A stretch of DNA of 61,147 bases. Origin: a virus. Positions within the stretch are counted from its first letter, which is position 1, and the number at the start of each line of letters is the position of its first letter. The notes below the pieces were generated by a model, which searched no databases, was not told the DNA's origin, and saw only the letters and a program-made list of their open reading frames with translations. The stretch is taken from positions 1 through 61,147 of IMG/VR virus record IMGVR_UViG_3300042472_000140; one strand, given 5' to 3'. A program made the translations under genes and the position numbers. Positions 1 through 61,147 of this stretch are shown in pieces.

Positions 1-127
1 GAGGGCTTTAAAATGCGTGTCAAGGTTCTCGTTAACTTCTTCTGACGGTATGATGATCGTCTTTGACTGTCCTACGATCACCTTTGACGCACGTCCCAAC
101 CCAGCAAAGTCCACGTTGGCAACGTTG
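1..127. repeat. Terminal direct repeat, left copy (circular closure)
   Basis: Identical to 61021-61147. The groEL reading frame runs in frame across the join, so the record is a circular or circularly permuted genome of about 61,020 bp. A repeat of exactly 127 bp is more likely an assembler k-mer overlap than a physical terminal repeat; that last point is inference. Confidence 0.95.
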
Positions 128-1038
128 TCACCAGTTGTTGCAGAGTAGTACTTACCACCCAGCGCAATAGCCAAGTCGGTCATCAACTCGTCCTGACGGT
201 AACCCATGCTCGGAGGTATGATGTTAGCAGCCTTGATTCTGCCCTCGTACACGTTCTTGTTCAACGTCTGTATCGTCTGTAAGTTCATCTGACCGATAAT
301 CAACAAAGACTCTCCTCTCTCGATGATTGGTCCCAAGATGGCGATCATGTGCTCCAAGTTAGTGATCTCCTGGTTGGTGATAAGAACGTACGGGTTATTC
401 AACACGCACTCGTTCTTACGAACGTCGTTCACAAAGAACCTACTAGTGAAGCCTCTGTCTACCTTGATGCCGTTAACAATCTCTGTGTGTGTCTTGGTCG
501 TTCGACTGTTCTCAACGGTTACGTGTGACACCTTGCTGTACGTGTCAGCGATAATAGCACCCAACCTTGCGTCGTTGTTAGCCGAGATGGTAGCAACGTC
601 TAAAAGTCTTTTGCCACTCACTGGCTTAGACATCTTGACCAACTGTGCGTCCATCTTCTCTGCGATGTCGTTTATGTGTCTTATTACCTCCGTCGTGTTG
701 GTTAGCTCGTCGATCTCCTCGTCAGCTGCGTTAATAATCGCTCCAGTGAGAACCACAGAGGTCGTAGTGCCATCACCTGCCATAGTAGCTGTCTGTGAGG
801 CTGCCTGACGGACTAGCTGCACCGCTAAGTTCTCAACTGGGTCGAATAGATTAATTCCCTTTGCGACGGACACACCGTCCTTCGTTATTGTTATGCCTCC
901 AGTGTGGAGTTCCGACTCCATAAGAACCGTGTTGCCCATCGGTCCTAGGGTTGATCCTACCGCCTGGTCGATCTTGCGTATTCCGTCCTTTAACTTCTGA
1001 CGACCTTCCTCGTCAAAGAATAATTGTTTTACTATCAT
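1..1038 (-). CDS. groEL: Chaperonin GroEL, N-terminal part (continues at 61020)
   Basis: ATP-dependent cytosolic folding chamber. The ATG is at 1038 behind an AT-rich leader. Reading on across the circle to 60475 gives about 527 residues, against about 548 for E. coli GroEL. The N-terminal equatorial domain is visible: STLGPMGNTV, GGITITKDGVSVAKG, and the ATPase signature AGDGTTT with the catalytic Asp near residue 89. It follows four small conserved phage genes on the same strand. A full-length chaperonin in a phage of this size is uncommon; it probably folds capsid or tail proteins, which is inference. Confidence 0.95.
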   Translation of the reverse strand, partial: MIVKQLFFDEEGRQKLKDGIRKIDQAVGSTLGPMGNTVLMESELHTGGITITKDGVSVAKGINLFDPVENLAVQLVRQAASQTATMAGDGTTTSVVLTGAIINAADEEIDELTNTTEVIRHINDIAEKMDAQLVKMSKPVSGKRLLDVATISANNDARLGAIIADTYSKVSHVTVENSRTTKTHTEIVNGIKVDRGFTSRFFVNDVRKNECVLNNPYVLITNQEITNLEHMIAILGPIIERGESLLIIGQMNLQTIQTLNKNVYEGRIKAANIIPPSMGYRQDELMTDLAIALGGKYYSATTGDNVANVDFAGLGRASKVIVGQSKTIIIPSEEVNENLDTHFKAL

Positions 1039-1054
1039 TTAATTTAATTTTATG

Positions 1055-1062
1055 CGAATATA
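1055..1062 (-). promoter_or_regulatory. Possible -7 box before groEL
   Basis: On the minus strand this reads TATATTCG, one mismatch from the Bacteroidota -7 consensus TAnnTTTG, 16 nt before the groEL ATG with an AT-rich leader between. No clear -33 element. Confidence 0.35.
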
Positions 1063-1063
1063 G

Positions 1064-1405
1064 TTATTTTATATTAAACTTCTCGTCGTAGTGCGATAAA
1101 ACTTTATCTGCAAACAACATCGGGTCCGAGTGCTTGACATCCGTGGCAGATATCACCGCCCTGCGCCACAGCTCAGACCGATGGATGTCGTGTGCTGACT
1201 TTCTGTCGGACTCCTGGTTGATGTGACTAGTGACGCAGTCTTCAATTGATTCAAAGCTACCGAACCTGGACATTAAAAATACGAACTCTGACGGAGAACG
1301 TGTTTCCTTGAAAGCCTTCAACGAGTCAGACAGAACTTGTGATGCGTCATCATCTTCAATTATCCTTACTATGTAGCTCCTAAACTCGTCCCTCAAACTG
1401 AACAT
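1064..1405 (-). CDS. Hypothetical protein, 113 aa
   Basis: Start placed at the ATG at 1405 (MFSLRDEF), which overlaps the upstream gene by 13 bp; an upstream in-frame start at 1489 would overlap it by nearly 100 bp. The protein is charged and mostly helical, with no recognised domain. It lies directly upstream of groEL and is probably cotranscribed with it. Confidence 0.6.
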   Translation of the reverse strand: MFSLRDEFRSYIVRIIEDDDASQVLSDSLKAFKETRSPSEFVFLMSRFGSFESIEDCVTSHINQESDRKSAHDIHRSELWRRAVISATDVKHSDPMLFADKVLSHYDEKFNIK

Positions 1406-1695
1406 ACGTCGTAGTTTTCTTTGTACATGTACTCGTAGCTCACCTCCATCGGTGCAAAGCGTGACACTCGGAACGCTGGCTCCTGCCAACGACCTCCAAG
1501 CAACGGTTGGGGGATGGCTCCGTTACGTATCTCGTCCAATAATAAACCCGTCACTATACCGTCGTTGTCTAACACCTCCCGAATGGTGTACATGCTGTCT
1601 TTTTTAACCCATGTTCTGTATGCCTTCGAAACGAACATCAGCTGGTCAGCCTTGATGCTGTCGTCGATACATACGACTGATTGTCCTTTAGTCAT
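1393..1695 (-). CDS. Conserved small phage protein, 100 aa
   Basis: Contains a pattern I recognise from many phage and Bacteroidota hypothetical proteins: VVCIDDS, YTIREVLDNDG, GLLLDEIRN, then EPAFRVSRFAPM. Function unknown. The start overlaps the upstream stop by 4 bp. Confidence 0.65.
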   Translation of the reverse strand: MTKGQSVVCIDDSIKADQLMFVSKAYRTWVKKDSMYTIREVLDNDGIVTGLLLDEIRNGAIPQPLLGGRWQEPAFRVSRFAPMEVSYEYMYKENYDVCSV

Positions 1696-2072
1696 CTGTT
1701 CTTTAGTTCTTCGTTAAACGTCTCCAGGTACATCTCATCATTACAGAACCCTCCGTCAAGTATCGCCTCGATGTGGTCCGTAGCCAAGTCCTTTATCAAG
1801 ATCCACTCAGTCTCCAATAACCTATTCATGTCCTTGTCGTAGTTACGACCCCACCTAAGGTACTCCCGTCGTGTCGACCACTCACCGTCGTCGTACACCG
1901 AGATATCTGTGTAGTCCATATCGTCGAAGACCCTCCTTGAATAATCACTCCCACCGTCCACAGCGTAGTACCGACCGTTCGCATCTTTGTGCGAAACAAA
2001 GTCGTGTCTGTTAGTCGAAACGATGACCGTCCCGTCTGGTGTCCTAATTGCATTATACAGTACTCTCTTCAT
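1692..2072 (-). CDS. Conserved phage protein, 126 aa
   Basis: Carries the hallmark of a widespread uncharacterised phage family: TPDGTVIVS, RHDFVSHKDANGRYYAVDGGSDYSRR, then an acidic region and DHIEAIL near the end. Function unknown. Overlaps genes on both sides, consistent with a compact early operon. Confidence 0.65.
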   Translation of the reverse strand: MKRVLYNAIRTPDGTVIVSTNRHDFVSHKDANGRYYAVDGGSDYSRRVFDDMDYTDISVYDDGEWSTRREYLRWGRNYDKDMNRLLETEWILIKDLATDHIEAILDGGFCNDEMYLETFNEELKNR

Positions 2073-2241
2073 CCTCGATTTTTTTTAAAATTAATTGTCT
2101 GTTATACTCCTCCCTCTCGACGGCTTCAAACTCGTCCGCCCGAAGGTACTTCTTTATTCTTAGATCTGACAAATGAAGTTGATGTTTTAATCCATTCATG
2201 TTGTCTTGCTCTATTATCATCCGTTCTACAAAACTGACCAT
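2053..2241 (-). CDS. Small helical phage protein, 62 aa
   Basis: Starts with VSFVERMIIEQ, resembling short coiled-coil phage proteins with an N-terminal R-M-I-x-E pattern. Lys/Glu rich. First gene of the unit that ends in groES, and immediately downstream of an iteron-hairpin region. Confidence 0.5.
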   Translation of the reverse strand: MVSFVERMIIEQDNMNGLKHQLHLSDLRIKKYLRADEFEAVEREEYNRQLILKKIEDEESTV

Positions 2242-2430
2242 GGTTTAAGTTAAATGTCGCTGTAACCCCCGTCCTGCCTACATTGTGTCGCAACTGTGCT
2301 GCAAAATGCTGCTGTAGTGTCGCAAAAATGCTGCTAGATTTCGGCTTAACGCTCTGATTATTAATTGTTTATCTGTTTTTAGTGTCGCTGGAGCGTCTCC
2401 GACGAAATTTTTTTTTTTTTTTTATTGTGA

Positions 2431-2455
2431 GGGTGCAATTATTCTTATTGCACCC
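2431..2455. terminator. Hairpin in iteron module A
   Basis: Nine-bp stem GGGTGCAAT/ATTGCACCC with a 7-nt loop, followed on the plus strand by CTACTTTTTTTTT about 13 nt later. Could terminate transcription or be a replication structure; its sequence differs from the hairpin in module B while its position is conserved. Confidence 0.5.
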
Positions 2456-2503
2456 CCTTTATATAGGCTACTTTTTTTTTCAAATTATATTTCTTCTTTT
2501 TTC

Positions 2504-2522
2504 CTACACAGCAACACTAAAA
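2504..2522 (-). repeat. 19-bp repeat TTTTAGTGTTGCTGTGTAG, copy A
   Basis: Perfect inverse copy of 9427-9445. It marks the homologous core of the two iteron-hairpin modules. Confidence 0.85.
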
Positions 2523-2679
2523 GAAAGAAAGAGTAGTGGTAGTAAGGATCTAGCTGATTTTTTTGCGACATTTTTGCGACATTCTGCGACATTTACCTAC
2601 ACGATTTTGGTTGAATTTTGCGAAAAATCAGTTTTTGAGCAAAAAATAGAGCCGAAATAATTATCCGACAAACATTCGG

Positions 2680-3054
2680 CTAGTCTAAAATCTGTCTCGA
2701 AATTGTAGATTCTCCATAATGTTTAATGTAGCTAACCGCATACTGAACTCCATCCATTTCATAGAACCATACAATCTCGTCCTCTAAAATATTTGAGTGC
2801 TCGCCAATACTTGGTCTATTATAGTTTTGTGCGTCCGTCTTTAATAACTCTCTTAAGTACTCGTTAATGAATTTATCGTCCGATGTCATGTACTGAACTC
2901 CCTCGTAACCTTTTTCATCAAGCTCGTACCATTCTCTCTGTGGTTCATCCATAACACTTGGTGTGTATGTAGCTGGATTATATCTTTCAACTTGTGCCGT
3001 CGTAGTGAACATCATTCCGATTGTCATTGCTACTGTTAAAATTACTGTTCTCAT
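2680..3054 (-). CDS. Secreted protein with signal peptide, 124 aa
   Basis: Start chosen at 3054 (MRTVILTVAMTIGMMFTTTAQ), a typical type I signal peptide ending near TTAQ; the upstream in-frame start would put residues before it that make no sense. The mature part is acidic and Tyr-rich with no recognised domain. Export to the periplasm suggests a role in host-envelope modification or exclusion, which is inference. Confidence 0.65.
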   Translation of the reverse strand: MRTVILTVAMTIGMMFTTTAQVERYNPATYTPSVMDEPQREWYELDEKGYEGVQYMTSDDKFINEYLRELLKTDAQNYNRPSIGEHSNILEDEIVWFYEMDGVQYAVSYIKHYGESTISRQILD

Positions 3055-3104
3055 CTTTATTAGTTTTAAGTTTATGCTTCGTTGCATACCTTAAATATAA
3101 GCAT

Positions 3105-3142
3105 AAAAAAACCGTCCAATCAGCTTAATGTGATGGACGGTT
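3105..3142 (-). terminator. Intrinsic terminator after the 155-aa gene
   Basis: On the minus strand: stem AACCGTCCA/TGGACGGTT (9 bp, 15-nt loop) followed by TTTTTTT. Confidence 0.85.
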
Positions 3143-3164
3143 AATAATTTAGGTTGAACGGTAG

Positions 3165-3632
3165 TTACAACTTCTTTGTTGTCTTTCTAACTGTGTAGTT
3201 AGTATAAGTCTTACCTCCTGATCCACCTTCTACTGGATTACCACTTGCGTCAGTCTGCATTCTAGTCTTTACTCCCTTGTGAGCTTCGTATTGTGCCTTG
3301 CTAACCATCTCAGTCTTACCGCCAACTTCTTTTCCTACAAAGTACTTATAAGGCTCTGAAAATTTCTTCTTAGCAGTGATCTTAATCTCTGGCAATGTAG
3401 TAACCTTAGATGTCTTCTTAGCTGTAACAGTTACCTCAGGTAAAGTCTTTACTGCTGGTTTACTTGCAGTTGTCTTCTTTACTGGTGTAGAAGATACAGA
3501 TTTAGATTGAGCAACAGTCTTCTTAACTGGTGTGTTAATCTTCTTGAATGCTGGAATAGTTTCCATAGTGCTAATCATAGTACCCTTCTTTGGAGGATTA
3601 CCAGCAGCCATGTTTCTTTGTGTAAATGCCAT
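3165..3632 (-). CDS. Lys/Thr-rich protein with two LPEVxVTAKK repeats, 155 aa
   Basis: Low-complexity, highly basic protein. Residues about 63-90 contain TLPEVTVTAKK and TLPEIKITAKK in tandem, resembling the TonB-box-like LxEVxVTA region of Bacteroidota outer-membrane receptors. Several VKKT repeats precede them, and the C-terminus has a short Gly-rich and Tyr/Thr segment. A leadered TACCTTTG box lies at 3662-3669 and a strong terminator follows, so it is probably expressed alone. Function unknown. Confidence 0.6.
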   Translation of the reverse strand: MAFTQRNMAAGNPPKKGTMISTMETIPAFKKINTPVKKTVAQSKSVSSTPVKKTTASKPAVKTLPEVTVTAKKTSKVTTLPEIKITAKKKFSEPYKYFVGKEVGGKTEMVSKAQYEAHKGVKTRMQTDASGNPVEGGSGGKTYTNYTVRKTTKKL

Positions 3633-3661
3633 AACGTTATTTTTTTAGTTTGTATACCCTG

Positions 3662-3669
3662 CAAAGGTA
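3662..3669 (-). promoter_or_regulatory. -7 box TACCTTTG for the 155-aa gene
   Basis: Exact Bacteroidota TAnnTTTG match on the minus strand, 29 nt before the start codon; the leader is T/A-rich. Confidence 0.65.
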
Positions 3670-3673
3670 ATGA

Positions 3674-3865
3674 TTATTTTTTATATCTCTTCACTTCTTT
3701 ATACCTTCCCAACACAGAGTCGCCTATGCCGACACCCTTTACAACCGTCTTCTTTACCAACCCGTTCGATCGCTTGACTACCTTGACAGTCTCCCTCGCT
3801 GCGTTCTCCTTGCCGTCAACACCCCTGGTGACAGTGCTGCTTGTCTTTGTCTTGTTCTTTCTCAT
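3674..3865 (-). CDS. Small basic protein, 63 aa
   Basis: Very Lys/Arg/Val rich (KVVKRSNGLVKKTVVKGVG), predicted nucleic-acid binding by charge only. The -7 box TAACTTTG ends 4 nt before its ATG, so the transcript is probably leaderless. Confidence 0.55.
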   Translation of the reverse strand: MRKNKTKTSSTVTRGVDGKENAARETVKVVKRSNGLVKKTVVKGVGIGDSVLGRYKEVKRYKK

Positions 3866-3869
3866 AGAG

Positions 3870-3877
3870 CAAAGTTA
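3870..3877 (-). promoter_or_regulatory. Leaderless -7 box TAACTTTG
   Basis: TAnnTTTG on the minus strand with a 4-nt gap to the ATG at 3865, placing the expected transcription start at or next to the start codon. Confidence 0.55.
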
Positions 3878-4002
3878 ATGAAAATATTAGTATTAGTGCA
3901 TTATGACGCACTATCTTGCTTAATTAAGTATAGATGATCGGAAAATAACCGATTAAGTGCTTTATATTGCACAAATTAGAAGTAATACTGTGCAGAAAAA
4001 TG

Positions 4003-4632
4003 TTATATATTTGGGGGGAGTTTATTACTTTTCTTTAAATTATCTATCGCCCATAACGGCTGGAAGTTTGTGTAGTGACTTAATCTTATTACATCTTCTT
4101 CAATTTTAGCACTATCCAATGGTATTATGTGATCTAAATGCCACCCGTAATAAATATTATTATTCCAATTCATTCCATCTGTAAATTTTGATTCTATATA
4201 TTCTTTAAAAAATTCAATGCTACACCCAAGTATTTCTTCGGATCTTCTATTTTTTACTGTACCTATGTATTTAAAACATCTTCTAATACTATCTCTCAAT
4301 CTTCGTTTAAGTATATATAGTTCATTTGATTTATATTTTTGATAGTGTTTTTTATTTCTTTTTAATGCTGCGTCTTTATTTTTTTTATTATATTCAGATA
4401 TTTTATCATAGTTATTCTCTCGATAATTTTTCTGTGCTTGAATATGTTTTTCCCTATTCTCAATTACGTATTTTTTAGCATATTTACACCTTTCTAATTT
4501 ATTTATATTCTTTAGAAAACATTCTTTACAGTCACTTCTAAATCTTATGTCTCCATTATTTTTTTTGCCTTTTTTGTAAAAGCAAGATATTTCAAGCAAC
4601 TCTTTGCATTTAGTACATCTCTTAATTTTCAT
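4003..4632 (-). CDS. HNH endonuclease with N-terminal zinc finger
   Basis: 209 residues. The N-terminus has a Cys4 zinc-binding pattern (CTKC at residues 6-9, CKEC near 35-38), a long basic middle (KKHYQKYKS), then the HNH nuclease: WHLDHIIPLDSA, LSHYTNFQPLWAIDN and LKKSNK, giving His-Asp-His, Asn and a final Lys/Asn. This is the layout of phage homing-type HNH nucleases. Much more AT-rich than its neighbours, consistent with recent acquisition. No intron boundaries could be recognised, so it is probably free-standing. Confidence 0.85.
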   Translation of the reverse strand: MKIKRCTKCKELLEISCFYKKGKKNNGDIRFRSDCKECFLKNINKLERCKYAKKYVIENREKHIQAQKNYRENNYDKISEYNKKNKDAALKRNKKHYQKYKSNELYILKRRLRDSIRRCFKYIGTVKNRRSEEILGCSIEFFKEYIESKFTDGMNWNNNIYYGWHLDHIIPLDSAKIEEDVIRLSHYTNFQPLWAIDNLKKSNKLPPNI

Positions 4633-4643
4633 GATAAAAAAAT

Positions 4644-4714
4644 ACCCTCTAGGGTTCAGCGTGGACGTGCTTACTTCCTAAAGGGTTTTATAATGTCTTA
4701 CATTCTGCGTCCAC
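4644..4714 (-). promoter_or_regulatory. Structured leader of the HNH gene
   Basis: On the minus strand the leader has a 7-bp stem (GTGGACG 4661-4667 with CGTCCAC 4708-4714) and then a short hairpin ACCC-UAGA-GGGU followed by AUUUUUUU just before the ATG. This arrangement resembles an attenuator. Inference only. Confidence 0.4.
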
Positions 4715-4726
4715 TCAGATGATATA

Positions 4727-4734
4727 CAAATATA
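4727..4734 (-). promoter_or_regulatory. -7 box TATATTTG for the HNH gene
   Basis: Exact TAnnTTTG match on the minus strand about 95 nt upstream of the HNH start codon; no obvious -33 element. Confidence 0.5.
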
Positions 4735-5076
4735 ATGATTTTTTTTAATATCATATATGCGGAGTGTTTATATAATATATACGTTTCAGGTAGAGTCGAC
4801 GCATAGGAAAACGGATTACAAACAGCATGGGGGGTGCTGATTTCCAGTCTTTCCGTCAGATTTTCTAGCTTTTTGTGTGGGGTGCAGTCCTACCTAGCTA
4901 CAGTCACGTTGTATGGTGGTTCCGTTGTGCTGTAGGTATCATGTTACGACCTATTGACCTACCGTTCGTCTGACTGACTAACTGTCTGTTGTTCAGCGAT
5001 GTAAGTTCTATTTTACATAATATACCTTATAGGACAAGTCAACCTATCGCACTGTCTGTCAGTCTGTTAGTGAATC

Positions 5077-5117
5077 CATACGTACGTGTGTACGTGTGCG
5101 CATACGTGCGTGTGTGT
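5077..5117. repeat. 41-nt alternating purine-pyrimidine tract
   Basis: Uninterrupted pyrimidine-purine alternation mixing CG, TG and TA steps (CATACGTACGTGTGTACG and onward). Such tracts can adopt Z-DNA under negative supercoiling; that property is general knowledge, its relevance here is inference. Confidence 0.75.
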
Positions 5118-5290
5118 TTCTTATATTCTTGGGACGAATGCGCTACATCCCTTTGTTTATGCGTGTTTAGGCATGGAATAACATCACCTCCCCATCTCCC
5201 CACATTAAATGTGAGTTTATCTGTCTGTCTGTTGTTATATCTGTCAATCGTTGCTGTGACTGAGTTGTAGCGTTATTGGTACTTGGTGGG

Positions 5291-5324
5291 CTACGTAGTT
5301 CTACTTAGATCGATCTACGTAGTT
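5291..5324. promoter_or_regulatory. Operator-like direct repeats CTACGTAGTT x2
   Basis: Two exact 10-bp repeats at 5291-5300 and 5315-5324, spaced 24 bp start to start. Each contains the palindrome CTACGTAG. They lie 35-70 bp upstream of the early promoter's -33 element, a usual place for a regulator site. Confidence 0.45.
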
Positions 5325-5358
5325 ATACGTATTTTTAAACTTATATCAAAAAAAAGTA

Positions 5359-5388
5359 TTGTCAATCAAAAGAACCTCCGTATGTTTG
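5359..5388 (+). promoter_or_regulatory. Early rightward promoter (TTG-19-TATGTTTG)
   Basis: Bacteroidota-type promoter: TTG at 5359-5361, 19-nt spacer, -7 box TATGTTTG at 5381-5388. The transcription start would be near 5393, giving a roughly 650-nt untranslated leader before the first early gene. Confidence 0.6.
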
Positions 5389-5392
5389 TTTC

Positions 5393-5976
5393 AGTCAAGC
5401 AAACGAGCTTACTTAGTTTTTGAAATCCTTTATATATAACAAGCGACACGGGATAGGGAGTTAGCGTTAGGAGATGGTTAGTCTAGTCAGCGTATGCGAC
5501 AGAGCTAGTGAAAGTATTAACCACCGAGACACCTCTACTTAGAACGATTATCCAATGCGATGTTGAGGCAGTAAGACCCCAAAGACATCAGTTATAACAA
5601 AAGAACAATAAATAATACGTTACACCTCGGTAGTATGATTATTTAGTTTGAAGTGTGAAACCTTAAGGCATGACGGAAGCCCCAGTCTTAAGCAACTAGC
5701 GAGTAAAACCGTTCATCAGGATTTTAAACCGTTCATCACAATTGGTGAAGATAAGCGAAAGTGAATGACTAGATTTGAAATGTGTTAGCAATCGAGCTAC
5801 ACTATACGAAGGAGCGTAATCTCTGAACCCATTGATAGTATTGTAAGGGACAACAACAAATACTCAAAGTCTTGCCTAAGTAGATTGAATAGGTGCACAA
5901 GTTACATGGAGAAAGCGAGAGCTGACGGAAGTAATCGAGTAATGGAGGATAAAAACCAAGCATCGAAAAAAGGCTA
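5393..5976 (+). ncRNA. Candidate large structured RNA with ribozyme-made 3' end
   Basis: About 584 nt without a plausible gene, between the early promoter and the hammerhead cleavage site. Nested long-range helices: TACTTAG 5410-5416 with 5876-5882; TCTAGTCA 5482-5489 with 5766-5773; GCTAGT 5504-5509 with 5695-5700; ACCGAG 5523-5528 with 5627-5632. Local hairpins: CTTAAG 5662-5667/5687-5692; GTGT(T)AGC/GCTACAC 5782-5802; AGTATT/AATACT 5838-5863; AGC-GAGA-GCT (GNRA) 5914-5923. AAACCGTTCATCA is repeated at 5706 and 5726. Size and setting recall ornate phage RNAs such as GOLLD or ROOL, but I cannot assign a family. Confidence 0.65.
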
Positions 5977-6020
5977 TACAGATGTGTGTCTGTACTGATG
6001 AGTTCAAAAGAACGAAAGCT
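5972..6020 (+). ncRNA. Hammerhead ribozyme 1 (type III)
   Basis: All core elements are present. Stem III 5' strand GGC 5972-5974; U16.1 at 5975 and H17=A at 5976 (cleavage between 5976 and 5977); stem I TACAGA/TCTGTA, six perfect pairs with a TGTGTG loop (5977-5994); CTGATGA 5995-6001; stem II GTTC-AAAA-GAAC 6002-6013; GAAA 6014-6017; stem III 3' strand GCT 6018-6020. Stem III is short (A-U plus three pairs), so cleavage may be slow or need stabilisation. It ends 21 nt before the first early start codon and would separate the upstream RNA from the mRNA. Confidence 0.88.
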
Positions 6021-6041
6021 AACCAATTAAAAATAACGACC

Positions 6042-6281
6042 ATGAATGAATTATCATTAAAAGCGTTACTACTTGACACCATTACTTATTTAAAGTTTGG
6101 TACTCATTTATCAAGTAACTACAAGTCAACAAAGAAAGAGTTATGTATTCTTTTAGGACAGAAAACAAATATATCAGCTAGTCAGTTGTTGAATGGAATC
6201 GGACTTGTTTACAAGGATAACGGCAAAGAAGTTGAATTTTGGGCAACAATAGACAAGTTTGATGCTGAGAAATATTTATAG
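6042..6281 (+). CDS. Hypothetical protein, 79 aa, first early gene
   Basis: Start at the ATG 6042 (MNELSLKALL) after an AT-rich leader just behind hammerhead ribozyme 1; an upstream in-frame start would lie inside the ribozyme. No recognised domain. If the ribozyme cleaves, this mRNA begins at 5977 with a structured 5'-OH end. Confidence 0.6.
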   Translation: MNELSLKALLLDTITYLKFGTHLSSNYKSTKKELCILLGQKTNISASQLLNGIGLVYKDNGKEVEFWATIDKFDAEKYL

Positions 6282-6308
6282 TAATTAACCACCAAACACC
6301 ACCACACC

Positions 6309-6416
6309 ATGAGCGTAAAAATCATTAGAATTGAGGGGAAGTTCGAGGTAATCGGATACTTTCAAGAAGGCGTACTAGTAAGAGAGCGCAAGAGATTAGT
6401 AAGAGACTGGAGATAA
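6309..6416 (+). CDS. Small protein, 35 aa
   Basis: Short ORF starting MSVKIIRIEGKFEVIGYF, with an AT-rich leader and basic C-terminus (RKRLVRDW). Probably real given the dense packing of small genes here, but unsupported by homology. Confidence 0.4.
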   Translation: MSVKIIRIEGKFEVIGYFQEGVLVRERKRLVRDWR

Positions 6417-6420
6417 TCGG

Positions 6421-6436
6421 TCACCCTTAGGGGTGA
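6421..6436. other. Small hairpin TCACCC-TTAG-GGGTGA
   Basis: Six-bp stem with a 4-nt loop in the gap before the 71-aa gene, without a following T-run. Could be an RNA processing or stability element. Confidence 0.35.
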
Positions 6437-6508
6437 TTGAATGGTCTCATATCAAAACAATACCTTAAGAAGATAGATTAAGTAATTAACGTATAAAAAT
6501 TAGAAATT

Positions 6509-6724
6509 ATGAAAACGATACAAATTAGAATATCAAGAAGTTATTTTAAAGAAACATTTATAGATGTAGAAGTTGAAGACGGAGAATTAGATATAGATTT
6601 TTTAGTTAGTGATAAAGAAATAGATAAACGTTTAGAGGATGCGATTGAAATTGCTGATTTGATAGACGGAGAAACTGACTATGAATGGACAGATGAAACA
6701 GATAATAACGGTGGACATTTATGA
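6509..6724 (+). CDS. Acidic protein, 71 aa
   Basis: Strongly acidic (DVEVEDGELDIDF, ETDYEWTDETDNNG) with a basic N-terminal strand MKTIQIRISR. Stop overlaps the next start as ATGA. Small acidic early proteins in phages are sometimes DNA mimics or inhibitors; no evidence for that here beyond charge. Confidence 0.6.
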   Translation: MKTIQIRISRSYFKETFIDVEVEDGELDIDFLVSDKEIDKRLEDAIEIADLIDGETDYEWTDETDNNGGHL

Positions 6725-6867
6725 AATTTGAACTTCAATTTAAGACCTCAAACGGCTTGTACAAGAACTTCAGTAAGACGTTCAACAGCGAGAAACATCG
6801 GGACAACTTCATCGACAAGATGGAGCGAGAGTTCGGATGGAAATTAATAGGAATGACTAAAAACTAG
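6721..6867 (+). CDS. Small protein, 48 aa
   Basis: Translationally coupled to the previous gene by an ATGA overlap. MKFELQFKTSNGLYKNFSKTF; predicted beta-strand then helix. No recognised family. Confidence 0.5.
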   Translation: MKFELQFKTSNGLYKNFSKTFNSEKHRDNFIDKMEREFGWKLIGMTKN

Positions 6868-6872
6868 AAATT

Positions 6873-7073
6873 ATGATAAAATTAACATCGCATTACAGTA
6901 AATTGCCAATACTAATAAATGAGTCACACATCGAGAGTGTATCTATTCAGGTTAACAACAGTAGGTCGGCATCCTTAGTTTATTATATAACCACTATACA
7001 CATGTCATCAGGTCTTATTTTATATGTAAAAGAGACTGTAGAACAAATTGAAGAACTTTTAAAAAATCAATAA
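6873..7073 (+). CDS. Small protein, 66 aa
   Basis: MIKLTSHYSKLPILINESHIESV... with a C-terminal ETVEQIEELLK helix. Resembles small phage and Bacteroidota proteins in which a short beta-sheet precedes a V-E-(E/Q)-I helix. Function unknown. Confidence 0.55.
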   Translation: MIKLTSHYSKLPILINESHIESVSIQVNNSRSASLVYYITTIHMSSGLILYVKETVEQIEELLKNQ

Positions 7074-7075
7074 TT

Positions 7076-7282
7076 ATGAACGGAAAGATTCACGACAGCG
7101 TAGGCTTCACTAAGGTAGATGGAGCGATAAGACAGTTAACCTTAAGAGAGAGGTTACAGCAGATTATTAACTTGGGACAGCCGAGCGACATTAAGGGCGT
7201 TCGAACTACAGTAAGAGACGCAGAGATTGCGCTCGAGCGATTCAAGAGTAGTTTACTCGACGAGGAGATAGGAAGAGATTAA
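7076..7282 (+). CDS. Small helical protein, 68 aa
   Basis: MNGKIHDSVGFTKVDGAIRQLTLRERL..., mainly helical. Its stop codon (7280-7282) lies within stem I of hammerhead ribozyme 2, so the ribozyme cleaves just after this gene. Confidence 0.55.
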   Translation: MNGKIHDSVGFTKVDGAIRQLTLRERLQQIINLGQPSDIKGVRTTVRDAEIALERFKSSLLDEEIGRD

Positions 7283-7334
7283 CTGACGAGCTTTAGATAA
7301 GCGAAACGGCACAAGAGATTGTGCTGTCTTAATC
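7277..7334 (+). ncRNA. Hammerhead ribozyme 2 (type I, GUC)
   Basis: Complete canonical hammerhead. Stem I GATTAA 7277-7282 with TTAATC 7329-7334 (six perfect pairs); CTGACGA 7283-7289; stem II GCTT-TAGAT-AAGC 7290-7302; GAAA 7303-7306; stem III CGGCACA 7307-7313 with TGTGCTG 7320-7326 (seven pairs, one wobble, 6-nt loop); A15.1-U16.1 pair 7306/7327; cleavage triplet GUC 7326-7328. Predicted cut between 7328 and 7329, between two early genes. The downstream mRNA would start with UUAAUC and a short AT-rich leader. Confidence 0.95.
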
Positions 7335-7350
7335 AATTAAAACACACACC

Positions 7351-7605
7351 ATGAAGAACACAATAAGCAAGAAATACATAATTGACTACATCACTAGCAA
7401 CTATGGACCAATGAAGCACGACATCTATAGAATGTACTATGCTATAATATCAACATCTAAGGTATTCAAGCTAGACAAGAAGAGTCTGTTCCATTACATC
7501 ATCGAGCGGACTGACGCAATATTAGGAGCTACATCGTACGGATTTGATACTGCGTACGGTAGAGAGATTAGAGAGAGATTTGAGTATGAATATTATAACA
7601 ACTAG
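7351..7605 (+). CDS. Hypothetical protein, 84 aa
   Basis: Tyr-rich helical protein (MKNTISKKYIIDYITSNYG). First gene after ribozyme 2. No family recognised. Confidence 0.6.
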   Translation: MKNTISKKYIIDYITSNYGPMKHDIYRMYYAIISTSKVFKLDKKSLFHYIIERTDAILGATSYGFDTAYGREIRERFEYEYYNN

Positions 7606-7610
7606 GAGTT

Positions 7611-7784
7611 ATGGAAGAGACATTCAATTTAACAGCAACAGACACACGTGGGGACAACGTTCCTCACGTGGTGTTTACTGGCACAGCGCATGAATGTAAG
7701 GTAGCATTCATGTTCAAGTGTGCCTACTCTTTTCACAATCATAAGACGTTCAGTAGTGTTCACTATAACATCGTGAAGTCATGA
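7611..7784 (+). CDS. Small protein, 57 aa
   Basis: MEETFNLTATDTRGDNVPHVVFTGTAHECKVAF...; two Cys and several His residues (HECK, SFHNHK). ATGA overlap with the next gene. An ATGATTGTGAA copy lies on its opposite strand at 7732-7742. Confidence 0.5.
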   Translation: MEETFNLTATDTRGDNVPHVVFTGTAHECKVAFMFKCAYSFHNHKTFSSVHYNIVKS

Positions 7785-7870
7785 TAGTGTTTATCTTTGT
7801 ATTGAAGTACGCCATGTGGTTCATGGTGTTCTTGTTATCGGTAGATTATTTATCTAAAAAATTAAAGTGA
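7781..7870 (+). CDS. Single-span membrane peptide, 29 aa
   Basis: MIVFIFVLKYAMWFMVFLLSVDYLSKKLK: one hydrophobic span and a basic tail. Both ends overlap neighbouring genes (ATGA at the start), supporting real translation. Confidence 0.5.
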   Translation: MIVFIFVLKYAMWFMVFLLSVDYLSKKLK

Positions 7871-8073
7871 TGAGCAGATTTATGTGTGCAGTAAGACCTT
7901 ACGGAACCTCAGAGGAGTGGGTGTTACAAGAGTTAGAAGGAAAGACAGACGAGATGAGAGCTATGGAGATTCACAGCTACTTAAAACGGATGGGCGTTAG
8001 TTATTACACGGTGACACACTACTCGGAGCGTAGTGTTATAGACATAGCAATTGAGGACATTTATTTAAATTAA
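7870..8073 (+). CDS. Small protein, 67 aa
   Basis: ATG at 7870 chosen over the preceding GTG because it abuts the upstream stop. MSRFMCAVRPYGTSEEWVLQEL...; acidic C-terminus. No recognised family. Confidence 0.55.
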   Translation: MSRFMCAVRPYGTSEEWVLQELEGKTDEMRAMEIHSYLKRMGVSYYTVTHYSERSVIDIAIEDIYLN

Positions 8074-8078
8074 AAGAG

Positions 8079-8447
8079 ATGAAAGCAAATCCAGAATTTA
8101 AGGCAATTTATAATCCTTACAACAGACAGTTACTAGTGTCTTACGGTGACACAGTTACAGAGTACTTCTTCCAAGACGTTGAAGAGTGGGTAAAGATTAG
8201 TTTCAATGGAGACGATAATCACCCAAACTACTTACACGTTCAGTTAGACTATGACGAGTGTATGCAACTTATTTTCTATCCACGAGTAGATGGTAGTGAA
8301 GATTTAAATGAGCGTATTGGTACTTATTTTAATTCAGGAGATGATGATAACCCTGACAATATCACAATCATTCATACTGAAGAACAGTTGGAAGAAGCTA
8401 AAGAGAGAATATTCGGTTTAAAATATAATCAAACAACAATAGAATGA
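8079..8447 (+). CDS. Acidic hypothetical protein, 122 aa
   Basis: Acidic, aromatic-rich (YGDTVTEYFFQDVEEWVKISFNGDDNHPNY), ending in a helix TEEQLEEAKERIFGL. Four-base overlap with the next gene. Confidence 0.6.
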   Translation: MKANPEFKAIYNPYNRQLLVSYGDTVTEYFFQDVEEWVKISFNGDDNHPNYLHVQLDYDECMQLIFYPRVDGSEDLNERIGTYFNSGDDDNPDNITIIHTEEQLEEAKERIFGLKYNQTTIE

Positions 8448-8815
8448 AAAACTTACACGACTTCGTTGCGTCCATCGTTGAGAACGGTGGGGCAACATTT
8501 AACTTGGTAACGGGCACTAGTCCTACGACTGGCTTTGTGGTATCAGAGAGAGGATTTGAGGACATAACTCCAATCTTTGGTGACGACGTTACCAAGCAGA
8601 TAATCACGACGTATGCCGTATCAGAGTTCATCAAGAAGAACGGATTTGAGCTGAACAACCCTGAGAACTTCTTAGGCGGATGGATAGACGACGGTGAGCT
8701 GTTCTTGGACATCTCAAGGGTGTACGACAACGAGCACGACGCCTTGCGCATCGCAGTAGAGAACGGACAGAGGGCATACTATAGTATTGACAACGATAAA
8801 ACTACGGAGCTATGA
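8444..8815 (+). CDS. Conserved phage protein, 123 aa
   Basis: Shows a pattern I know from many phage hypothetical proteins: GFVVSERGFE, GGWIDDGELFLDISRVYDNEHDALRIAVENGQRAYYSID. These are variously found next to early genes, function unknown. Overlaps both neighbours by 4 bp. Confidence 0.65.
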   Translation: MKNLHDFVASIVENGGATFNLVTGTSPTTGFVVSERGFEDITPIFGDDVTKQIITTYAVSEFIKKNGFELNNPENFLGGWIDDGELFLDISRVYDNEHDALRIAVENGQRAYYSIDNDKTTEL

Positions 8816-8958
8816 ACTTACGAGAGATAGACAGACTGATAGCACGTCTGAAGGAGAACACAGAAGATAACGCAGAGTTGATCAACTTCTATAACAAGAA
8901 GAGGACGGATCTGATGCACAAGATATGTGACGAACTAATAATAAAACTAGGACTATGA
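8812..8958 (+). CDS. Small coiled-coil protein, 48 aa
   Basis: MNLREIDRLIARLKENTEDNAELINFYNKKRTDLMHKI...; heptad-like helix. ATGA overlaps at both ends. Confidence 0.5.
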   Translation: MNLREIDRLIARLKENTEDNAELINFYNKKRTDLMHKICDELIIKLGL

Positions 8959-9113
8959 AGAGTGTAAAGAAGAACATTAGGATGGGAGGCATAGAGTATG
9001 CCCAAAGAATGAACGACGTGATGTTGCGAGACAACATTATATCGGACAAGATGTATACAGAGGCAAGGGAGTTCATGTATAGAGTACGAACTATGAATAT
9101 AAACAAGCTATGA
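8955..9113 (+). CDS. Small basic helical protein, 52 aa
   Basis: MKSVKKNIRMGGIEYAQRMNDVML...; Met/Arg/Asn rich. ATGA overlaps at both ends. Confidence 0.5.
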   Translation: MKSVKKNIRMGGIEYAQRMNDVMLRDNIISDKMYTEAREFMYRVRTMNINKL

Positions 9114-9352
9114 GAAAGTTATTAAGTATAGTAATCCTATCGGTCGGACTGATGGGGTGCAAGAAAGAAGAGGTCACACCGAACAACACGTGTAACTGTG
9201 GAATAATAATGAACGACAGTGCGTCGAACTATTCGGTTGACATAAAGAACGACTGTAGTGGAAATGTTAAGACGTTTTATCTGAGCGAGGCTGACTGGAT
9301 GACGGCATACGTTGGGACGAATTTTTGCATAACTAATGTCGCAAATTGGTGA
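9110..9352 (+). CDS. Lipoprotein, 80 aa
   Basis: Type II signal peptide MRKLLSIVILSVGLMGC with the lipidated Cys at residue 17, followed by KKEE, which in Bacteroidota favours surface export only in some contexts. The mature part has further Cys residues (CNC, C, C) that could form disulfides. Possibly a superinfection-exclusion lipoprotein; inference. The first TGTCGC iteron of module B lies in its last codons. Confidence 0.65.
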   Translation: MRKLLSIVILSVGLMGCKKEEVTPNNTCNCGIIMNDSASNYSVDIKNDCSGNVKTFYLSEADWMTAYVGTNFCITNVANW

Positions 9353-9426
9353 TTAGTGTCGCTGTGTGTCGCTAGAATGTCGCTAGAAAAGTGCCTCAAT
9401 CCCTTTGTTTATCTACTTCTTTCTCT

Positions 9427-9445
9427 TTTTAGTGTTGCTGTGTAG
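9427..9445 (+). repeat. 19-bp repeat TTTTAGTGTTGCTGTGTAG, copy B
   Basis: Identical to the minus-strand sequence of 2504-2522. Confidence 0.85.
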
Positions 9446-9475
9446 TAAGAAGAGAAATAAAAATAAAAAAAGTAG

Positions 9476-9508
9476 TATTGAGTCCTATTATTGTAATAGG
9501 ACTCAATA
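9476..9508. terminator. 15-bp hairpin in iteron module B
   Basis: Perfect stem from TATTGAGTCCTATTA with its complement, 3-nt loop TTG. Read on the minus strand it is followed by CTACTTTTTTTATTTTTATTT, a terminator-like tail, although flanking genes are plus-strand. Confidence 0.6.
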
Positions 9509-9648
9509 AAAAATTTAAAAACTTTTTGACCTATTTTGCGACACAGCGACATTCACAGTCATTATTCGTTGACTGTCAATACGTTAACCTATGTTACTTA
9601 AACGAAGTTCACGACATTCTGCGACAGCGACCTTAAACTCAGGCAGTT

Positions 9649-9783
9649 ATGATAAAGTATATTTTTATAGTGTTTTTGATGAATATTTCGATTATATTTG
9701 GCGTCGTGTATTCATCACCAATTTTTTGGTTAGGACTTGTGGTAGTCCTGCCGACGTTTAATTATTTAATAAAGAAGGTATGA
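9649..9783 (+). CDS. Two-span membrane peptide, 44 aa
   Basis: MIKYIFIVFLMNISIIFGVVYSSPIFWLGLVVVLPTFNYLIKKV; almost entirely hydrophobic with two predicted spans. Starts just after iteron module B and overlaps the next gene. Confidence 0.5.
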   Translation: MIKYIFIVFLMNISIIFGVVYSSPIFWLGLVVVLPTFNYLIKKV

Positions 9784-10181
9784 ATGTAGGAGACGAGGTA
9801 ATAATAAGAAACCAGTTGGGAGGGCATCAGTTCTTCCTCAACGAGAAGGTCAGGATAACGGACGACATGGGTGGAGGTATATTCTATGCAACGAACGGGT
9901 ACTTCACGTGGGCTGTTCAGCTAGAGAACTTCGACGTGCTGATAGTCATGCCTAAGTTGAGGGCGTTCGTTGTGAAGCAGATGTCACCCAATTTTGGCAG
10001 GATAACAGACCAGTCTAACGGTAAACGTAGAGCTTTTGTTATTTTTAGTGATGACATGCTGAACGAAGCATCGATGATACTTTCAAAGATAGGTATAAAC
10101 ATTGTGTCTTACTCGTCACTAACTAAGGGCAGAGGTCTTCTGTTGAGCGACGACTTTGACACACCGATTCTTAATGTGTAG
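9780..10181 (+). CDS. Hypothetical protein, 133 aa
   Basis: N-terminus MNVGDEVIIRNQLGGHQFFLNEKVRI reads like a small KOW/SH3-type barrel; the C-terminal half is predicted mixed alpha/beta. No firm family. Last gene before the tRNA-like cluster. Confidence 0.55.
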   Translation: MNVGDEVIIRNQLGGHQFFLNEKVRITDDMGGGIFYATNGYFTWAVQLENFDVLIVMPKLRAFVVKQMSPNFGRITDQSNGKRRAFVIFSDDMLNEASMILSKIGINIVSYSSLTKGRGLLLSDDFDTPILNV

Positions 10182-10190
10182 GTAAGCTCC

Positions 10191-10209
10191 GACGGTAGGT
10201 TAAACCGTC
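10191..10209. other. Hairpin before tRNA-like gene 1
   Basis: GACGGT/ACCGTC, 6-bp stem with a 7-nt loop, extended by GCT/AGC outside a CC bulge; it runs into the 5' end of the first tRNA-like gene and could guide 5' processing. Confidence 0.45.
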
Positions 10210-10288
10210 AGCTAGTAGCTCAGTGGGGAGAGCGTGTTGTTTATAGGTTAGGCAACGAATGACGGGCGTTCAATTCGTCCCTAGCAAA
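10209..10288 (+). tRNA. tRNA-like gene 1 (13-nt anticodon loop)
   Basis: Canonical D arm (GCTC-AGTGGGGA-GAGC, 10218-10233) and T arm (GGGCG-TTCAATT-CGTCC, 10264-10280). Anticodon stem TGTTG/CAACG (10235-10239/10253-10257) encloses 13 nt (TTTATAGGTTAGG) rather than 7. The acceptor pairs only 5 of 7 (GCTAG/CTAGC) and no CCA is encoded. If the first seven loop bases are used, the anticodon would be UAU (Ile). Could be degenerate, or a modified tRNA-like RNA. Confidence 0.5.
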
Positions 10289-10307
10289 AAGTCTTCGTCA
10301 AGACTAA

Positions 10308-10334
10308 AGCCATCGTGTATTGTGCACGATGGCT
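10308..10334. other. 10-bp hairpin between the two tRNA-like genes
   Basis: Perfect AGCCATCGTG/CACGATGGCT stem with a 7-nt loop. No T-run, so more likely an RNA spacer structure than a terminator. Confidence 0.55.
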
Positions 10335-10340
10335 ATAATT

Positions 10341-10460
10341 GGTTAGGTAGAGCAGTTGGTAGCTCGATTGGTGAGCAGTAAAAAGTATGGAGTAATTACC
10401 TGAGGATATACATTCAGTCTTGCCGATAGGTCGCATGTTCGAGTCATGCCCTAGCCACCA
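10341..10460 (+). tRNA. tRNA-like gene 2 (51-nt anticodon loop, encoded CCA)
   Basis: Acceptor GGTTAGG/CCTAGCC (7 pairs, one wobble), TA, D arm GAGC-AGTTGGTA-GCTC, T arm GCATG-TTCGAGT-CATGC, discriminator A and encoded CCA (10458-10460) are all textbook. The anticodon stem ATTGG 10367-10371 pairs with CCGAT 10423-10427 but encloses 51 nt instead of 7. The stem can extend by TGAG/CTTG to nine pairs. No contiguous removal of 44 nt from the loop leaves U at position 33, so simple splicing to a normal loop is not obvious. Far too short for a group I intron. Confidence 0.75.
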
Positions 10461-10489
10461 CATGTTTCATGTGTGTTTGGTTAATGTTG

Positions 10490-10516
10490 ATTGGAGGGGT
10501 GTGGTGTCCCTCCAAT
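10490..10516 (+). terminator. Intrinsic terminator after the tRNA-like genes
   Basis: ATTGGAGGG/CCCTCCAAT, nine perfect pairs, 9-nt loop, followed by TATTTTAAT. Confidence 0.65.
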
Positions 10517-10547
10517 TATTTTAATGATTGTGAAACATAAATGACTT

Positions 10548-10599
10548 ATAACGTTTTGCAACTTGGCGCATTTTCAGTTGCGCTAAGGTGTGGTTATGC
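10548..10599. repeat. attC-like site 1
   Basis: Imperfect inverted repeat: ATAAC (R'') ... CTTGGCGCA / TGCGCTAAG ... GTTATGC (R'). The two outer boxes and two inner boxes are in the arrangement of integron attC sites. Its R' (GTTATGC) is complementary to the R'' of site 2, as expected when they bound one cassette. Confidence 0.7.
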
Positions 10600-10890
10600 T
10601 TAGGTTTACATAAATAAAATAATATGACGAAGGATAAATTTATCGGTATGTATTTAGAACGTGAAATGAAAGACCACGGATTGCCTTATGGTTTGGCATA
10701 CTATAACTTACTTGAAGAAAAAACAGAAAAAGCAGAAAGGGCTTGGACAAGATTTTGCAAAAGATACGGAACTGCCAAAACTAAAGGTAAGTAAACTTGA
10801 GCATAACGGTTGGGTATATGTGTTGTACGCCTAACCACTAACTTTAAAATTAAGTACGACACTTCATTGGCGTATAACATATATACCTTG
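10594..10890 (+). mobile_element. Integron-like gene cassette 1
   Basis: Bounded by G/TTATGC on the left and the R' of site 2 on the right. The left R' (GTTATGC) and its own R'' (GCATAAC at 10801-10807) are exact complements, the diagnostic pairing of an integron cassette. Carries one 56-aa gene. Confidence 0.65.
10624..10794 (+). CDS. Cassette protein 1, 56 aa
   Basis: MTKDKFIGMYLEREMKDHGL..., small, basic and helical with an aromatic core (LPYGLAYYNLL, RAWTRFCKRYG). No family recognised. Single gene of cassette 1. Confidence 0.55.
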   Translation: MTKDKFIGMYLEREMKDHGLPYGLAYYNLLEEKTEKAERAWTRFCKRYGTAKTKGK

Positions 10891-10896
10891 TTATAA
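10801..10896. repeat. attC-like site 2
   Basis: R'' GCATAAC 10801-10807 and R' GTTATAAGC 10890-10898. Long imperfect inverted arms (GGTATATATG-type and CGCC/GGCG) fold the roughly 100-nt site into one hairpin. Confidence 0.7.
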
Positions 10897-11171
10897 GCCG
10901 TTTTAAATTAAATAATTATGGCAAAGAAAATGCAAAATTTACCAGAAGGAATGATACCTGATAGGGATAATGTCGTTTACTACGATACAGAGAAAGGACA
11001 GTTTTATATTATTAAGTGGGAAGATAGTGGGAACAATGACATCCCTATCAGACATTACATACCGAAGCCTTAAATGACTTATAACGTTTTGCGGCTTTGT
11101 GTCTGTTTGCCCCTTGCACAATGCTTCAATTTACCACAAATGTTAATGAAGCAAATAGCACAAAACCGCTG
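10891..11171 (+). mobile_element. Integron-like gene cassette 2
   Basis: Left R' GTTATAAG (10890-10897) and right R'' CTTATAAC (11078-11085) are exact complements. Carries one 51-aa gene. Confidence 0.65.
10918..11073 (+). CDS. Cassette protein 2, 51 aa
   Basis: MAKKMQNLPEGMIPDRDNVV... ending IPIRHYIPKP. Predicted small beta-rich protein (YYDTEKGQFYIIKWED). No family recognised. Its stop codon is 4 nt from the R'' of its attC-like site, a spacing common in cassettes. Confidence 0.55.
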   Translation: MAKKMQNLPEGMIPDRDNVVYYDTEKGQFYIIKWEDSGNNDIPIRHYIPKP

Positions 11172-11177
11172 TTAGCA
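11078..11177. repeat. attC-like site 3
   Basis: R'' CTTATAAC 11078-11085; inner boxes GCGGCTTTGTG 11091-11101 and CACAAAACCGC 11159-11169; an inner hairpin GCTTCA/TGAAGC; R' GTTAGCAGA 11171-11179. The best-preserved site of the array. Confidence 0.75.
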
Positions 11178-11815
11178 GATGGCACGGTTTATTTAGTACA
11201 AATTTTAAATTGAAATACAAATGAAAAAAATTAGCACATTATTTAAGAAAGACCCACAAGATTTGGGCAGAGTAATCAATGAAGTGAACCCTGAAAATGA
11301 GTGGGGGTTTACAGATGGAATACCAACACGAAAGTATGATGGAACTGCAACTGCTATAATTGATGGCGAACTTTACAAAAGATACGATGTGAAGAAAGGC
11401 AGACAAGTTCCTGATGGTGCAATACCTTGTCAAGAAGCTGATTTAATAACAGGACATCATCCACATTGGTTAAAATGTAGCCACGATAAAAACGAGGATA
11501 AATACTTTTTTGAAGGATTTAATTCACTTGCTGAACTTGGCACGGTTGAAGATGGTACTTATGAATTGATTGGTGAAAAAGTACAAGGCAACCCCGAAAA
11601 AATAGAAGGACATCATTTGGTAAAACACGGAGCAAAAGTTTTGCAAGGATTGATTAACCCAATGACATTTGAAAACTTAAAGGAATACTTGGAGAAAGTA
11701 GATATTGAGGGAATTGTATTTCATCATAAGTCCTATGGTCATATGTGTAAATTACGAAAATCTGATTTTGGAATACGGAGGTAGTGCTTTCTGCTAACTA
11801 CTTGCTAACAGAACA
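11172..11815 (+). mobile_element. Integron-like gene cassette 3 (RNA ligase)
   Basis: Left R' GTTAGCAGA (11171-11179) and right R'' TCTGCTAAC (ending near 11800) are perfect 9-nt complements. The right site seems truncated (TACTTGCTAACAGAAC follows), so the right boundary is approximate. Confidence 0.6.
11221..11784 (+). CDS. RNA ligase (nucleotidyltransferase superfamily, DUF5565-like)
   Basis: 187 residues. Ligase motifs in order: motif I TRKYDGTATAI with the adenylated Lys at 38 (KxDG), a motif III-like region GTYELIGEK (112-120), motif IV DIEGIVF (162-167), and motif V MCKLRKSDFG with KLRK at 177-180. It is short, with no C-terminal domain, as in DUF5565-type RNA ligases. Predicted to seal RNA nicks via AMP-Lys and AMP-RNA intermediates. 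It is the sole gene of an integron-like cassette and lies near ribozymes and tRNA-like genes, so tRNA repair or RNA joining is a reasonable inference. Confidence 0.8.
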   Translation: MKKISTLFKKDPQDLGRVINEVNPENEWGFTDGIPTRKYDGTATAIIDGELYKRYDVKKGRQVPDGAIPCQEADLITGHHPHWLKCSHDKNEDKYFFEGFNSLAELGTVEDGTYELIGEKVQGNPEKIEGHHLVKHGAKVLQGLINPMTFENLKEYLEKVDIEGIVFHHKSYGHMCKLRKSDFGIRR

Positions 11816-11832
11816 TTCAATAACACGAAACT

Positions 11833-12060
11833 ATGCGTATTACCTTAGATTTATATTGCAAGTACTGTATAAAATTTGCACCTAACTATGTGTTTACTAC
11901 GGATCCAAAGCTGTTGGTTAACATGAAGTCAGGTCGGGTAATCAAGCAGGTGATAAAGGGTAGCACGATAGGTTATATTATTAACAGTAAGTTTTATTCG
12001 TTAGCCAGACTACGTGAATGTCTGGAGGCAATACCAGTAAAAGAAACCTTACCATTTTAG
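11833..12060 (+). CDS. Hypothetical protein, 75 aa
   Basis: Contains SGRVIKQVIKGSTIGYIINSKFYSLARLRECLE and ends in LPF, a pattern seen in Bacteroidota phage proteins of unknown role. First non-cassette gene after the array. Confidence 0.55.
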   Translation: MRITLDLYCKYCIKFAPNYVFTTDPKLLVNMKSGRVIKQVIKGSTIGYIINSKFYSLARLRECLEAIPVKETLPF

Positions 12061-12062
12061 TT

Positions 12063-12227
12063 ATGTGGATATCCCCAATTTTATTCATACTGTCGGCATT
12101 ACTGATGGTATGGTCGACAGCCAGTGTAAGGATACACTGGTTGCATCAAATCATATGTGCGATATGTACCATGTCGCTAGTTATTAACTTATTCTTTAGC
12201 TTATGTTATTTCGTTTCGATAATTTAA
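12063..12227 (+). CDS. Two-span membrane protein, 54 aa
   Basis: ATG at 12063 (MWISPILFILSALLMVW) follows the previous stop by 2 nt; an upstream in-frame start overlaps that gene. Two hydrophobic spans separated by RIHWLHQ. Directly upstream of the glucosaminidase; could act with it at the membrane (inference). Confidence 0.5.
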   Translation: MWISPILFILSALLMVWSTASVRIHWLHQIICAICTMSLVINLFFSLCYFVSII

Positions 12228-12229
12228 AG

Positions 12230-12736
12230 ATGGACTACGTGAGAGTCGATCTAAGACCACTTGTTATAGTGGCACTACTGTTTGTATGTCTGACGGTCTT
12301 ACTATCTCTCAGACCTACCGAGGTAAAGACTAAGGTACGGTACGTAGAATCCGAGATGATTGTGAAGATTCAGGGCATCGAGTTTAGTCCTGAGAACTTG
12401 CGCAAGTACATTAAGTTGTGTGGTATAAAGTTTTCCGATATTGTGTATGCCCAGGCTGTGCTTGAGAGTGGAAACTTTAGGTCAACTAGGTTCCTAGAGA
12501 GCAACAATCTTTTCGGAATGAAGAGGGCGATGTCACGACCTACAACGGCACAGACCGAGTATGGTGGACACGGACGTTACGACAGCTGGTTGCTCAGCGT
12601 CCAAGATTATGCTCTATTTCAGAGTGCGTTCCTTAGGGATATAAAGACTGAGAAGGAATACCTAAAGTACTTGTCTGACAACTACGCAGAGGATCCAGAT
12701 TATATTAACAAGGTAATTAAAATAAGTAAGAGATGA
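12230..12736 (+). CDS. Membrane-anchored N-acetylglucosaminidase-type muralytic enzyme, 168 aa
   Basis: Start at 12230 (MDYVRVDLRPL) is 2 nt after the previous stop. One N-terminal membrane span (LVIVALLFVCLTVLLSL), then a glucosaminidase (GH73-like) domain: YAQAVLESGNFRSTRFLESNNLFGMK with the catalytic Glu in LESGNF, and YDSWLLSVQDYALF. Cleaves peptidoglycan glycan strands. Situated among early genes and separate from the late lysis cassette, so it may serve local wall remodelling or delayed lysis rather than being the main endolysin. Confidence 0.8.
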   Translation: MDYVRVDLRPLVIVALLFVCLTVLLSLRPTEVKTKVRYVESEMIVKIQGIEFSPENLRKYIKLCGIKFSDIVYAQAVLESGNFRSTRFLESNNLFGMKRAMSRPTTAQTEYGGHGRYDSWLLSVQDYALFQSAFLRDIKTEKEYLKYLSDNYAEDPDYINKVIKISKR

Positions 12737-13008
12737 AGAACATAGATAAAGCTATAATGCACTGCTACAGAGAGTTGTATGCGAACGCTACACCTCCAGC
12801 GTCGTTTGACGAGCTGTTGGAAAATGCGACGGTTAACGAGCAAGGACAGAAGGCTATACCGTTCTTAGACTACGAGATAGATCAGGACGTGTTTGAGGAT
12901 ATAGTTGCAGACACTATCAAGGTGTACAAGATCAACAGAAGTTATTTAAAGCAGTCGTTCAGGTTTACGATCCTGATGGGCTGTAGTCCTAAATTTAAAA
13001 AGTTATGA
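12733..13008 (+). CDS. Hypothetical protein, 91 aa
   Basis: Helical protein (MKNIDKAIMHCYRELYANATPPASFDELLENAT) overlapping both neighbours by 4 bp. The C-terminus YLKQSFRFTILMGCSPKFKK is characteristic but not assignable. Confidence 0.55.
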   Translation: MKNIDKAIMHCYRELYANATPPASFDELLENATVNEQGQKAIPFLDYEIDQDVFEDIVADTIKVYKINRSYLKQSFRFTILMGCSPKFKKL

Positions 13009-13202
13009 AGAAGGTAAAGGTAGAGATTAATGACTACACGTACGACTGTGCGGATGGGTGCTGTACAGATTTTGGAACAGAGGTGATTGTGAATGACGTA
13101 GATCTTGACTTAAATAACCAGGACGTTGGAACGATAGTAAGACGGATCTTAGAACACCTAGGGTATGAGGTAGAGTTAATAGAAACATATAAACATAATT
13201 AA
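13005..13202 (+). CDS. Small Cys-rich protein, 65 aa
   Basis: MKKVKVEINDYTYDCADGCCTDFGTEVIVN: the CxxxCC cluster in a beta-strand context recurs in small phage proteins. Possible metal site. Function unknown. Confidence 0.55.
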   Translation: MKKVKVEINDYTYDCADGCCTDFGTEVIVNDVDLDLNNQDVGTIVRRILEHLGYEVELIETYKHN

Positions 13203-13203
13203 T

Positions 13204-13290
13204 ATGAGCAAAGCAATAATAATATGCGCAATAGCAGTAGTTTTGATAATAATAAGCGCATTAGTTCATAAATATACTAGATTACAGTAA
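13204..13290 (+). CDS. Single-span membrane peptide, 28 aa
   Basis: MSKAIIICAIAVVLIIISALVHKYTRLQ; one span and a basic tail. Starts 1 nt after the previous stop. Confidence 0.4.
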   Translation: MSKAIIICAIAVVLIIISALVHKYTRLQ

Positions 13291-13341
13291 ACCACTTAGT
13301 GTAAACAAAATCACACATAAACGGATTAAAACCGATTTACT

Positions 13342-13515
13342 ATGAAAAATATGACAGATGAAGAAAAAAAAGAAGAAGCTAAAAGAAGAGCTATAATCTT
13401 AATGACTTTAAAGGAAGGATATAAACCAAAAGATGAAGAGAAAATAATTAAGGTTAAAGAACCTAATAAAACTCCTAAGAATTATGGTAAGTTACTAAAT
13501 AAAAAAAAGTGGTAA
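13342..13515 (+). CDS. Small charged protein, 57 aa
   Basis: Lys/Glu-rich (MTDEEKKEEAKRRAIILMTLKEG...) ending in KLLNKKKW. AT-rich. No recognised family. Confidence 0.5.
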   Translation: MKNMTDEEKKEEAKRRAIILMTLKEGYKPKDEEKIIKVKEPNKTPKNYGKLLNKKKW

Positions 13516-13517
13516 TT

Positions 13518-13772
13518 ATGAAAAAATCAGATGAGAAAAAACTACAGTCAGCTATTGAGGATATAATATGGATGGCTGCAAGATATGCACATGGAAGACA
13601 CACATACGCACCGTCTGTTGTGCGTGATTCAGTAGCTGTATTTAAAGATGTATTTCCAGACTTTAAAATAAAACAAGACCATGTAATTGAATCACCAGCT
13701 GATGATGAAATAGGAGGTATGTCCTTTAGAAGTGATTATTTAGATGATATTTTTAATAATAAAACATTATGA
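13518..13772 (+). CDS. Conserved phage protein, 84 aa
   Basis: ATG at 13518 preferred over an upstream GTG inside the previous gene. Contains IEDIIWMAARYAHGRHTYAPSVVRD, a motif I recognise from small phage proteins of unknown function, and a C-terminal acidic end. Overlaps the next gene by 4 bp. Confidence 0.6.
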   Translation: MKKSDEKKLQSAIEDIIWMAARYAHGRHTYAPSVVRDSVAVFKDVFPDFKIKQDHVIESPADDEIGGMSFRSDYLDDIFNNKTL

Positions 13773-13984
13773 CACCAATAGATTTACTATTAGAAAGACT
13801 AGCAGAAAATGGAATCTTACATAGCTCAGATGTTGCAGAAGCTAATGAGTTATTTAAGCAACAGATTATAGATGCTTTCAATGCTGGTGATTTAGATTCT
13901 GATACTTATTTTATTCCATTCTTAAAAGAAAATGATGAATCAGAAAACTACTACAATGAAACCTTTAAAAACACGAAAGAATAA
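13769..13984 (+). CDS. Hypothetical protein, 71 aa
   Basis: MTPIDLLLERLAENGILHSSDVAEANELFKQQI..., helical and acidic. Last gene before a short AT-rich regulatory gap. Confidence 0.55.
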   Translation: MTPIDLLLERLAENGILHSSDVAEANELFKQQIIDAFNAGDLDSDTYFIPFLKENDESENYYNETFKNTKE

Positions 13985-14010
13985 CACAAAATGTGTTACA
14001 CAAAATGTGT
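13984..14010. promoter_or_regulatory. Tandem palindromes ACACAAAATGTGT x2
   Basis: Two exact copies of a 13-bp palindrome (ACACA-AAA-TGTGT) at 13984-13996 and 13998-14010, in an AT-rich intergenic gap of about 135 bp. Operator-like for a dimeric regulator; they would also fold in RNA. Confidence 0.5.
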
Positions 14011-14119
14011 AATATAATATCAAAAAGTGCTGTATAATGCCTATTTTAATATTATAACCTACATTTAGCTAATATAATAGATAGATGTTATTTTTAACAG
14101 TTAATTAATTTAAGAACAT

Positions 14120-14281
14120 ATGATAATAACAATTTTAGTAGTAGTAATACTAGCCCTGGTATGGCTAGCAGTGATGAGTAAGCGGACGTTCGATCAGGCG
14201 GACGAGTTAGATAACCGAGAGATTAAGACGAGTAGGACGGTGTTCCCACCGAGTGGTAAGAAGGACTGGTATGGGTATTGA
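14120..14281 (+). CDS. Single-span membrane protein, 53 aa
   Basis: N-terminal span MIITILVVVILALVWLAV, then a charged tail ending KKDWYGY. Overlaps the next gene. Confidence 0.5.
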   Translation: MIITILVVVILALVWLAVMSKRTFDQADELDNREIKTSRTVFPPSGKKDWYGY

Positions 14282-14675
14282 GCAGATAATAGGCGACAAC
14301 CACCACATCTTTATGATTGTGAACAGAACGTACGAACAGTCTCACGCTCGGCACGTGGTCTACTACAAGGCTTACGAGCAATACAAGGGACCATCAAAGA
14401 TTATGAAGTACCTAAAGGATAGGTACAACTACAAGGCAAACCAGTCCACGATATATTATGCGTGGTATAAAATTAGAAACAAGATGAACGAGAAGACACC
14501 CAGTGAGTTTATTAAGATGAAGTACGGTAGCGACACCGTCAACGGCAAGGGAATCTACAAGTTGATGGACGAGTACGCTGCATATCAGCTGTCTCTTCAC
14601 ACAGAGCACCCGACCAACGTAAAGAGCGATAGGTTGGACATTAAGAACAAGATTAAAGAACTAAACGATAGATGA
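14271..14675 (+). CDS. Putative HTH protein, 134 aa
   Basis: ATG at 14271 (MGIEQIIGDN). The central segment GPSKIMKYLKDRYNYKANQSTIYYAWYKIRNK reads as a helix-turn-helix of the type in small phage regulators or terminase small subunits. Basic. Could regulate the early operon; not certain. ATGATTGTGAA occurs at 14313. Confidence 0.5.
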   Translation: MGIEQIIGDNHHIFMIVNRTYEQSHARHVVYYKAYEQYKGPSKIMKYLKDRYNYKANQSTIYYAWYKIRNKMNEKTPSEFIKMKYGSDTVNGKGIYKLMDEYAAYQLSLHTEHPTNVKSDRLDIKNKIKELNDR

Positions 14676-15061
14676 AAGCCTGGAAAGATTTAACTAGCAA
14701 CAAAGACTTCACGATATGTACAACAAACAACAGCGAGTGGTACGTTAACTACGGAGTGAAGATAGAACGATTCGAGGATGGATCGTTCGAGGTTAAGAAC
14801 ACGATGACCAACTCTGACCACTACGAGGAGGTGACCGACGAACAACTGAATGTATTCTCAACGCATGGTTGGGAGGCTGGATGCTGTGACGTTAACGCAT
14901 CAGTGAACCTACGTAAGGCTAATAAGACCAAGTACTTGGCTGACCTTGCACTGTTCAATGGCAAGGAGTCACTTGCAGAGTCATTATTGGAATCCTATCA
15001 AAAACTTATTAACAAATACTACGATTACGATATTAGATTGAATAATCTGCTATCTTTGTAG
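14672..15061 (+). CDS. Hypothetical protein, 129 aa
   Basis: MKAWKDLTSNKDFTICTTNNSEWYVNYG..., with GWEAGCCDVNASVNLRKA in the middle. No family recognised. Its 3' end overlaps the promoter of the replication genes. Confidence 0.55.
   Translation: MKAWKDLTSNKDFTICTTNNSEWYVNYGVKIERFEDGSFEVKNTMTNSDHYEEVTDEQLNVFSTHGWEAGCCDVNASVNLRKANKTKYLADLALFNGKESLAESLLESYQKLINKYYDYDIRLNNLLSL
15051..15058 (+). promoter_or_regulatory. -7 box TATCTTTG for the replication unit
   Basis: Exact TAnnTTTG match. The roughly 48-nt leader has a hairpin GGTGA-GGGTAT-TCACC (15072-15087) and an AATTAAATTAAATAA stretch immediately before the ATG at 15111. Confidence 0.7.
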
Positions 15062-15110
15062 TCCCCAAAATGGTGAGGGTATTCACCACTAACTCAATTA
15101 AATTAAATAA

Positions 15111-15617
15111 ATGGCGCACTATCGCTCAAGATTCGCAGAATCTGACAAGCACCTTGGCTCATGGGACCTATGGGACGATGAGAACAAGAAGTACTTCCAG
15201 GTGGAGGTAACAGTAGACAAGTTCGTGAACGACGTTCTTGTAGGATCAATGGGCACTGAGAAGAAGGTGTTCGTTAAACTTAAGGAGTACAGCAAGCTGA
15301 TGGTCTGTAACGTGACTAACTTCAAACGACTGAGTAAGTTGTATGAGTCTGTCGACGAGAACGACTTCATCGGTAAGACGGTTGTACTAGGAGTAGAGAA
15401 GGTCAAGTCACCAGAGGGCATGGTCGACGCACTAAGGTTCTCAACTAGAAAGCCAGCTCCTACAGTTGTAGAGGGCTTGAAGTTCATCTCTGATGAAGCC
15501 TTTCCAAGGGCACTAGCGTCAGTTGCTTCTGGAGGAACTCCAATAGATAAGATCCTAGCTAAGTACTCTGTGACTGAAGAACAATTTAAACAACTGAACG
15601 ATGCAGTTCAGGGCTAG
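15111..15617 (+). CDS. Conserved phage recombination-cluster protein, 168 aa
   Basis: Starts MAHYRSRFAESDKHLGSWDLWDD, a family I recognise upstream of phage RecB-like exonucleases and SSB genes. The N-terminal half is OB-like beta (VEVTVDKF, KKVFVKLKEY, IGKTVVLGVEKVKSPEGMVDALRFS); the C-terminal 45 residues form helices with a K-Y-S-V-T-E-E-Q-F turn. Probably nucleic-acid binding. Overlaps the nuclease gene by 17 bp. Confidence 0.6.
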   Translation: MAHYRSRFAESDKHLGSWDLWDDENKKYFQVEVTVDKFVNDVLVGSMGTEKKVFVKLKEYSKLMVCNVTNFKRLSKLYESVDENDFIGKTVVLGVEKVKSPEGMVDALRFSTRKPAPTVVEGLKFISDEAFPRALASVASGGTPIDKILAKYSVTEEQFKQLNDAVQG

Positions 15618-16434
15618 TGGGGTTGCCCCTCTGTTCTTAGGGACGGACGGGCTGACGGACGCACAACAGCGCACGTTTGTTAAGCTGAACGAGAGACACA
15701 CGTCATGGCTCAACGAGACAGACGAGAAGGCTAAGAAGAAGCTAGAGCTGACGTCTAACATGCACGACGAACTGACGGTTCTAACAATAGGATTGGATGC
15801 CTACAATCGTGGGGAGATACTACTATCTCAAGGAGCCAAGACCTTTATCGAGGGTATCATAGACAAGGAGCTGTACCACTACAACGACCACGTGTCTACC
15901 AAGGAGATGGACAAGGGATCCGACACGACCGTTGAGGATGCAGCCATCGAGGTGTACAATCGTGTGTTCTTTACCGACCATAAGAAGTTACTTGCTGGAG
16001 ATGAATACGCAGAGCTATCTTACAACAGCTTGGTAGGACACCCTGACATCGTGTGTAAGGACACTAAGATGGTTAAGGATGCTAAGTCCTCGTGGACCAA
16101 GAAGACGTTCCCTAAGCGACCAGAGTATAACGGCACGTACGAGTGGCAGGTCAAGTCTTACCTATACATGCTCATCGGCATGACGGGTGATAACTCATGG
16201 AGAACTGGAGAGGTGTTCCATGCACTAGTTGATACTCCTGAGGGACTTGTTCCTGAGTGGGAGAACGACAGCCTTCACGTGATGTCTGACGTCCCTGACC
16301 ACATGCGTGTGACTGTGACAAAGGTAGAACTGACGGACGCTGACATCAAGCACATTAACATCAGGATAGTTGCTGCAAGAAAGTACGCAGACATTTATAG
16401 AAATGAAATCTTAAATAAAAACAAATATGTTTAA
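15601..16434 (+). CDS. PD-(D/E)XK exonuclease (RecB/Cas4-like)
   Basis: 277 residues. Opens with RASGVAPLFLG, the usual R-x-S start of RecB-family phage exonucleases. Nuclease core: GHPDIVCK near 147 (metal-binding Asp), KDAKSS near 162 (D-x-K), and the YEWQVKSYLYM motif near 181 (QxxxY). Likely a 5'-3' or 3'-5' DNA exonuclease for recombination or end processing, working with the OB-type neighbours. Confidence 0.8.
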   Translation: MQFRASGVAPLFLGTDGLTDAQQRTFVKLNERHTSWLNETDEKAKKKLELTSNMHDELTVLTIGLDAYNRGEILLSQGAKTFIEGIIDKELYHYNDHVSTKEMDKGSDTTVEDAAIEVYNRVFFTDHKKLLAGDEYAELSYNSLVGHPDIVCKDTKMVKDAKSSWTKKTFPKRPEYNGTYEWQVKSYLYMLIGMTGDNSWRTGEVFHALVDTPEGLVPEWENDSLHVMSDVPDHMRVTVTKVELTDADIKHINIRIVAARKYADIYRNEILNKNKYV

Positions 16435-16786
16435 ATTACAAGGGACCATCAAGGTCATTAAGGACACACAACAAGTGTCAGACAAGTTCTCTAAGAGAGA
16501 AATGGTAGTAACAACCCCAGACGACAAGTATCCTCAAGATATTTCTCTTGAGCTACAGCAAGACCAGACGGCTATGCTTGATGGCTTCATGGAAGGTCAA
16601 GAGGTAGAGGTGTCGTTCGACATCAGAGGTCGTGAGTGGACTAGTCCAACTGGAGACGTTAAGTACTTCAACACGTTAAAGGCGTTCAGAGTTGAGGCTA
16701 TTGGAGATGCTCCAGCGAAGCCTAAGCCAGTTAAGGTTGTTGCTGAGGTCACTACTGAGGCAGAGGACGACGACTTACCGTTTTAA
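16427..16786 (+). CDS. DUF3127 SSB-like protein
   Basis: 119 residues. The DUF3127 OB-fold pattern is visible: MFKLQGTIKVIKDTQQVS, FSKREMVVTTPDDKYPQDISLELQQDQ, GQEVEVSFDIRGREW and FNTLKAFRVE. It ends in an acidic tip EAEDDDLPF, like the C-terminal tip of SSB proteins. Probably coats single-stranded DNA and recruits partners in replication and recombination. Confidence 0.8.
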   Translation: MFKLQGTIKVIKDTQQVSDKFSKREMVVTTPDDKYPQDISLELQQDQTAMLDGFMEGQEVEVSFDIRGREWTSPTGDVKYFNTLKAFRVEAIGDAPAKPKPVKVVAEVTTEAEDDDLPF

Positions 16787-16794
16787 TTAGTAAC

Positions 16795-16962
16795 ATGACA
16801 GCAACTATAATTTTAATTTGCTTACTTTTTGGTAAGTTTGTTATTCATGGGTCAAATCATGGAAAAGAAATGAATACTAAGTATAATGTACTTCATTCTC
16901 TTGCCTATATGTCTTTACAGCTTGTATTATATTATTTTGCAGGCTTGTTTGATAAATTCTAA
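16795..16962 (+). CDS. Small membrane protein, 55 aa
   Basis: Two hydrophobic segments (MTATIILICLLFGKFVI and SLQLVLYYFAGLF) separated by a His/Asn-rich loop. AT-rich compared with neighbours. Followed by a terminator. Confidence 0.5.
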   Translation: MTATIILICLLFGKFVIHGSNHGKEMNTKYNVLHSLAYMSLQLVLYYFAGLFDKF

Positions 16963-16982
16963 TTAAATAATCAATCACTTAG

Positions 16983-17011
16983 CCCACCGATTAACCGTCG
17001 GTGGGTTTTTT
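16983..17011 (+). terminator. Intrinsic terminator before primase-helicase
   Basis: CCCACCGA/TCGGTGGG stem with 7-nt loop and TTTTTT. It sits 14 nt before the primase start, so the primase needs read-through or antitermination. Confidence 0.85.
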
Positions 17012-17024
17012 AACCATTAAACAT

Positions 17025-19403
17025 ATGATAACATACTTCAAGTCACTATCTGATACGTCTCAACCATTCTATAGGTCAGTTGATTATGCTATCGAACGAA
17101 TTAAGAACGGCAACTCGAAGGACTTGTGCGAGGCGATTAGAAGTCACCCAGACGACAAGCCGAAGAGAAACGAAATTAAAAAGAAACTGCCAGCCATTTG
17201 TTTTAGCGGAGAGTTCTTGAAGAGGGAGAAGAAGTCCATACAGAAGCACAGCGGATTTATCTGCATTGACTTTGATGGATTTGCCGACGAGTGGTCCATG
17301 ACAGACTACAGAGACACGCTGTGTGCCGACGAGTACTCTTACTCGGTGTTCACGTCCCCATCAGGTGACGGAATAAAGGTACTAATAAAGGTCCCGTCTG
17401 ACATAGACAACCACCTCAACTACTTCCTATCACTACAGAAGTACTACAACGTGCCAGAGTTCGACACATCAACCAAGGATATATCACGTGTGTGCTACGA
17501 GTCATACGACCCAGACATATACGTCAACAAGGAGAGTAGCACGTGGGATAAGATACTTGTCGAGGAGCACCAGGTGTTCGAGAAGAAGACATCACGCTCA
17601 ACCATCGTGCTAGACAACGACAACGAGGTAATAAGACGGCTCATCATATGGTGGGAGAAGGAGTTTGGTATGGTTGCTGGAGCAAAGAACAACAACCTAT
17701 TCATCCTAGCGTCAGCTCTTAACGAGTTTGGGATACCTGAGTCAGACGCTCGCTCGGTCATGCTGTCATACGACGAGGGCGAAAAAGAGAAAGAAATACT
17801 CACGATACTTCGGTCAGCATATAAGAACGAGTCATCACATAACACTAAGTTCTACGAGGATACAACAAAGATAGATGCCATCAAGACTCTAGCTAAGAAG
17901 GGTGTTCCTACTAACGAGCTAGTTAAACTTAATAGTCAGGTTCCACACGAGGTTGTCGAGTCTATTGCAAACGAAGAGGACGACGCTCCAGGTGTGTTCT
18001 GGTCGAAGAACTCTAAGGGAGCCATCACACATATCAATCACCTATACAAGGAGTACCTAGAGAGCATGGGATACAACAAGTTTTATATCGAGGGTGGATC
18101 AGCGTTTGTATTTGTTCAGATAAACAACAACATCATATCTGACGCATCAGACGATACCATCAAGGATGTGGTCCTTAAGGCTTTACATAGCCTAGAGGAC
18201 AAGAGCATATACAACTACTTTGCCGACAAGACCAAGCTATTTAAGGAGGACCACTTGTCTTTTCTTAATGCCATAAAGCCTGCCATAATGACTGACACAG
18301 CTGACACGGCTCACCTATACTTCAAGAACTGTGTGGTCAAGGTTACAAAGGACAAGATAGAGACGATAGACTACATGGACATCGACGGATACATATGGGA
18401 GAAGCAGAAGATCAACCGTAACTTCAAGAAGGCGGACTTCTCGGACGCTGTGTTCAAGAAGTTCATAAGCAACATTGGAGGGTCTGACGAGGAGAGGATA
18501 AGGTCAATCGAGTCTACGGCTGGGTATCTTCTACACAGCCACAAGCCTGCGAGTTATAGTCCTGCCGTCATTATTAATGACGAGGTCATCTCAGACAATC
18601 CAGAGGGAGGTACTGGTAAGGGTATATTCGTTAGCTCTATTGGACACCTAAAGAAGTCAGTCATTATTGACGGTAAGGCGTTCAGCTTCACCAAGGCTTT
18701 CCCATACCAGCGTGTATCCGCTGACACTCAGATGCTTGTTTTTGATGACGTCAGTAAGAACTTTGACTTTGAGAAGCTGTTCAGTATTATTACCGAGGGT
18801 ATCACCCTAGAGAAGAAGAATAAGGACGAGATACACATACCATTTGAGCGGTCACCAAAGATTGTCATAACGACCAACTACGCCATCAAGGGTGACGGTA
18901 ACTCGTTCGAGCGTCGTAAGTGGGAGCTAGAGTTCGCACAACACTACCATAAGAACCACACGCCAGAGCATGAGTTTGGGCATCAGCTGTTCACACAGTG
19001 GAATGATTGTGAATGGAACAAGTTCGACAACTACATGATTTCAAACCTACAGCTTTATTTGAACAAGGGACTCATGAAGTCGACGTTCAAGAACCTGAGA
19101 GAGCGTGGCTTCATTGCACGAACGTCTATGGACTTCTATGACTGGGCTAGGGATGGTTTTAACCAACGAACGAAGGCTCTCAGCGAGTGTCCAGCTCAGG
19201 ACCTATATAACGACTTCACAGAGCAGAACACCGACTACGGTCCACGTGGAAAGTTCACCCTTCCTCAGAAGAAGTTCTACCAGTGGATAGACATGTGGGG
19301 AGACTTCATGTACAACACGAAGCCGTACACGTGGAGAGCAGCAAACGGTAAGATGATACGTTTCGATGTCAAGCATGCAGAACAAGTAAAACTAAAGGTA
19401 TGA
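17025..19403 (+). CDS. Primase-helicase (VirE_N/BT4734-like domain + SF3 helicase)
   Basis: 792 residues; ATG at 17025 chosen because an upstream GTG lies in the terminator. The N-terminal VirE_N/BT4734-like domain (about 1-165) has LPAICFSGEF, HSGFICIDFDGF with paired Asp, and SVFTSPSGDGIKVLIKV, as in archaeo-eukaryotic-type primases. The C-terminal superfamily 3 helicase has Walker A NPEGGTGKG near 529, Walker B MLVFDDVSK and sensor-1 KIVITTNY. Predicted to unwind the origin and make primers. No DNA polymerase is encoded nearby. Confidence 0.85.
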   Translation: MITYFKSLSDTSQPFYRSVDYAIERIKNGNSKDLCEAIRSHPDDKPKRNEIKKKLPAICFSGEFLKREKKSIQKHSGFICIDFDGFADEWSMTDYRDTLCADEYSYSVFTSPSGDGIKVLIKVPSDIDNHLNYFLSLQKYYNVPEFDTSTKDISRVCYESYDPDIYVNKESSTWDKILVEEHQVFEKKTSRSTIVLDNDNEVIRRLIIWWEKEFGMVAGAKNNNLFILASALNEFGIPESDARSVMLSYDEGEKEKEILTILRSAYKNESSHNTKFYEDTTKIDAIKTLAKKGVPTNELVKLNSQVPHEVVESIANEEDDAPGVFWSKNSKGAITHINHLYKEYLESMGYNKFYIEGGSAFVFVQINNNIISDASDDTIKDVVLKALHSLEDKSIYNYFADKTKLFKEDHLSFLNAIKPAIMTDTADTAHLYFKNCVVKVTKDKIETIDYMDIDGYIWEKQKINRNFKKADFSDAVFKKFISNIGGSDEERIRSIESTAGYLLHSHKPASYSPAVIINDEVISDNPEGGTGKGIFVSSIGHLKKSVIIDGKAFSFTKAFPYQRVSADTQMLVFDDVSKNFDFEKLFSIITEGITLEKKNKDEIHIPFERSPKIVITTNYAIKGDGNSFERRKWELEFAQHYHKNHTPEHEFGHQLFTQWNDCEWNKFDNYMISNLQLYLNKGLMKSTFKNLRERGFIARTSMDFYDWARDGFNQRTKALSECPAQDLYNDFTEQNTDYGPRGKFTLPQKKFYQWIDMWGDFMYNTKPYTWRAANGKMIRFDVKHAEQVKLKV

Positions 19404-20638
19404 AGACTCTTAGACCATACCAAAAGACCATAGCTGATAACGGTGCAGTCATACTTGATAAGTTCGGTATGCTGTACCTAAGCATGGAGGTAAGAACTGG
19501 AAAATCGGCAACGGCAATGGAAGTAGCATCCATCCTTGACTTTAAGGAGGTGCTGTTCTTGACTAAGAAGAAGGCTATAGATGGAATACTTGAGGACTAC
19601 AACGACTTCGGTTATGAGTTCAACATAACGGTGATCAACGATGAATCGATGCACAAGATACTCAACCCGTCAAGGTTTGATTTAGTCATACATGACGAAC
19701 ATCACCGCTATGGTGCCCTAAATAAGCCTGGTACGTCTATTAAGTTATTCAAGAAGTTATTCTCTGACAAGCCGATGATATTCTTATCAGGGACCATGTG
19801 TCCAGAGTCATACAGTCAGCTGTTCCATCAGTTCTGGGTGTCATACCGTTCGCCATGGAGTAGATACCCTAACTTCTACAAGTGGGCACACGACTACGTA
19901 AACATCACACAGAAGCGCATAGGGTCGTTCGTTCATAACGACTACTCAGCAGGGATAGAGACAAAGATCATGGGAGACATCGCTCACCTCATGCTGACGT
20001 ACACACAGTCTCAGGCTGGGTTCGAGACAGAGATCAAGGAGACCGTCCTATATGTCGACATGAAGCCCTTGACAGTTGCTATAGTAGACAAGCTATGTAA
20101 GGACCTGGTGGTCGAAGGGAAGGAGGAGGTCATACTAGCCGACACAGCAGCCAAGCTAATGCAGAAGATGCACCAGCTATGGAGTGGTACGTGTAAGTTC
20201 GAGAGTGGAAACAGCATGACACTTGATACATCTAAGGCTGAGTTCATTAAGGACCACTTCGCTGGTAGTAAGCTAGCGATAATGTATATATTCAAGGAAG
20301 AACTTAACCTGATAAGTCAAGTATTTGGCGCAGAAAACTTGACAAACGACCTAGACGAGTTCAATTCGACAGACAAGCACTTCGTCGGTCAGGTCGTCAG
20401 TTCAAGGGAGGGAATATCGTTAAAGGCTGCCGACTACCTTGTAATGTATAACATACAGCACAGTGCTGTGTCTTACTTCCAGGCGAAGGACCGATTAACT
20501 ACTATGGATAGACTGAGTAACGAGGTCTTCTGGATCTTCTCTCGTGGAGGGATTGAGGAGAAGATATACAAGGTCGTCAAAGCAAAGAAGAAGTACACAA
20601 CTAATATTTTTAAGAAGGACTATGGAATTAAAACTTAG
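19400..20638 (+). CDS. SF2 DEAD/SNF2-type helicase
   Basis: 412 residues, a compact SF2 ATPase. LRPYQ Q-motif-like start, Walker A EVRTGKS (30-36), DEHH box near residue 97, SGT motif III, and a C-terminal lobe with VGQVVSSREGISLKAADYLVMYN and QAKDRLTTMDR as motif VI. This SNF2-like layout is common next to phage primase genes. Likely remodels replication or recombination intermediates. Overlaps the primase stop by 4 bp. Confidence 0.82.
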   Translation: MKTLRPYQKTIADNGAVILDKFGMLYLSMEVRTGKSATAMEVASILDFKEVLFLTKKKAIDGILEDYNDFGYEFNITVINDESMHKILNPSRFDLVIHDEHHRYGALNKPGTSIKLFKKLFSDKPMIFLSGTMCPESYSQLFHQFWVSYRSPWSRYPNFYKWAHDYVNITQKRIGSFVHNDYSAGIETKIMGDIAHLMLTYTQSQAGFETEIKETVLYVDMKPLTVAIVDKLCKDLVVEGKEEVILADTAAKLMQKMHQLWSGTCKFESGNSMTLDTSKAEFIKDHFAGSKLAIMYIFKEELNLISQVFGAENLTNDLDEFNSTDKHFVGQVVSSREGISLKAADYLVMYNIQHSAVSYFQAKDRLTTMDRLSNEVFWIFSRGGIEEKIYKVVKAKKKYTTNIFKKDYGIKT

Positions 20639-20825
20639 CAGAACAGTAAGGAAGTGGCTCAGTAGTATGTCATTCAAGGTGATGAACCAGACGGACGAGT
20701 ACATGTTCATGCCATACTGGTTCAAGAAGGAGCCGAACGGCAAGTATCACTTGGTAAAGTTTGACGAGCTGTCGGACGAGATTAAACAAATAATTAAAGA
20801 ACGGTATGAAGAAAATACTAACTGA
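20622..20825 (+). CDS. Small protein, 67 aa
   Basis: ATG at 20622 overlaps the helicase end by 17 bp. MELKLSRTVRKWLSSMSFKV... ends KQIIKERYEENTN. No recognised family. Confidence 0.55.
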   Translation: MELKLSRTVRKWLSSMSFKVMNQTDEYMFMPYWFKKEPNGKYHLVKFDELSDEIKQIIKERYEENTN

Positions 20826-21033
20826 CCCGAACGTTCAAGAACTTATCAAGGCGTTTGACCTTGAGATACCTAAGATGCACAACATATTAGTGGATGATTT
20901 TGAGCTACTTGACGGAAAAATTTTAATTAATTCAGCAAAAGTCTTGGATGCTAACTTAAATTTTGTTAGATTAGCCGACCTATCTAAGTTGATAAGTAAC
21001 CTAGATAAGTGTAACGTGATATTTAAATGTTAG
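20806..21033 (+). CDS. Hypothetical protein, 75 aa
   Basis: MKKILTDPNVQELIKAFDLEIPKMHNILVDDFELLDGKILINS..., mixed alpha/beta. Overlaps genes at both ends. Confidence 0.5.
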   Translation: MKKILTDPNVQELIKAFDLEIPKMHNILVDDFELLDGKILINSAKVLDANLNFVRLADLSKLISNLDKCNVIFKC

Positions 21034-21284
21034 AATCAGTAATACAAGCGAAGTTAATTAAGAAGCTAGAGGCTGAGGGCTACTACGTCATCAAGCTGTC
21101 GGTAACTAATAAGCCTGGGATTCCAGATCTGTTAGCTTTACCGCCAGGCTGCATGGCAGAGTTCTATGAGGTCAAGCAGCTAGGTAAGAAGCCTAGACCA
21201 CTACAAGTGTTCAGGATGAACGAGATAAAGAAGGGCAACTACGGTAAAACATACACACATGACGGTACTACAAAAGAATTCTGA
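21027..21284 (+). CDS. VRR-NUC domain nuclease, 85 aa
   Basis: Stand-alone VRR-NUC (PD-(D/E)XK-like) domain: MLESVIQAKLIKKLEAEGY with the first Glu, NKPGIPDLLAL with the metal-binding Asp, FYEVKQLG (E-x-K), and RPLQVFRMNEIKKG. Typical of phage VRR-NUC proteins, which act as structure-specific nucleases on branched DNA. Full length for a single-domain member. Confidence 0.82.
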   Translation: MLESVIQAKLIKKLEAEGYYVIKLSVTNKPGIPDLLALPPGCMAEFYEVKQLGKKPRPLQVFRMNEIKKGNYGKTYTHDGTTKEF

Positions 21285-21534
21285 TAAGCTAGCATACCAG
21301 CAGATTAAGTCTGGAATAAAGCTGTCTGAAATATACAAGAACTCTAAGATGGGATACCCTAGATTAAAGAAGATATTTAAGGAGTACGCCAAGAGAGAGA
21401 ACTCTCAGGACGGCATATGCTTCGGACACAAGAGTGAGCCATATTATGATTGTGAAGATTATACCATAGCTGAGTACAGCTATGATGACTTAAGTTTAAC
21501 AGAAAAAGAATTTTATGAAGGTAGAAGTAATTAA
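21259..21534 (+). CDS. Putative HTH protein, 91 aa
   Basis: QQIKSGIKLSEIYKNSKMGYPRLKKIFKEYAKR is a likely helix-turn-helix; the C-terminal half is acidic and Tyr-rich. An ATGATTGTGAA copy lies at 21446. Confidence 0.5.
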   Translation: MTVLQKNSDKLAYQQIKSGIKLSEIYKNSKMGYPRLKKIFKEYAKRENSQDGICFGHKSEPYYDCEDYTIAEYSYDDLSLTEKEFYEGRSN

Positions 21535-21919
21535 AAGTTCTGGTGGCTATTGGTATAGCACACGAACTGGGGAACAGTTTGATGTAACAGAAAAGAATGA
21601 CCACATGTTCTTTGTGACTGTTGGTGACGACGTTAGACACATACACGAGTTCCACTGCAAGGTGGTTGAAGAAGACGCTCACTACGACAACTCTAACGGA
21701 AGTTTATATCTAATAGGTCATAAGTTAGGATTAAATTCTTGGGAACAAGATTTAATTAAACGGATTGTAAGATGCCGTAAGAAGGGTCAGTTTATAGAAG
21801 ACCTAGAGAAAACAAAACGTGTAATAGATTTATACATAGCAGAATATGACCAGAGCAGTATACATAGCAGATGTTACGGTGGTAGCGTCAAAGAAGAGGA
21901 TAAAAAGAAAAATCGTTAG
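21515..21919 (+). CDS. Hypothetical protein, 134 aa
   Basis: N-terminal VIKSSGGYWYSTRTGEQFDVTEK reads as a beta-rich domain; the C-terminal third is Lys-rich. Overlaps the next gene by 74 bp, unusually long for this genome, so one of the two ends may be wrong. Confidence 0.55.
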   Translation: MKVEVIKSSGGYWYSTRTGEQFDVTEKNDHMFFVTVGDDVRHIHEFHCKVVEEDAHYDNSNGSLYLIGHKLGLNSWEQDLIKRIVRCRKKGQFIEDLEKTKRVIDLYIAEYDQSSIHSRCYGGSVKEEDKKKNR

Positions 21920-22091
21920 TAAACAGTACCCGATGACACTGAACGAGGATGGAACCATACCAGCTGACACACTAAACCGTCAGCTGTTTAAACTCGTCAA
22001 GTCTGTCATAGATATTCATCACTTTAAGGAATATTCTTACACATTTAACATAGACTCATACAAATTTAGTTCAAAAATATACGGAACTTAA
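21846..22091 (+). CDS. Hypothetical protein, 81 aa
   Basis: MTRAVYIADVTVVASKKRIKRKIVSKQYPM..., with ADTLNRQLFKLVKSVIDI. The 74-bp overlap with the previous gene leaves its start uncertain. Confidence 0.45.
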   Translation: MTRAVYIADVTVVASKKRIKRKIVSKQYPMTLNEDGTIPADTLNRQLFKLVKSVIDIHHFKEYSYTFNIDSYKFSSKIYGT

Positions 22092-22122
22092 TTGATAATC
22101 TAAATAATAAACAATATATTTG
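22092..22122 (+). promoter_or_regulatory. Promoter TTG-20-TATATTTG
   Basis: TTG 22092-22094, 20-nt spacer, -7 box TATATTTG 22115-22122. Drives the last three early genes; transcript start near 22127. Confidence 0.7.
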
Positions 22123-22139
22123 TCCATAAACTTAAAGTT

Positions 22140-22319
22140 ATGGAACTAAACACTGCATACATTAACTCAACAATGAACGAAGTTCACGACCTATGCAACG
22201 ACCTATACGAGGCGATGATGGATAGTGAGTCTGTTGATCATATTATAAAAACTCTTAAACGAGCGTTGAGTGACATACAAAAATCTTATGATGGAGAAAG
22301 CCAAAATCAGAGCCATTGA
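22140..22319 (+). CDS. Small protein, 59 aa
   Basis: MELNTAYINSTMNEVHDLCNDLYEAMMDSE..., helical, begins 13 nt from the predicted transcription start. Overlaps the phosphoesterase gene by about 30 bp. Confidence 0.55.
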   Translation: MELNTAYINSTMNEVHDLCNDLYEAMMDSESVDHIIKTLKRALSDIQKSYDGESQNQSH

Positions 22320-23436
22320 GTTATACAACTCTGGCGTTACTAATAAAACAGAGATTGCCAGAGAGGTAGCCAAGGAGCTAGGAATGGAGTACAGTGACTC
22401 GTTTAGAAAGACAATACATAACTGTGTAATAAGTAAGGGTAAGTCTAGCGGATGGGAGGACGGAAAGTCAACATCACTTATAGACGAGTGTGAGAAGGTT
22501 GGACTAGATCCTTCTAAGGTCAGTGACTTCTGGTACAAGGGAGAGCACTACTCAATAAGATCTAAGAGTAACATCAAGGAGTTCGTTTACGATGACTTTA
22601 AGGCAGACTTTATAGAAGAGATATCTAAGTGGTCACCTAAGTACCCAAAGATCGTTAGAAAGGACGTAAACTACCCACACTGCATGATATTTGATCCAGC
22701 TGATATACACATAGGTAAGCTATGTAGCTCATTTGAAACTGGAGAGGACTACAACCAACAGATAGCTGTTAAGAGAGTCATGGAAGGAATGCATGGTATC
22801 ATTGACAAGGCAAAAGGATTTAACATCGACAAGATAATATTCATTGCTGGAAATGACATCCTACACACAGACAACCCTAGAAGACAGACTACGTCAGGTA
22901 CTCCACAAGATACTGACGGAATGTGGTACGATAACTTTGTAACTGCAAAGAGATTACTAGTTGACATAATCGAGACGCTTGTTCAGATAGCTGACGTAGA
23001 GGTGGTATATAATCCATCTAACCACGACTACATGTCTGGTTTTATGTTACTTGACTCTGTAACAAGTTGGTTTAGAAATCATAAGAACATAACGTTTAAG
23101 AACGACATGTCTCATAGAAAGTACAGCATCTACGGTCAGTGCTTAATAGGTACTACACACATGGATGGTGCTAAGGTTGCGGACCTTCCGTTACTTATGG
23201 CGCACGAGGCGTCTGCCTGGTGGGCTGAATGTAAGCACAGATACATATTTGGACATCATATACATCACAAGACGTCTAAGGACTTCATGTCTGTGTGTGT
23301 TGAGACCTTGAGGTCCCCTAGTGGTACTGATAGCTGGCACCATCGTCAAGGTTACTCCCATGCACCTAAGGCTGTTGAGGCATTTATATTAAGTCCAGTT
23401 CATGGGCAGGTAGCCCGTCTTACACATTTATTCTAA
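22288..23436 (+). CDS. Calcineurin-like metallophosphoesterase with N-terminal HTH
   Basis: 382 residues from ATG 22288. The N-terminal helix-turn-helix (AIELYNSGVTNKTEIAREVAKELG) is followed by the phosphoesterase domain with all metal-binding motifs: DPADIHIGK near 135, AGNDIL near 188, NPSNHDY near 246, and FGHHIHHK near 325. Predicted dinuclear metal phosphoesterase or nuclease acting on nucleic acid. Similar HTH-phosphoesterase proteins are common in phages; the exact substrate is unknown. Confidence 0.8.
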   Translation: MMEKAKIRAIELYNSGVTNKTEIAREVAKELGMEYSDSFRKTIHNCVISKGKSSGWEDGKSTSLIDECEKVGLDPSKVSDFWYKGEHYSIRSKSNIKEFVYDDFKADFIEEISKWSPKYPKIVRKDVNYPHCMIFDPADIHIGKLCSSFETGEDYNQQIAVKRVMEGMHGIIDKAKGFNIDKIIFIAGNDILHTDNPRRQTTSGTPQDTDGMWYDNFVTAKRLLVDIIETLVQIADVEVVYNPSNHDYMSGFMLLDSVTSWFRNHKNITFKNDMSHRKYSIYGQCLIGTTHMDGAKVADLPLLMAHEASAWWAECKHRYIFGHHIHHKTSKDFMSVCVETLRSPSGTDSWHHRQGYSHAPKAVEAFILSPVHGQVARLTHLF

Positions 23437-23603
23437 TGGAACACATAGACGTTAATACGATGATAGCTGTAGTTGAAGAGTACATCCTAAAGGTAAAGGG
23501 TGTGCACGTTAAGATAGAGCTACGATACCATCCGTTTGTCATACAACGAGATGTTGACATGCTACACTGGTGCTATAACGTTGCGCTAGACTACGACAAG
23601 TAA
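23436..23603 (+). CDS. Small protein, 55 aa
   Basis: MEHIDVNTMIAVVEEYILKVKG... ending DYDK. One-base overlap with the previous stop. Last gene of the rightward unit. Confidence 0.5.
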   Translation: MEHIDVNTMIAVVEEYILKVKGVHVKIELRYHPFVIQRDVDMLHWCYNVALDYDK

Positions 23604-23614
23604 TTAGAATGATA

Positions 23615-23655
23615 AATGTCCAGTTAATTTCAAACTTAACTGGACATTCTTTTTT
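23615..23655 (+). terminator. Intrinsic terminator between convergent units
   Basis: Perfect 13-bp stem AATGTCCAGTTAA/TTAACTGGACATT with 8-nt loop, then CTTTTTT on the plus strand. It ends the rightward unit; the late leftward unit ends at 23654 and may use the same hairpin. Confidence 0.9.
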
Positions 23656-26600
23656 ACTTCCTCTTTGAATACTTCTTATCGTATATGTATAAGGCTTGCT
23701 TTGATAACTTCATCTTAGCTTTACCCATAACTTCAGATAGTATTTTCTTTTCTTCACTATCAAGTTCTGATCCGTATCTGTTATAAAGTCTTAACGCTTG
23801 AACTTCAGGAGTTTCTTCATACAGTATATCAAGTATCGACCTATCGATGTTCATGTTCTTGATGTATGCATAATATTTTTTAGCGTACTTCTCCTGGTCT
23901 TTTTTCTCAAAGTTAGTTTTTATTAAATCTACTAACTCACCATTTGACAACTCCTTCCCGTCCTTATATATATTCTTGATGGTGTTGTACACCTTCTGTT
24001 CTTTGTTATATATATCTGTCTCGATAATCATCTCTTGATTTTCTATCTTGTCCTCTTCCTTATATCTGATGTTATCTTTGTTAGTAGTTCTCTTTAACTT
24101 CCTAGCTGAAGCATCAAATACATTACTAAAGGCATCTGAGAATTCAGCTCCGTATCCATCCTTATTAAAGAATCCATTCACAGATGCATAAAATATAGAT
24201 ATCATAGGGTTAGTATTCTCACTTGTAACTATCTTCTCTATAGCCGCCTTAGTTCTAATAGGAGACAACCCTAGACTAGGTGCTATCTTTTTATATATCT
24301 CCTCTACCTTATCGTCGTACATTCCCTCCGCACTAGCTGCTATCTTTTTATCTCTAGGTTCTCTAAAGATTTTCTCCCCAGTAAATGAATCCCAGTTAAA
24401 ACTATACGTTAGAAGTCCAGATATAAGTGGATTTCTAGATGCAATATCAGACGGTGAGAATGGAGTTGATGCCGATATAGATTTATTTATCACCTCTTGG
24501 TCTACATCATATTTAATTCCTGCCTCTGATAGTAAGTACTTGTACGTGAACTGCTCTGCCACAGTAGACATTACAGATAGAACTGGTAATTTTTTTACTC
24601 TGTAGTACTCGTACTCTCCATCCTTATCCTTCTTACCAGTAAATATTATATGGTATGTTGCCTTCTCGTAATCAGATAATGAATCTAACACCTCTAATAC
24701 TTTCTTCTTCTCTTCTTCGTCATCTCCAACTGATCTCATAAGTGCAGCTAAAGACAGTGCCGCTACTGATCCAGCCATTACTGCCGCTTGAACTAAGCTA
24801 GAAGTAAATCCTAGTGGGTTATTTTTAGCGTACTCAAGAGGTCTTCTAAATCCTTGCATGGATGCATTTAAGTATGGCATCACATTATCAGCCGTCTTAA
24901 CCCATGTCCCTCCCTGATTGAAGTCCATTGTCTCTCTAGCATTCCTTGTTGCCTCGTACATTATATCATCTAGTTCCTTAGCGTCAGGGTCTCTTCCGTT
25001 TTCTTTTTTGAATTTAGATATCTCGTCACCTTTTACTTTATCATAAACAGCAAGTCTAAACGCAAGTTCAGATTTTTCTCCTAGGTAGGACATGATGTTT
25101 CCGTAGCCAACTAATACCTTCTGACTGATATTTAGTATCTTATTTTTAGGAGACAGTGACTTCAATGCTCTAAGACCGTCGTTAGATAGAAAGTCCATAG
25201 CTCCACCATGCTCAACGTATTCGTTGTATATTACATTCTTTCTATTCTTAGTTGCTACTCCCTTCAAGAACTTTCTAACAAAGTCATAGCTTAACTGAGC
25301 ACCTCCAACTAGCTTGAACTTTGAGTACACATCAGAGAAGAATAATATGTTCTGGAAATCTACTGCTGTGTTACCAATAATGAACAACGGGTTACCTCCA
25401 GTCGCAAAGAACCTTAGTATTTTAGCTCCAGTTAATGTACCAATTAAATTAAGTGCCTGGTTTGAAGACTTAATATCTAACAGCTGTGTAGCATATTCAT
25501 CTTTAACTACTAGGTCCGTCTTCACTCCATTCTTAAAGAATGACACTATGCTGTACCCTATAGGCACATTATTTTGGTTGTACTTATACTGAATAGACCC
25601 AGTAGATGTCTGCTTTACTATAGGGTTATCTATTATGAATTCAGACATAGCGTCTCTCTGTTCTTGAGTTGCTCCATCAATAGCGTCACTGAACTCATTT
25701 AGCATCTTATTCTCGAACGCTCGTCCTTCAACAGACATAACGTTCAACATAAGGAGCCACTTAGAGTCAAATATTATAGCGTTCTCGTTACTGTCAGTAA
25801 GAGCCATTATATCTTTCTTACTAACTCCTAACTTACTAGCCTCTCTATCTACAGTAGCTGGGTCTAAGTTATCTCCAATGATGTACTTAATAGTTCTAAT
25901 AGGAGAGTACTCTATATCTCTCAGGTTTATGTAAGTCTCTTCGTTTATTCTACCTGACTCGTACAGCTTCTTTAAGTTTTCTGAGAACACACCAAAATAT
26001 TTAGTAGCTCTTTCGCTTAAGTCGTTGAATTTCTTTTCACCTATCTTATTCTTTATAGCATCTAAATCTTTTAAAGCCTTCACCTCAGAGTAACCGTCCA
26101 TACCAGTGTATGGCTCTGCTCCTTGCTTGGCTCTACTCTCATTAATAGCTACCATACGTCTTGCGTATATGATATCATCAAGTGTATCTAAATCATTCTT
26201 TTTCAAATCTTTATAGATATCAGCCTCAGCATTTTTAAATCTGTAGTTAGCAAAACCACTAGCTCCAGCCTTGTTGACTAATAAGTTGTAAGCTCTTATT
26301 GACTCCTTGCTTCCGATGCCTTTAATTAATCTCTTAATGTCGGACTGTCTATCAATAAATTTATTTCTTATTGCTCTAATTCTATCTCTTATAGTCAGCT
26401 TCTTCTGTCTAGCCATAAGTTCTTTCTGACTAGCTTCCCTTATCTTACTCACAGTGACGTCACCAGTGTCTGGCTCCATTGCGTCGTTGATATTCTTGTC
26501 AGAGTATCCCTGGTCCTTTAAGTACTGACGGATAGCAGCGTCAGAGAACCCTTGGTCCTTAGTCAACTTAACTATGTCGTTGATGGTCTTAGGCTTCTGC

Positions 26601-29600
26601 TTACGTGGAGATATACTCTCTTCGATACCAGTAACCTCTTCAGCTATCTGCTTACGTGGTGTGATCTGCTTGGATATGTTCTTAGGGAACCTCTTGAAGT
26701 TTATGCCTCCACCTACTCCGTCACCTTTGAACGTGATCATGTCACCATCGATACTAGTTATCTTACCCTTAGACCCGTACACCTCAACGTCATCTCCTAC
26801 CTTGTAAGTTTCTTCAGCTATAGGCTTCATAGATACATTGTCCTTAGAAGCCTCAAGCGACATTGTAGTCTGTGCTCTGAGTTCGTTATTTCTCCATCTA
26901 GCAACGACCATGTCATACCCGTTCTCGTTAGCGACCTGAGTTATAAATGCCAACTGGTAGTTAGGGCTGAATGATTGTGAAGGACGTGCAACCTCGAATC
27001 TTTTCTTAGCCTCGTCATAGAAGTTTTCTGGATCACTATTAAAGTCGTACACCTTACCGTTAGGAACAAGGACAGTGTGTAGTACGTTACCAACACCTGG
27101 CTCAACCTGGTTGTCCATCGTGTAGTACATCGCAAGTCCTCCAACAGCAGATAAGGCTCCACCTTCTTCCTTCCCAGTGATGATATTCTCTCCAGTTCCA
27201 GGCTTAATTACATCTCTATTGTCGTTTGAGTAGTGATGGAACACGAAGTTTCCGCTCTTATCTTCAGTCAACTTGTTTGACAGCTCTGGAGCAAGTTGCT
27301 TTCTAGAAGAAATTTCTTTTATCCCTATGCCATAAGGAGCAACAACTTGAGATTGCTCAGATCGAGACATATCATCACGATATTTATCCTTTATTTCAGA
27401 AGGCATTATATCATAAGAATTAATTTTCTTATCTGGAACACCTACAACAGAACCTAATATATCTGTTTCATATGTAGAATGTTTAGATTTTTCACCTAAT
27501 TTATCAGCCTTTAAAACTAACATAATATCTCCCATCTCAAAATTATTATCTTGATAGAATCCATCACGTAAATCATTTGGATCAACAAATGCATTATATT
27601 TTTCTAATACTTTTTTTGCTAGAGTATTTTTAGTTTGTTGTTCATTTATAGCTATAATAAAATTCTTTCTATCAGCCCCCATAAATAGGTCTTCATAAGA
27701 ATTATATTTTTCTAATATAGATTTTATCTTAGATGTTGGTTTAGATTCTAGTAATTCTTTTTTAAAGTTATTAAATTCAATAGCTCCTTCAATTCTTCTT
27801 CTAATTAAATTAGTAACAGTCTTGTTGAATAATTTTGATCTCTGAGGGGATCCACTTATAATAAATATATAATCAGATTTAGCTATATTATTATCTAAAG
27901 TTTTCTTTTTAGCACCAGAAGCCCATATTACATTATTACTTCTATTCTCAGGATCTAACGCAAACGATGGTCCAGCATCTAAGAAATGTTCTCCATTTAA
28001 TACTGAATCAAAATAATTTCCTCTTCCTAATTGATCAGCAACCCAAAACCAAACCTTTTGTTTTTTAGATGAAATATCAGATATTAATGAATCAATATCA
28101 ATAATATCTTCTTTCGTTACAAAAGTTAATTTTTGATCTTTACTTACTTTTACTTGTTTTCTTGGTTCAGTAGATTCAACAATATTAGTTGTAACACCAG
28201 TTATTGACATCATATTAATATCAGCCTCACTAATCACCTTACCCTTAGCTACCTTTCTAGCTATAGTGTTGAGCATGTCGTAGGTCTCGTTTCTGTTGAA
28301 CGGATCTAATTTAGATATCTTAGCCAACTTATCTATCCATCTGAAGATAGTATCCTTAACAGATGTAGAAAATGAATTATAGTTCTCAGCTAATACACCT
28401 ACTAGTTCAGCTAGTTTCTCTTCGTTCTGAATATTCTCATCGTAGTTAGATATAAAGTCATTCAATTTTTTATTTACATCTACATCAACTTTAAGCCATA
28501 TAGCTTCAATCATTCGTTTAGTTATATCAGCAGCATTTTTATCTGTCTTAACCTTATTTATTAAGATAGCATGGAATACCTCGTGAGCTACAGTTCTATT
28601 GTTAGCTGACGTTCCATTAATATGTATGGTATTCGTTTTTGCATTAAACTCACCATTTGATGATTGCTTCAGTCCTTCTTCTTTTGTAGCAGCTCTATAT
28701 GACTCATCTGTATCATGAACTATAAACTTAGTGCCTGGTATAACCTTAGATACTGCCTTAGCTGCTCTAGCTACTGCCTTAGATATTTTCTTATTAACTA
28801 TAGTATACGCCTTCTGGTCAATCTCTTGATCTGTTCCAGACAATAACTGTCCGATAGCCTCAACCTCTTGCTCTACGGTAGGACCTTCTTTTGTAGCTGG
28901 TAACAAAGGAGTTATCAGCTTGTCATACTTGTCGTATATCTCGTTGTACTTCGTTAGGTCTTCAGGAGTCATTAGGGTCTTATCTACTTCACCGTTAACC
29001 TTGTAGTCTTCTATGTTAGGTATAACGTCAGATAACTCCGCTTGTTCTTCTGCTCTTAAGGTTGCTACTTGGTCTTGTTCAGTAGGTTGAACTGCTGATG
29101 CCTTATCTTGTAAATTAAACAATTCTGACTGTGCAACATCAAATTTATCTGCCTTAGAACGAAAGTCTGGATTAGCCATAACTTCCTCTTCAGTTAAACC
29201 TTGATCTTCCAACTCAGCTTGCAGGATGGTTTTTTCATCCCAAAGAGAATCAACTTCTGCCTGCTTAGCGTCTACTTCTTCTTGCTGTACTTCGCTTGTG
29301 ACAACGCTATCGCCACGATCTGCTTCTGGCTGCGTGGTTTCCCGTTTGCCCCCTTCGCTGATCCCGACTTCTTGTTGTCCTTCACCAGTTCTCTGATATT
29401 CGCTTGTACTGACTTCTTGGACGTTGCTTTCTTTAGTGGCATCTTCTGATATCTTTGTTAGTTCGTTATTTATCTCGGCAACTCTTGCCTTCTGTGATGC
29501 GACAAGGTTTTCATCCTTGCCAGCAATTTCTTTTTCTAGTTTATTTCTTTCTAATGTAAGAGTTAATGCACTCTTTAAATTCTCGCCAGTTATATTATCA

Positions 29601-32356
29601 GGAATTTTATTAAACAGACCTTGCACATCATTCATAGCATCTAACTGGTTCTGAGCTTCTGACTTTGTTATTTTTCCAGAAAGCATTCCAGTCTTTAACT
29701 TTGCAATAAAAATTTTCTTAATCTCTGAATCTTCTGCAATTGATTTTAGAAAATCTACATCTTTAGCATTATATAGGCTTATGTCTCCATTTCTAATCTT
29801 CTCATATGACGTACCAACAGATGTCATAACCATACCTCCTATAGCTTCAGCTGCTGCGTCTTCTAATACCATAGCTGCACCTTCACTAAAAGAGTCAGGA
29901 GTATCAAAGTATTCTCCTTGAGATAAGTCTGTTGCAAGTTTCCCGTCAGTCTTGTCTTTGTATATGTTGTATAGACCCTTCAGTCCAATGTCTAATACAA
30001 GAGACTGAGTTGCACCAGTCTCTGCCTCTGCTAGTGTACCTCCTATTACTTTTAATCCAAACTTAGCTATATTTGATTTTATTTCTTTTTCAAGAACACT
30101 CTCAAATACTTTTTTGGTTGTATTTCCACCTATCTTACCAGCTACTGAAAGTAATGATTTAGCTATTAATGATTTAGCTAATGGGTTCTTTGACATCATT
30201 GTAGTTACACCAATATTCTCTAAGATACCCATACCTATAGCATAAGGAACAGTAATTATAGATCTATCCTTCACAGATGTAGTTTCAAAGTCAGGATCAT
30301 TAAGCATCTCATCCTCAATAGAACTATAAGCCTGAGTCCCTAATGCTGATATTCTAGCAGCAGCTCCACCTGGAACAAGCATAGCTGGTAATGATTCAGC
30401 AACTCCAGCTAATGCTTTCTCAAAGAAACCACGATCAGCTGATTTTCTATATTCTTCTGTTGTACTTGATGTTCCTAATGTTTCAATTAATGATGATTTA
30501 ACAACTTCTTTAACTTGTTTTTGTCTTTTATTAGCAAGATAATTTATAGATTCTTCTTTACTGTATTTTTTATCTTTTAAATAATTTTTTATTTGAGGGT
30601 CTAGCATTTCATAATCAAGATCTCCTGAATAAGATGCAGCTAATCCAACTGGAAATTCTATTATTTTAGATACTCCACTAACAGTAGAGTTAAGCATGTT
30701 ACCCCAAAACCCACCAATTTTTTCTTTTGTCAATAAGTATTTTCCAGCTACAGTCTCTAATTTTTTCATTTCAGACACTACTGCATTACCACTTTTCTTT
30801 ATTTCTAAATTTTTATTATCTATATCTTCAGCTCGCTGTATAAATTCAGATGACATTGCGTCGTACTGTTCTTTATCAATTTGTCCAGAGTTTACTTTTT
30901 GATTAAATTCATTCAGATCTTTTTGATATTGTGCAGTTTCTGTTTCAATCTTTTTATATGAATTGCTTACATCATTTAACTGTATGTTATAGTTATTAGT
31001 TTGATCTTGTATAAAGTTATTAGATAAATAAGAATCTATTTGTTGTTTAATAACTTTCTTTTGATCATCAGTTTTTGCTTGCTTTAATGAGTAGTAAAGT
31101 TTATCAATTTGATCTGTTCTATCTTTTAATTGTTTAGAAACATCTTTTTTATATATTTTATATATATCAGAATTATAAAAATTACTTATTTCATCTTTAG
31201 TTCTATTTATTTCACTTTGATTTCCAGTATTACCAGCTGTATTTCTATTGCGTCTTAAATCATTTAAATAAATGTCAATTTCCTTCTTTTTACTGTAAAA
31301 GTCTAATGATTTAAAATCATCTACATATTGATCAGACTTTAAATATTCATTTAATTTTTTATTTCCTTCTGCAATTGCTGAGTTTCTTGCCTTATTTATT
31401 GAATCAGATAATGATCCATCTGGAAGTGGTATATCAGATATTTTTTGTCTTAATTCTTTTATATTATTATTTTTTGTAGATTTATCTGATTTATTTAAAT
31501 CCAAGAATGTTCTCAGTTTTAAAGCCTCTGTTGGGTTAGATTCATCTAAACCTACCTCCATAGTTTTACCATTCTTAGCGGTAACAGTAACGTAGTCTGT
31601 ACCCATGCCAGATTGCTCAAATGAGAACCCTAAGTTACCGTACTTGTTTTGTAAATATGGAACTACAGTCTCCTCTGTATTTGATACTAACTTAGAATTT
31701 ATATCAGCAAATTTAGGAGTATTATCTTCTACAACATTTTGTAGTACTGTAGGTATTTTTACTTTTTTCTTAAATTGATTATTTAGAGCAGTTATAGCCG
31801 TAGCGTCAGTTAACGTGGTCCACTTTGTAGCAGTAGGCTGCATTCGCTCCCAGTTACCATTATATACTCTGTACTTATTAGTTTCTTTACCAGGGACTCC
31901 AACAAAAACTTCTTCTATATCTGATGCTCCAGCATTCTGATTGAAGTGCTTATTAAGTGCTGCTACTCTAGCTGGATCAGTTATATTTATTTTTACACTG
32001 ATAGGAGCTGATACTGGTTTATTTCCGACTACTAATCCAGTTCCTGCATCTTCCTTCCATATTGGTGTACCAGTAGATTCATCTAATATATACTTCTTAT
32101 CTCCCTTCCCAGGATACCCAGTGAATACTTGTTGTTTAGCCTTTCCTCCAGACGATACCAAAGGCTTTTGAGCCGTCTTTGGCTTTGATGTAGCCAATGT
32201 AGATTCCAGTAGATCTGTAACGGGCGAAAATATAACACCCTTCTTCTTTGGAGCAGGCGTAGCTTCTTTTTTTTTTACTGGTTCTAATATATCACTTGGT
32301 TTAGGAAGAGATGATTTATTCAATATATCACCTGGTTTTGGTAAGTTATTTGGCAT
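23654..32356 (-). CDS. Giant polyvalent virion/ejection protein, 2,900 aa
   Basis: Largest gene, end of the late operon. N-terminus (PKPGDILNKSSLPKPSDIL) is low complexity, then long coiled coils. A zincin motif TVAHEVFH (His1258-Glu-x-x-His1262) suggests a metalloprotease. A mixed region about 1400-1920 includes FHHYSNDNRDVIKPGTGE, resembling ADP-ribosyltransferase-type polyvalent domains. (T/S)PRKQ motifs recur near 1396, 1685 (SSRKQ), 1903 and 1919. Tandem UBA-like GFSDAAIRQYLKDQGYSDKNI is near 1940. An LPD38-like segment GGNPLFIIGNTAVDFQN is near 2320, and a hydrophobic segment lies near 2530. Probably packaged and ejected with the DNA; enzymatic activities are inference. Confidence 0.75.
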   Translation of the reverse strand: MPNNLPKPGDILNKSSLPKPSDILEPVKKKEATPAPKKKGVIFSPVTDLLESTLATSKPKTAQKPLVSSGGKAKQQVFTGYPGKGDKKYILDESTGTPIWKEDAGTGLVVGNKPVSAPISVKINITDPARVAALNKHFNQNAGASDIEEVFVGVPGKETNKYRVYNGNWERMQPTATKWTTLTDATAITALNNQFKKKVKIPTVLQNVVEDNTPKFADINSKLVSNTEETVVPYLQNKYGNLGFSFEQSGMGTDYVTVTAKNGKTMEVGLDESNPTEALKLRTFLDLNKSDKSTKNNNIKELRQKISDIPLPDGSLSDSINKARNSAIAEGNKKLNEYLKSDQYVDDFKSLDFYSKKKEIDIYLNDLRRNRNTAGNTGNQSEINRTKDEISNFYNSDIYKIYKKDVSKQLKDRTDQIDKLYYSLKQAKTDDQKKVIKQQIDSYLSNNFIQDQTNNYNIQLNDVSNSYKKIETETAQYQKDLNEFNQKVNSGQIDKEQYDAMSSEFIQRAEDIDNKNLEIKKSGNAVVSEMKKLETVAGKYLLTKEKIGGFWGNMLNSTVSGVSKIIEFPVGLAASYSGDLDYEMLDPQIKNYLKDKKYSKEESINYLANKRQKQVKEVVKSSLIETLGTSSTTEEYRKSADRGFFEKALAGVAESLPAMLVPGGAAARISALGTQAYSSIEDEMLNDPDFETTSVKDRSIITVPYAIGMGILENIGVTTMMSKNPLAKSLIAKSLLSVAGKIGGNTTKKVFESVLEKEIKSNIAKFGLKVIGGTLAEAETGATQSLVLDIGLKGLYNIYKDKTDGKLATDLSQGEYFDTPDSFSEGAAMVLEDAAAEAIGGMVMTSVGTSYEKIRNGDISLYNAKDVDFLKSIAEDSEIKKIFIAKLKTGMLSGKITKSEAQNQLDAMNDVQGLFNKIPDNITGENLKSALTLTLERNKLEKEIAGKDENLVASQKARVAEINNELTKISEDATKESNVQEVSTSEYQRTGEGQQEVGISEGGKRETTQPEADRGDSVVTSEVQQEEVDAKQAEVDSLWDEKTILQAELEDQGLTEEEVMANPDFRSKADKFDVAQSELFNLQDKASAVQPTEQDQVATLRAEEQAELSDVIPNIEDYKVNGEVDKTLMTPEDLTKYNEIYDKYDKLITPLLPATKEGPTVEQEVEAIGQLLSGTDQEIDQKAYTIVNKKISKAVARAAKAVSKVIPGTKFIVHDTDESYRAATKEEGLKQSSNGEFNAKTNTIHINGTSANNRTVAHEVFHAILINKVKTDKNAADITKRMIEAIWLKVDVDVNKKLNDFISNYDENIQNEEKLAELVGVLAENYNSFSTSVKDTIFRWIDKLAKISKLDPFNRNETYDMLNTIARKVAKGKVISEADINMMSITGVTTNIVESTEPRKQVKVSKDQKLTFVTKEDIIDIDSLISDISSKKQKVWFWVADQLGRGNYFDSVLNGEHFLDAGPSFALDPENRSNNVIWASGAKKKTLDNNIAKSDYIFIISGSPQRSKLFNKTVTNLIRRRIEGAIEFNNFKKELLESKPTSKIKSILEKYNSYEDLFMGADRKNFIIAINEQQTKNTLAKKVLEKYNAFVDPNDLRDGFYQDNNFEMGDIMLVLKADKLGEKSKHSTYETDILGSVVGVPDKKINSYDIMPSEIKDKYRDDMSRSEQSQVVAPYGIGIKEISSRKQLAPELSNKLTEDKSGNFVFHHYSNDNRDVIKPGTGENIITGKEEGGALSAVGGLAMYYTMDNQVEPGVGNVLHTVLVPNGKVYDFNSDPENFYDEAKKRFEVARPSQSFSPNYQLAFITQVANENGYDMVVARWRNNELRAQTTMSLEASKDNVSMKPIAEETYKVGDDVEVYGSKGKITSIDGDMITFKGDGVGGGINFKRFPKNISKQITPRKQIAEEVTGIEESISPRKQKPKTINDIVKLTKDQGFSDAAIRQYLKDQGYSDKNINDAMEPDTGDVTVSKIREASQKELMARQKKLTIRDRIRAIRNKFIDRQSDIKRLIKGIGSKESIRAYNLLVNKAGASGFANYRFKNAEADIYKDLKKNDLDTLDDIIYARRMVAINESRAKQGAEPYTGMDGYSEVKALKDLDAIKNKIGEKKFNDLSERATKYFGVFSENLKKLYESGRINEETYINLRDIEYSPIRTIKYIIGDNLDPATVDREASKLGVSKKDIMALTDSNENAIIFDSKWLLMLNVMSVEGRAFENKMLNEFSDAIDGATQEQRDAMSEFIIDNPIVKQTSTGSIQYKYNQNNVPIGYSIVSFFKNGVKTDLVVKDEYATQLLDIKSSNQALNLIGTLTGAKILRFFATGGNPLFIIGNTAVDFQNILFFSDVYSKFKLVGGAQLSYDFVRKFLKGVATKNRKNVIYNEYVEHGGAMDFLSNDGLRALKSLSPKNKILNISQKVLVGYGNIMSYLGEKSELAFRLAVYDKVKGDEISKFKKENGRDPDAKELDDIMYEATRNARETMDFNQGGTWVKTADNVMPYLNASMQGFRRPLEYAKNNPLGFTSSLVQAAVMAGSVAALSLAALMRSVGDDEEEKKKVLEVLDSLSDYEKATYHIIFTGKKDKDGEYEYYRVKKLPVLSVMSTVAEQFTYKYLLSEAGIKYDVDQEVINKSISASTPFSPSDIASRNPLISGLLTYSFNWDSFTGEKIFREPRDKKIAASAEGMYDDKVEEIYKKIAPSLGLSPIRTKAAIEKIVTSENTNPMISIFYASVNGFFNKDGYGAEFSDAFSNVFDASARKLKRTTNKDNIRYKEEDKIENQEMIIETDIYNKEQKVYNTIKNIYKDGKELSNGELVDLIKTNFEKKDQEKYAKKYYAYIKNMNIDRSILDILYEETPEVQALRLYNRYGSELDSEEKKILSEVMGKAKMKLSKQALYIYDKKYSKRK

Positions 32357-32365
32357 AATATTTTT

Positions 32366-33895
32366 TTAGTTTAATTTAATTTTACCTTCTTTTACTCCTT
32401 GTGCTATCTGTGCATCAGACCATCCAGCTGCTTTCCAGTCAGCCTTTGATGCTGTTGGAACTTCAGTTTGTTTTGGAGTTCCGCCACCTTGAGCTTCTGT
32501 CCAAAGTCTTCTCTGCTTTTCAGCTTCTCTTACTTGAGAAGCACCTCTTCCAAAGAAATATACGGTTAGATCAGATAGTTCTTTAGTTGGCGCATGTATT
32601 AACACTTCCTTTGTACCTCCTTGGCCATCATCTACCATTTGAACTACCTTAACACCTTTATCTTTTACATATACTGTTTTATAACTTTGATCTTTAAATA
32701 AAGAGTTCAATGTAGCGTTATCTCCAGAAATAAATGCTGTTGCTAGGTCGTTATAAAGTGTGTAGTCATTTTTTGCGCTGATTGGATTATTATCATTTCT
32801 CTGTGGCGCATACTGAGTACGTCCTCTAGCATCCATCGTCTCCTTCATCTGTATGTCAACCACTTTCAATACGTGGTCTTGAGCCAACTTAACTTGAGCG
32901 TCCGTTAGTTGTGGGTTGTATGTACCGTCAAGATCTATTCCCTTCTTAACTAAGCTGATCTCTATATCTTTCTTCTGTTGCTCTGTAGGCTCAAGAGGAT
33001 TGTTAGCAACTCTATTTACCTCTTCTATCTCTGCATATCGTTGAGCAATAGCTGCCTTCTTTTCATCTTCATTCCAGTAGTATATAGGATCAATTACACC
33101 GTTATCAGCAAGGATACTTAGCGTAGCCCTAGGAGAGCTAGTTGCGGCAACAGCAACCTTAGCAGCCATCTCATTGTATATGCTCTTACCGTTTGCGTCC
33201 TTATGATTCTTAACTGAAGTGAAATCTTCATACGCACCCCCACCTAAATCTTTAAATATCTGGACTGTCTCCCAGTTCTTAGTTGCGTCCTTTACAAAGT
33301 CAGTAACAATAATCTTATTATCGACTATGTTCTGAGGAAGGTTAGGAGTTCTAACGTCCTTTGGATCTCCAATAATAGCTCCAGTTTGTGGATCTACCTT
33401 AGCCCACATAATAGACCCATCATCTGACACAATAAACTTAGAATCCCTTATCTCAGCCATAGATCCAGTCTCTTTTAGCATCTCCATTTCCCAATCAGTT
33501 GCGTCACCATCAACCTCTCTTTGAACTGTGGCATTTATTCTTTCGTCTAGAGTCTTTGCAGATGAAGCAAGTATTCCAGTGTAGTCGCTTAGATTTTGGG
33601 TTCTTTTTCTATACTCAGCTTCAGTCATGGTTCCAGCCTTTAGCTGACTATTCCAATCGTTCTGTCTATTCCTTCCTCCATCTTGGAAGTCTAGTATCAT
33701 AGTCTGAAACGTCTGACTCTTGCCCTGCTCTAACTTGTTAATCTTATCAATGTTGTCAGCAGCAATCTTGTCAAGCTCCTCACGTCTAGCTACCCTAGCC
33801 TCTCCAGCGTCTGTAATTGACTTAGATAGATTACTACTTAGTGCTGCCCAGTCAACTTGTTTAGGTGCTACGTATCCTGAATATTCTATTGCCAT
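32366..33895 (-). CDS. Internal virion/ejection protein, 509 aa
   Basis: MAIEYSGYVAPKQVDWAALSSNLSKSI...; helical, Gln/Lys/Asp rich, with a long N-terminal coiled coil. Position between an Ala-rich internal protein and the giant polyvalent protein matches the ejection-protein cluster of podoviruses. The C-terminus QTEVPTASKADWKAAGWSDAQIAQGVKEG is a small UBA-like helical domain. Confidence 0.65.
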   Translation of the reverse strand: MAIEYSGYVAPKQVDWAALSSNLSKSITDAGEARVARREELDKIAADNIDKINKLEQGKSQTFQTMILDFQDGGRNRQNDWNSQLKAGTMTEAEYRKRTQNLSDYTGILASSAKTLDERINATVQREVDGDATDWEMEMLKETGSMAEIRDSKFIVSDDGSIMWAKVDPQTGAIIGDPKDVRTPNLPQNIVDNKIIVTDFVKDATKNWETVQIFKDLGGGAYEDFTSVKNHKDANGKSIYNEMAAKVAVAATSSPRATLSILADNGVIDPIYYWNEDEKKAAIAQRYAEIEEVNRVANNPLEPTEQQKKDIEISLVKKGIDLDGTYNPQLTDAQVKLAQDHVLKVVDIQMKETMDARGRTQYAPQRNDNNPISAKNDYTLYNDLATAFISGDNATLNSLFKDQSYKTVYVKDKGVKVVQMVDDGQGGTKEVLIHAPTKELSDLTVYFFGRGASQVREAEKQRRLWTEAQGGGTPKQTEVPTASKADWKAAGWSDAQIAQGVKEGKIKLN

Positions 33896-33937
33896 AATTT
33901 TTTATTAAAAATTTAATCCACTTAGAGCTTTTATTTG

Positions 33938-34534
33938 CTAAGCAATTAGCTCATCAGTTATCCCTGCCTTTTTTGCTTTATATGCCTTACCAGCTTTTTC
34001 AATTGCGGTTAATGCTGATCCAGCTCCTTGAACTGCTCCAGTTATAGCTGCTGCCTTAGCAGTCTGTGCAGCTGCTGCTGCATTTTGTGCGCCAGTAAGT
34101 TCATCTGAATATATATCTTTCTCTCTTAGTGCTCTTCTTTGTTCAATACCAGTTCCAGCCTCTGCTTGTGCCATGTCTCTACTTAACTTAGCCTCTCCAG
34201 CTTGTGCTGAAAGTTCTAGTTCAGATGCTCCAACAGCTTGTTGAATTTGTCCAGCAGCACCAATAACTCCTTCTGCACCAGCTCCTTGAGCTGATTGAAG
34301 TCCAGCTACGGCTGAACGGTCTATCCCTTGCTGTGCTAACTCAAAGCCTAACGTAGGAACTTGAACTTGGGCATACTGGTTAGTCTCTTTAATATTCTTC
34401 ATAGCTGCCGCCGCTGCCGATGCTGCTCCTTGAGCTGCCTTCTTATCTTTATTAGCTTTTACGGCTTGTCCTATATTCATTCCAACTCCTGCGAGTGCTA
34501 CACCTGCGCTAATTGCTGCTGTTACTGCTGCCAT
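33938..34534 (-). CDS. Ala/Gly-rich internal virion protein, 198 aa
   Basis: N-terminal glycine-zipper hydrophobic helix (AAVTAAISAGVALAGVGMNIG), then Ala/Gln-rich coiled coil (SAQAGEAKLSRDMAQAEAGTGIEQRRALREKDI). This matches short internal virion proteins of podoviruses that insert in the cell envelope during ejection. Role by position and composition. Confidence 0.65.
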   Translation of the reverse strand: MAAVTAAISAGVALAGVGMNIGQAVKANKDKKAAQGAASAAAAAMKNIKETNQYAQVQVPTLGFELAQQGIDRSAVAGLQSAQGAGAEGVIGAAGQIQQAVGASELELSAQAGEAKLSRDMAQAEAGTGIEQRRALREKDIYSDELTGAQNAAAAAQTAKAAAITGAVQGAGSALTAIEKAGKAYKAKKAGITDELIA

Positions 34535-35014
34535 TTATTTCTTATTTAAAAAGATAACTTGAACAAGTCTTGACCTATCCTCGATACCAAAGTTATTAAA
34601 AATGTTTCTACTGTGCTTTAAGAGTGAGTCAAAGATAATCATTCTATTCAACTTACTCTTAAATATTATTTTTGATGTTTCGTCCTCGTCATACATTGTT
34701 GTGCCGTCCTCACTTGGAGGATTCTCGTTCAAATATAACAGACAAGTTATATCTCCCATCATCTCGTCTGAGTGAATGAAGTTTGGCTCCTCTTGTCCTT
34801 CTGGAGATTTTCTAACAAAGTTGTACGCCACGTCAAAGTCCTTAAGGATAGTCAACAGTGAGTTGCTCACAACGTCTGACTTTCTATCTTGTATGTTCTT
34901 GAACGTATTAACTCCGTCAGTTACGTCAATAAAGTCATTAGACATAACGTCCTCTAGGTGTGAGTTTACATCATCTAGGAAGTCATCTATCAGTAAGAAC
35001 GAGTTTATCTTCAT
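34535..35014 (-). CDS. 2-oxoglutarate/Fe(II) oxygenase-like protein, 159 aa
   Basis: Start at 35014 (MKINSFLLIDDF), overlapping the GNAT stop as ATGA. Double-stranded beta-helix oxygenase motifs: H81-x-D83 in FIHSDEMMGD, distal His134 in LLKHSRN, and Arg149 in SRLVQVIFL for 2-oxoglutarate. Predicted hydroxylase; substrate unknown. Its place inside the virion gene cluster suggests modification of a phage structural protein, which is inference. Confidence 0.75.
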   Translation of the reverse strand: MKINSFLLIDDFLDDVNSHLEDVMSNDFIDVTDGVNTFKNIQDRKSDVVSNSLLTILKDFDVAYNFVRKSPEGQEEPNFIHSDEMMGDITCLLYLNENPPSEDGTTMYDEDETSKIIFKSKLNRMIIFDSLLKHSRNIFNNFGIEDRSRLVQVIFLNKK

Positions 35015-35415
35015 ATTACCTTTAACATTTCTTGACACTTTGAGTCACCCTTAATAAATCCACACGTCTCGTACCTTAGTACAAGTGGCGCACTCTTTAA
35101 GGATGTGTAAATGTACTTATATCCCTTGTCATTTGCAATAGCTGTCAGACAATTAATTAAAAATTCTATTGCCTCTTTTCTATCTTTGTCTCTGTACTCC
35201 TTGTTCGACACGATGTACTCTAGCCATGCCGTCTTTGAGTTCGTGAAGTACAAGAACCCAGCGCATATATCAACGCCACCTTTTGATATCATCACTCCAC
35301 CAGATCCATCCTCTGGAAGCATGTCCTTTGCTGGAGCTGCCCAGTTCCAAGATTCCCACCATGGCTTAAGTATGGTGTCATAGTCTGACGGTATCAGCAT
35401 CCTTACCTCCATCAT
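35011..35415 (-). CDS. GNAT-family acetyltransferase-like protein, 134 aa
   Basis: MMEVRMLIPSDYDTILKPWWESWNW, then LPEDGSGGVMISKGGVDICAGFLYFTNSKTAWLEYIVSNKEYRDKDRKEAIEFL, matching the beta4/motif A segment of GNAT enzymes, and a C-terminal ETCGF. This subfamily occurs beside tail genes in many marine phages. Substrate unknown. Overlaps genes on both sides by 4 bp. Confidence 0.75.
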   Translation of the reverse strand: MMEVRMLIPSDYDTILKPWWESWNWAAPAKDMLPEDGSGGVMISKGGVDICAGFLYFTNSKTAWLEYIVSNKEYRDKDRKEAIEFLINCLTAIANDKGYKYIYTSLKSAPLVLRYETCGFIKGDSKCQEMLKVI

Positions 35416-36164
35416 GGCTTTGATATAAATACGTTCGATGTAACTGCAAATATCTCTGTCTCTGTTGTGTCATAGTTTGTCAGTGTGAGGTCCATATAGT
35501 AACCCCTAGCTCCATAACTCTCTGCCTGAGCGTTCTTTACAAATACTATAACGTTTCCAGCAACTGGTGTTACAGCTGTAGACACTAATGTGATAGTATT
35601 TGATGTATGTGAAGCAACCACTCCAAGTAGAACAAGTGTATTAGTTCCAGATATCTTATATACCGTATCGCCAGCAGATATGCTAGTTCCAATGTTAAAC
35701 GAGAACGTCAGTACTAATGACAAGTAACTAGCCATAGAACCTATTCCTTGAGTAGATATAGACTTCGTGTCATAGTTCTCAGTGTCTAGTCTTCTGATGT
35801 ATGAGTACCACATGCCCTCCTTCTCTGTGAAGTATGAGCTGTCCATGTGACCAGTAGACATGTCTGTAATTATATCAACCTCCCAAGACTTTGTACTGTC
35901 TAGAGATATAGACTTGAACATCTTATTAACTGCGTAATCTTGATTAAATATGGTCTGTATAGATGACGGATACATAAAGTAATCGTCATTATCTACATCA
36001 TAGTAGAACGCATTTCTAGTAGCGTTACTGTTGTGTTGATACAACTCACCATTCTTCCATGTGTAGAACGAGCTGTTCATCCCTATCATCCACTCTGGCT
36101 CATATGACCAGAAGGATGTCCATCCCTTTGAAAGGTCAGAATATGAAACTGTGTATACACTCAT
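35412..36164 (-). CDS. Tail-associated structural protein, 250 aa
   Basis: Contains GWTSFWSYEPEWMIGMNSSFYTWKNGELYQHN, a signature I know from virion proteins of crAss-like and other podoviruses, and KEGMWYSYIRR. The C-terminal part is beta-rich. A -7 box ends 4 nt before the ATG, so it can be transcribed leaderless with the GNAT, oxygenase and ejection genes. Confidence 0.7.
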   Translation of the reverse strand: MSVYTVSYSDLSKGWTSFWSYEPEWMIGMNSSFYTWKNGELYQHNSNATRNAFYYDVDNDDYFMYPSSIQTIFNQDYAVNKMFKSISLDSTKSWEVDIITDMSTGHMDSSYFTEKEGMWYSYIRRLDTENYDTKSISTQGIGSMASYLSLVLTFSFNIGTSISAGDTVYKISGTNTLVLLGVVASHTSNTITLVSTAVTPVAGNVIVFVKNAQAESYGARGYYMDLTLTNYDTTETEIFAVTSNVFISKP

Positions 36165-36168
36165 AGTG

Positions 36169-36176
36169 CAAAGATA
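36169..36176 (-). promoter_or_regulatory. Leaderless -7 box TATCTTTG
   Basis: Exact consensus with a 4-nt gap to the start codon at 36164. Confidence 0.7.
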
Positions 36177-36184
36177 GTTAAAAT

Positions 36185-37939
36185 CTAGCAGACATTAGTG
36201 TCACATACTTTCCCAGTCTCACATATCTTTATAGAGTAGGTAGATATGTCAATGTTGTACCATCTGCTTCCTCCCATAAACAAGTCTATACCTCTATGAT
36301 CTAAGAATATATCGTCGTTTATGTCTGGAATATTACCTATACCGTTATGGTAAAGTAGACTATAGATAGGAGTAAGTGCACAAGCTCCAGCTCCATTATC
36401 ACTAAAGTTTTCAACGTCAACTGCAAACGGTGTCAACTGTATCCCAGTTGCGACAGATATGTTTACAGTAGCATCAATACTATCGCCAAAGCAGTTAGTA
36501 GCGTTAACAGTTATAGCATACTCACATGCCTCTGTAGGGGTTCCTGATAGCACTCCAGTATTTGTATCAAACAATAGTCCTTGAGGAAGTATACTCGACA
36601 TGCACGCAGTTCCAGCTCTTATTCTTCCATCTCCGAAACTAAGAGTAGGTAGTGCTGTAGCACATATAGTAACATCAGTCTGTACGTTTACAGTTACGTT
36701 CCTAGTTATCGAGTTACAGTCAGTTATTGAGAATATACTTCCCTTAGTTCCACCATTTAGCACGTAGTTATTACATGTAGACACGACTGTCCAACTTGTA
36801 GGGTTGTTTGTAGCACTGAACGCTAAGTTTACAAATCTATTCTGAGTTATATTAATGTCTACCTGATCAATTACTGGTATAGCAACCTCTGGACAGTCGC
36901 ACTCTCCGTACAATATACATAAGCCATCTGCGTTAACAACAACAAACTTTCCACCTGATACTGGAGGAGTTGCAGAGTATGTGTCACTAATTAAGTGGTA
37001 CAAACTAGTGCCGTCAAACAATATACTTCCGTCAGCAACTGTGAATATTCTATCTCCTACGGTTGGCGTTAATCCAACTCCGTCGTGGTAGTAGTTAGTT
37101 GTAGGTGCTTGAGCACACACGTTAGCACTAGTGCCAGCAGTTATGTCAAGATAGAATGATGTCAACGTTGGGTCAACTCTAACTAAAGACCACTCAGTAA
37201 AATATAGTGGAGAGTATGCCTCCAGAATCCCGTATCCAGTAGATAAGAACTTATTAAACTTTATTGATCCAGTGCCATTATCAACTAGTCCGTCGTATGG
37301 ATATACTAAATTTATTTCATTTTGTGGAATTCCTAGTGCTATTAAAGAATTATAATAATCAATATCATTTAATCCAACGTATCCAGTGTCTCCTACTGTA
37401 TTATTATTATACTTTAGTATAAATCTAGCTGGACCTCCAGAAACATCTATGTTATAATCTACAGCTGCATTCCCAATGTCAGACCTAAAATCTACATCTA
37501 AACGCTTTGTAGACGCAACTCCAGAATAACTTGCAGTCCCACCTTCAAGGCTATCCGTATAGTCCCATATTAGGTATAGGTACTCATAGTCGTCTGGATT
37601 GTTGAATACAAAAGTGCCCTCGTATCTACTACCAACAAGAGACATAGGTACTGGAGTGGCTAAAGATATTATCAAGTCCTTATCTGTGGTGTTATATAAT
37701 ATATTAGTAACTAAGTAGTAAGCCTTATTATTTAAACTAGGCTGTAGATCCTTTGTATTTGGGTTAGTGTTTATATCTCCAGTAAATATATCAACAGTGT
37801 CACCATCAGATGGCATGAAGTCTATTCCTCCAATCCCAGTTAATGAATCAAATAATGACAGTCCGTTGTTATTTATATTAACGTTATCAAACTCTAATCC
37901 GCTGCTTCCAGTAGAGCTAAATCCTTGGCTTGTATTCAT
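36185..37939 (-). CDS. Tail protein with Ig-like domains, 584 aa
   Basis: Beta-rich throughout. Residues about 430-500 match a putative Ig (He_PIG-like) module: LPQGLLFDTNTGVLSGTPTEACEYAITVNATN. Repeated segments ending YNIDISTYSIKICE and a Cys-rich tail (CETGKVCDTNVC). Likely an exposed tail component for receptor or surface binding. Confidence 0.65.
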   Translation of the reverse strand: MNTSQGFSSTGSSGLEFDNVNINNNGLSLFDSLTGIGGIDFMPSDGDTVDIFTGDINTNPNTKDLQPSLNNKAYYLVTNILYNTTDKDLIISLATPVPMSLVGSRYEGTFVFNNPDDYEYLYLIWDYTDSLEGGTASYSGVASTKRLDVDFRSDIGNAAVDYNIDVSGGPARFILKYNNNTVGDTGYVGLNDIDYYNSLIALGIPQNEINLVYPYDGLVDNGTGSIKFNKFLSTGYGILEAYSPLYFTEWSLVRVDPTLTSFYLDITAGTSANVCAQAPTTNYYHDGVGLTPTVGDRIFTVADGSILFDGTSLYHLISDTYSATPPVSGGKFVVVNADGLCILYGECDCPEVAIPVIDQVDINITQNRFVNLAFSATNNPTSWTVVSTCNNYVLNGGTKGSIFSITDCNSITRNVTVNVQTDVTICATALPTLSFGDGRIRAGTACMSSILPQGLLFDTNTGVLSGTPTEACEYAITVNATNCFGDSIDATVNISVATGIQLTPFAVDVENFSDNGAGACALTPIYSLLYHNGIGNIPDINDDIFLDHRGIDLFMGGSRWYNIDISTYSIKICETGKVCDTNVC

Positions 37940-37942
37940 ATT

Positions 37943-40900
37943 TTATTGTTTAATTCCTTCAGTATTATTACGAACTACAACTACTATATTTATCCTCTTA
38001 CCACTTCCTTGCGTTAAAATAAAGTCTTTATAAAATCCATTACAGTAATTTACACGCACTATCATAGACCTCGTGCCTCCAGTGTTGGCTTGTTGTAGTC
38101 CATATATGTCTTGTGAGCCAGATCCAGTTGGAGTTGTTAACGTCAACCATGAAGTTCCAAATCCATTGTCAACCTTTGTTATTTCCCAAGATGAACTATA
38201 GATGATTGTGAATAACTCTCCAAATGCTTGATTTTTTGTGACTGATAAGCTGTACCTGCTAAGATTTAATGTTTCACAACTAAGAACACTTATGTCATTT
38301 GCCGCTAGTACATACTTACGTGTGTACGGGTCGTACCCTCCTAACTTTTGAGTGTTAGGATTTTCCATCATATTTTTTCTAAAGTATCCAGTCATACCTA
38401 TAGATGAGATAGGTACTATCTGATCAGAAGTCATCTCTAACACAGAACCACGTCTTGAGTCTGTCCAGTATACGTTGTCTCCCCACTCAGCAAACGACTC
38501 TGGGTTGTTGCTTATTCCGAAGTCTCCTGGATACGCTACTTGCGTACCTAGCACTTGAGGTATAGATGCAACCTGGCTCCCTCCAACAGCATCGTATAAT
38601 AAGTTCTTCTCGTACTTAACCTGAGATATCTTATTCTCTTGGAATACCAATAGGTCGGTATCTCTAACGTATAGCTTCTGAATTGGTCCAAACTCACTGT
38701 GTAGGTACTTGAAGTTCGCTATAGATAGGTTGAACTCATTTAAGTTATTAATACCAGTGTTTTGACCGTATATACCGCTGTAACATATCGCATTATAGCT
38801 GTGTCGTTCCTTGTAGTCATCAACGATAGCGTTAACTCTTGGGCTATACTGTAGCTCAATTGCGTTGAAGTCATCGTATATTCTATCTGACTCTAGACCG
38901 TTACCAAAGCACCACCCATTGAACGTTGAGTTGACAGTGTTAGGGTTATTTATCTTAATAACAGCTGGCTGTGATGTAAAATTCAACTGGTTAACGTCAA
39001 TACTACTGAACGACACCTTACCTGGAATTGCTAAACCAATACCTGGGAATGATAAATCAATAACTATGTTATACGCATCTGGTATATAAGTTATCGTATA
39101 TATATCAGTAAGAGCGTCCATTGGATCGTTATTCCATAGCACATACACCGTATCTCCGACAGTGAACCAGTGCTCCATGTCTGACGATGTTATAGCAGAC
39201 CCTGGATTTAGTTGTCCTAAATTCGTCTTTCCTGACGCATAAGTCGGTGCTGTATAGTCTAGGTACGACCAAACTACCACGTGCTTACCAGCTACAATTG
39301 GGTACGTGTGAGCTGTCTCGTGATATAAGTCAATAGGTGACTCCTTTGCAACTGTCTCACATATTGTTGGAGTGTCAGTCTGTGTAATCTCAAATGATAC
39401 TTGGAACTTACTTTGATCATTTCCATGACTATCATAAAGATCTGCGGCAGCACTATTTCCCCAACCTGGATTTGTAGGCATACTAGATACAATACACATC
39501 CTTACTGGACCTGGATATGAAGATGATGTAGTAATTACATTATTTTCATAATCTGAATTCGATCCAGTAGCAAACACATAACTATGACCTCTTCTAAATC
39601 TAACCTGAGATCCATATATTTCAGTTCCAGTAACATCAATATAAGAAAAATGATTTCTTGCTCCAGACTCGTACCACCACTCTTCAATATTATCATACAT
39701 AGAACTAGATGGAGTAAATTGCTGTAGTCCTTGAACTGAATTATTTGGATTGAATGTATCCTCTACTACTCGCATAGTAATAACAGCATTAGGAAATATT
39801 TTTCTATCTACTTCAAAAGTTGATGGAGACCAATTTTTTCCAGGAACTATAGCTATAGGATGATCTAAAGAATTTAATATTGGAGTAGTTGCTCTGCAAT
39901 TAAAAACCCATTTATCTCCAACAGTGTATGCTGATTGCATAAACTTAATGTAAAAATAATATCCTGGATTAGCAGTTCCTAGATATGTTATTGGCTGATT
40001 AGATGCTATTTCTTGATCATTATTTGAAAAAATATTAAGACCAACTGGATTTTTAAATACTGAATATGTAGTAGAAGAAGTTATTACTATGGATATTCTT
40101 TCATCATTATAATTTGGGGCTTCAGGTGTAAAAATAGTATTTGCTGGATCAACTATTATGCCATTACTATTTCCACTACCATAATATATTGGGATATCTA
40201 TATATGTTTGATTAACAACTGGGGGATATTGCTCTTTTGTATTTCCACTCCATATAACCCTTGATACTCCAACACCAGTCCATGTATAATTAAACTGATT
40301 AGCATTAGTAAGCTCTGTTAAAGCATCTACTTTTATTGTAAAATAAAGACCAGCTGCCTCACCACCAATACTACCTAAGAAGTTAGATGGTTGACTCTTT
40401 AACTGAAGTATCTTGTACTGTTTATTAGAGTATGTTGGTCCTCCAGTCGTTGATTTAAATATAACGTACCCACCAACTGCAAACTTATCCCTATCAGACT
40501 CAGATATTAAGAAGTGTCTATAAAGTCCATCTATATAGTATAGGATAGGAAATATGTTGTAGTACTCCTTCTTGTTCTGCTTAATAAGCAGTCGATAACT
40601 AGATGCCCACACTGGCGGCTGATTATACACGCTTGCTATAAGACTGTTAGCTGTGTTGGACTGTGTTGCAGGGATGTATACAGTATTGTTTGCTGTATTG
40701 GTTGTGTTTGCGTTAGTAAAGTATGCAGACGTAAGAGCTGTTGTATGTCTACCATAGTCGTCTAAATACTCAATAGCAATCTCGTAGTCTCTGTCTGATC
40801 TAAATGTAGACTTAGGAGCTTCTGAACTAACACCCTCAGATACAGACGTTAAGTTTATCTTAATATTTATAGGCTCATTATTTACACCTACAACGTTGTA

Positions 40901-41905
40901 GAACTGTGTATAGTTACCGTACATCAGCCTACTATCAACAAAGTCTTGAGCCTTAGCGTGCAGTGGAACATTATCAAACGTTCTAGTAAGTTGGTCAGAT
41001 GTAAGTATAGTGTACGTCTTGTTGTTATTAAACGTTAACGTCTTATGTAATCCATCTCCGAATGCGAGCTTCTTCTTGTTAAATATTTCAACAACGCTAA
41101 TATTAGAACTCATCTCGTCGTGCATGAGAACTTGTATGTCTGTTACGTTACGTTTACCAGTGTTAAATGTTATGTCAACAGTGTTGAACTTATTAATCAT
41201 AGCCTTGTTATGACCAGATGCGTAGTCGTACACGTATGCCTTCGGACTGAATGACACAGCCGATAATGGAGACATCGCACTGTACTGACCGTCTATGTAC
41301 TTGTAACGATAAGAGAACGATAAGAACTTCTCAGATATGTTGTTGGCTTGTGTTGTCGTGTCGTTAAACAGTCTAAGTGTTGGTGGATTCAATGGTGGAG
41401 CCATTATTACGCTTATGTCGTCTGCAATTCGTGCGTCATCAATGGCGTAACCCTTTGCTCTTGAAATGTTTATCTTTCTAGGTGGGTTAAGGTCATCCGT
41501 CCAGTATAAGAACCCGTTTATGTAGTTTATACCAGTTATTATATAGTTCCCATTAAAATTTAATGTATCATCTGTACAAGCTAGTACCCTAGTAGTAATT
41601 CCAGTTATAGTGTTGTGCTCAATTACAGCGTCAAAGTCACCAGTGATAATCCAGTATATAAGACTATCTGCATCATATGTTACAGCTCCAATAGTTCTTG
41701 CATTTATAATATCTACACCAAAAAGTGCAGCAAGGTCAGTCTTAATGGTGTTACCTAACGAATTACGAGCAGACCCAATGTTAGAACCCTCGTCTGTATC
41801 CACGTCAATATTCAAGGCGTTACGGTAAACACCCTCTTGGATTAATCTCTCGTCGAGATCTTTATCCATATTACCTCCTACAAAAACGTTTGTAATGTCT
41901 GCCAT
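37943..41905 (-). CDS. Large tail assembly protein with BACON-like C-terminus, 1,320 aa
   Basis: The N-terminus FVGGNMDKDLDERLIQEGVYRNALNIDVDTDEGSNIGSARN is a hallmark of large tail proteins of crAss-like and related Bacteroidota podoviruses. The middle is beta-rich with LYWTDDLNPPRKINISRAKG. Residues about 1215-1310 fit a BACON domain (SSSWEITKVDNGFGTSWLTLTTPTGSGSQDI and VRVNYCNGFYKDFILTQ), a fold linked to mucin or carbohydrate binding. Predicted tail hub or spike component. Confidence 0.75.
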   Translation of the reverse strand: MADITNVFVGGNMDKDLDERLIQEGVYRNALNIDVDTDEGSNIGSARNSLGNTIKTDLAALFGVDIINARTIGAVTYDADSLIYWIITGDFDAVIEHNTITGITTRVLACTDDTLNFNGNYIITGINYINGFLYWTDDLNPPRKINISRAKGYAIDDARIADDISVIMAPPLNPPTLRLFNDTTTQANNISEKFLSFSYRYKYIDGQYSAMSPLSAVSFSPKAYVYDYASGHNKAMINKFNTVDITFNTGKRNVTDIQVLMHDEMSSNISVVEIFNKKKLAFGDGLHKTLTFNNNKTYTILTSDQLTRTFDNVPLHAKAQDFVDSRLMYGNYTQFYNVVGVNNEPINIKINLTSVSEGVSSEAPKSTFRSDRDYEIAIEYLDDYGRHTTALTSAYFTNANTTNTANNTVYIPATQSNTANSLIASVYNQPPVWASSYRLLIKQNKKEYYNIFPILYYIDGLYRHFLISESDRDKFAVGGYVIFKSTTGGPTYSNKQYKILQLKSQPSNFLGSIGGEAAGLYFTIKVDALTELTNANQFNYTWTGVGVSRVIWSGNTKEQYPPVVNQTYIDIPIYYGSGNSNGIIVDPANTIFTPEAPNYNDERISIVITSSTTYSVFKNPVGLNIFSNNDQEIASNQPITYLGTANPGYYFYIKFMQSAYTVGDKWVFNCRATTPILNSLDHPIAIVPGKNWSPSTFEVDRKIFPNAVITMRVVEDTFNPNNSVQGLQQFTPSSSMYDNIEEWWYESGARNHFSYIDVTGTEIYGSQVRFRRGHSYVFATGSNSDYENNVITTSSSYPGPVRMCIVSSMPTNPGWGNSAAADLYDSHGNDQSKFQVSFEITQTDTPTICETVAKESPIDLYHETAHTYPIVAGKHVVVWSYLDYTAPTYASGKTNLGQLNPGSAITSSDMEHWFTVGDTVYVLWNNDPMDALTDIYTITYIPDAYNIVIDLSFPGIGLAIPGKVSFSSIDVNQLNFTSQPAVIKINNPNTVNSTFNGWCFGNGLESDRIYDDFNAIELQYSPRVNAIVDDYKERHSYNAICYSGIYGQNTGINNLNEFNLSIANFKYLHSEFGPIQKLYVRDTDLLVFQENKISQVKYEKNLLYDAVGGSQVASIPQVLGTQVAYPGDFGISNNPESFAEWGDNVYWTDSRRGSVLEMTSDQIVPISSIGMTGYFRKNMMENPNTQKLGGYDPYTRKYVLAANDISVLSCETLNLSRYSLSVTKNQAFGELFTIIYSSSWEITKVDNGFGTSWLTLTTPTGSGSQDIYGLQQANTGGTRSMIVRVNYCNGFYKDFILTQGSGKRINIVVVVRNNTEGIKQ

Positions 41906-41906
41906 A

Positions 41907-42791
41907 TTATTTTAATTGTCTGCTCTGACCACGAAGGCTCATTAATAATCTTGATGGGTGCATGTCACTAAGTCTTAACTTTGCGTTTCTAAACTCTGCC
42001 TGCTTCTCGTCACGTGCCAACTTTCTGTCGTACACTGGGATGTTAACCTTGCCGTTAAGTAGCTTCCACTTGATGTATCTGTTGACGAACTCCTCAGCAA
42101 ACTTGTGGACGTTAATGTTAGCATCAACTCCGTTCGCCATGCCGTCAGATATGTACTCTAGAACGACCAACTGGTTAGCGATTCCAGAAGAGAAGTCTAT
42201 AACACCGTTATTTACCCTAAAGGACGGTCCTGCGAACATATCTCTAGTGTCTGCACCGTATCTAGCACCGATGCTGTATCCGAAGTACCAGCAGTCGTCT
42301 ATGAACCATCCCATGCATCCGCAATAAATTCCAGGTCCGTTGTACTGTGTCTGGTTGATTCTAGATAGGTCAAGGTTAGATGTCCCAGTCAGAACGTTTC
42401 CATCTATGTCGAACAATAAGTTCAAGTTGTTATCCTGCAAATACCCTAACGCTGTGTTAGCCATTCTGTTCTCGTACAGCGGTCTGAGTGTTCCTCCGAC
42501 GTTAATTGAGATGCGTATGTAGTTCACGTAGTCAGACGGTAGGATGAACTTTAAGTCGTCCCCAACCTCTAGCTCGATAGAGTTAACTGGCTTCACCTTA
42601 GAGTCAAAGTTCAGTAACTTGATAGCCTCCTTAGCATAGAAAATAATCTCGTGTCTTCTGACGTTGTTTATCTGCTTATCGTTTCCGACATACATTATCA
42701 TGAAGTTGTTCACTATGTCAGACAACGTAGTGTACTGGTATGACCCATAGTTCGCTGGATCTGAGTAGTACTGGTATGGAGTAATTGGCAT
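41907..42791 (-). CDS. Head-tail ring (connector) protein, 294 aa
   Basis: MPITPYQYYSDPANYGSYQYTTLSDIVNNFMIMYVGNDKQINNVRRHEIIFYAKEAIKLLNFD matches the ring/tail-tube family placed after the capsid genes in crAss-like phages, related to gp4-like tail proteins of P22. Central LPSDYVNYIRISI. Ends in a basic Arg-rich tail. Confidence 0.7.
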   Translation of the reverse strand: MPITPYQYYSDPANYGSYQYTTLSDIVNNFMIMYVGNDKQINNVRRHEIIFYAKEAIKLLNFDSKVKPVNSIELEVGDDLKFILPSDYVNYIRISINVGGTLRPLYENRMANTALGYLQDNNLNLLFDIDGNVLTGTSNLDLSRINQTQYNGPGIYCGCMGWFIDDCWYFGYSIGARYGADTRDMFAGPSFRVNNGVIDFSSGIANQLVVLEYISDGMANGVDANINVHKFAEEFVNRYIKWKLLNGKVNIPVYDRKLARDEKQAEFRNAKLRLSDMHPSRLLMSLRGQSRQLK

Positions 42792-42794
42792 CTG

Positions 42795-43487
42795 TTATTG
42801 TTTATCTTGTTTGTCTTGAACCTCCTCAGAAGATGCTGCCTGAGCAATGTCTGCCTCTCTAATTGATATCCCAGCGTACTGAAGAATCTTAACAACTAGC
42901 TTAGTTTCGTCCGCTATTGGTAACTCAAAGTCCTGGTAATCTATAGCTCCTTGGTCAAATATTGGTGCACCGTCTATAAGTGATACCCACGTCCACTTAG
43001 GGTCAACTGGGGTTCTCAAGTAGTCTAGCGTTATGTCAGAAACTATAGTTGTAGGGTAAACCTTTATAGAGTTATTGTTTTGAGTGTACACTGGATAGTC
43101 TGTAGTAGGACTAGTCATGTTAGACGTTAGTAAGTTCAGTATGTTACTAGGAGCCTTGTCAACCTCTACTGCGTCGTTGTATATTACCGTCTGTGTTAAA
43201 TATAAATCAGATGGAAGTGGGAACTGTGACACCACATACGTAAGAGCTAACGGGTCTGGTCTGAATAAATCTAGTACCTCCTCTGCCTTTCTAACTATGT
43301 TTGAGTATCCGACACCATTCAAGCGAGCGTTCTGCTTGTTCATGGCATTAGAGTACGTGTATATGTAGTCCTCGAATATCTCCATCTGAGCTTGTTTAGC
43401 AAACAGATTAAACTCGAACGGAGTTATGTAACCTCTATTGTCTTTGCTGATGATGGATAGTACTGTATTTCTAACGCTGTCGATCAT
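42795..43487 (-). CDS. Ring/tail connector protein, 230 aa
   Basis: MIDSVRNTVLSIISKDNRGYITPFEFNLFAKQAQMEIFEDYIYTY is the typical N-terminus of a second crAss-like ring protein, followed by LPSDLY and a beta-rich C-terminal half, ending in a Gln/Asp-rich stretch. First gene of this unit, with two -7 boxes upstream. Confidence 0.7.
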   Translation of the reverse strand: MIDSVRNTVLSIISKDNRGYITPFEFNLFAKQAQMEIFEDYIYTYSNAMNKQNARLNGVGYSNIVRKAEEVLDLFRPDPLALTYVVSQFPLPSDLYLTQTVIYNDAVEVDKAPSNILNLLTSNMTSPTTDYPVYTQNNNSIKVYPTTIVSDITLDYLRTPVDPKWTWVSLIDGAPIFDQGAIDYQDFELPIADETKLVVKILQYAGISIREADIAQAASSEEVQDKQDKQ

Positions 43488-43502
43488 TGATTATAATTTA
43501 TA

Positions 43503-43510
43503 CAAAGATA
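43503..43510 (-). promoter_or_regulatory. -7 box TATCTTTG before the ring-protein genes
   Basis: Exact consensus on the minus strand, 15 nt before the start codon at 43487. Confidence 0.7.
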
Positions 43511-43524
43511 GTATTTTATATCTA

Positions 43525-43638
43525 ACTAAATGTAGCAAGACACATGATAGAGATGTAAATGCTTCAAAAAATATTAAAAACTTCGGGCTTAGGAACAAGC
43601 CTTTAAATGTTAACGTGAGGCATTTAGCTTGTGCGTAG
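43525..43638 (+). pseudogene. TnpB (IS200/IS605 OrfB) C-terminal remnant
   Basis: Plus-strand reading frame encoding TKCSKTHDRDVNASKNIKN followed by FGLRNKPLNVNVRHLACA and a stop. This is the end of the RuvC-III region of TnpB-family proteins (H-D-R-D-V-N-A-S-x-N-I). The rest of the gene and the Cys4 finger are gone. It lies on the opposite strand to the late genes, between two identical minus-strand -7 boxes. Confidence 0.75.
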
Positions 43639-43679
43639 TTTAAGAAACCAACACTCTTTTAGGTTGTTGATAGTTCACA

Positions 43680-43687
43680 CAAAGATA
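43680..43687 (-). promoter_or_regulatory. Second -7 box TATCTTTG upstream of the TnpB remnant
   Basis: Exact consensus just after a terminator. May be the original promoter of the ring-protein unit, now displaced by the insertion remnant. Confidence 0.5.
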
Positions 43688-43690
43688 ATG

Positions 43691-43720
43691 AAAAAAAAGG
43701 CACTACCGAAGCAGTGCCTT
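43691..43720 (-). terminator. Intrinsic terminator after the capsid-associated gene
   Basis: On the minus strand AAGGCACT/AGTGCCTT with an 8-nt loop, followed by TTTTTT. Confidence 0.85.
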
Positions 43721-43745
43721 GAATTTAAGATACGTAATTTAACTA

Positions 43746-44066
43746 TTATGCAATAGCGATAGACGTAATTAATTGTTGCGTTGCTCCAACTAATGGTAAA
43801 TCAACAACAATAATAGCTGGACATGGTACAGCTTTAAAATCTTTATCTTGTGCTAAAGCATTAATTACAGCAGCATGAGATGCATAAGTTGCATCAGCAG
43901 TTGTAAATGTAATTGTAATTACATCAGCTGTAGCTACACCTCCTACAGCAGTAAGTACTACCGTTGCGTTTGATGGTGTTGTTACAAAATAATTTGCATC
44001 TGTAGGGATGTAATCCTTTACTAATGATGTTGCAGCACCAATTGTGAACTCTAAAAATCTTGCCAT
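43746..44066 (-). CDS. Small virion protein, 106 aa
   Basis: MARFLEFTIGAATSLVKDYIPTDANYFVTTP..., beta-rich and Ala/Thr/Val-rich. It has its own promoter and terminator, as abundant capsid accessory proteins often do. Probable capsid decoration or head-fibre protein; inference. Confidence 0.55.
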   Translation of the reverse strand: MARFLEFTIGAATSLVKDYIPTDANYFVTTPSNATVVLTAVGGVATADVITITFTTADATYASHAAVINALAQDKDFKAVPCPAIIVVDLPLVGATQQLITSIAIA

Positions 44067-44096
44067 TTTAAAATGTTTAATAGTTAATAACTAGCA

Positions 44097-44104
44097 CAAA
44101 GATA
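44097..44104 (-). promoter_or_regulatory. -7 box TATCTTTG for the 106-aa virion gene
   Basis: Exact consensus, about 30 nt upstream of the start codon; leader GTGCTAGTTATTAACTATTAAA. Confidence 0.7.
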
Positions 44105-44108
44105 CTAA

Positions 44109-44867
44109 TTATTCTGCAAACATGTTCTCAAGAACCTTGAAGAAGTCTAACCCCTCGTCAGAGTGCAACCACGACGACAACGCATCAACTGGCTTCATTC
44201 CAAAAGGAACCGTAAGAATCTTCTTCTTATTGTCAGCTAGGTTATAGAAAATATCCTTGTCTCCTCTGATTGTAACTACCTTCTCTTGTATTGCTCTAGA
44301 TGCTAAGTTATTAAGCTCCATGTCTGGATCTCCAATAGCATCTAAGAAATCTGATGGGTTGTTCTCTGCGTAGCGCATTAGGTCATACTTAACCTCAGCA
44401 GTTGACATCTTGTCAACGTTTCCACGTAAGAACGTTCTTGCTAAACCTAGCATAGTGTTCAAGTCCAACTGCTTTGCAGCAATGATAGCGTCTGTACGAA
44501 GGTCTAACTCCTCCATTCGCACTTGAGCCTCAACCTCTGGGTCGTACTCAAAGAAAACTCCACCACCATTAGCCTCATTGCCAGGATGAATAGCTAAAAA
44601 ATCTTGTTTTGACTTGTCAGTCTTTGGTACGTTTAATATACCCTCTAAAAAAATTATTGGTTCAACGATAGCTGTATCGTCTTGCTCGTCTAAAAACGGT
44701 GATGCATGGTTACGTGAGTAACGCATAGATCTATTTCTACCAGTCTCTGGGTCGTTATATAGCAACCTGCTACGTCTTCCATCCTTAGATGCAATATACA
44801 TGCTCAGTGGAGCCATGTCGTTTGACAGTACATAGGTACGGTCTTTTAGTTCAATTTGTTTTTTCAT
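44109..44867 (-). CDS. Conserved head-cluster protein, 252 aa
   Basis: ELKDRTYVLSNDMAPLSMYIASKDGRRSRLLYNDPETGRNRSMRYSRNHASPFLDEQDD, then FLAIHPGNEANGG and FFEYDP, a conserved pattern from structural clusters of marine and Bacteroidota phages. C-terminal half helical. Location directly after the major capsid gene suggests a head role. Function not established. Confidence 0.6.
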   Translation of the reverse strand: MKKQIELKDRTYVLSNDMAPLSMYIASKDGRRSRLLYNDPETGRNRSMRYSRNHASPFLDEQDDTAIVEPIIFLEGILNVPKTDKSKQDFLAIHPGNEANGGGVFFEYDPEVEAQVRMEELDLRTDAIIAAKQLDLNTMLGLARTFLRGNVDKMSTAEVKYDLMRYAENNPSDFLDAIGDPDMELNNLASRAIQEKVVTIRGDKDIFYNLADNKKKILTVPFGMKPVDALSSWLHSDEGLDFFKVLENMFAE

Positions 44868-44885
44868 TATTATTAGATTAGAATT

Positions 44886-44924
44886 AAAAAAAAAAACAGA
44901 GAGGAATATTTCTACTCCTCTCTG
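44886..44924 (-). terminator. Intrinsic terminator after major capsid gene
   Basis: On the minus strand CAGAGAGGA/TCCTCTCTG with a 10-nt loop, then eleven T. Separates capsid expression from the next gene, which may rely on read-through. Confidence 0.9.
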
Positions 44925-44934
44925 GTATTAAGTG

Positions 44935-46353
44935 TTATGCATTAAACATGAAGAAGTTTTGTGCACCAAGAGTACAAAGTGCTCTTTCAGATAAGTAGTC
45001 AATGAACATAGCATCAAAAGAGTTATTAGAAGCTCCACCTGCTGAACCAGTCACCCAAGTCTTCAACTTTCTATTTTCTTTGTTAGCCATTCTGTAACGA
45101 ACGTGTAAGAACGGACGAGTAGCATTTTGACCAAGAACTTGATCGTATACTGTAGTTGTTCCAGCTGGAACTAAAACTCCGTTAACTGAACCACCTACTA
45201 ATCCACCACGCAATGTAGCGTCATTCAAGTACTTCCAGTCAGACTTATAGAAGTCATAAGATCCACGACGGAATCCAGTGAATCCTAAGTTCAAAGCCAT
45301 GTCCTTATCGTTATCAAACATACCGTAAGATGTTCCAGTAGCTGTAGATTGAGCACCTAACATGTCATCAACATCTAAAGAGAATGCACGATTAACAAAT
45401 AATGTGTTCTCAGCGATAGAACCTTGACCGTCAAGACGCTCAACAATTGTATCAAAGTCACCTAGTGTAGTTGGATTACCTCCAGCCCATACGTTTCCTC
45501 TTTCCTCAATTGCAGCAAATAAACCTTGAGAACCTGCTGTTGGAGTTGTACTTGCGATATTGTATCCAGTAGTTAAAGCTGCTAATGCACCAGAAGCAGT
45601 TTCAGCTTCAATATGCTCAACAGACATCATCTCTAACTGATCATCAAAACGTAGACGTGTTTCAGCTTCAGCTTTAATGTACCATAAGAATCCGTTAGCA
45701 CCATTCTCAGATGTAGCTTCAATCCAACCAATTTGAGACATATCAGATCCTGAAATCTCATAACGGTCCTTAATAATAACTGGTTTAACATCAAAGATTT
45801 TAGGCTCTGGTGTTAATGATCCAACCATTCCATTAGTACCTTTTGCAAATTCAGAACCGTATACGAATGCAGTTACTAATTCAGTAGTAATAACAAATGG
45901 AGAACCAGTTGATGCATAAAATGCTACTGTAAAATCAGCACCACTACTAGCAACAGCTGTAACTAAACCTTTTGCAGAAGCAGAAGTTGATTCTGAAGAT
46001 AAAAATACAACTTGATTTACTCTAAAGTTACATACATCTGTACCACCCATAAGGAATGTAGCTGTATTAGACGCAGCAGCATCATCAGGAATACATCCCG
46101 TATACTTAGTATGCAAACGTCCTTGTTCTGCCCACTTGATTAAGTCAGATGCAAAAGGAATCTCTGCTGTACCTACGTTACGTAAGAATCCAGTGATTGT
46201 ACGGTTTCCGTATCCTTCGAACTCGTTCTTGTCAGTTTCTGGAAGATACTGATTCAAGTAGTCGAAGTCTGTAATATAATTCGTTTGAAGTGCTTGTTGC
46301 ACTGAACTAGGAGTTAACTCTACTCCTGGAGATAAATTGATTGATCCTGCCAT
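44935..46353 (-). CDS. Major capsid protein, 472 aa
   Basis: Position after a scaffold-like gene, length, and sequence (MAGSINLSPGVELTPSSVQQALQTNYITDFDYLNQYLPE...; GFRRGSYDFYKSDWKYLNDATLRGG; PFLHVRYRMANKENRKLKTWVTG) match crAss-like HK97-fold capsid proteins. An inserted loop of about residues 95-170 looks like an extra surface domain. Forms the icosahedral head; followed by a strong terminator. Confidence 0.82.
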   Translation of the reverse strand: MAGSINLSPGVELTPSSVQQALQTNYITDFDYLNQYLPETDKNEFEGYGNRTITGFLRNVGTAEIPFASDLIKWAEQGRLHTKYTGCIPDDAAASNTATFLMGGTDVCNFRVNQVVFLSSESTSASAKGLVTAVASSGADFTVAFYASTGSPFVITTELVTAFVYGSEFAKGTNGMVGSLTPEPKIFDVKPVIIKDRYEISGSDMSQIGWIEATSENGANGFLWYIKAEAETRLRFDDQLEMMSVEHIEAETASGALAALTTGYNIASTTPTAGSQGLFAAIEERGNVWAGGNPTTLGDFDTIVERLDGQGSIAENTLFVNRAFSLDVDDMLGAQSTATGTSYGMFDNDKDMALNLGFTGFRRGSYDFYKSDWKYLNDATLRGGLVGGSVNGVLVPAGTTTVYDQVLGQNATRPFLHVRYRMANKENRKLKTWVTGSAGGASNNSFDAMFIDYLSERALCTLGAQNFFMFNA

Positions 46354-46365
46354 GTTTTCTAATTT

Positions 46366-47424
46366 TTAGCGTTTTTTTATTTTAAACTGGTTACTATTAT
46401 TACCATCGTTAACTACCTTAAGCTGTAACCCAGAAGACTTAGATGAAGGAACTGACGCTCCTCTAACCATGTCGATGTTCTTTCCGTCCTTCTCAAAGTT
46501 TGTCACTGAATCGGACTTCCCTTTGTCGTAGAAGAAGTTTGCAAACTTCTCTGGATCACCAGCTACAGTCATAGCTCTTTGGAACTTCTCCACGTCCTTA
46601 ACATATCCGTTGTCGTCTAGGAATGAACCTATAAGATCTGTCAATGCAGTCTGTGCTTTAGCAGCGTTCATATCTGTTGGCTTGTATACTACCTTATCAT
46701 CTCCCACTTTAAATCCGAAACCTTCGAAACTATCGGTAAACAACTCATTAGTTTTTTCAACAAAATAATTCGACTTCTTAAGTTGTTCCTCTTGCTCTGT
46801 TGCAACTCTGGTCTTATTTGCTTTATAGGACTCGTAATCATTTCTATCAGCCTCTGGTACTAGCGGTTCTCTTGACTCAAGAGATGTGCTGTATTGCTCC
46901 TTCTGCTCATTGAAGTGCTTCTTCGCCTTCTTTAGCTCTTGTTTTAGTGCTATCTTCTTTTCTTCAATCTCGTCTTCAGAGTCTAAGTCTTCGTCGTACC
47001 TGAACTTTCTCATTCGATACTCTACGTCCTCTTCGTCGTCTCCGTTTTCTTTATAGAAGTCAGATAACAGTTTTGTTGGGTCTACCTTATCTAGGTCTCT
47101 ATGTAAATTCACAAAGTCTTCGATACCTCTACCCGTCTCTTTTTTATACTTATTGAATGCAGCCACGTCTTCAGACAACTCTTCAGAGGATACTCTCTCC
47201 TTGAATAAGTCATCGATAGTGTCTACCTCCTTATTGTATTTTGTTCTAATATGTGAAAGAACTGCGTCGTCATCTAACTCAACGACTGGAGCTTCTTCAA
47301 TTTTTTCTTCTACTACTTCATCGGCAACTACTTCATCAGCAACCACCTCTTCAATAACCTCTTGTTCTATTTCAGCGATAGACTTTTCTTCGTAGCCTAC
47401 CTTCTTGAATGTTAATCCTTCCAT
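46366..47424 (-). CDS. Capsid scaffold protein, 352 aa
   Basis: Acidic, coiled-coil-rich (EEVVADEVVADEVVEEKIEE near the N-terminus, DEIEEKKIALKQELKKAKKHFNEQKEQY in the middle) with a basic C-terminus FKIKKR. Location directly before the major capsid gene and composition fit a scaffolding or head-core protein. Confidence 0.7.
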   Translation of the reverse strand: MEGLTFKKVGYEEKSIAEIEQEVIEEVVADEVVADEVVEEKIEEAPVVELDDDAVLSHIRTKYNKEVDTIDDLFKERVSSEELSEDVAAFNKYKKETGRGIEDFVNLHRDLDKVDPTKLLSDFYKENGDDEEDVEYRMRKFRYDEDLDSEDEIEEKKIALKQELKKAKKHFNEQKEQYSTSLESREPLVPEADRNDYESYKANKTRVATEQEEQLKKSNYFVEKTNELFTDSFEGFGFKVGDDKVVYKPTDMNAAKAQTALTDLIGSFLDDNGYVKDVEKFQRAMTVAGDPEKFANFFYDKGKSDSVTNFEKDGKNIDMVRGASVPSSKSSGLQLKVVNDGNNSNQFKIKKR

Positions 47425-47445
47425 TTATATTTGATTTAATTGTTA

Positions 47446-47453
47446 CAAAATTA
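47446..47453 (-). promoter_or_regulatory. -7 box TAATTTTG before the scaffold/capsid genes
   Basis: TAnnTTTG match on the minus strand, about 21 nt upstream of the scaffold start codon. Confidence 0.5.
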
Positions 47454-47476
47454 ACTAAAAAAGTAATACCACCGTT

Positions 47477-47755
47477 TCACCACTTTACGACATGACTCCA
47501 ATATCTAGCCGATAATTTACTTGGACTTGGGTCTTGCGCATTATGTCTTGCGTAATAACTTTTCTTTCTATCCTTTTCTTTTTCTGTTTTTGGATTTTTA
47601 CCAGCTCCCTTTACACCCTGCTGACCAAAACGAATAGTTTTTATAGTGTCTCCAACCTTAGCCACAACAACGTGTGACTTCTTAGGATGACTAGGCGTCT
47701 TCTTGGGTTGATTAAATCCAGTCACACCTATTTTAGCAAGTCTAGGGTCTTTCAT
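47477..47755 (-). CDS. Conserved small head-cluster protein, 92 aa
   Basis: Basic protein with SHVVVAKVGDTIKTIRFGQQGVKGAG, a motif I recognise from many tailed phages, and C-terminal ARYWSHVVKW. Function unknown; between portal and scaffold genes. Confidence 0.65.
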   Translation of the reverse strand: MKDPRLAKIGVTGFNQPKKTPSHPKKSHVVVAKVGDTIKTIRFGQQGVKGAGKNPKTEKEKDRKKSYYARHNAQDPSPSKLSARYWSHVVKW

Positions 47756-47757
47756 TT

Positions 47758-50193
47758 TTATCTTGGTTCAAATGATGACAAGTCAAAGTCTGATAGGTTG
47801 TCCTCGTTACTCTCAAAGTTCACTGGAGGAAGGTTGTTCTTGCGCTGGTCAATTAGCTTTGACTGAGCCGTAGCTTGTATGTCAACTCTCTTGTCCTTCG
47901 CCTCTTCCTTCTTGTCTTCTCTCCTTGTTAGGTTCTCAGTCTCGATACCCTTAAGTTGCATGTTGTAGTCGAACTCTAACTGCATTAACTCCTTCTTGCT
48001 AGCAACCTCTGCTGCAAGTGTCTGGATTGCAAAGTTCATCTCAGCCTCTCTAATAGCGATCTTAGACTGTGCCTCAATCTGTGCTGTCTGTTGCTTCTGC
48101 TCTGCGGCTGCTTGTTGCGACTGCATGTTGGTCTGCATCTGAATCTGTGACTGCATGTCTTGTCTGTCCTCTAGAGCCTTCTGCTTCTTCTTTCTCTTAA
48201 TCTTAAGGATCTCGTTAGCCATCTTCAGATTCTTAACCATCCTGATGTCTATTGCGTCCTCTAAGTCGATCTGTTGTTGTTGAAGTGACATCTGAATGTT
48301 AGCCTCAAGCTGTGCTCTCTCTTCAGCGTCTGGCTCAAGTTCAATGAAGATACCGAACGAGTGTAGGTACAAGTTCTTGATATCCTCAAGTATCGTAATG
48401 TTATACTTACCGATCTGCATAGCGAACTCATCTCTGAAGTCTGAGTACTCTAATATATCAGCAATTCTAAGTGATATGCAAGTAGCTAGTCTCTTAGTTA
48501 TAGATAGTCCACTATCTAGAATATGTTTTGTTGCGATGTTACTATTTAATGCAGCCAGCTTCTGAAGTCCAACCAGTGCGTCTGGATTTGGAGTCGATGC
48601 GTCCCTAGCCTCGTTGAGTCCAGTCACGTCACGTATCATGTTTAGCTGGTAGTTGTAAGCACCTATAAGTGCCTGCATCTTGTTCTGACCACTTGAGCTG
48701 TTGAGCTGTTGGATTGGAACACGTGCCTGATTAAACTCACCGTCTCCAGTGTAGCTACGTCCTACAACCGAACCAGTCTGAAAGAATAGGTTAAGTGCGT
48801 CTTGTGGCGTGTACGCTGCTCCAGTTCCTAGGTCAACCTCACTTACGCCGTCGGCATCAATAAATACACCGTCTGGAACAACTCTCGAAAGAACTTGCTG
48901 TAGCTTTAAGTGTGTCAACTGAATCTGATCAGCGAACGGAATCATTCTCTTTACGATAGACTCGATCCTACCCTTGTACATCCTAGGTGCTGAAATAACA
49001 TAGTTACACACAGCCTTCTGACTAGCAGCCTCTGGACGAACCATGTTCTTAGATAGGTTCCACTGAACAAGCATATTAGACCCAAGAACAAGGACACCCT
49101 CGTACCATACATCCTTAGTAGCCTCAACCTTTTCAAATCTCTCCTCTGTATCAGTTGGAGGGTTGAACGAGTCGTCCCTCTTGATTACTCTCTCTCCACC
49201 GTTGTCTAGGAACTTCTTCTTCCATACAAACTTCTTGTCTGTCTTGTAGTTGAAGTATAGGACGGAGATCATCTCCGAGTTGAACGGGTCGTCTTGTAGT
49301 TGACCGATAATAGTGTAGTCGTTATACCAAGCGTTACCCCACTTCTTTATCTCTTGTAGGTCCTCGTCAGTGATGCTTGGGTTAATCTTTCTTAACTCTG
49401 TGTAGTGTATCTGTTTAACCTCTCCTACATAATAGATGTCAGAGAAGTCATTCTTTTCAGTGTAGCTATAAACCAACTGAGCTGGATCAACATAGTCAAG
49501 CTGAACGCCAGCTCCTGGTAAGAACGAGTGCTTTGCAGCACCGATACCTATAGTTGTAATGTCGTAATTTATTCTTGGTTTTATTGAGTCTTCATACTCG
49601 TTGACTTCAAACAAAGTGTTGATAGCAACTTCTTCAGCAATTTCAACACTAGGTTTGAACTTCAACTGCATGTAAATCGATAGTTCCTCGTTGTCAGCTG
49701 GAAGCTCTTCCTCTGGAACGTTGAATGCATCAACGCCAAACTGTTCTTTAGATTGCTTAAGGAAGTCCTTAGCAACCATGTCTTTTTCTACAGTCTCTTG
49801 GAATAGGTTCTTCTTCTCTGCTGACGATATGTCTTGTGACTCTGCCTTGATAGCGTACATCCTATCCTGCATCCCGTTGACAACAATGTCTACGAACTTA
49901 GGCACGATAGGCACGATAGCCCAGTCAAGGTTTAGGTATGATAGGTCTCCATCTACTGCCATGCCAGCCTTATACTTCTGGATTGACTGCTCGCCTCTAG
50001 CGTAAAGTCTTAGCTGATGGAAGTCATTAGCTTGGTCGTAGTATCTGCAAGAATTACCAGTTGTTTTTTTAAACCACTCACCCTCAATAGCACGAGCAAC
50101 TGCCATCCCATACTCTATTGATGACTTCTCTGTATCTGATGCCATCTGGTTAGGAAATGGTACGTTCTTTACACTTATTGTTGGTTTAATCAT
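47758..50193 (-). CDS. Portal protein, 811 aa
   Basis: Forms the dodecameric DNA gate at one capsid vertex. Length and order (TerL-portal-scaffold-capsid) match crAss-like portals of about 800 residues. The core includes MIPFADQIQLTHLKLQQVLSRVVPDGVFID and LNMIRDVTGLNEARDASTPN, typical of the portal stem-crown region. A C-terminal Gln/Glu-rich coiled coil (about 660-760) may form the barrel or bind internal proteins. Overlaps TerL by 4 bp. Confidence 0.82.
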   Translation of the reverse strand: MIKPTISVKNVPFPNQMASDTEKSSIEYGMAVARAIEGEWFKKTTGNSCRYYDQANDFHQLRLYARGEQSIQKYKAGMAVDGDLSYLNLDWAIVPIVPKFVDIVVNGMQDRMYAIKAESQDISSAEKKNLFQETVEKDMVAKDFLKQSKEQFGVDAFNVPEEELPADNEELSIYMQLKFKPSVEIAEEVAINTLFEVNEYEDSIKPRINYDITTIGIGAAKHSFLPGAGVQLDYVDPAQLVYSYTEKNDFSDIYYVGEVKQIHYTELRKINPSITDEDLQEIKKWGNAWYNDYTIIGQLQDDPFNSEMISVLYFNYKTDKKFVWKKKFLDNGGERVIKRDDSFNPPTDTEERFEKVEATKDVWYEGVLVLGSNMLVQWNLSKNMVRPEAASQKAVCNYVISAPRMYKGRIESIVKRMIPFADQIQLTHLKLQQVLSRVVPDGVFIDADGVSEVDLGTGAAYTPQDALNLFFQTGSVVGRSYTGDGEFNQARVPIQQLNSSSGQNKMQALIGAYNYQLNMIRDVTGLNEARDASTPNPDALVGLQKLAALNSNIATKHILDSGLSITKRLATCISLRIADILEYSDFRDEFAMQIGKYNITILEDIKNLYLHSFGIFIELEPDAEERAQLEANIQMSLQQQQIDLEDAIDIRMVKNLKMANEILKIKRKKKQKALEDRQDMQSQIQMQTNMQSQQAAAEQKQQTAQIEAQSKIAIREAEMNFAIQTLAAEVASKKELMQLEFDYNMQLKGIETENLTRREDKKEEAKDKRVDIQATAQSKLIDQRKNNLPPVNFESNEDNLSDFDLSSFEPR

Positions 50194-52424
50194 TGCCGCT
50201 TGAATTGACTTTTTGATGAGCTGTTATCATACCTTGCAAAATTAAGCAAAATTTTCGTATTTTCAGTTTGTTGTTTAACGATGTACTCACGTGTAGCCAT
50301 TATGGCTAAACCAGAGCTAATGGATGCATCATGTTTGGTACGATTATTTATATCGAACCTAGCCCAATCCTCTAACGTCTTAGTGAAGTACATGTTACCC
50401 ATCTCGTCAGGATCTCTGTACGTACCCTCTAAGTCATACCCAACGTTCTCCTCTGTGTACGACCCGATAGCTGAGGCGTGTGCCTGCTTTACATCCTCAG
50501 AAGAGTTAGGAATTCCACCTAGCTCTAGCTCGGTCTTTGATAACTTAGACACGTGCTTGTCTGGTCTGTTGAGCGAGAACGCTCTGTATCCTCTGTTCTT
50601 GAAGTGGTACAGTAGCCTAGTCTTGTTGTTCTCTATAAGTATTGGCATTCCGTAGAATATACAAGCCATGAGCACGTCTTCAAAGAATATCTCTGCGGTC
50701 TGTGTCCTTGTGACGTACTCTAAGAAAAACTGTCCAGTAGGAGCCTCTGCCTCTAGGTGAAACTTTGTCTTACCATGAAGCGCTCCGTTAGATCCGCCTC
50801 CACCTACAACTCCTGAGATGTCATAAGGGTCACACCCGAACGCTCCTAGGTGTTTATTTCCAGGCTGTCTGTTACCATGTCTATCCTTTACAACCTTATT
50901 TCTAAGTGTTGTTGGTGGTATCCACGATACCAAGAATCGTCCGTTATTCTCTGGTGTCCATATGACCTCTGAGTCTTCAACTCCGTTCTTCCAACTAAAG
51001 CCACCTCTTGTTAGTACCCTATCCTTGATTAGAGACTCGTTATGGTCTATCTGCTGGTATATCTTTGTCAAGTTGAATAAAGACTGCTTAGACTCGTCCC
51101 TGAACGCATGAGACGTTGTCCTAGGAAACTGTCTGTAGAACTCATTCAATGCGTCTGGGTCGTTCTTAAGTGCTGACACCTCGTTCTCCCAGTAAGTAAT
51201 AACACCAATCTCTATCATCTCACCGTCGATACCAAGAACTGGCTTCTTTGGGTCCTCAAATACTGGGAACCCGAACTCGTCGATGTAGCCCTCGAAGTTC
51301 CACTCCATAGGAATGAATAGGCTATATAAACCACTCTTAGTCTGACCATTCTTGGAGCGCATATTAACGTTAGAGTCGTTGAACATCTTCTTGTAGTTCT
51401 CACCACCCTTTGATAGTGCGTTAGATGTTGACCCCATCATGCACTTACCAATGATCTTGCTACCTAGACGAAGACACGTCTTCCTTACTCGCCATCCGTT
51501 CAGTATGTTGTTAGGCTTCTCGACCTTACCAGCCTCATCCTCAATTAGTCTTAGCAGCTTCTCACCATCGTAAGAGTTGTCAGCAGTGTTCTTCCAGTCA
51601 ATGATCGTATCCAACCCCTCCATGGACTCGGTGTTCTCCTCGTTCATGTTCTTCTTGGTTATCTTAGACGCTGGAAGTCTGAACGATATCTCAGTCTTTG
51701 GTGCGTCCATACCATCTCGAAGTGGCTTGAAGAAGAACGGGTAGTTGTTAACGATTGGTACAATCTTGTCGGTAAACATTGTCTTGGCATCAGATCCAGA
51801 CTTGGACTGTATACCTAGCTTTGAGTTCCTTGATAGTGTTGCCGTATCTGATATCTCTGCGGATGACATGAACGAGAAACCAGAACGTCTGTTCTTTAGG
51901 TAGCACTGACCAAACGACCTACTGTCAGCTACACATGCAGCCCAGTGTATGTAGAATATCCTATTAGCCTCCCGAAAGTCTGGAAGCCCAATGTCAATCT
52001 TAGACCACTGCAAGTACATGTAGTGATTGCCAGTTATGTATGTTGGCTTGCCGTTGTTTAAAAACCAGTACCCCTTGTCTCTCCTATCGAACTCCTCCTC
52101 GATGTAGTCAACGTATTTAGACTTGAACTCGTTGTCGAACCTATTCCAGTCGAAGAACGTCTTGATGCGTTGCAACTCCTTCGGGTACTCTGACGCTATC
52201 CACTTATTGTTGACCGACTCTATATTATCCGATACTTTAGGTAGGGCTATTATTAGTCCCTCTATCTCGTACACCTGACCGATCTCACCAGTCTTAGATA
52301 TAACCACAACGTCGTAATCTTTGTCGTAGCCATACTTCCATGACTTAGCTCTATTCTTCTGTCTAATAGTCTGATCTGATATGTGATCCTCTAGTACTCT
52401 ATATAGTGCGTACTTATCTTCCAT
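50190..52424 (-). CDS. Terminase large subunit, 744 aa
   Basis: DNA-packaging motor with ATPase and nuclease. YWFLNNGKPTYITGNHYMYLQW is the N-terminal signature of crAss-like and related TerL. Walker A-like KNRRSGFS at 177-184; Walker B LRLIEDEAGK with Asp296-Glu297; GSTSNALSKGG as coupling motif. The C-terminal RNase H-like nuclease shows GAFGCDPYD, PILIENNKT and KHDASISSGLA as metal-binding acids. Full length. Confidence 0.88.
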   Translation of the reverse strand: MEDKYALYRVLEDHISDQTIRQKNRAKSWKYGYDKDYDVVVISKTGEIGQVYEIEGLIIALPKVSDNIESVNNKWIASEYPKELQRIKTFFDWNRFDNEFKSKYVDYIEEEFDRRDKGYWFLNNGKPTYITGNHYMYLQWSKIDIGLPDFREANRIFYIHWAACVADSRSFGQCYLKNRRSGFSFMSSAEISDTATLSRNSKLGIQSKSGSDAKTMFTDKIVPIVNNYPFFFKPLRDGMDAPKTEISFRLPASKITKKNMNEENTESMEGLDTIIDWKNTADNSYDGEKLLRLIEDEAGKVEKPNNILNGWRVRKTCLRLGSKIIGKCMMGSTSNALSKGGENYKKMFNDSNVNMRSKNGQTKSGLYSLFIPMEWNFEGYIDEFGFPVFEDPKKPVLGIDGEMIEIGVITYWENEVSALKNDPDALNEFYRQFPRTTSHAFRDESKQSLFNLTKIYQQIDHNESLIKDRVLTRGGFSWKNGVEDSEVIWTPENNGRFLVSWIPPTTLRNKVVKDRHGNRQPGNKHLGAFGCDPYDISGVVGGGGSNGALHGKTKFHLEAEAPTGQFFLEYVTRTQTAEIFFEDVLMACIFYGMPILIENNKTRLLYHFKNRGYRAFSLNRPDKHVSKLSKTELELGGIPNSSEDVKQAHASAIGSYTEENVGYDLEGTYRDPDEMGNMYFTKTLEDWARFDINNRTKHDASISSGLAIMATREYIVKQQTENTKILLNFARYDNSSSKSQFKRQ

Positions 52425-52707
52425 TCTTTTTTATCTTACCCTCAGCAAAGCCATTAGCTCCAAGCGTTACAACTGGTATCACTCCAGCATCTAGCTTATT
52501 CCTCTCTGACTCTATCTTCTCTAGCATGTATATTGCATCCTCGTAGGCTAGCCTCTTAGCAGAAGCAGCGTTCTTCATCTTGTCAGCCGTTAGGTCTTCA
52601 TCACTAGATGTAATTATGGGCATCTCAAGAACCTTGATTAACTCATCGACAGCCTTCTCAGCAGCGACTAGTACCCTATTCTTCTTGTCCTTTAAATCTT
52701 CAGACAT
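52414..52707 (-). CDS. Possible small terminase subunit, 97 aa
   Basis: Helical, charged protein (SAKRLAYEDAIYMLEKIESERNKLD) immediately upstream of TerL and overlapping it by 11 bp. Position and helicity fit a small terminase, but no clear HTH is visible. Confidence 0.45.
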   Translation of the reverse strand: MSEDLKDKKNRVLVAAEKAVDELIKVLEMPIITSSDEDLTADKMKNAASAKRLAYEDAIYMLEKIESERNKLDAGVIPVVTLGANGFAEGKIKKNGR

Positions 52708-53255
52708 ATGTTATTTAGTTTTACTCTGTATAACTTATCTCCATCTATCTTGAACTCGTACTCTGATCCTGGCTTGAACGATATCTCGTCTCCAACGTCT
52801 ACGGTGTCTACCTCTTCAGGTTTAAACTCTACCGTTCCGTATAAGTTCTTCTCCACGTAGTGGTTAAGTACGGTGGTCGAGTCGTCGTTCTGTTGTGGCT
52901 TAATAAAGCAGTAAGGATACGTAGCCATCCAGCCAGCACCTTCCTTCTTGTATAAATAAATCTGTTCGTAGTCTAGTATGTAGATGTCGTCCTTTATATA
53001 ACTCCATCCGCTAGTCTCGTTACCGTTCATGTTGTAGTAAAGTCTGAACGTGTTGTGATGCACGACCACTATATCTTCTTTAGATATAGGTCCCTTGTAC
53101 CAGTCTGGAGTAGATATAACAGTGGCTAGTCTATTGGTTACTGTATGGTCCTCAATAGAGGACGATATAATAAACTCAACGTCACCAAATTTTCTTATGT
53201 TGTCATACCTAACTCCATTATATGGTCTTATAATGAAGTAGTTAGGTGATGTCAT
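52692..53255 (-). CDS. GroES-like/beta-barrel phage protein, 187 aa
   Basis: Contains EDIVVVHHNTFRLYYNMNG and IYILDYEQIYLYKKEG, a beta-barrel family I recognise from marine phages that is often annotated as co-chaperonin-like. It lacks the GroES mobile loop, so a true co-chaperonin role is doubtful. It sits among packaging genes. Confidence 0.5.
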   Translation of the reverse strand: MTSPNYFIIRPYNGVRYDNIRKFGDVEFIISSSIEDHTVTNRLATVISTPDWYKGPISKEDIVVVHHNTFRLYYNMNGNETSGWSYIKDDIYILDYEQIYLYKKEGAGWMATYPYCFIKPQQNDDSTTVLNHYVEKNLYGTVEFKPEEVDTVDVGDEISFKPGSEYEFKIDGDKLYRVKLNNICLKI

Positions 53256-53257
53256 AT

Positions 53258-53488
53258 CTAGAACTCTAGGTTATACTCTATTGACACAGCCACTGTGTGA
53301 CCGATGTTTTTCCACATGATAACCTCTGGGATGCCATCCTCCTCACGCTGAACGTAGATGTCGTATGACCCCTCACCGTTCTTGATGATGTCAGATATTA
53401 CGGCTGTTCCACCCATCGCATTCTTGCCTACTTGGTAGTGCATGGCGTTCAGTAGGTCGTTGCCTATTGATATCTTTCTGATTATCAT
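53258..53488 (-). CDS. Small protein, 76 aa
   Basis: MIIRKISIGNDLLNAMHYQVGKNAMGGTAVISDIIKNGEGSYDIYVQREEDG...; a conserved small phage pattern (IGN-LxxAMHYxVG) near terminase genes. Function unknown. Confidence 0.6.
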   Translation of the reverse strand: MIIRKISIGNDLLNAMHYQVGKNAMGGTAVISDIIKNGEGSYDIYVQREEDGIPEVIMWKNIGHTVAVSIEYNLEF

Positions 53489-53724
53489 GACACCTCTCCA
53501 GTTGACATGTTGATTGCACCGTCTCCGTACTTCTCTTGAAGTTCTGCGTGCAGTTCTGACAGTGCAGACGTAGACTCACTGATGTTCATTAGAGTTAACT
53601 GCTTGTCAGTCTTAAGTCTCTCCTCTGCTAACGTGATGTCGCACAGACGGCTTCTCAACTCTGAGTACTCTTTTCTTGCTACTGTAAACTGCTCTAATTC
53701 TTCTGATGTTAATTTCTTTTCCAT
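53485..53724 (-). CDS. Small coiled-coil protein, 79 aa
   Basis: Helical throughout (LEQFTVARKEYSELRSRLCDITLAEERL), ending KYGDGAINMSTGEVS. First gene of the packaging unit behind a -7 box and a strong upstream terminator. Confidence 0.6.
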   Translation of the reverse strand: MEKKLTSEELEQFTVARKEYSELRSRLCDITLAEERLKTDKQLTLMNISESTSALSELHAELQEKYGDGAINMSTGEVS

Positions 53725-53740
53725 TTGATTTTATTTTTTA

Positions 53741-53748
53741 CAAATATA
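53741..53748 (-). promoter_or_regulatory. -7 box TATATTTG for the packaging unit
   Basis: Exact TAnnTTTG on the minus strand, 16 nt upstream of the start codon at 53724. Confidence 0.65.
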
Positions 53749-53751
53749 GTT

Positions 53752-53784
53752 AAAAAAAAGAAACTCACGAAATAGTTCGTGAGT
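53752..53784 (-). terminator. Intrinsic terminator before the packaging unit
   Basis: On the minus strand ACTCACGAA/TTCGTGAGT (9 bp, 4-nt loop) followed by TTCTTTTTTTT. Confidence 0.9.
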
Positions 53785-53811
53785 CTGTATATTATGCTAA
53801 TAGTATAGTGG

Positions 53812-54237
53812 TTAGTATACTTGTATTTTTAATCCTTGATTAATCAATATGTCGTCGCTCAGTGTTCCACTCAAGTATGACTTAAGTGTTATGACGTTGC
53901 TTGATGTCTTAATTATTGAGAACGTATGAAGAACGTTTGTTGGGGTAGCAACAATAAGTAAAGAGTCACCTACGAACGCATTTAATAGTGTTCCAGTATA
54001 TATCCCAGCACTTGTTCTAGCCCATACAATTGCTCCAATAGTATTTGATCCTAACACAGTAGCAACTGGTGCTGCTGTAGATGCTTGATTTAATAAGCAG
54101 TTGTAGTAATTAGAACCAAGATAATCAACGATACCCTCTGGGGTAATGTTCTTAGTTACACCAGTAACTCCATCTGAAGTTAAAATTCTGTCTGTTGCGT
54201 TAACTGACTCAACTGGATAGTTATTTATTTGTCCCAT
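53812..54237 (-). CDS. Virion accessory/fibre-like protein, 141 aa
   Basis: MGQINNYPVESVNATDRILTSDGVTGVTKNITPEGIVDYL is the beginning typical of phage fibre or lectin-like accessory proteins (D-x-I-L-x-S-D... then N-I-T-x-E-x-I). The rest is beta-rich. The -7 box is 4 nt from the ATG, so the transcript is probably leaderless. Confidence 0.6.
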   Translation of the reverse strand: MGQINNYPVESVNATDRILTSDGVTGVTKNITPEGIVDYLGSNYYNCLLNQASTAAPVATVLGSNTIGAIVWARTSAGIYTGTLLNAFVGDSLLIVATPTNVLHTFSIIKTSSNVITLKSYLSGTLSDDILINQGLKIQVY

Positions 54238-54241
54238 AATG

Positions 54242-54249
54242 CAAAGGTA
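54242..54249 (-). promoter_or_regulatory. Leaderless -7 box TACCTTTG
   Basis: Exact consensus with a 4-nt gap to the ATG at 54237. Confidence 0.65.
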
Positions 54250-54250
54250 G

Positions 54251-54388
54251 TTATTTTCCTTGACCTACATATTTCTTCTTGTAGTTCTTGGAGGTCTTTA
54301 GTTTACTCGATCCAGCCTTAGAGTGAACGCCTGGTCTGCTGACGTGTGTCTTCTCTAGGTTATTAGTTCCTGCTATTTTTTTACTCAT
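54251..54388 (-). CDS. Small basic protein, 45 aa
   Basis: MSKKIAGTNNLEKTHVSRPG then VHSKAGSSKLKTSKNYKKKYVGQGK; a short Lys/Ser-rich family I have seen next to lysis genes in Bacteroidota phages. ATGA overlap with the endolysin gene. Confidence 0.6.
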   Translation of the reverse strand: MSKKIAGTNNLEKTHVSRPGVHSKAGSSKLKTSKNYKKKYVGQGK

Positions 54389-54954
54389 GGTCTGAATGTT
54401 TTTCTATAGTCCGCCAGACGATTCGTCCAGCCTTTTAAAAATTTAGCATTCTTAGTTCCTGGTCTACCTATGTATCTAAAGAATCTTTCTCTCTCTGCTG
54501 TTAACGCATCGAATAGTTTTGTTGGTTCAATGCTATTTGCAGCAGCAATTGTCTTGTTACCAAGAACACCGTCCTTATCTACAACAACGCCACAGTTAAT
54601 TATAGCTTGTTGTAATGACATTACGGCTTGTTTCTTGCCTGACCCCCATGCCATTCCAGTCACAAATATAGCAACATTTTGTGACAGAAACTCGTCCGCT
54701 CTGACTGTATTCCAGTAAAGAGTTTTGAACACGTTGAACCAGTCCTCGCTGTTCATAGTGAAGAACCTAGCATCGTTATTTTTTCCGTACATTGACTTCC
54801 ATACAGCGTATGTTATACCAACATTTGTATGGTAACCACCTAATCCTTTATAAGGAGTAGGACATGGAGTAGATGATGCCGAGTCAGATTTATCTCTCGA
54901 AAGTCCACCCTCCCATTTTTTTACAAATAATATGTACTTGTCAATTAAAGTCAT
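54385..54954 (-). CDS. GH108 endolysin (N-acetylmuramidase)
   Basis: 189 residues. GH108 motif FVKKWEGGLSRDKSD with catalytic Glu15, then HTNVGITYAVW; central DWFNVFKTLYWNTVRADEF; a C-terminal PG_binding_3-type region (LQQAIINCGVVVDKDGVLGNKTIAAAN). Cleaves glycan strands of peptidoglycan at lysis. No signal peptide, so release depends on the holin two genes upstream. Confidence 0.9.
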   Translation of the reverse strand: MTLIDKYILFVKKWEGGLSRDKSDSASSTPCPTPYKGLGGYHTNVGITYAVWKSMYGKNNDARFFTMNSEDWFNVFKTLYWNTVRADEFLSQNVAIFVTGMAWGSGKKQAVMSLQQAIINCGVVVDKDGVLGNKTIAAANSIEPTKLFDALTAERERFFRYIGRPGTKNAKFLKGWTNRLADYRKTFRP

Positions 54955-55394
54955 TTGAACTTAAATAATAAAATTATTAGCAACACAAGGAACGAAATGA
55001 TAGCTATGAACCTAAGATTATAAGCGAACCCCTTCTTCTTTTCTTGCTTGATTTCTTTCTTATGTGTCTTGTAGATGTACTTAACCTTCCACTTCACGAT
55101 CTTTAAACTATCGTGCACCGTCTTCCACCTATACCTAACCTCATACCTTGTCGGAGGAAAGACTGGCTCTGGACAGATAGTACTAACTGTTCTATAGATG
55201 ATAGAGTCCTTACCGTCCTTACCCTTTATAGTATCGTTTACAGTAAACACTATAGTGTCACCTTTTATTTTTCCACCAAACTTAATGAACTTCTTATATC
55301 CTTGCTGCGCCTTGCGAGCGTTAGAGCAACTCATCACACCTACAAATAAAGATGTAGATATAATGGTAGCTATGATAAGTGTTATTAACTTCAT
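54951..55394 (-). CDS. Unimolecular spanin (lipoprotein with C-terminal membrane span)
   Basis: 147 residues. A type II signal peptide MKLITLIIATIISTSLFVGVMSC gives a lipid anchor at Cys23 in the outer membrane; a C-terminal segment FIAIISFLVLLIILLFKFK would insert in the inner membrane. This two-anchor plan defines u-spanins, which fuse the two membranes after peptidoglycan is cut. The middle is basic and beta/helix mixed. ATGA overlap with the endolysin. Confidence 0.78.
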   Translation of the reverse strand: MKLITLIIATIISTSLFVGVMSCSNARKAQQGYKKFIKFGGKIKGDTIVFTVNDTIKGKDGKDSIIYRTVSTICPEPVFPPTRYEVRYRWKTVHDSLKIVKWKVKYIYKTHKKEIKQEKKKGFAYNLRFIAIISFLVLLIILLFKFK

Positions 55395-55828
55395 TCCTCT
55401 ATCTTTTTTCTAACTTGCTTTACCTTTACTATTAAGTCATAGAACTTCTTCAAGAACGAGTAACCATTTATCTCTTGCCAGTTCTCGTCTATTGACACAA
55501 CCTCGTTAGCGATAAATATTATTGATATAATCTTTGTTGATACGTACGGTATGCTCACCCATGACTTAGTGAACTCGTTAAGTAGATAGAAGTCTAAAAA
55601 GTACGTTAGAAGTATCACAAATGTATAGCCACCAACCTTGGGAACAAAACCGTACCTAAACTTCTTTGATGACGGCTTTATTCCGTTCTTTCTAGCCTTC
55701 TTTATTCCGTATATTGAATCTATTACTGATACTAACGCTACTCCTAATACTAAAAATACTACTGGTGAAAAGAAAAAAAGTATACCCTTAAGAACTGCCG
55801 TTGAGGCTTCTACGATGTGATGTTTCAT
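55391..55828 (-). CDS. Phage holin, 145 aa
   Basis: Start at 55828 (MKHHIVEASTAVLKG): the upstream in-frame ATG lies ahead of the promoter box. Three hydrophobic spans (about 15-38, 68-90, 95-110) and a basic loop KKARKNGIKPSSKKFRYG after the first; the family resembles Bacteroidota phage holins. First gene of the holin-spanin-endolysin cassette. Forms the inner-membrane lesion that times lysis. Confidence 0.8.
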   Translation of the reverse strand: MKHHIVEASTAVLKGILFFFSPVVFLVLGVALVSVIDSIYGIKKARKNGIKPSSKKFRYGFVPKVGGYTFVILLTYFLDFYLLNEFTKSWVSIPYVSTKIISIIFIANEVVSIDENWQEINGYSFLKKFYDLIVKVKQVRKKIEE

Positions 55829-55832
55829 TCTA

Positions 55833-55840
55833 CAAAGGTA
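55833..55840 (-). promoter_or_regulatory. Leaderless -7 box TACCTTTG for the lysis cassette
   Basis: Exact consensus with a 4-nt gap to the holin ATG at 55828. Confidence 0.7.
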
Positions 55841-55896
55841 CTTAAAAAACAACTTAGTGTCAGTTAGTTATATAGTGCTGATTACGTGATAGTTAG

Positions 55897-56190
55897 TTAA
55901 ACTGGATCAGCAGCTCCCAGGGTAACACATACAGCACCAGCACTTAATCGAACCGATGTGAATGGCTTCTTTATGTCTATAGGCGTTATAATTGAGCCTC
56001 TAGGTACTGCTACTGCTGGATCAGTTATATAGTCAGCTAAAACATCTATTCCATCTTGTTGTAAACCATCTATTATAGTTGCATCAGATACTGATGTTAT
56101 TGCATACATATTTGCAGAAAATGTAGAGACATCATTTATAACTACAGACCCTTGTCTAGCAGTTAGTATTTCATTCCATGAGTTTGGCAT
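55897..56190 (-). CDS. Small virion-cluster protein, 97 aa
   Basis: MPNSWNEILTARQGSVVINDVSTFSANMYAITSVSDATI...; small beta-rich protein of a type seen beside fibre genes. Function unknown. Confidence 0.55.
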   Translation of the reverse strand: MPNSWNEILTARQGSVVINDVSTFSANMYAITSVSDATIIDGLQQDGIDVLADYITDPAVAVPRGSIITPIDIKKPFTSVRLSAGAVCVTLGAADPV

Positions 56191-56193
56191 AAT

Positions 56194-56445
56194 TTAACAC
56201 TTTTGTGCGCCACCTCTGGCACGATTAATTTTTCTATCTTCCTTTACTATTTTTCCGTTAGGCATATGACTTGCGTCTCTCTTATCACCCTTCTTTAGAC
56301 CTAACTCCTTGCGAGCTTTGTTAGCCTCACCACGCTTCTTAATAGCCTCTGGCTTTGCAGCTGCCTTCTTTGAGCTAGCTTGATGAATAGCCCTAGCTTT
56401 AGGATTCTCTCTATAAAACTTTGCTGTCTTACTTAGCTGTAACAT
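56194..56445 (-). CDS. Basic DNA-binding-like protein, 83 aa
   Basis: KTAKFYRENPKARAIHQASSKKAAAKPEAIKKRGEANKARKELGLKKGDKRDASHMPNGKIV...; very Lys/Arg/Ala rich, matching a conserved small phage and viral family (DUF5872-like) with unknown role. Possibly binds packaged DNA. Confidence 0.6.
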   Translation of the reverse strand: MLQLSKTAKFYRENPKARAIHQASSKKAAAKPEAIKKRGEANKARKELGLKKGDKRDASHMPNGKIVKEDRKINRARGGAQKC

Positions 56446-56752
56446 TATACAGAATTTCAGTTGTATAACCTAACTGCTCATAAGCTAAACTAGCGTATTT
56501 ATCCACAGTATTAATATCTTGCAATTCAGTTGGTAAAATTTCTACTGTGAAATTACCTTGTTGAACATCTGTAAAGATAGGTTGATTGCTTTCATACGTT
56601 AATTTACTTGCGTATGTTGCTACTGCAATTTCTAACGTTTTACCATCTGCTCTCGCTGCAAATTCAAAACGTGCATAGACGCTATCTAGTTTCAACTCAG
56701 TACCTAAAATTGTGATACTTTTTTCTTCGTTTGCTTTTATTAAAATTGCCAT
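56429..56752 (-). CDS. Hypothetical fibre-cluster protein, 107 aa
   Basis: MAILIKANEEKSITILGTELKLDSVYARFEFAARADGKTLEIAV...; all-beta. Likely a small virion component by position; overlaps the next gene by 17 bp. Confidence 0.5.
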   Translation of the reverse strand: MAILIKANEEKSITILGTELKLDSVYARFEFAARADGKTLEIAVATYASKLTYESNQPIFTDVQQGNFTVEILPTELQDINTVDKYASLAYEQLGYTTEILYNVTAK

Positions 56753-56767
56753 AATTGTTTTTATTTT

Positions 56768-58333
56768 TTATGCTAAAATACCTAAATTTCTTAATGCCTT
56801 AACTACTTGTTTTAAAGTGTAACCGTCAATAGTATCTGTGTCTGTTAAGATAGTACCTAAGTTACTCACTAAAGTAGCTGCTGTTATTGCAGTTGTTTCT
56901 TGATAAACTTTAACTACAGCTCCGTTTTCAGTTCTAAAATGTGGTGCTGCATTTCCTGCTGTTATGTCGGCTGAATATTGTTTAAACCCGTCAATAATTG
57001 ATGCAGTTGGGGCAGTTCCGTTTGGCACATAAACAACTCCTATATCATTTGTATCTTCTGTTGGTGCTTGTAGTAATAAATTTGATTGGGAAGTAATAGA
57101 TGCTCTTTCTGCTAAAGTATTTCCTTTATTTAAAAGAAATTTAAAATAAGATTTACAAGTATTAGATAAACTATTACCGCCATTATTACCAATTGTTAAA
57201 TATGCTAAAGGATTACCTCCATAAATTCCACCCGTGTATCCAGTCGTAAACTTTAAAGTAACATCTGATTGAGAAACATCATTAAAATTATTTCCAAATC
57301 TAGTTATTATTTGATTTTGAGTGCCTCCTAAAGATAAATCCAATAAATGAGTAGGGGCATTTGTTCCTATTCCTAAATATTGACCTGAACCACCATAACA
57401 AAAATATGAAAGATATGTTGAAATTCTTGTCATTTCAGTGCTATATTTATATACTGATAATTTATAATCAGTTGCAGCCGTATTTATTTCTAATCTTTCA
57501 CTACCCGTTTTAAATTTTATTATACCTGAGCCACCAACTTCTAATAAGTTATCAGTATCCGCACTATTCCTAACCCTCAAAGCTATATCAGTTGACAATG
57601 CACCTTGCGCTCTTACGTCTAGTCTAGCTCCTAAAGTTCCTACATTACCAATACCAAAGTTACCAGTTTGAGCTTCAAATTTATATTTTTTAGTAGTTTG
57701 TAAATTTATGTAAACATTTGAACTTACTGATATTACAGATGAGCCAACTCCATCGCCTATATTTCCTTGATTATTTAACCATACTGCATTTGTTGCCGCC
57801 TCTCCATAAGAAGAGCCTAAACCATAACCACCTAAATCAAGCTCATTACCAGTTAAAGTTGAATTACTTCCGTAAATTCTAGCTGCAATAAATACAGAAG
57901 CTACACTTGATTGTGATGCAGTTACATTATCTCTAACTCTTAAAATTGGATTGCCATATTGACCATTTTGTATAGTAACAATATCATTAGCAACAAGTGT
58001 ATTTGTCCTTAAAAATAATGCGGCAGTTGGTATATTGCCATTTGCTCCTATTCCTAAACGTTTATTTGTATTATCCCAAAATAAAGATGAATCAGCTCCA
58101 AATGCACCCGCATTATTAAACTGAATTTGTCCCGTTGTTCCTGCAGGAGTTCCTCCGCTTGCAATTGGAATATTTAAAGTATCTGATATAAATGTAGCAG
58201 CTCCACTTCCCGTTGTTGTTAATGTTATTGGTGCTTGCTTCAAAGCCAACGCATCAAACACAGCGTCTGAGCTTGGAGACTGAGAAATATTCCCGTTTGT
58301 TATCGTCTGGGTTATGTTACTTCTTAAGTCCAT
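56768..58333 (-). CDS. Tail fibre protein, 521 aa
   Basis: N-terminus RSNITQTITNGNISQSPSSDAVFDALALKQ, then a collagen-like short stretch (GGTPAGTTGQIQFNNAGAFGADSSLFWDNTNKRLGIG), many beta repeats with LGIG, and C-terminal IDGFKQYSADITAGNAAPHFRTENGAVVKVY as in fibre tips. No intramolecular chaperone domain seen. Likely a receptor-binding or virion decoration fibre. Confidence 0.75.
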   Translation of the reverse strand: MDLRSNITQTITNGNISQSPSSDAVFDALALKQAPITLTTTGSGAATFISDTLNIPIASGGTPAGTTGQIQFNNAGAFGADSSLFWDNTNKRLGIGANGNIPTAALFLRTNTLVANDIVTIQNGQYGNPILRVRDNVTASQSSVASVFIAARIYGSNSTLTGNELDLGGYGLGSSYGEAATNAVWLNNQGNIGDGVGSSVISVSSNVYINLQTTKKYKFEAQTGNFGIGNVGTLGARLDVRAQGALSTDIALRVRNSADTDNLLEVGGSGIIKFKTGSERLEINTAATDYKLSVYKYSTEMTRISTYLSYFCYGGSGQYLGIGTNAPTHLLDLSLGGTQNQIITRFGNNFNDVSQSDVTLKFTTGYTGGIYGGNPLAYLTIGNNGGNSLSNTCKSYFKFLLNKGNTLAERASITSQSNLLLQAPTEDTNDIGVVYVPNGTAPTASIIDGFKQYSADITAGNAAPHFRTENGAVVKVYQETTAITAATLVSNLGTILTDTDTIDGYTLKQVVKALRNLGILA

Positions 58334-58334
58334 C

Positions 58335-58676
58335 TTACTTAGTTATTGAGATGCTTATTAAACCATCAGTAGTATTCGCTGTGTAATCTAACTTCATGAA
58401 CCTGAACGGCATGATGCTATCAAAAATTACTGGATCCGTAGCTATATCAACATCCGTAGATGCAGTCTTGTAGTTCTTATACGTTCCGTCAAATGTGTTA
58501 CACACAAGGACCGTTATTGTTGCGTCAACAGTTCCAGTTGTTGTTATGTCTACCGACCAGTCCTTCTGACTAGCTGGAAACTCGATGTACTCCGTAGTGA
58601 AGTTTGCCGTTGCGCTATAACTTGTTACTGGTGCAACTCCTACTGTAGGAATAAATAATTGTTTCTGGTTGATCAT
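58335..58676 (-). CDS. Small beta-rich virion protein, 113 aa
   Basis: MINQKQLFIPTVGVAPVTSYSATANFTTEYIEFP..., with WSVDITTTGTVDATITV and PFRFMKLDYTANTTDG; resembles small capsid- or fibre-associated beta-sandwich proteins. Four-base overlap with its upstream neighbour. Confidence 0.55.
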   Translation of the reverse strand: MINQKQLFIPTVGVAPVTSYSATANFTTEYIEFPASQKDWSVDITTTGTVDATITVLVCNTFDGTYKNYKTASTDVDIATDPVIFDSIMPFRFMKLDYTANTTDGLISISITK

Positions 58677-58861
58677 TTTTTCTTATATAATATTTTACTT
58701 ATAGGGTGCTCGTTAAGAGCCTCTTTCCGTCCCTCACAACCGCAGTCCTCAATACCTACCGCCTGGGCAGCCATCTTTACGGCATACGCAATGCCAGTTT
58801 TTTCAAGCATGAACTCAACAGTGTCACCAAGACCTTTGTGCCTCTTGACAACCTGGATCAC
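58673..58861 (-). CDS. Conserved small protein, 62 aa (GTG start)
   Basis: Starts at a GTG overlapping the previous stop (GTGA). GLGDTVEFMLEKTGIAYAVKMAAQAVGIEDCGCEGRKEALNEHPI is a well-known small Bacteroidota phage pattern with a D-C-G-C-x-x-R motif. Function unknown. Confidence 0.65.
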   Translation of the reverse strand: MIQVVKRHKGLGDTVEFMLEKTGIAYAVKMAAQAVGIEDCGCEGRKEALNEHPISKILYKKK

Positions 58862-59001
58862 TTCTTCTTACCGCCCTTACAGAACTCCATCCCACGCTTG
58901 CCATACTCCTGCATGCGCTCCTTCTTTCCTTCAGACTTTTCGTGCTTCATCTCAGCCTTCTTAGATGAGTACTTCTCGCCCGTCTTTTTTTCTCTTATCA
59001 T
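58858..59001 (-). CDS. Small Lys/Glu-rich protein, 47 aa
   Basis: MIREKKTGEKYSSKKAEMKHEKSEGKKERM then QEYGKRGMEFCKGGKKK. First gene behind a leaderless -7 box. Charged and short, in a small family next to the D-C-G-C protein. Confidence 0.6.
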   Translation of the reverse strand: MIREKKTGEKYSSKKAEMKHEKSEGKKERMQEYGKRGMEFCKGGKKK

Positions 59002-59005
59002 GATG

Positions 59006-59013
59006 CAAAGATA
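59006..59013 (-). promoter_or_regulatory. Leaderless -7 box TATCTTTG
   Basis: Exact consensus with a 4-nt gap to the ATG at 59001. Confidence 0.7.
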
Positions 59014-59026
59014 GTTAAAATATTAA

Positions 59027-59704
59027 TCAATAAGTTTTACTTAGAACAAAGTTCTGTGACTGTATAGAGTTAGCTGTTTTAGCTGATCCCCAATGAGCTG
59101 TAATAGTGAGCGTGTTAGTTATCGTTGTGTTGAACGTTGTATTAGATACCAGGGCGAAGTTCACCCCATCAAGCTGCGTGTTAGCGTTCTGATTATAAGA
59201 GTACTGACCGTTTACAAATATCTCAGCAACGCCAGCTCCACCTATCTTAGTGATAGTAAAATCTGACACTAACTCAAAGTGTTTATTAGTAGTAATCTTC
59301 ATCTGGAATACACCTAAATCTCCAATAACTATTCCGTTAGACTTAATCCTAATATGTATTGTCTCGTTATTTGCACATGACAAATGTCCGCACATCTTAA
59401 AGATAAAACTATCACCAACTTTGAACGCATTTGCTGGTACAGTGAGAGTTCCAACTCCAGTGCCTATTAGCGAGGTATCTACAATAGTATTTGTGATGTT
59501 AGTGCCTAACGCAGTCTGGGCATACAGCCCATATGATGCAGTAGGTAATATATCTGAGAATGGAACCCACGTCTGGTCTCCCCTTAAGTACGTCGTGTTG
59601 TCAGCCGTACCAGTCCCAAGGTTGAACGTTGGGATGAGATCTACCAGCGAGAACGGTATTATCTTGCCTAGTACTTTCTTTAATGGACGTGGAAAAATGC
59701 TCAT
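59027..59704 (-). CDS. Fibre-like protein, 225 aa
   Basis: N-terminal PRPLKKVLGKIIPFSLVDLIPTFNLGTGTADNTTYLRGDQTWVPF is a common fibre anchor ending in the W-x-P/V motif, then a TNF-like beta-sandwich (FKVGDSFIFKMCGHLSCANNETIHIRIKSNGIVIGD). Probably a head or tail decoration fibre. Confidence 0.68.
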   Translation of the reverse strand: MSIFPRPLKKVLGKIIPFSLVDLIPTFNLGTGTADNTTYLRGDQTWVPFSDILPTASYGLYAQTALGTNITNTIVDTSLIGTGVGTLTVPANAFKVGDSFIFKMCGHLSCANNETIHIRIKSNGIVIGDLGVFQMKITTNKHFELVSDFTITKIGGAGVAEIFVNGQYSYNQNANTQLDGVNFALVSNTTFNTTITNTLTITAHWGSAKTANSIQSQNFVLSKTY

Positions 59705-59709
59705 ATTAC

Positions 59710-59740
59710 TTGCAAAGATAGTTAAAAAACACTACATTTG
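59710..59740 (+). promoter_or_regulatory. Leaderless divergent promoter TTG-20-TACATTTG
   Basis: TTG at 59710-59712, 20-nt spacer, -7 box TACATTTG 59733-59740, only 3 nt before the winged-helix ATG at 59744. The opposite -7 box lies in the spacer, so the two promoters should compete. Confidence 0.6.
59713..59720 (-). promoter_or_regulatory. -7 box TATCTTTG for late fibre unit
   Basis: Exact consensus, 8 nt from the start codon at 59704; very short leader. Overlaps the spacer of the divergent promoter. Confidence 0.65.
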
Positions 59741-59743
59741 GGC

Positions 59744-60265
59744 ATGATTAAAATTAATGGAAAGTCAATATACACGCTAGAGCGACGAAAAAAAAAGAAG
59801 CCAGCACCAAAGTACCAAAGAGTGACACCCGACAACGACTACCTAAAGTACTACAGAGTCGTACGATACTGGGCGATGCGTCAGTACAACATAACGGGAC
59901 CTGAGCTTGACGTGCTGCTGTTCCTATACTCAGAGCGTCTGTTCAACTACTCAACCTTCGTCGAGTTCTGTAACATAATGCACTGGAACAAGTCTCGCTT
60001 CAAGACGCTTACTGACAAGGAACTGATACACGTGTGGCGTAGGTCAGGGTGGAAGGAGATAAGACTATACGAGCTAACCTACAAGGCGAAGCGAATGGTC
60101 AACTCCATCTACAAGAAACTAAACGGAGAGGAACTCATACCACTATCCCACCACAACCCAGTGATGAGCAGCAGTGGGAGCTACACCGACAAGGTGTACG
60201 CAATGGCTATAAAGAGGATGAACAAGGAGACTAAAGAACGACGGCAACATCCTGCTCCCGAATGA
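59744..60265 (+). CDS. Winged-helix DNA-binding protein, 173 aa
   Basis: ATG at 59744 preferred over an upstream TTG in the promoter. After a basic N-terminus (LERRKKKKPAPKY) comes YWAMRQYNITGPELDVLLFLYSERLFNYSTFVEFCNIMHWNKSRFKTLTDKELIHVWRR, a MarR-like winged helix, then an ELTYKAKRMVNSIYKKLNGEELIP dimerisation helix. A conserved family in Bacteroidota podoviruses. Lone plus-strand gene between early and late leftward units, a natural candidate for the late regulator (inference). Confidence 0.75.
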   Translation: MIKINGKSIYTLERRKKKKPAPKYQRVTPDNDYLKYYRVVRYWAMRQYNITGPELDVLLFLYSERLFNYSTFVEFCNIMHWNKSRFKTLTDKELIHVWRRSGWKEIRLYELTYKAKRMVNSIYKKLNGEELIPLSHHNPVMSSSGSYTDKVYAMAIKRMNKETKERRQHPAPE

Positions 60266-60491
60266 TTCGGTAGGTCTTGTCGTCGATTGTTATGTGGTGA
60301 CCCTGAGCCTTGTCGAACATTATGTTGACACCAACGACAACATACTTGACCTCTGGACCGACGTGTATAACCAAGCCCTCGTGGTAGCGCATCTTGGATG
60401 CGTTGTCAGCTGTTGTTATCAAACCAGTCATGGACTCCTTGTGGTCCACGACTGATTCTTCAATTATAATGTAGTTACTTAGAACCCTCAT
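60231..60491 (-). CDS. groES: Co-chaperonin GroES
   Basis: 86 residues, slightly shorter than bacterial GroES (about 97). The fold-specific pattern is visible: an N-terminal MRVLSNYIIIEE strand, a mobile-loop region (HKESMTGLITTAD), a GLVIHVGP strand, VVGVNIMFDKAQGHHITIDDKTYRIIREQDV, and a terminal hydrophobic VAVVL. It begins inside the groEL 3' end. Its 3' end overlaps the convergent winged-helix gene by 35 bp. It would cap the phage GroEL or the host chaperonin. Confidence 0.9.
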   Translation of the reverse strand: MRVLSNYIIIEESVVDHKESMTGLITTADNASKMRYHEGLVIHVGPEVKYVVVGVNIMFDKAQGHHITIDDKTYRIIREQDVAVVL

Positions 60492-61147
60492 CGTCTCGAA
60501 TGTTTGTTATTATTGCGTTAGTACTTAGTATCGTTGTTGCTACAGACACTGCGTTCTTTAGCGCAGACCGAGTAACCTTCGTAGGGTCAATAACTCCCAT
60601 CTTCATCATGTCTCCGAACTTGTCGTTCTTCACGTCGTACCCGTAGTACCTAGACTTGTTGTTACATATCTCCACACCGATCTCGATGTGGTTCTTGCCA
60701 GCGTTCTTAAGGATCCGTCTGAACGGCTCCTCGATGGCGTACAGCATTATGTCTGCCGCCTTGTCATAAGACTCGGACTTGCCTAGCTCTATTACAGAGC
60801 CAGCCCTCAGTAAAGCCATGCCTCCTCCAGGAAGTACGCCCTCCTCGATGGCAGCCTTTACAGCCAACACAGCGTCGTCCGTTCTATCTTTTAATTCCTT
60901 CTGCTCGATGTCAGAGTTAGCACCGACGTAGATTACGCCCACGCCTCCAGAGATGTTGGCTAGACGCTCTTTAGTGAACTCGATGTCCTCTTGGTCAATC
61001 TTGAGGTCTAAACTATCTGTGAGGGCTTTAAAATGCGTGTCAAGGTTCTCGTTAACTTCTTCTGACGGTATGATGATCGTCTTTGACTGTCCTACGATCA
61101 CCTTTGACGCACGTCCCAACCCAGCAAAGTCCACGTTGGCAACGTTG
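60475..61147 (-). CDS. groEL: Chaperonin GroEL, C-terminal part
   Basis: C-terminal part of the groEL that starts at 1038; bases 61021-61147 duplicate 1-127. The second equatorial region is visible: NISGGVGVIYVGA, then TDDAVLAVKAAIEEG with the expected Asp (D398 equivalent), then VLPGGGMALLRAG. The protein ends in IRDDEGSK and lacks the Gly-Gly-Met tail common in bacterial GroEL. The stop overlaps the groES start by 17 bp, so the two are translationally linked in the order groEL-groES, opposite to the usual bacterial operon. Confidence 0.95.
   Translation of the reverse strand, partial: NVANVDFAGLGRASKVIVGQSKTIIIPSEEVNENLDTHFKALTDSLDLKIDQEDIEFTKERLANISGGVGVIYVGANSDIEQKELKDRTDDAVLAVKAAIEEGVLPGGGMALLRAGSVIELGKSESYDKAADIMLYAIEEPFRRILKNAGKNHIEIGVEICNNKSRYYGYDVKNDKFGDMMKMGVIDPTKVTRSALKNAVSVATTILSTNAIITNIRDDEGSK
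61021..61147. repeat. Terminal direct repeat, right copy (circular closure)
   Basis: Exact copy of bases 1-127. Collapsing the two copies joins the two halves of groEL without a frameshift. Confidence 0.95.

Follow-up and report, generated by a model that had tools for sequence, protein, structure and literature searches.

Integrons are known as gene-capture platforms of bacteria, and occasional integrons and attC clusters are also known in phages. In the class 1 integron, unlike in the phage arrays studied here, the genes point away from attI and go with the other attC strand, and the class 1 integrase carries an insert specific to IntI. As described by Qi et al. (2023), 17 CALINs and a few integrons have been identified in Vibrio phages, in P1 (class 1) and in Shewanella phages, and phage attC sites, other than those of the present locus, were accepted by IntI1 (PMC9892861). 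Phage CALINs, phage-borne integrons and the activity of IntI1 on phage attC sites are thus already known (PMC9892861). The accessible part of that paper holds no statement on gene inversion, on a phage attI at the 3' end or on an insert-less phage integrase. A search of the open-access literature, a scope that leaves out preprints and most subscription journals, returned no report of inverted phage cassettes, of a 3' phage attI or of insert-less phage integron integrases.

In this work we focused on a viral record of 61,147 bases, hereafter called the window, which bears three one-gene integron cassettes at positions 10545-11814. The record encodes a terminase large subunit (phrog_6681), an endolysin and a primase/helicase-like protein, in line with the phage origin proposed by the first-pass annotation. 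A tRNA-Pro-like gene (10208-10289) precedes the array, and the endolysin gene follows it at 12203. We consider, with a probability of roughly 0.78 for the reading as a whole, including its mechanism and use, that the window carries a short array without an integrase of its own, which belongs to a phage-type integron whose cassettes are inverted. Elsewhere in the window, a single open reading frame of 2900 aa occupies positions 23654-32356 on the minus strand, and the end of the record (60475-61134) encodes the C-terminal part of a Cpn60/GroEL-type chaperonin (PF00118).

The covariance model for attC was trained on 26 phage sites from other records, the window being excluded. Further loci were collected with an 18-nucleotide attC sequence, TAACGTTTTGCGGCTTTG, which was found in 81 viral stretches and in 91 genome stretches, nearly all of the latter from Bacteroidota. 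For the orientation counts the attC strand was fixed and genes of at least 60 aa were considered. PF03237 and phrog_2 were poor viral markers in this material, and phrog_6681 and the portal and tape-measure families were used instead.

Table 1. Features of the cassette array and its 3' border in the window. E, covariance model E-value; z, score of the folded + strand, on which the R boxes pair.
Feature	Position	Strand	Description
attC site 1	10545-10599	+	R'' CTTATAAC (10545-10552), R' GTTATGC (10593-10599); compact; left end of the array; E 3.6e-4; z -3.0
Cassette 1	10593-10807	+	215 nt from R' to R''; GTTATGC(T) at 10593 complements (A)GCATAAC ending at 10807; own R'/R'' match of 8 nt
ORF of cassette 1	10624-10794	+	56 aa; no known family
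attC site 2	10801-10897	+	R'' GCATAAC, R' GTTATAAG; 19-bp stem; E 5.3e-13; z -4.0
Cassette 2	10890-11085	+	196 nt; GTTATAAG at 10890 complements CTTATAAC ending at 11085; own R'/R'' match of 8 nt
ORF of cassette 2	10918-11073	+	51 aa; no known family
attC site 3	11078-11179	+	R'' CTTATAAC, R' GTTAGCAGA; E 2.1e-14; z -2.9
Cassette 3	11171-11798	+	628 nt; GTTAGCAGA at 11171 complements TCTGCTAAC ending at 11798; own R'/R'' match of 9 nt
ORF of cassette 3	11221-11784	+	187 aa; RNA ligase, motif KYDG
attI-like array end	11795-11814	+	last R'' joined to TACTTGCTAACAGAAC; similar junctions at the array ends of other phages
75-aa gene	11833-12060	+	directly 3' of the attI-like end; missing together with the array in sister phage L132

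The array shows the layout of integron cassettes or of a CALIN: hairpins ordered R'' L'' L' R', complementary R' and R'' boxes within each cassette, and a single compact gene per attC, in tandem and in one direction (Table 1). Over the 61-kb window the covariance model gave exactly three attC matches, the next best not falling below E 0.19, which bears out the three single-gene cassettes between attC-like repeats put forward by the first-pass annotation; every R'/R'' match it reported is present. Its layout stood for the three hairpins and failed at the right end, where cassette 3 terminates in an R'' joined to attI-like sequence and no full attC follows. The model found no site in the two sister phages without the block (L132 and L007), nor in four loci bearing the RNA ligase gene without attC. 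A hairpin scan over the remainder of the window yielded none of comparable score. Among 300 dinucleotide shuffles of positions 9000-13500 none produced even one such hairpin, compared with three hairpins and two matched cassettes in the real sequence. The third site is 83% identical at the DNA level to attC sites of cultivated Flavobacterium phages.

Circular cassette intermediates leave a trace in the boxes: the left box, R', matches the R'' of its own cassette but not the R'' within the same attC. The left box of each window cassette consists of GTTA plus 4-5 bases. Over the loci gathered by the time of this count, 128 of 179 pairs formed by the R' and R'' of the same cassette, lying in adjacent sites, showed a match of 9 nt or more, compared with about 2% of random pairs and with no match within the same attC.

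The open reading frames of cassettes 1 and 2 had no convincing match in Pfam, PHROG or PADLOC, and no protein relative among the loci compared. That of cassette 3 matched phrog_14301 (E 3e-67), the Pfam family RLIG1 (E 2.4e-6) and the structure of RNA ligase 1 (PDB 9c6l, E 1e-9). The phage RNA-ligase family phrog_14301 is an ordinary gene in some other phages and a cassette in others. The sole relative found for the 75-aa gene lies at 9105-9326 of locus L082, also directly after an array end.

At the right border of the array, TAAC is fused to TACTTGCTAACAGAAC. Other phages have a junction of the same kind, in which the last cassette's own variable R'' is fused to a flank conserved within the phage group. 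The flank TAACTACAATATTACATG was present in 15 of 15 cultivated Flavobacterium phages, joined to at least seven different last cassettes, and the flank TAACTAATNGNTAANCGCCATA was found at the array ends of nine viral contigs besides L006 and L011 (11 in all). A 22-base pattern of the TAACTAATNGNTAANCGCCATA-type site was searched for in 84,980 bacterial and archaeal genomes and found in none. Aligned over 54 distinct viral and 16 bacterial ends, the array-end consensus has T at +1, +4 and +8, and CGC at +12 to +14. The conserved array-end flank is an attI-like site: the hallmark of attI, namely a conserved site to which the newest cassette's variable box is joined, was found in all 15 of the Mumin-type phages described below and in the 11 contigs. 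The end in the window is a degenerate version of it. In the phages this site lies at the 3' end of the genes, and a textbook integron is arranged otherwise. Two observations were made on other array ends. Locus L135 contains the attI-like site twice (7551-7572 and 13958-13979), at least one copy having its own cassette array, and in L064/L090, ahead of the recombinase, the attI-like site is immediately preceded by a very long stretch that is rich in GC, resembles a hairpin and contains nested palindromes.

The genes of the window array are inverted with respect to their usual orientation relative to attC; as this orientation is a common trait and no formal criterion, the array is still classed as integron cassettes, in a variant form. 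The same inversion prevails in phages. Over 90 viral loci, 268 of 273 cassettes had their gene in sense and 5 in antisense, whereas Bacteroidota chromosome cassettes with the same attC were antisense in 66 of 75 cases, 9 being sense. When both sets were drawn by the same 18-mer, the sense:antisense ratios were 145:4 for viral and 9:66 for bacterial cassettes, and counted by locus they were 61:0 and 3:30, respectively (p = 2e-21). The class 1 integron of plasmid R388 has the bacterial-type orientation. Phage cassettes are thus gene-inverted relative to bacterial ones. The mode of cassette insertion cannot alter the orientation of a gene within its cassette. Since this orientation is fixed, the phage and the bacterial cassettes represent two differently built populations sharing one attC type. 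The three bacterial exceptions, mostly sense (L200, L228 and L241), carry methyltransferase cassettes of phage families, and these family matches suggest that they may be prophage or phage DNA. In the window the gene-sense strand is the one whose R boxes pair upon folding, and the gene-sense strand of the phage attC corresponds to the recombinogenic bottom strand of the canonical attC.

Comparison with related phages revealed presence and absence of the array as a block. In L132, a sister phage whose DNA identity is about 90%, the array, the attI-like end and the 75-aa gene are jointly absent, so that the block is not invariant among related phages. The two sequences align at 88-95% identity up to position 10524 of the window and again from 12062, with 11 bases in between. 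A similar block distinguishes L006 from L007, two sequences with 95% identity along most of the length they share. Upstream of the array, between the tRNA-Pro-like gene and the first site, positions 10308-10436 differ from L132, where another tRNA-like sequence is located.

Cassette 3 was also found in L011 at 92% DNA identity (window 11170-11808). Beyond the cassette itself the homology extends by a single base to the left and by some ten to the right; the site preceding the cassette differs, and in the stretches compared L011 and the window have no other protein in common. Since the RNA ligase gene occurs in phages without any attC, cassette 3 is thus a phage gene made into a cassette, and for the window cassettes a route from phage to phage seems to fit better than a Bacteroidota host. 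The segment comprising attC3 and the 5' leader up to the start codon (window 11069-11230) shares 81-83% identity with its counterparts in L089, L062 and Mumin-type phages, in front of different genes. From this likeness despite different genes, attC and 5' leader seem to travel together as a single unit.

Turnover of such arrays is visible in cultivated phages. Fifteen virulent Flavobacterium phages carry visible arrays of 3-13 cassettes; 32 of the 33 distinct cassettes in these genomes are sense. These Mumin-type phages are virulent Baltic Sea phages of Flavobacterium LMO6 and LMO9 (PMC7077304). The distal cassettes B, C, D and E are common to most of them and the attI-proximal ones differ, so that array content varies most at the attI end. 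For instance, the order is W R A S G B H C D E in snusmum6-1 and R X A S G B H C D E in snusmum9-1. Between hemulen6-1 and stinky9-1 there is a clean loss of two internal cassettes, O and G, and morran9-1 has one additional cassette. No PF00589 recombinase was found in the ten Mumin-type genomes that were searched whole. Many of the cassettes are annotated as DNA methyltransferases, and PMC7077304 reports that a specific methyltransferase is missing from LMO9 phages that plate poorly on LMO6, its authors linking the reduced plating to this absence. The Mumin-type phages and their hosts LMO6 and LMO9 offer a ready laboratory system.

A PF00589 search of the 61-kb record found no tyrosine recombinase, consistent with the lack of a visible integrase already noted in the first-pass annotation. 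An integrase gene beside attI, as in a complete integron, is missing from the window and present in G006 and L026, the array of the latter including an RNA ligase cassette. In all, a recombinase gene adjoins the end of an inverted array in six viral lineages (G006, G002, L026, L064/L090, L086 and L130); the array-end junctions of L064/L090 and L086 are less clean, and G002, like G055, has few clearly viral genes. G006 has the complete set of inverted array, attI and tyrosine recombinase, and encodes a portal protein and the terminase family of the window, its array being located between replication and structural genes. Arrays accompanied by the window's terminase family were also found in G003 and G013. 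In G002 (L285-L286) at least 27 attC sites extend over 20 kb of a 170-kb viral contig, with the recombinase at the end, and many of the cassettes are of methyltransferase size.

All six phage recombinases cluster together, with moderate support (81/89). Among solved structures, those nearest to the G006 enzyme are XerA, an XerC-like archaeal enzyme and IntI4, the last matching in two pieces. By protein search the only relative of this integrase was itself, and a home-made HMM run over the collected loci found more. On Bacteroidota chromosomes the best IntI-like protein often adjoins an attC array (L215/L252, L184/L251, L165/L260, L176/L270 and L166/L271), and the best family for these recombinases is NF040815 (tyrosine recombinase/integron integrase). 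Both the phage and the Bacteroidota enzymes fall below the curated cut-off of the IntI profile TIGR02249 (265 bits) and are therefore not IntI by this measure. Positions 180-238 or so of the profile (about 60 positions), the IntI-specific insert region near patch III, are unmatched in both, and tools that require the IntI insert may miss the Bacteroidota recombinases.

Several other explanations were weighed. The first-pass annotation had assumed that the phage picked up its cassettes in a Bacteroidota host, in other words that the array is a piece of a bacterial CALIN carried passively. The same attC sequence does occur in integrons of Bacteroidota chromosomes, with an IntI-like recombinase adjoining the array. 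We nevertheless consider this origin very unlikely: gene orientation, opposite to that of 66 of the 75 chromosomal cassettes, and array end are both of the phage type, related phages encode their own integrase, and cassette 3 belongs to a phage RNA-ligase family that occurs in other phages with and without attC, including L011 at 92% identity. That the hairpins are transcription terminators or regulatory elements resembling attC by chance is hardly credible. They form stems between small genes, as terminators would, yet the left box matches the right box of its own cassette and not that within the site, the covariance model is specific, homology stops at the R boxes, and such sites also adjoin integron recombinases. 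The terminator and chance readings were rejected on the box matching, the 0 of 300 shuffles and the covariance model results.

The remaining alternatives concern how the array is maintained. It might be a fossil: an ancestor's integrase would have assembled it, and today it would be passed on by descent or relocated by ordinary phage recombination only. The record has no recombinase, cassette 3 is followed by no full attC, attC1 is compact and weaker, and the attI-like end is degenerate, all of which would suit a fossil; the intact R'/R'' pairs in three of three cassettes, the difference from the sister phage by a whole block and the occurrence of cassette 3 at 92% identity in an otherwise unrelated locus make us regard it as possible though doubtful. 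The window's own array may be inert, given that it has no integrase, a degenerate attI-like end and, in attC1, the lowest-scoring site. Finally, phage arrays might turn over without any integrase, by homologous recombination of attC repeats that resemble one another. Phages recombine often, and attC sites of different phages can exceed 80% identity, so that such exchange could explain part of the turnover. As the general explanation it appears unlikely to us, since an exchange inside the hairpin would break the match of a box to its own partner, and the joints are found at the R box, with the variable 10-nt box still matching its own partner; moreover, integrase genes adjoin such arrays.

The phage-type integron with inverted cassettes would function as follows. 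The cassette comprises a single attC hairpin, the 5' leader, a single gene and the R'' box, and the array reads 5'-attC-gene-attC-gene-...-R''-attI-3'. The cassette unit would form a circle. A tyrosine recombinase related to IntI and XerA, devoid of the IntI insert, would fold the gene-sense attC strand; by recombination of attC with attI, new cassettes would enter at the 3' end of the array, and by exchange between attC sites internal cassettes would leave. The position of recombinase genes beside arrays suggests that these enzymes move the cassettes. In some relatives (G006) the phage itself encodes the enzyme, which elsewhere would be supplied by the Bacteroidota host or by a co-infecting phage. 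Transcription of the cassette genes would proceed from upstream phage sequence toward attI and, in some phages, would continue into an integrase gene of the same orientation that immediately follows attI. The cargo, DNA methyltransferases in many phages and an RNA ligase here, may serve as a swappable counter-defence kit shared mainly among phages. As a cassette that entered an array of the opposite type would be read in reverse, orientation may keep the phage and bacterial pools apart, a phage gene in a bacterial array probably not being read by the integron promoter, and vice versa. More broadly, we lean towards the view that Bacteroidota phages possess an integron class of their own, with inverted cassettes, a 3' attI and, in some lineages, a dedicated insert-less integrase, whose largely separate pool would reshuffle counter-defence genes in lytic phages.

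The arrays of cultivated virulent phages hold as many as 13 cassettes, and a single 170-kb viral contig bears at least 27 attC sites; these arrays look like working platforms, which come with their own attI and sometimes with their own integrase; the reversed gene orientation provides a simple marker separating phage from bacterial cassettes. Among the described systems, the phages of PMC9892861 likewise have attC sites and cassettes, in virulent as well as temperate phages, with methyltransferase cargo, and in one of them, Polaribacter phage P12002L, the methyltransferase gene is oriented to the detected attC as in the window. The class 1 integron (R388, IntI1) resembles the phage arrays in its attC architecture and in having attI at one array end beside the integrase. 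In Spirochaete integrons the orientation of the integrase is reversed (PMC9668308); these share with the phage arrays an unusual orientation of one part, which is the integrase in the former and the cassette genes in the latter. The Bacteroidota chromosomal integrons, such as that of Chryseobacterium sp. Leaf404 (L215), have the same attC type and the same attI consensus as the phages and a related recombinase (NF040815) that also lacks the IntI insert, whereas their cassette genes are reversed relative to the phage form.
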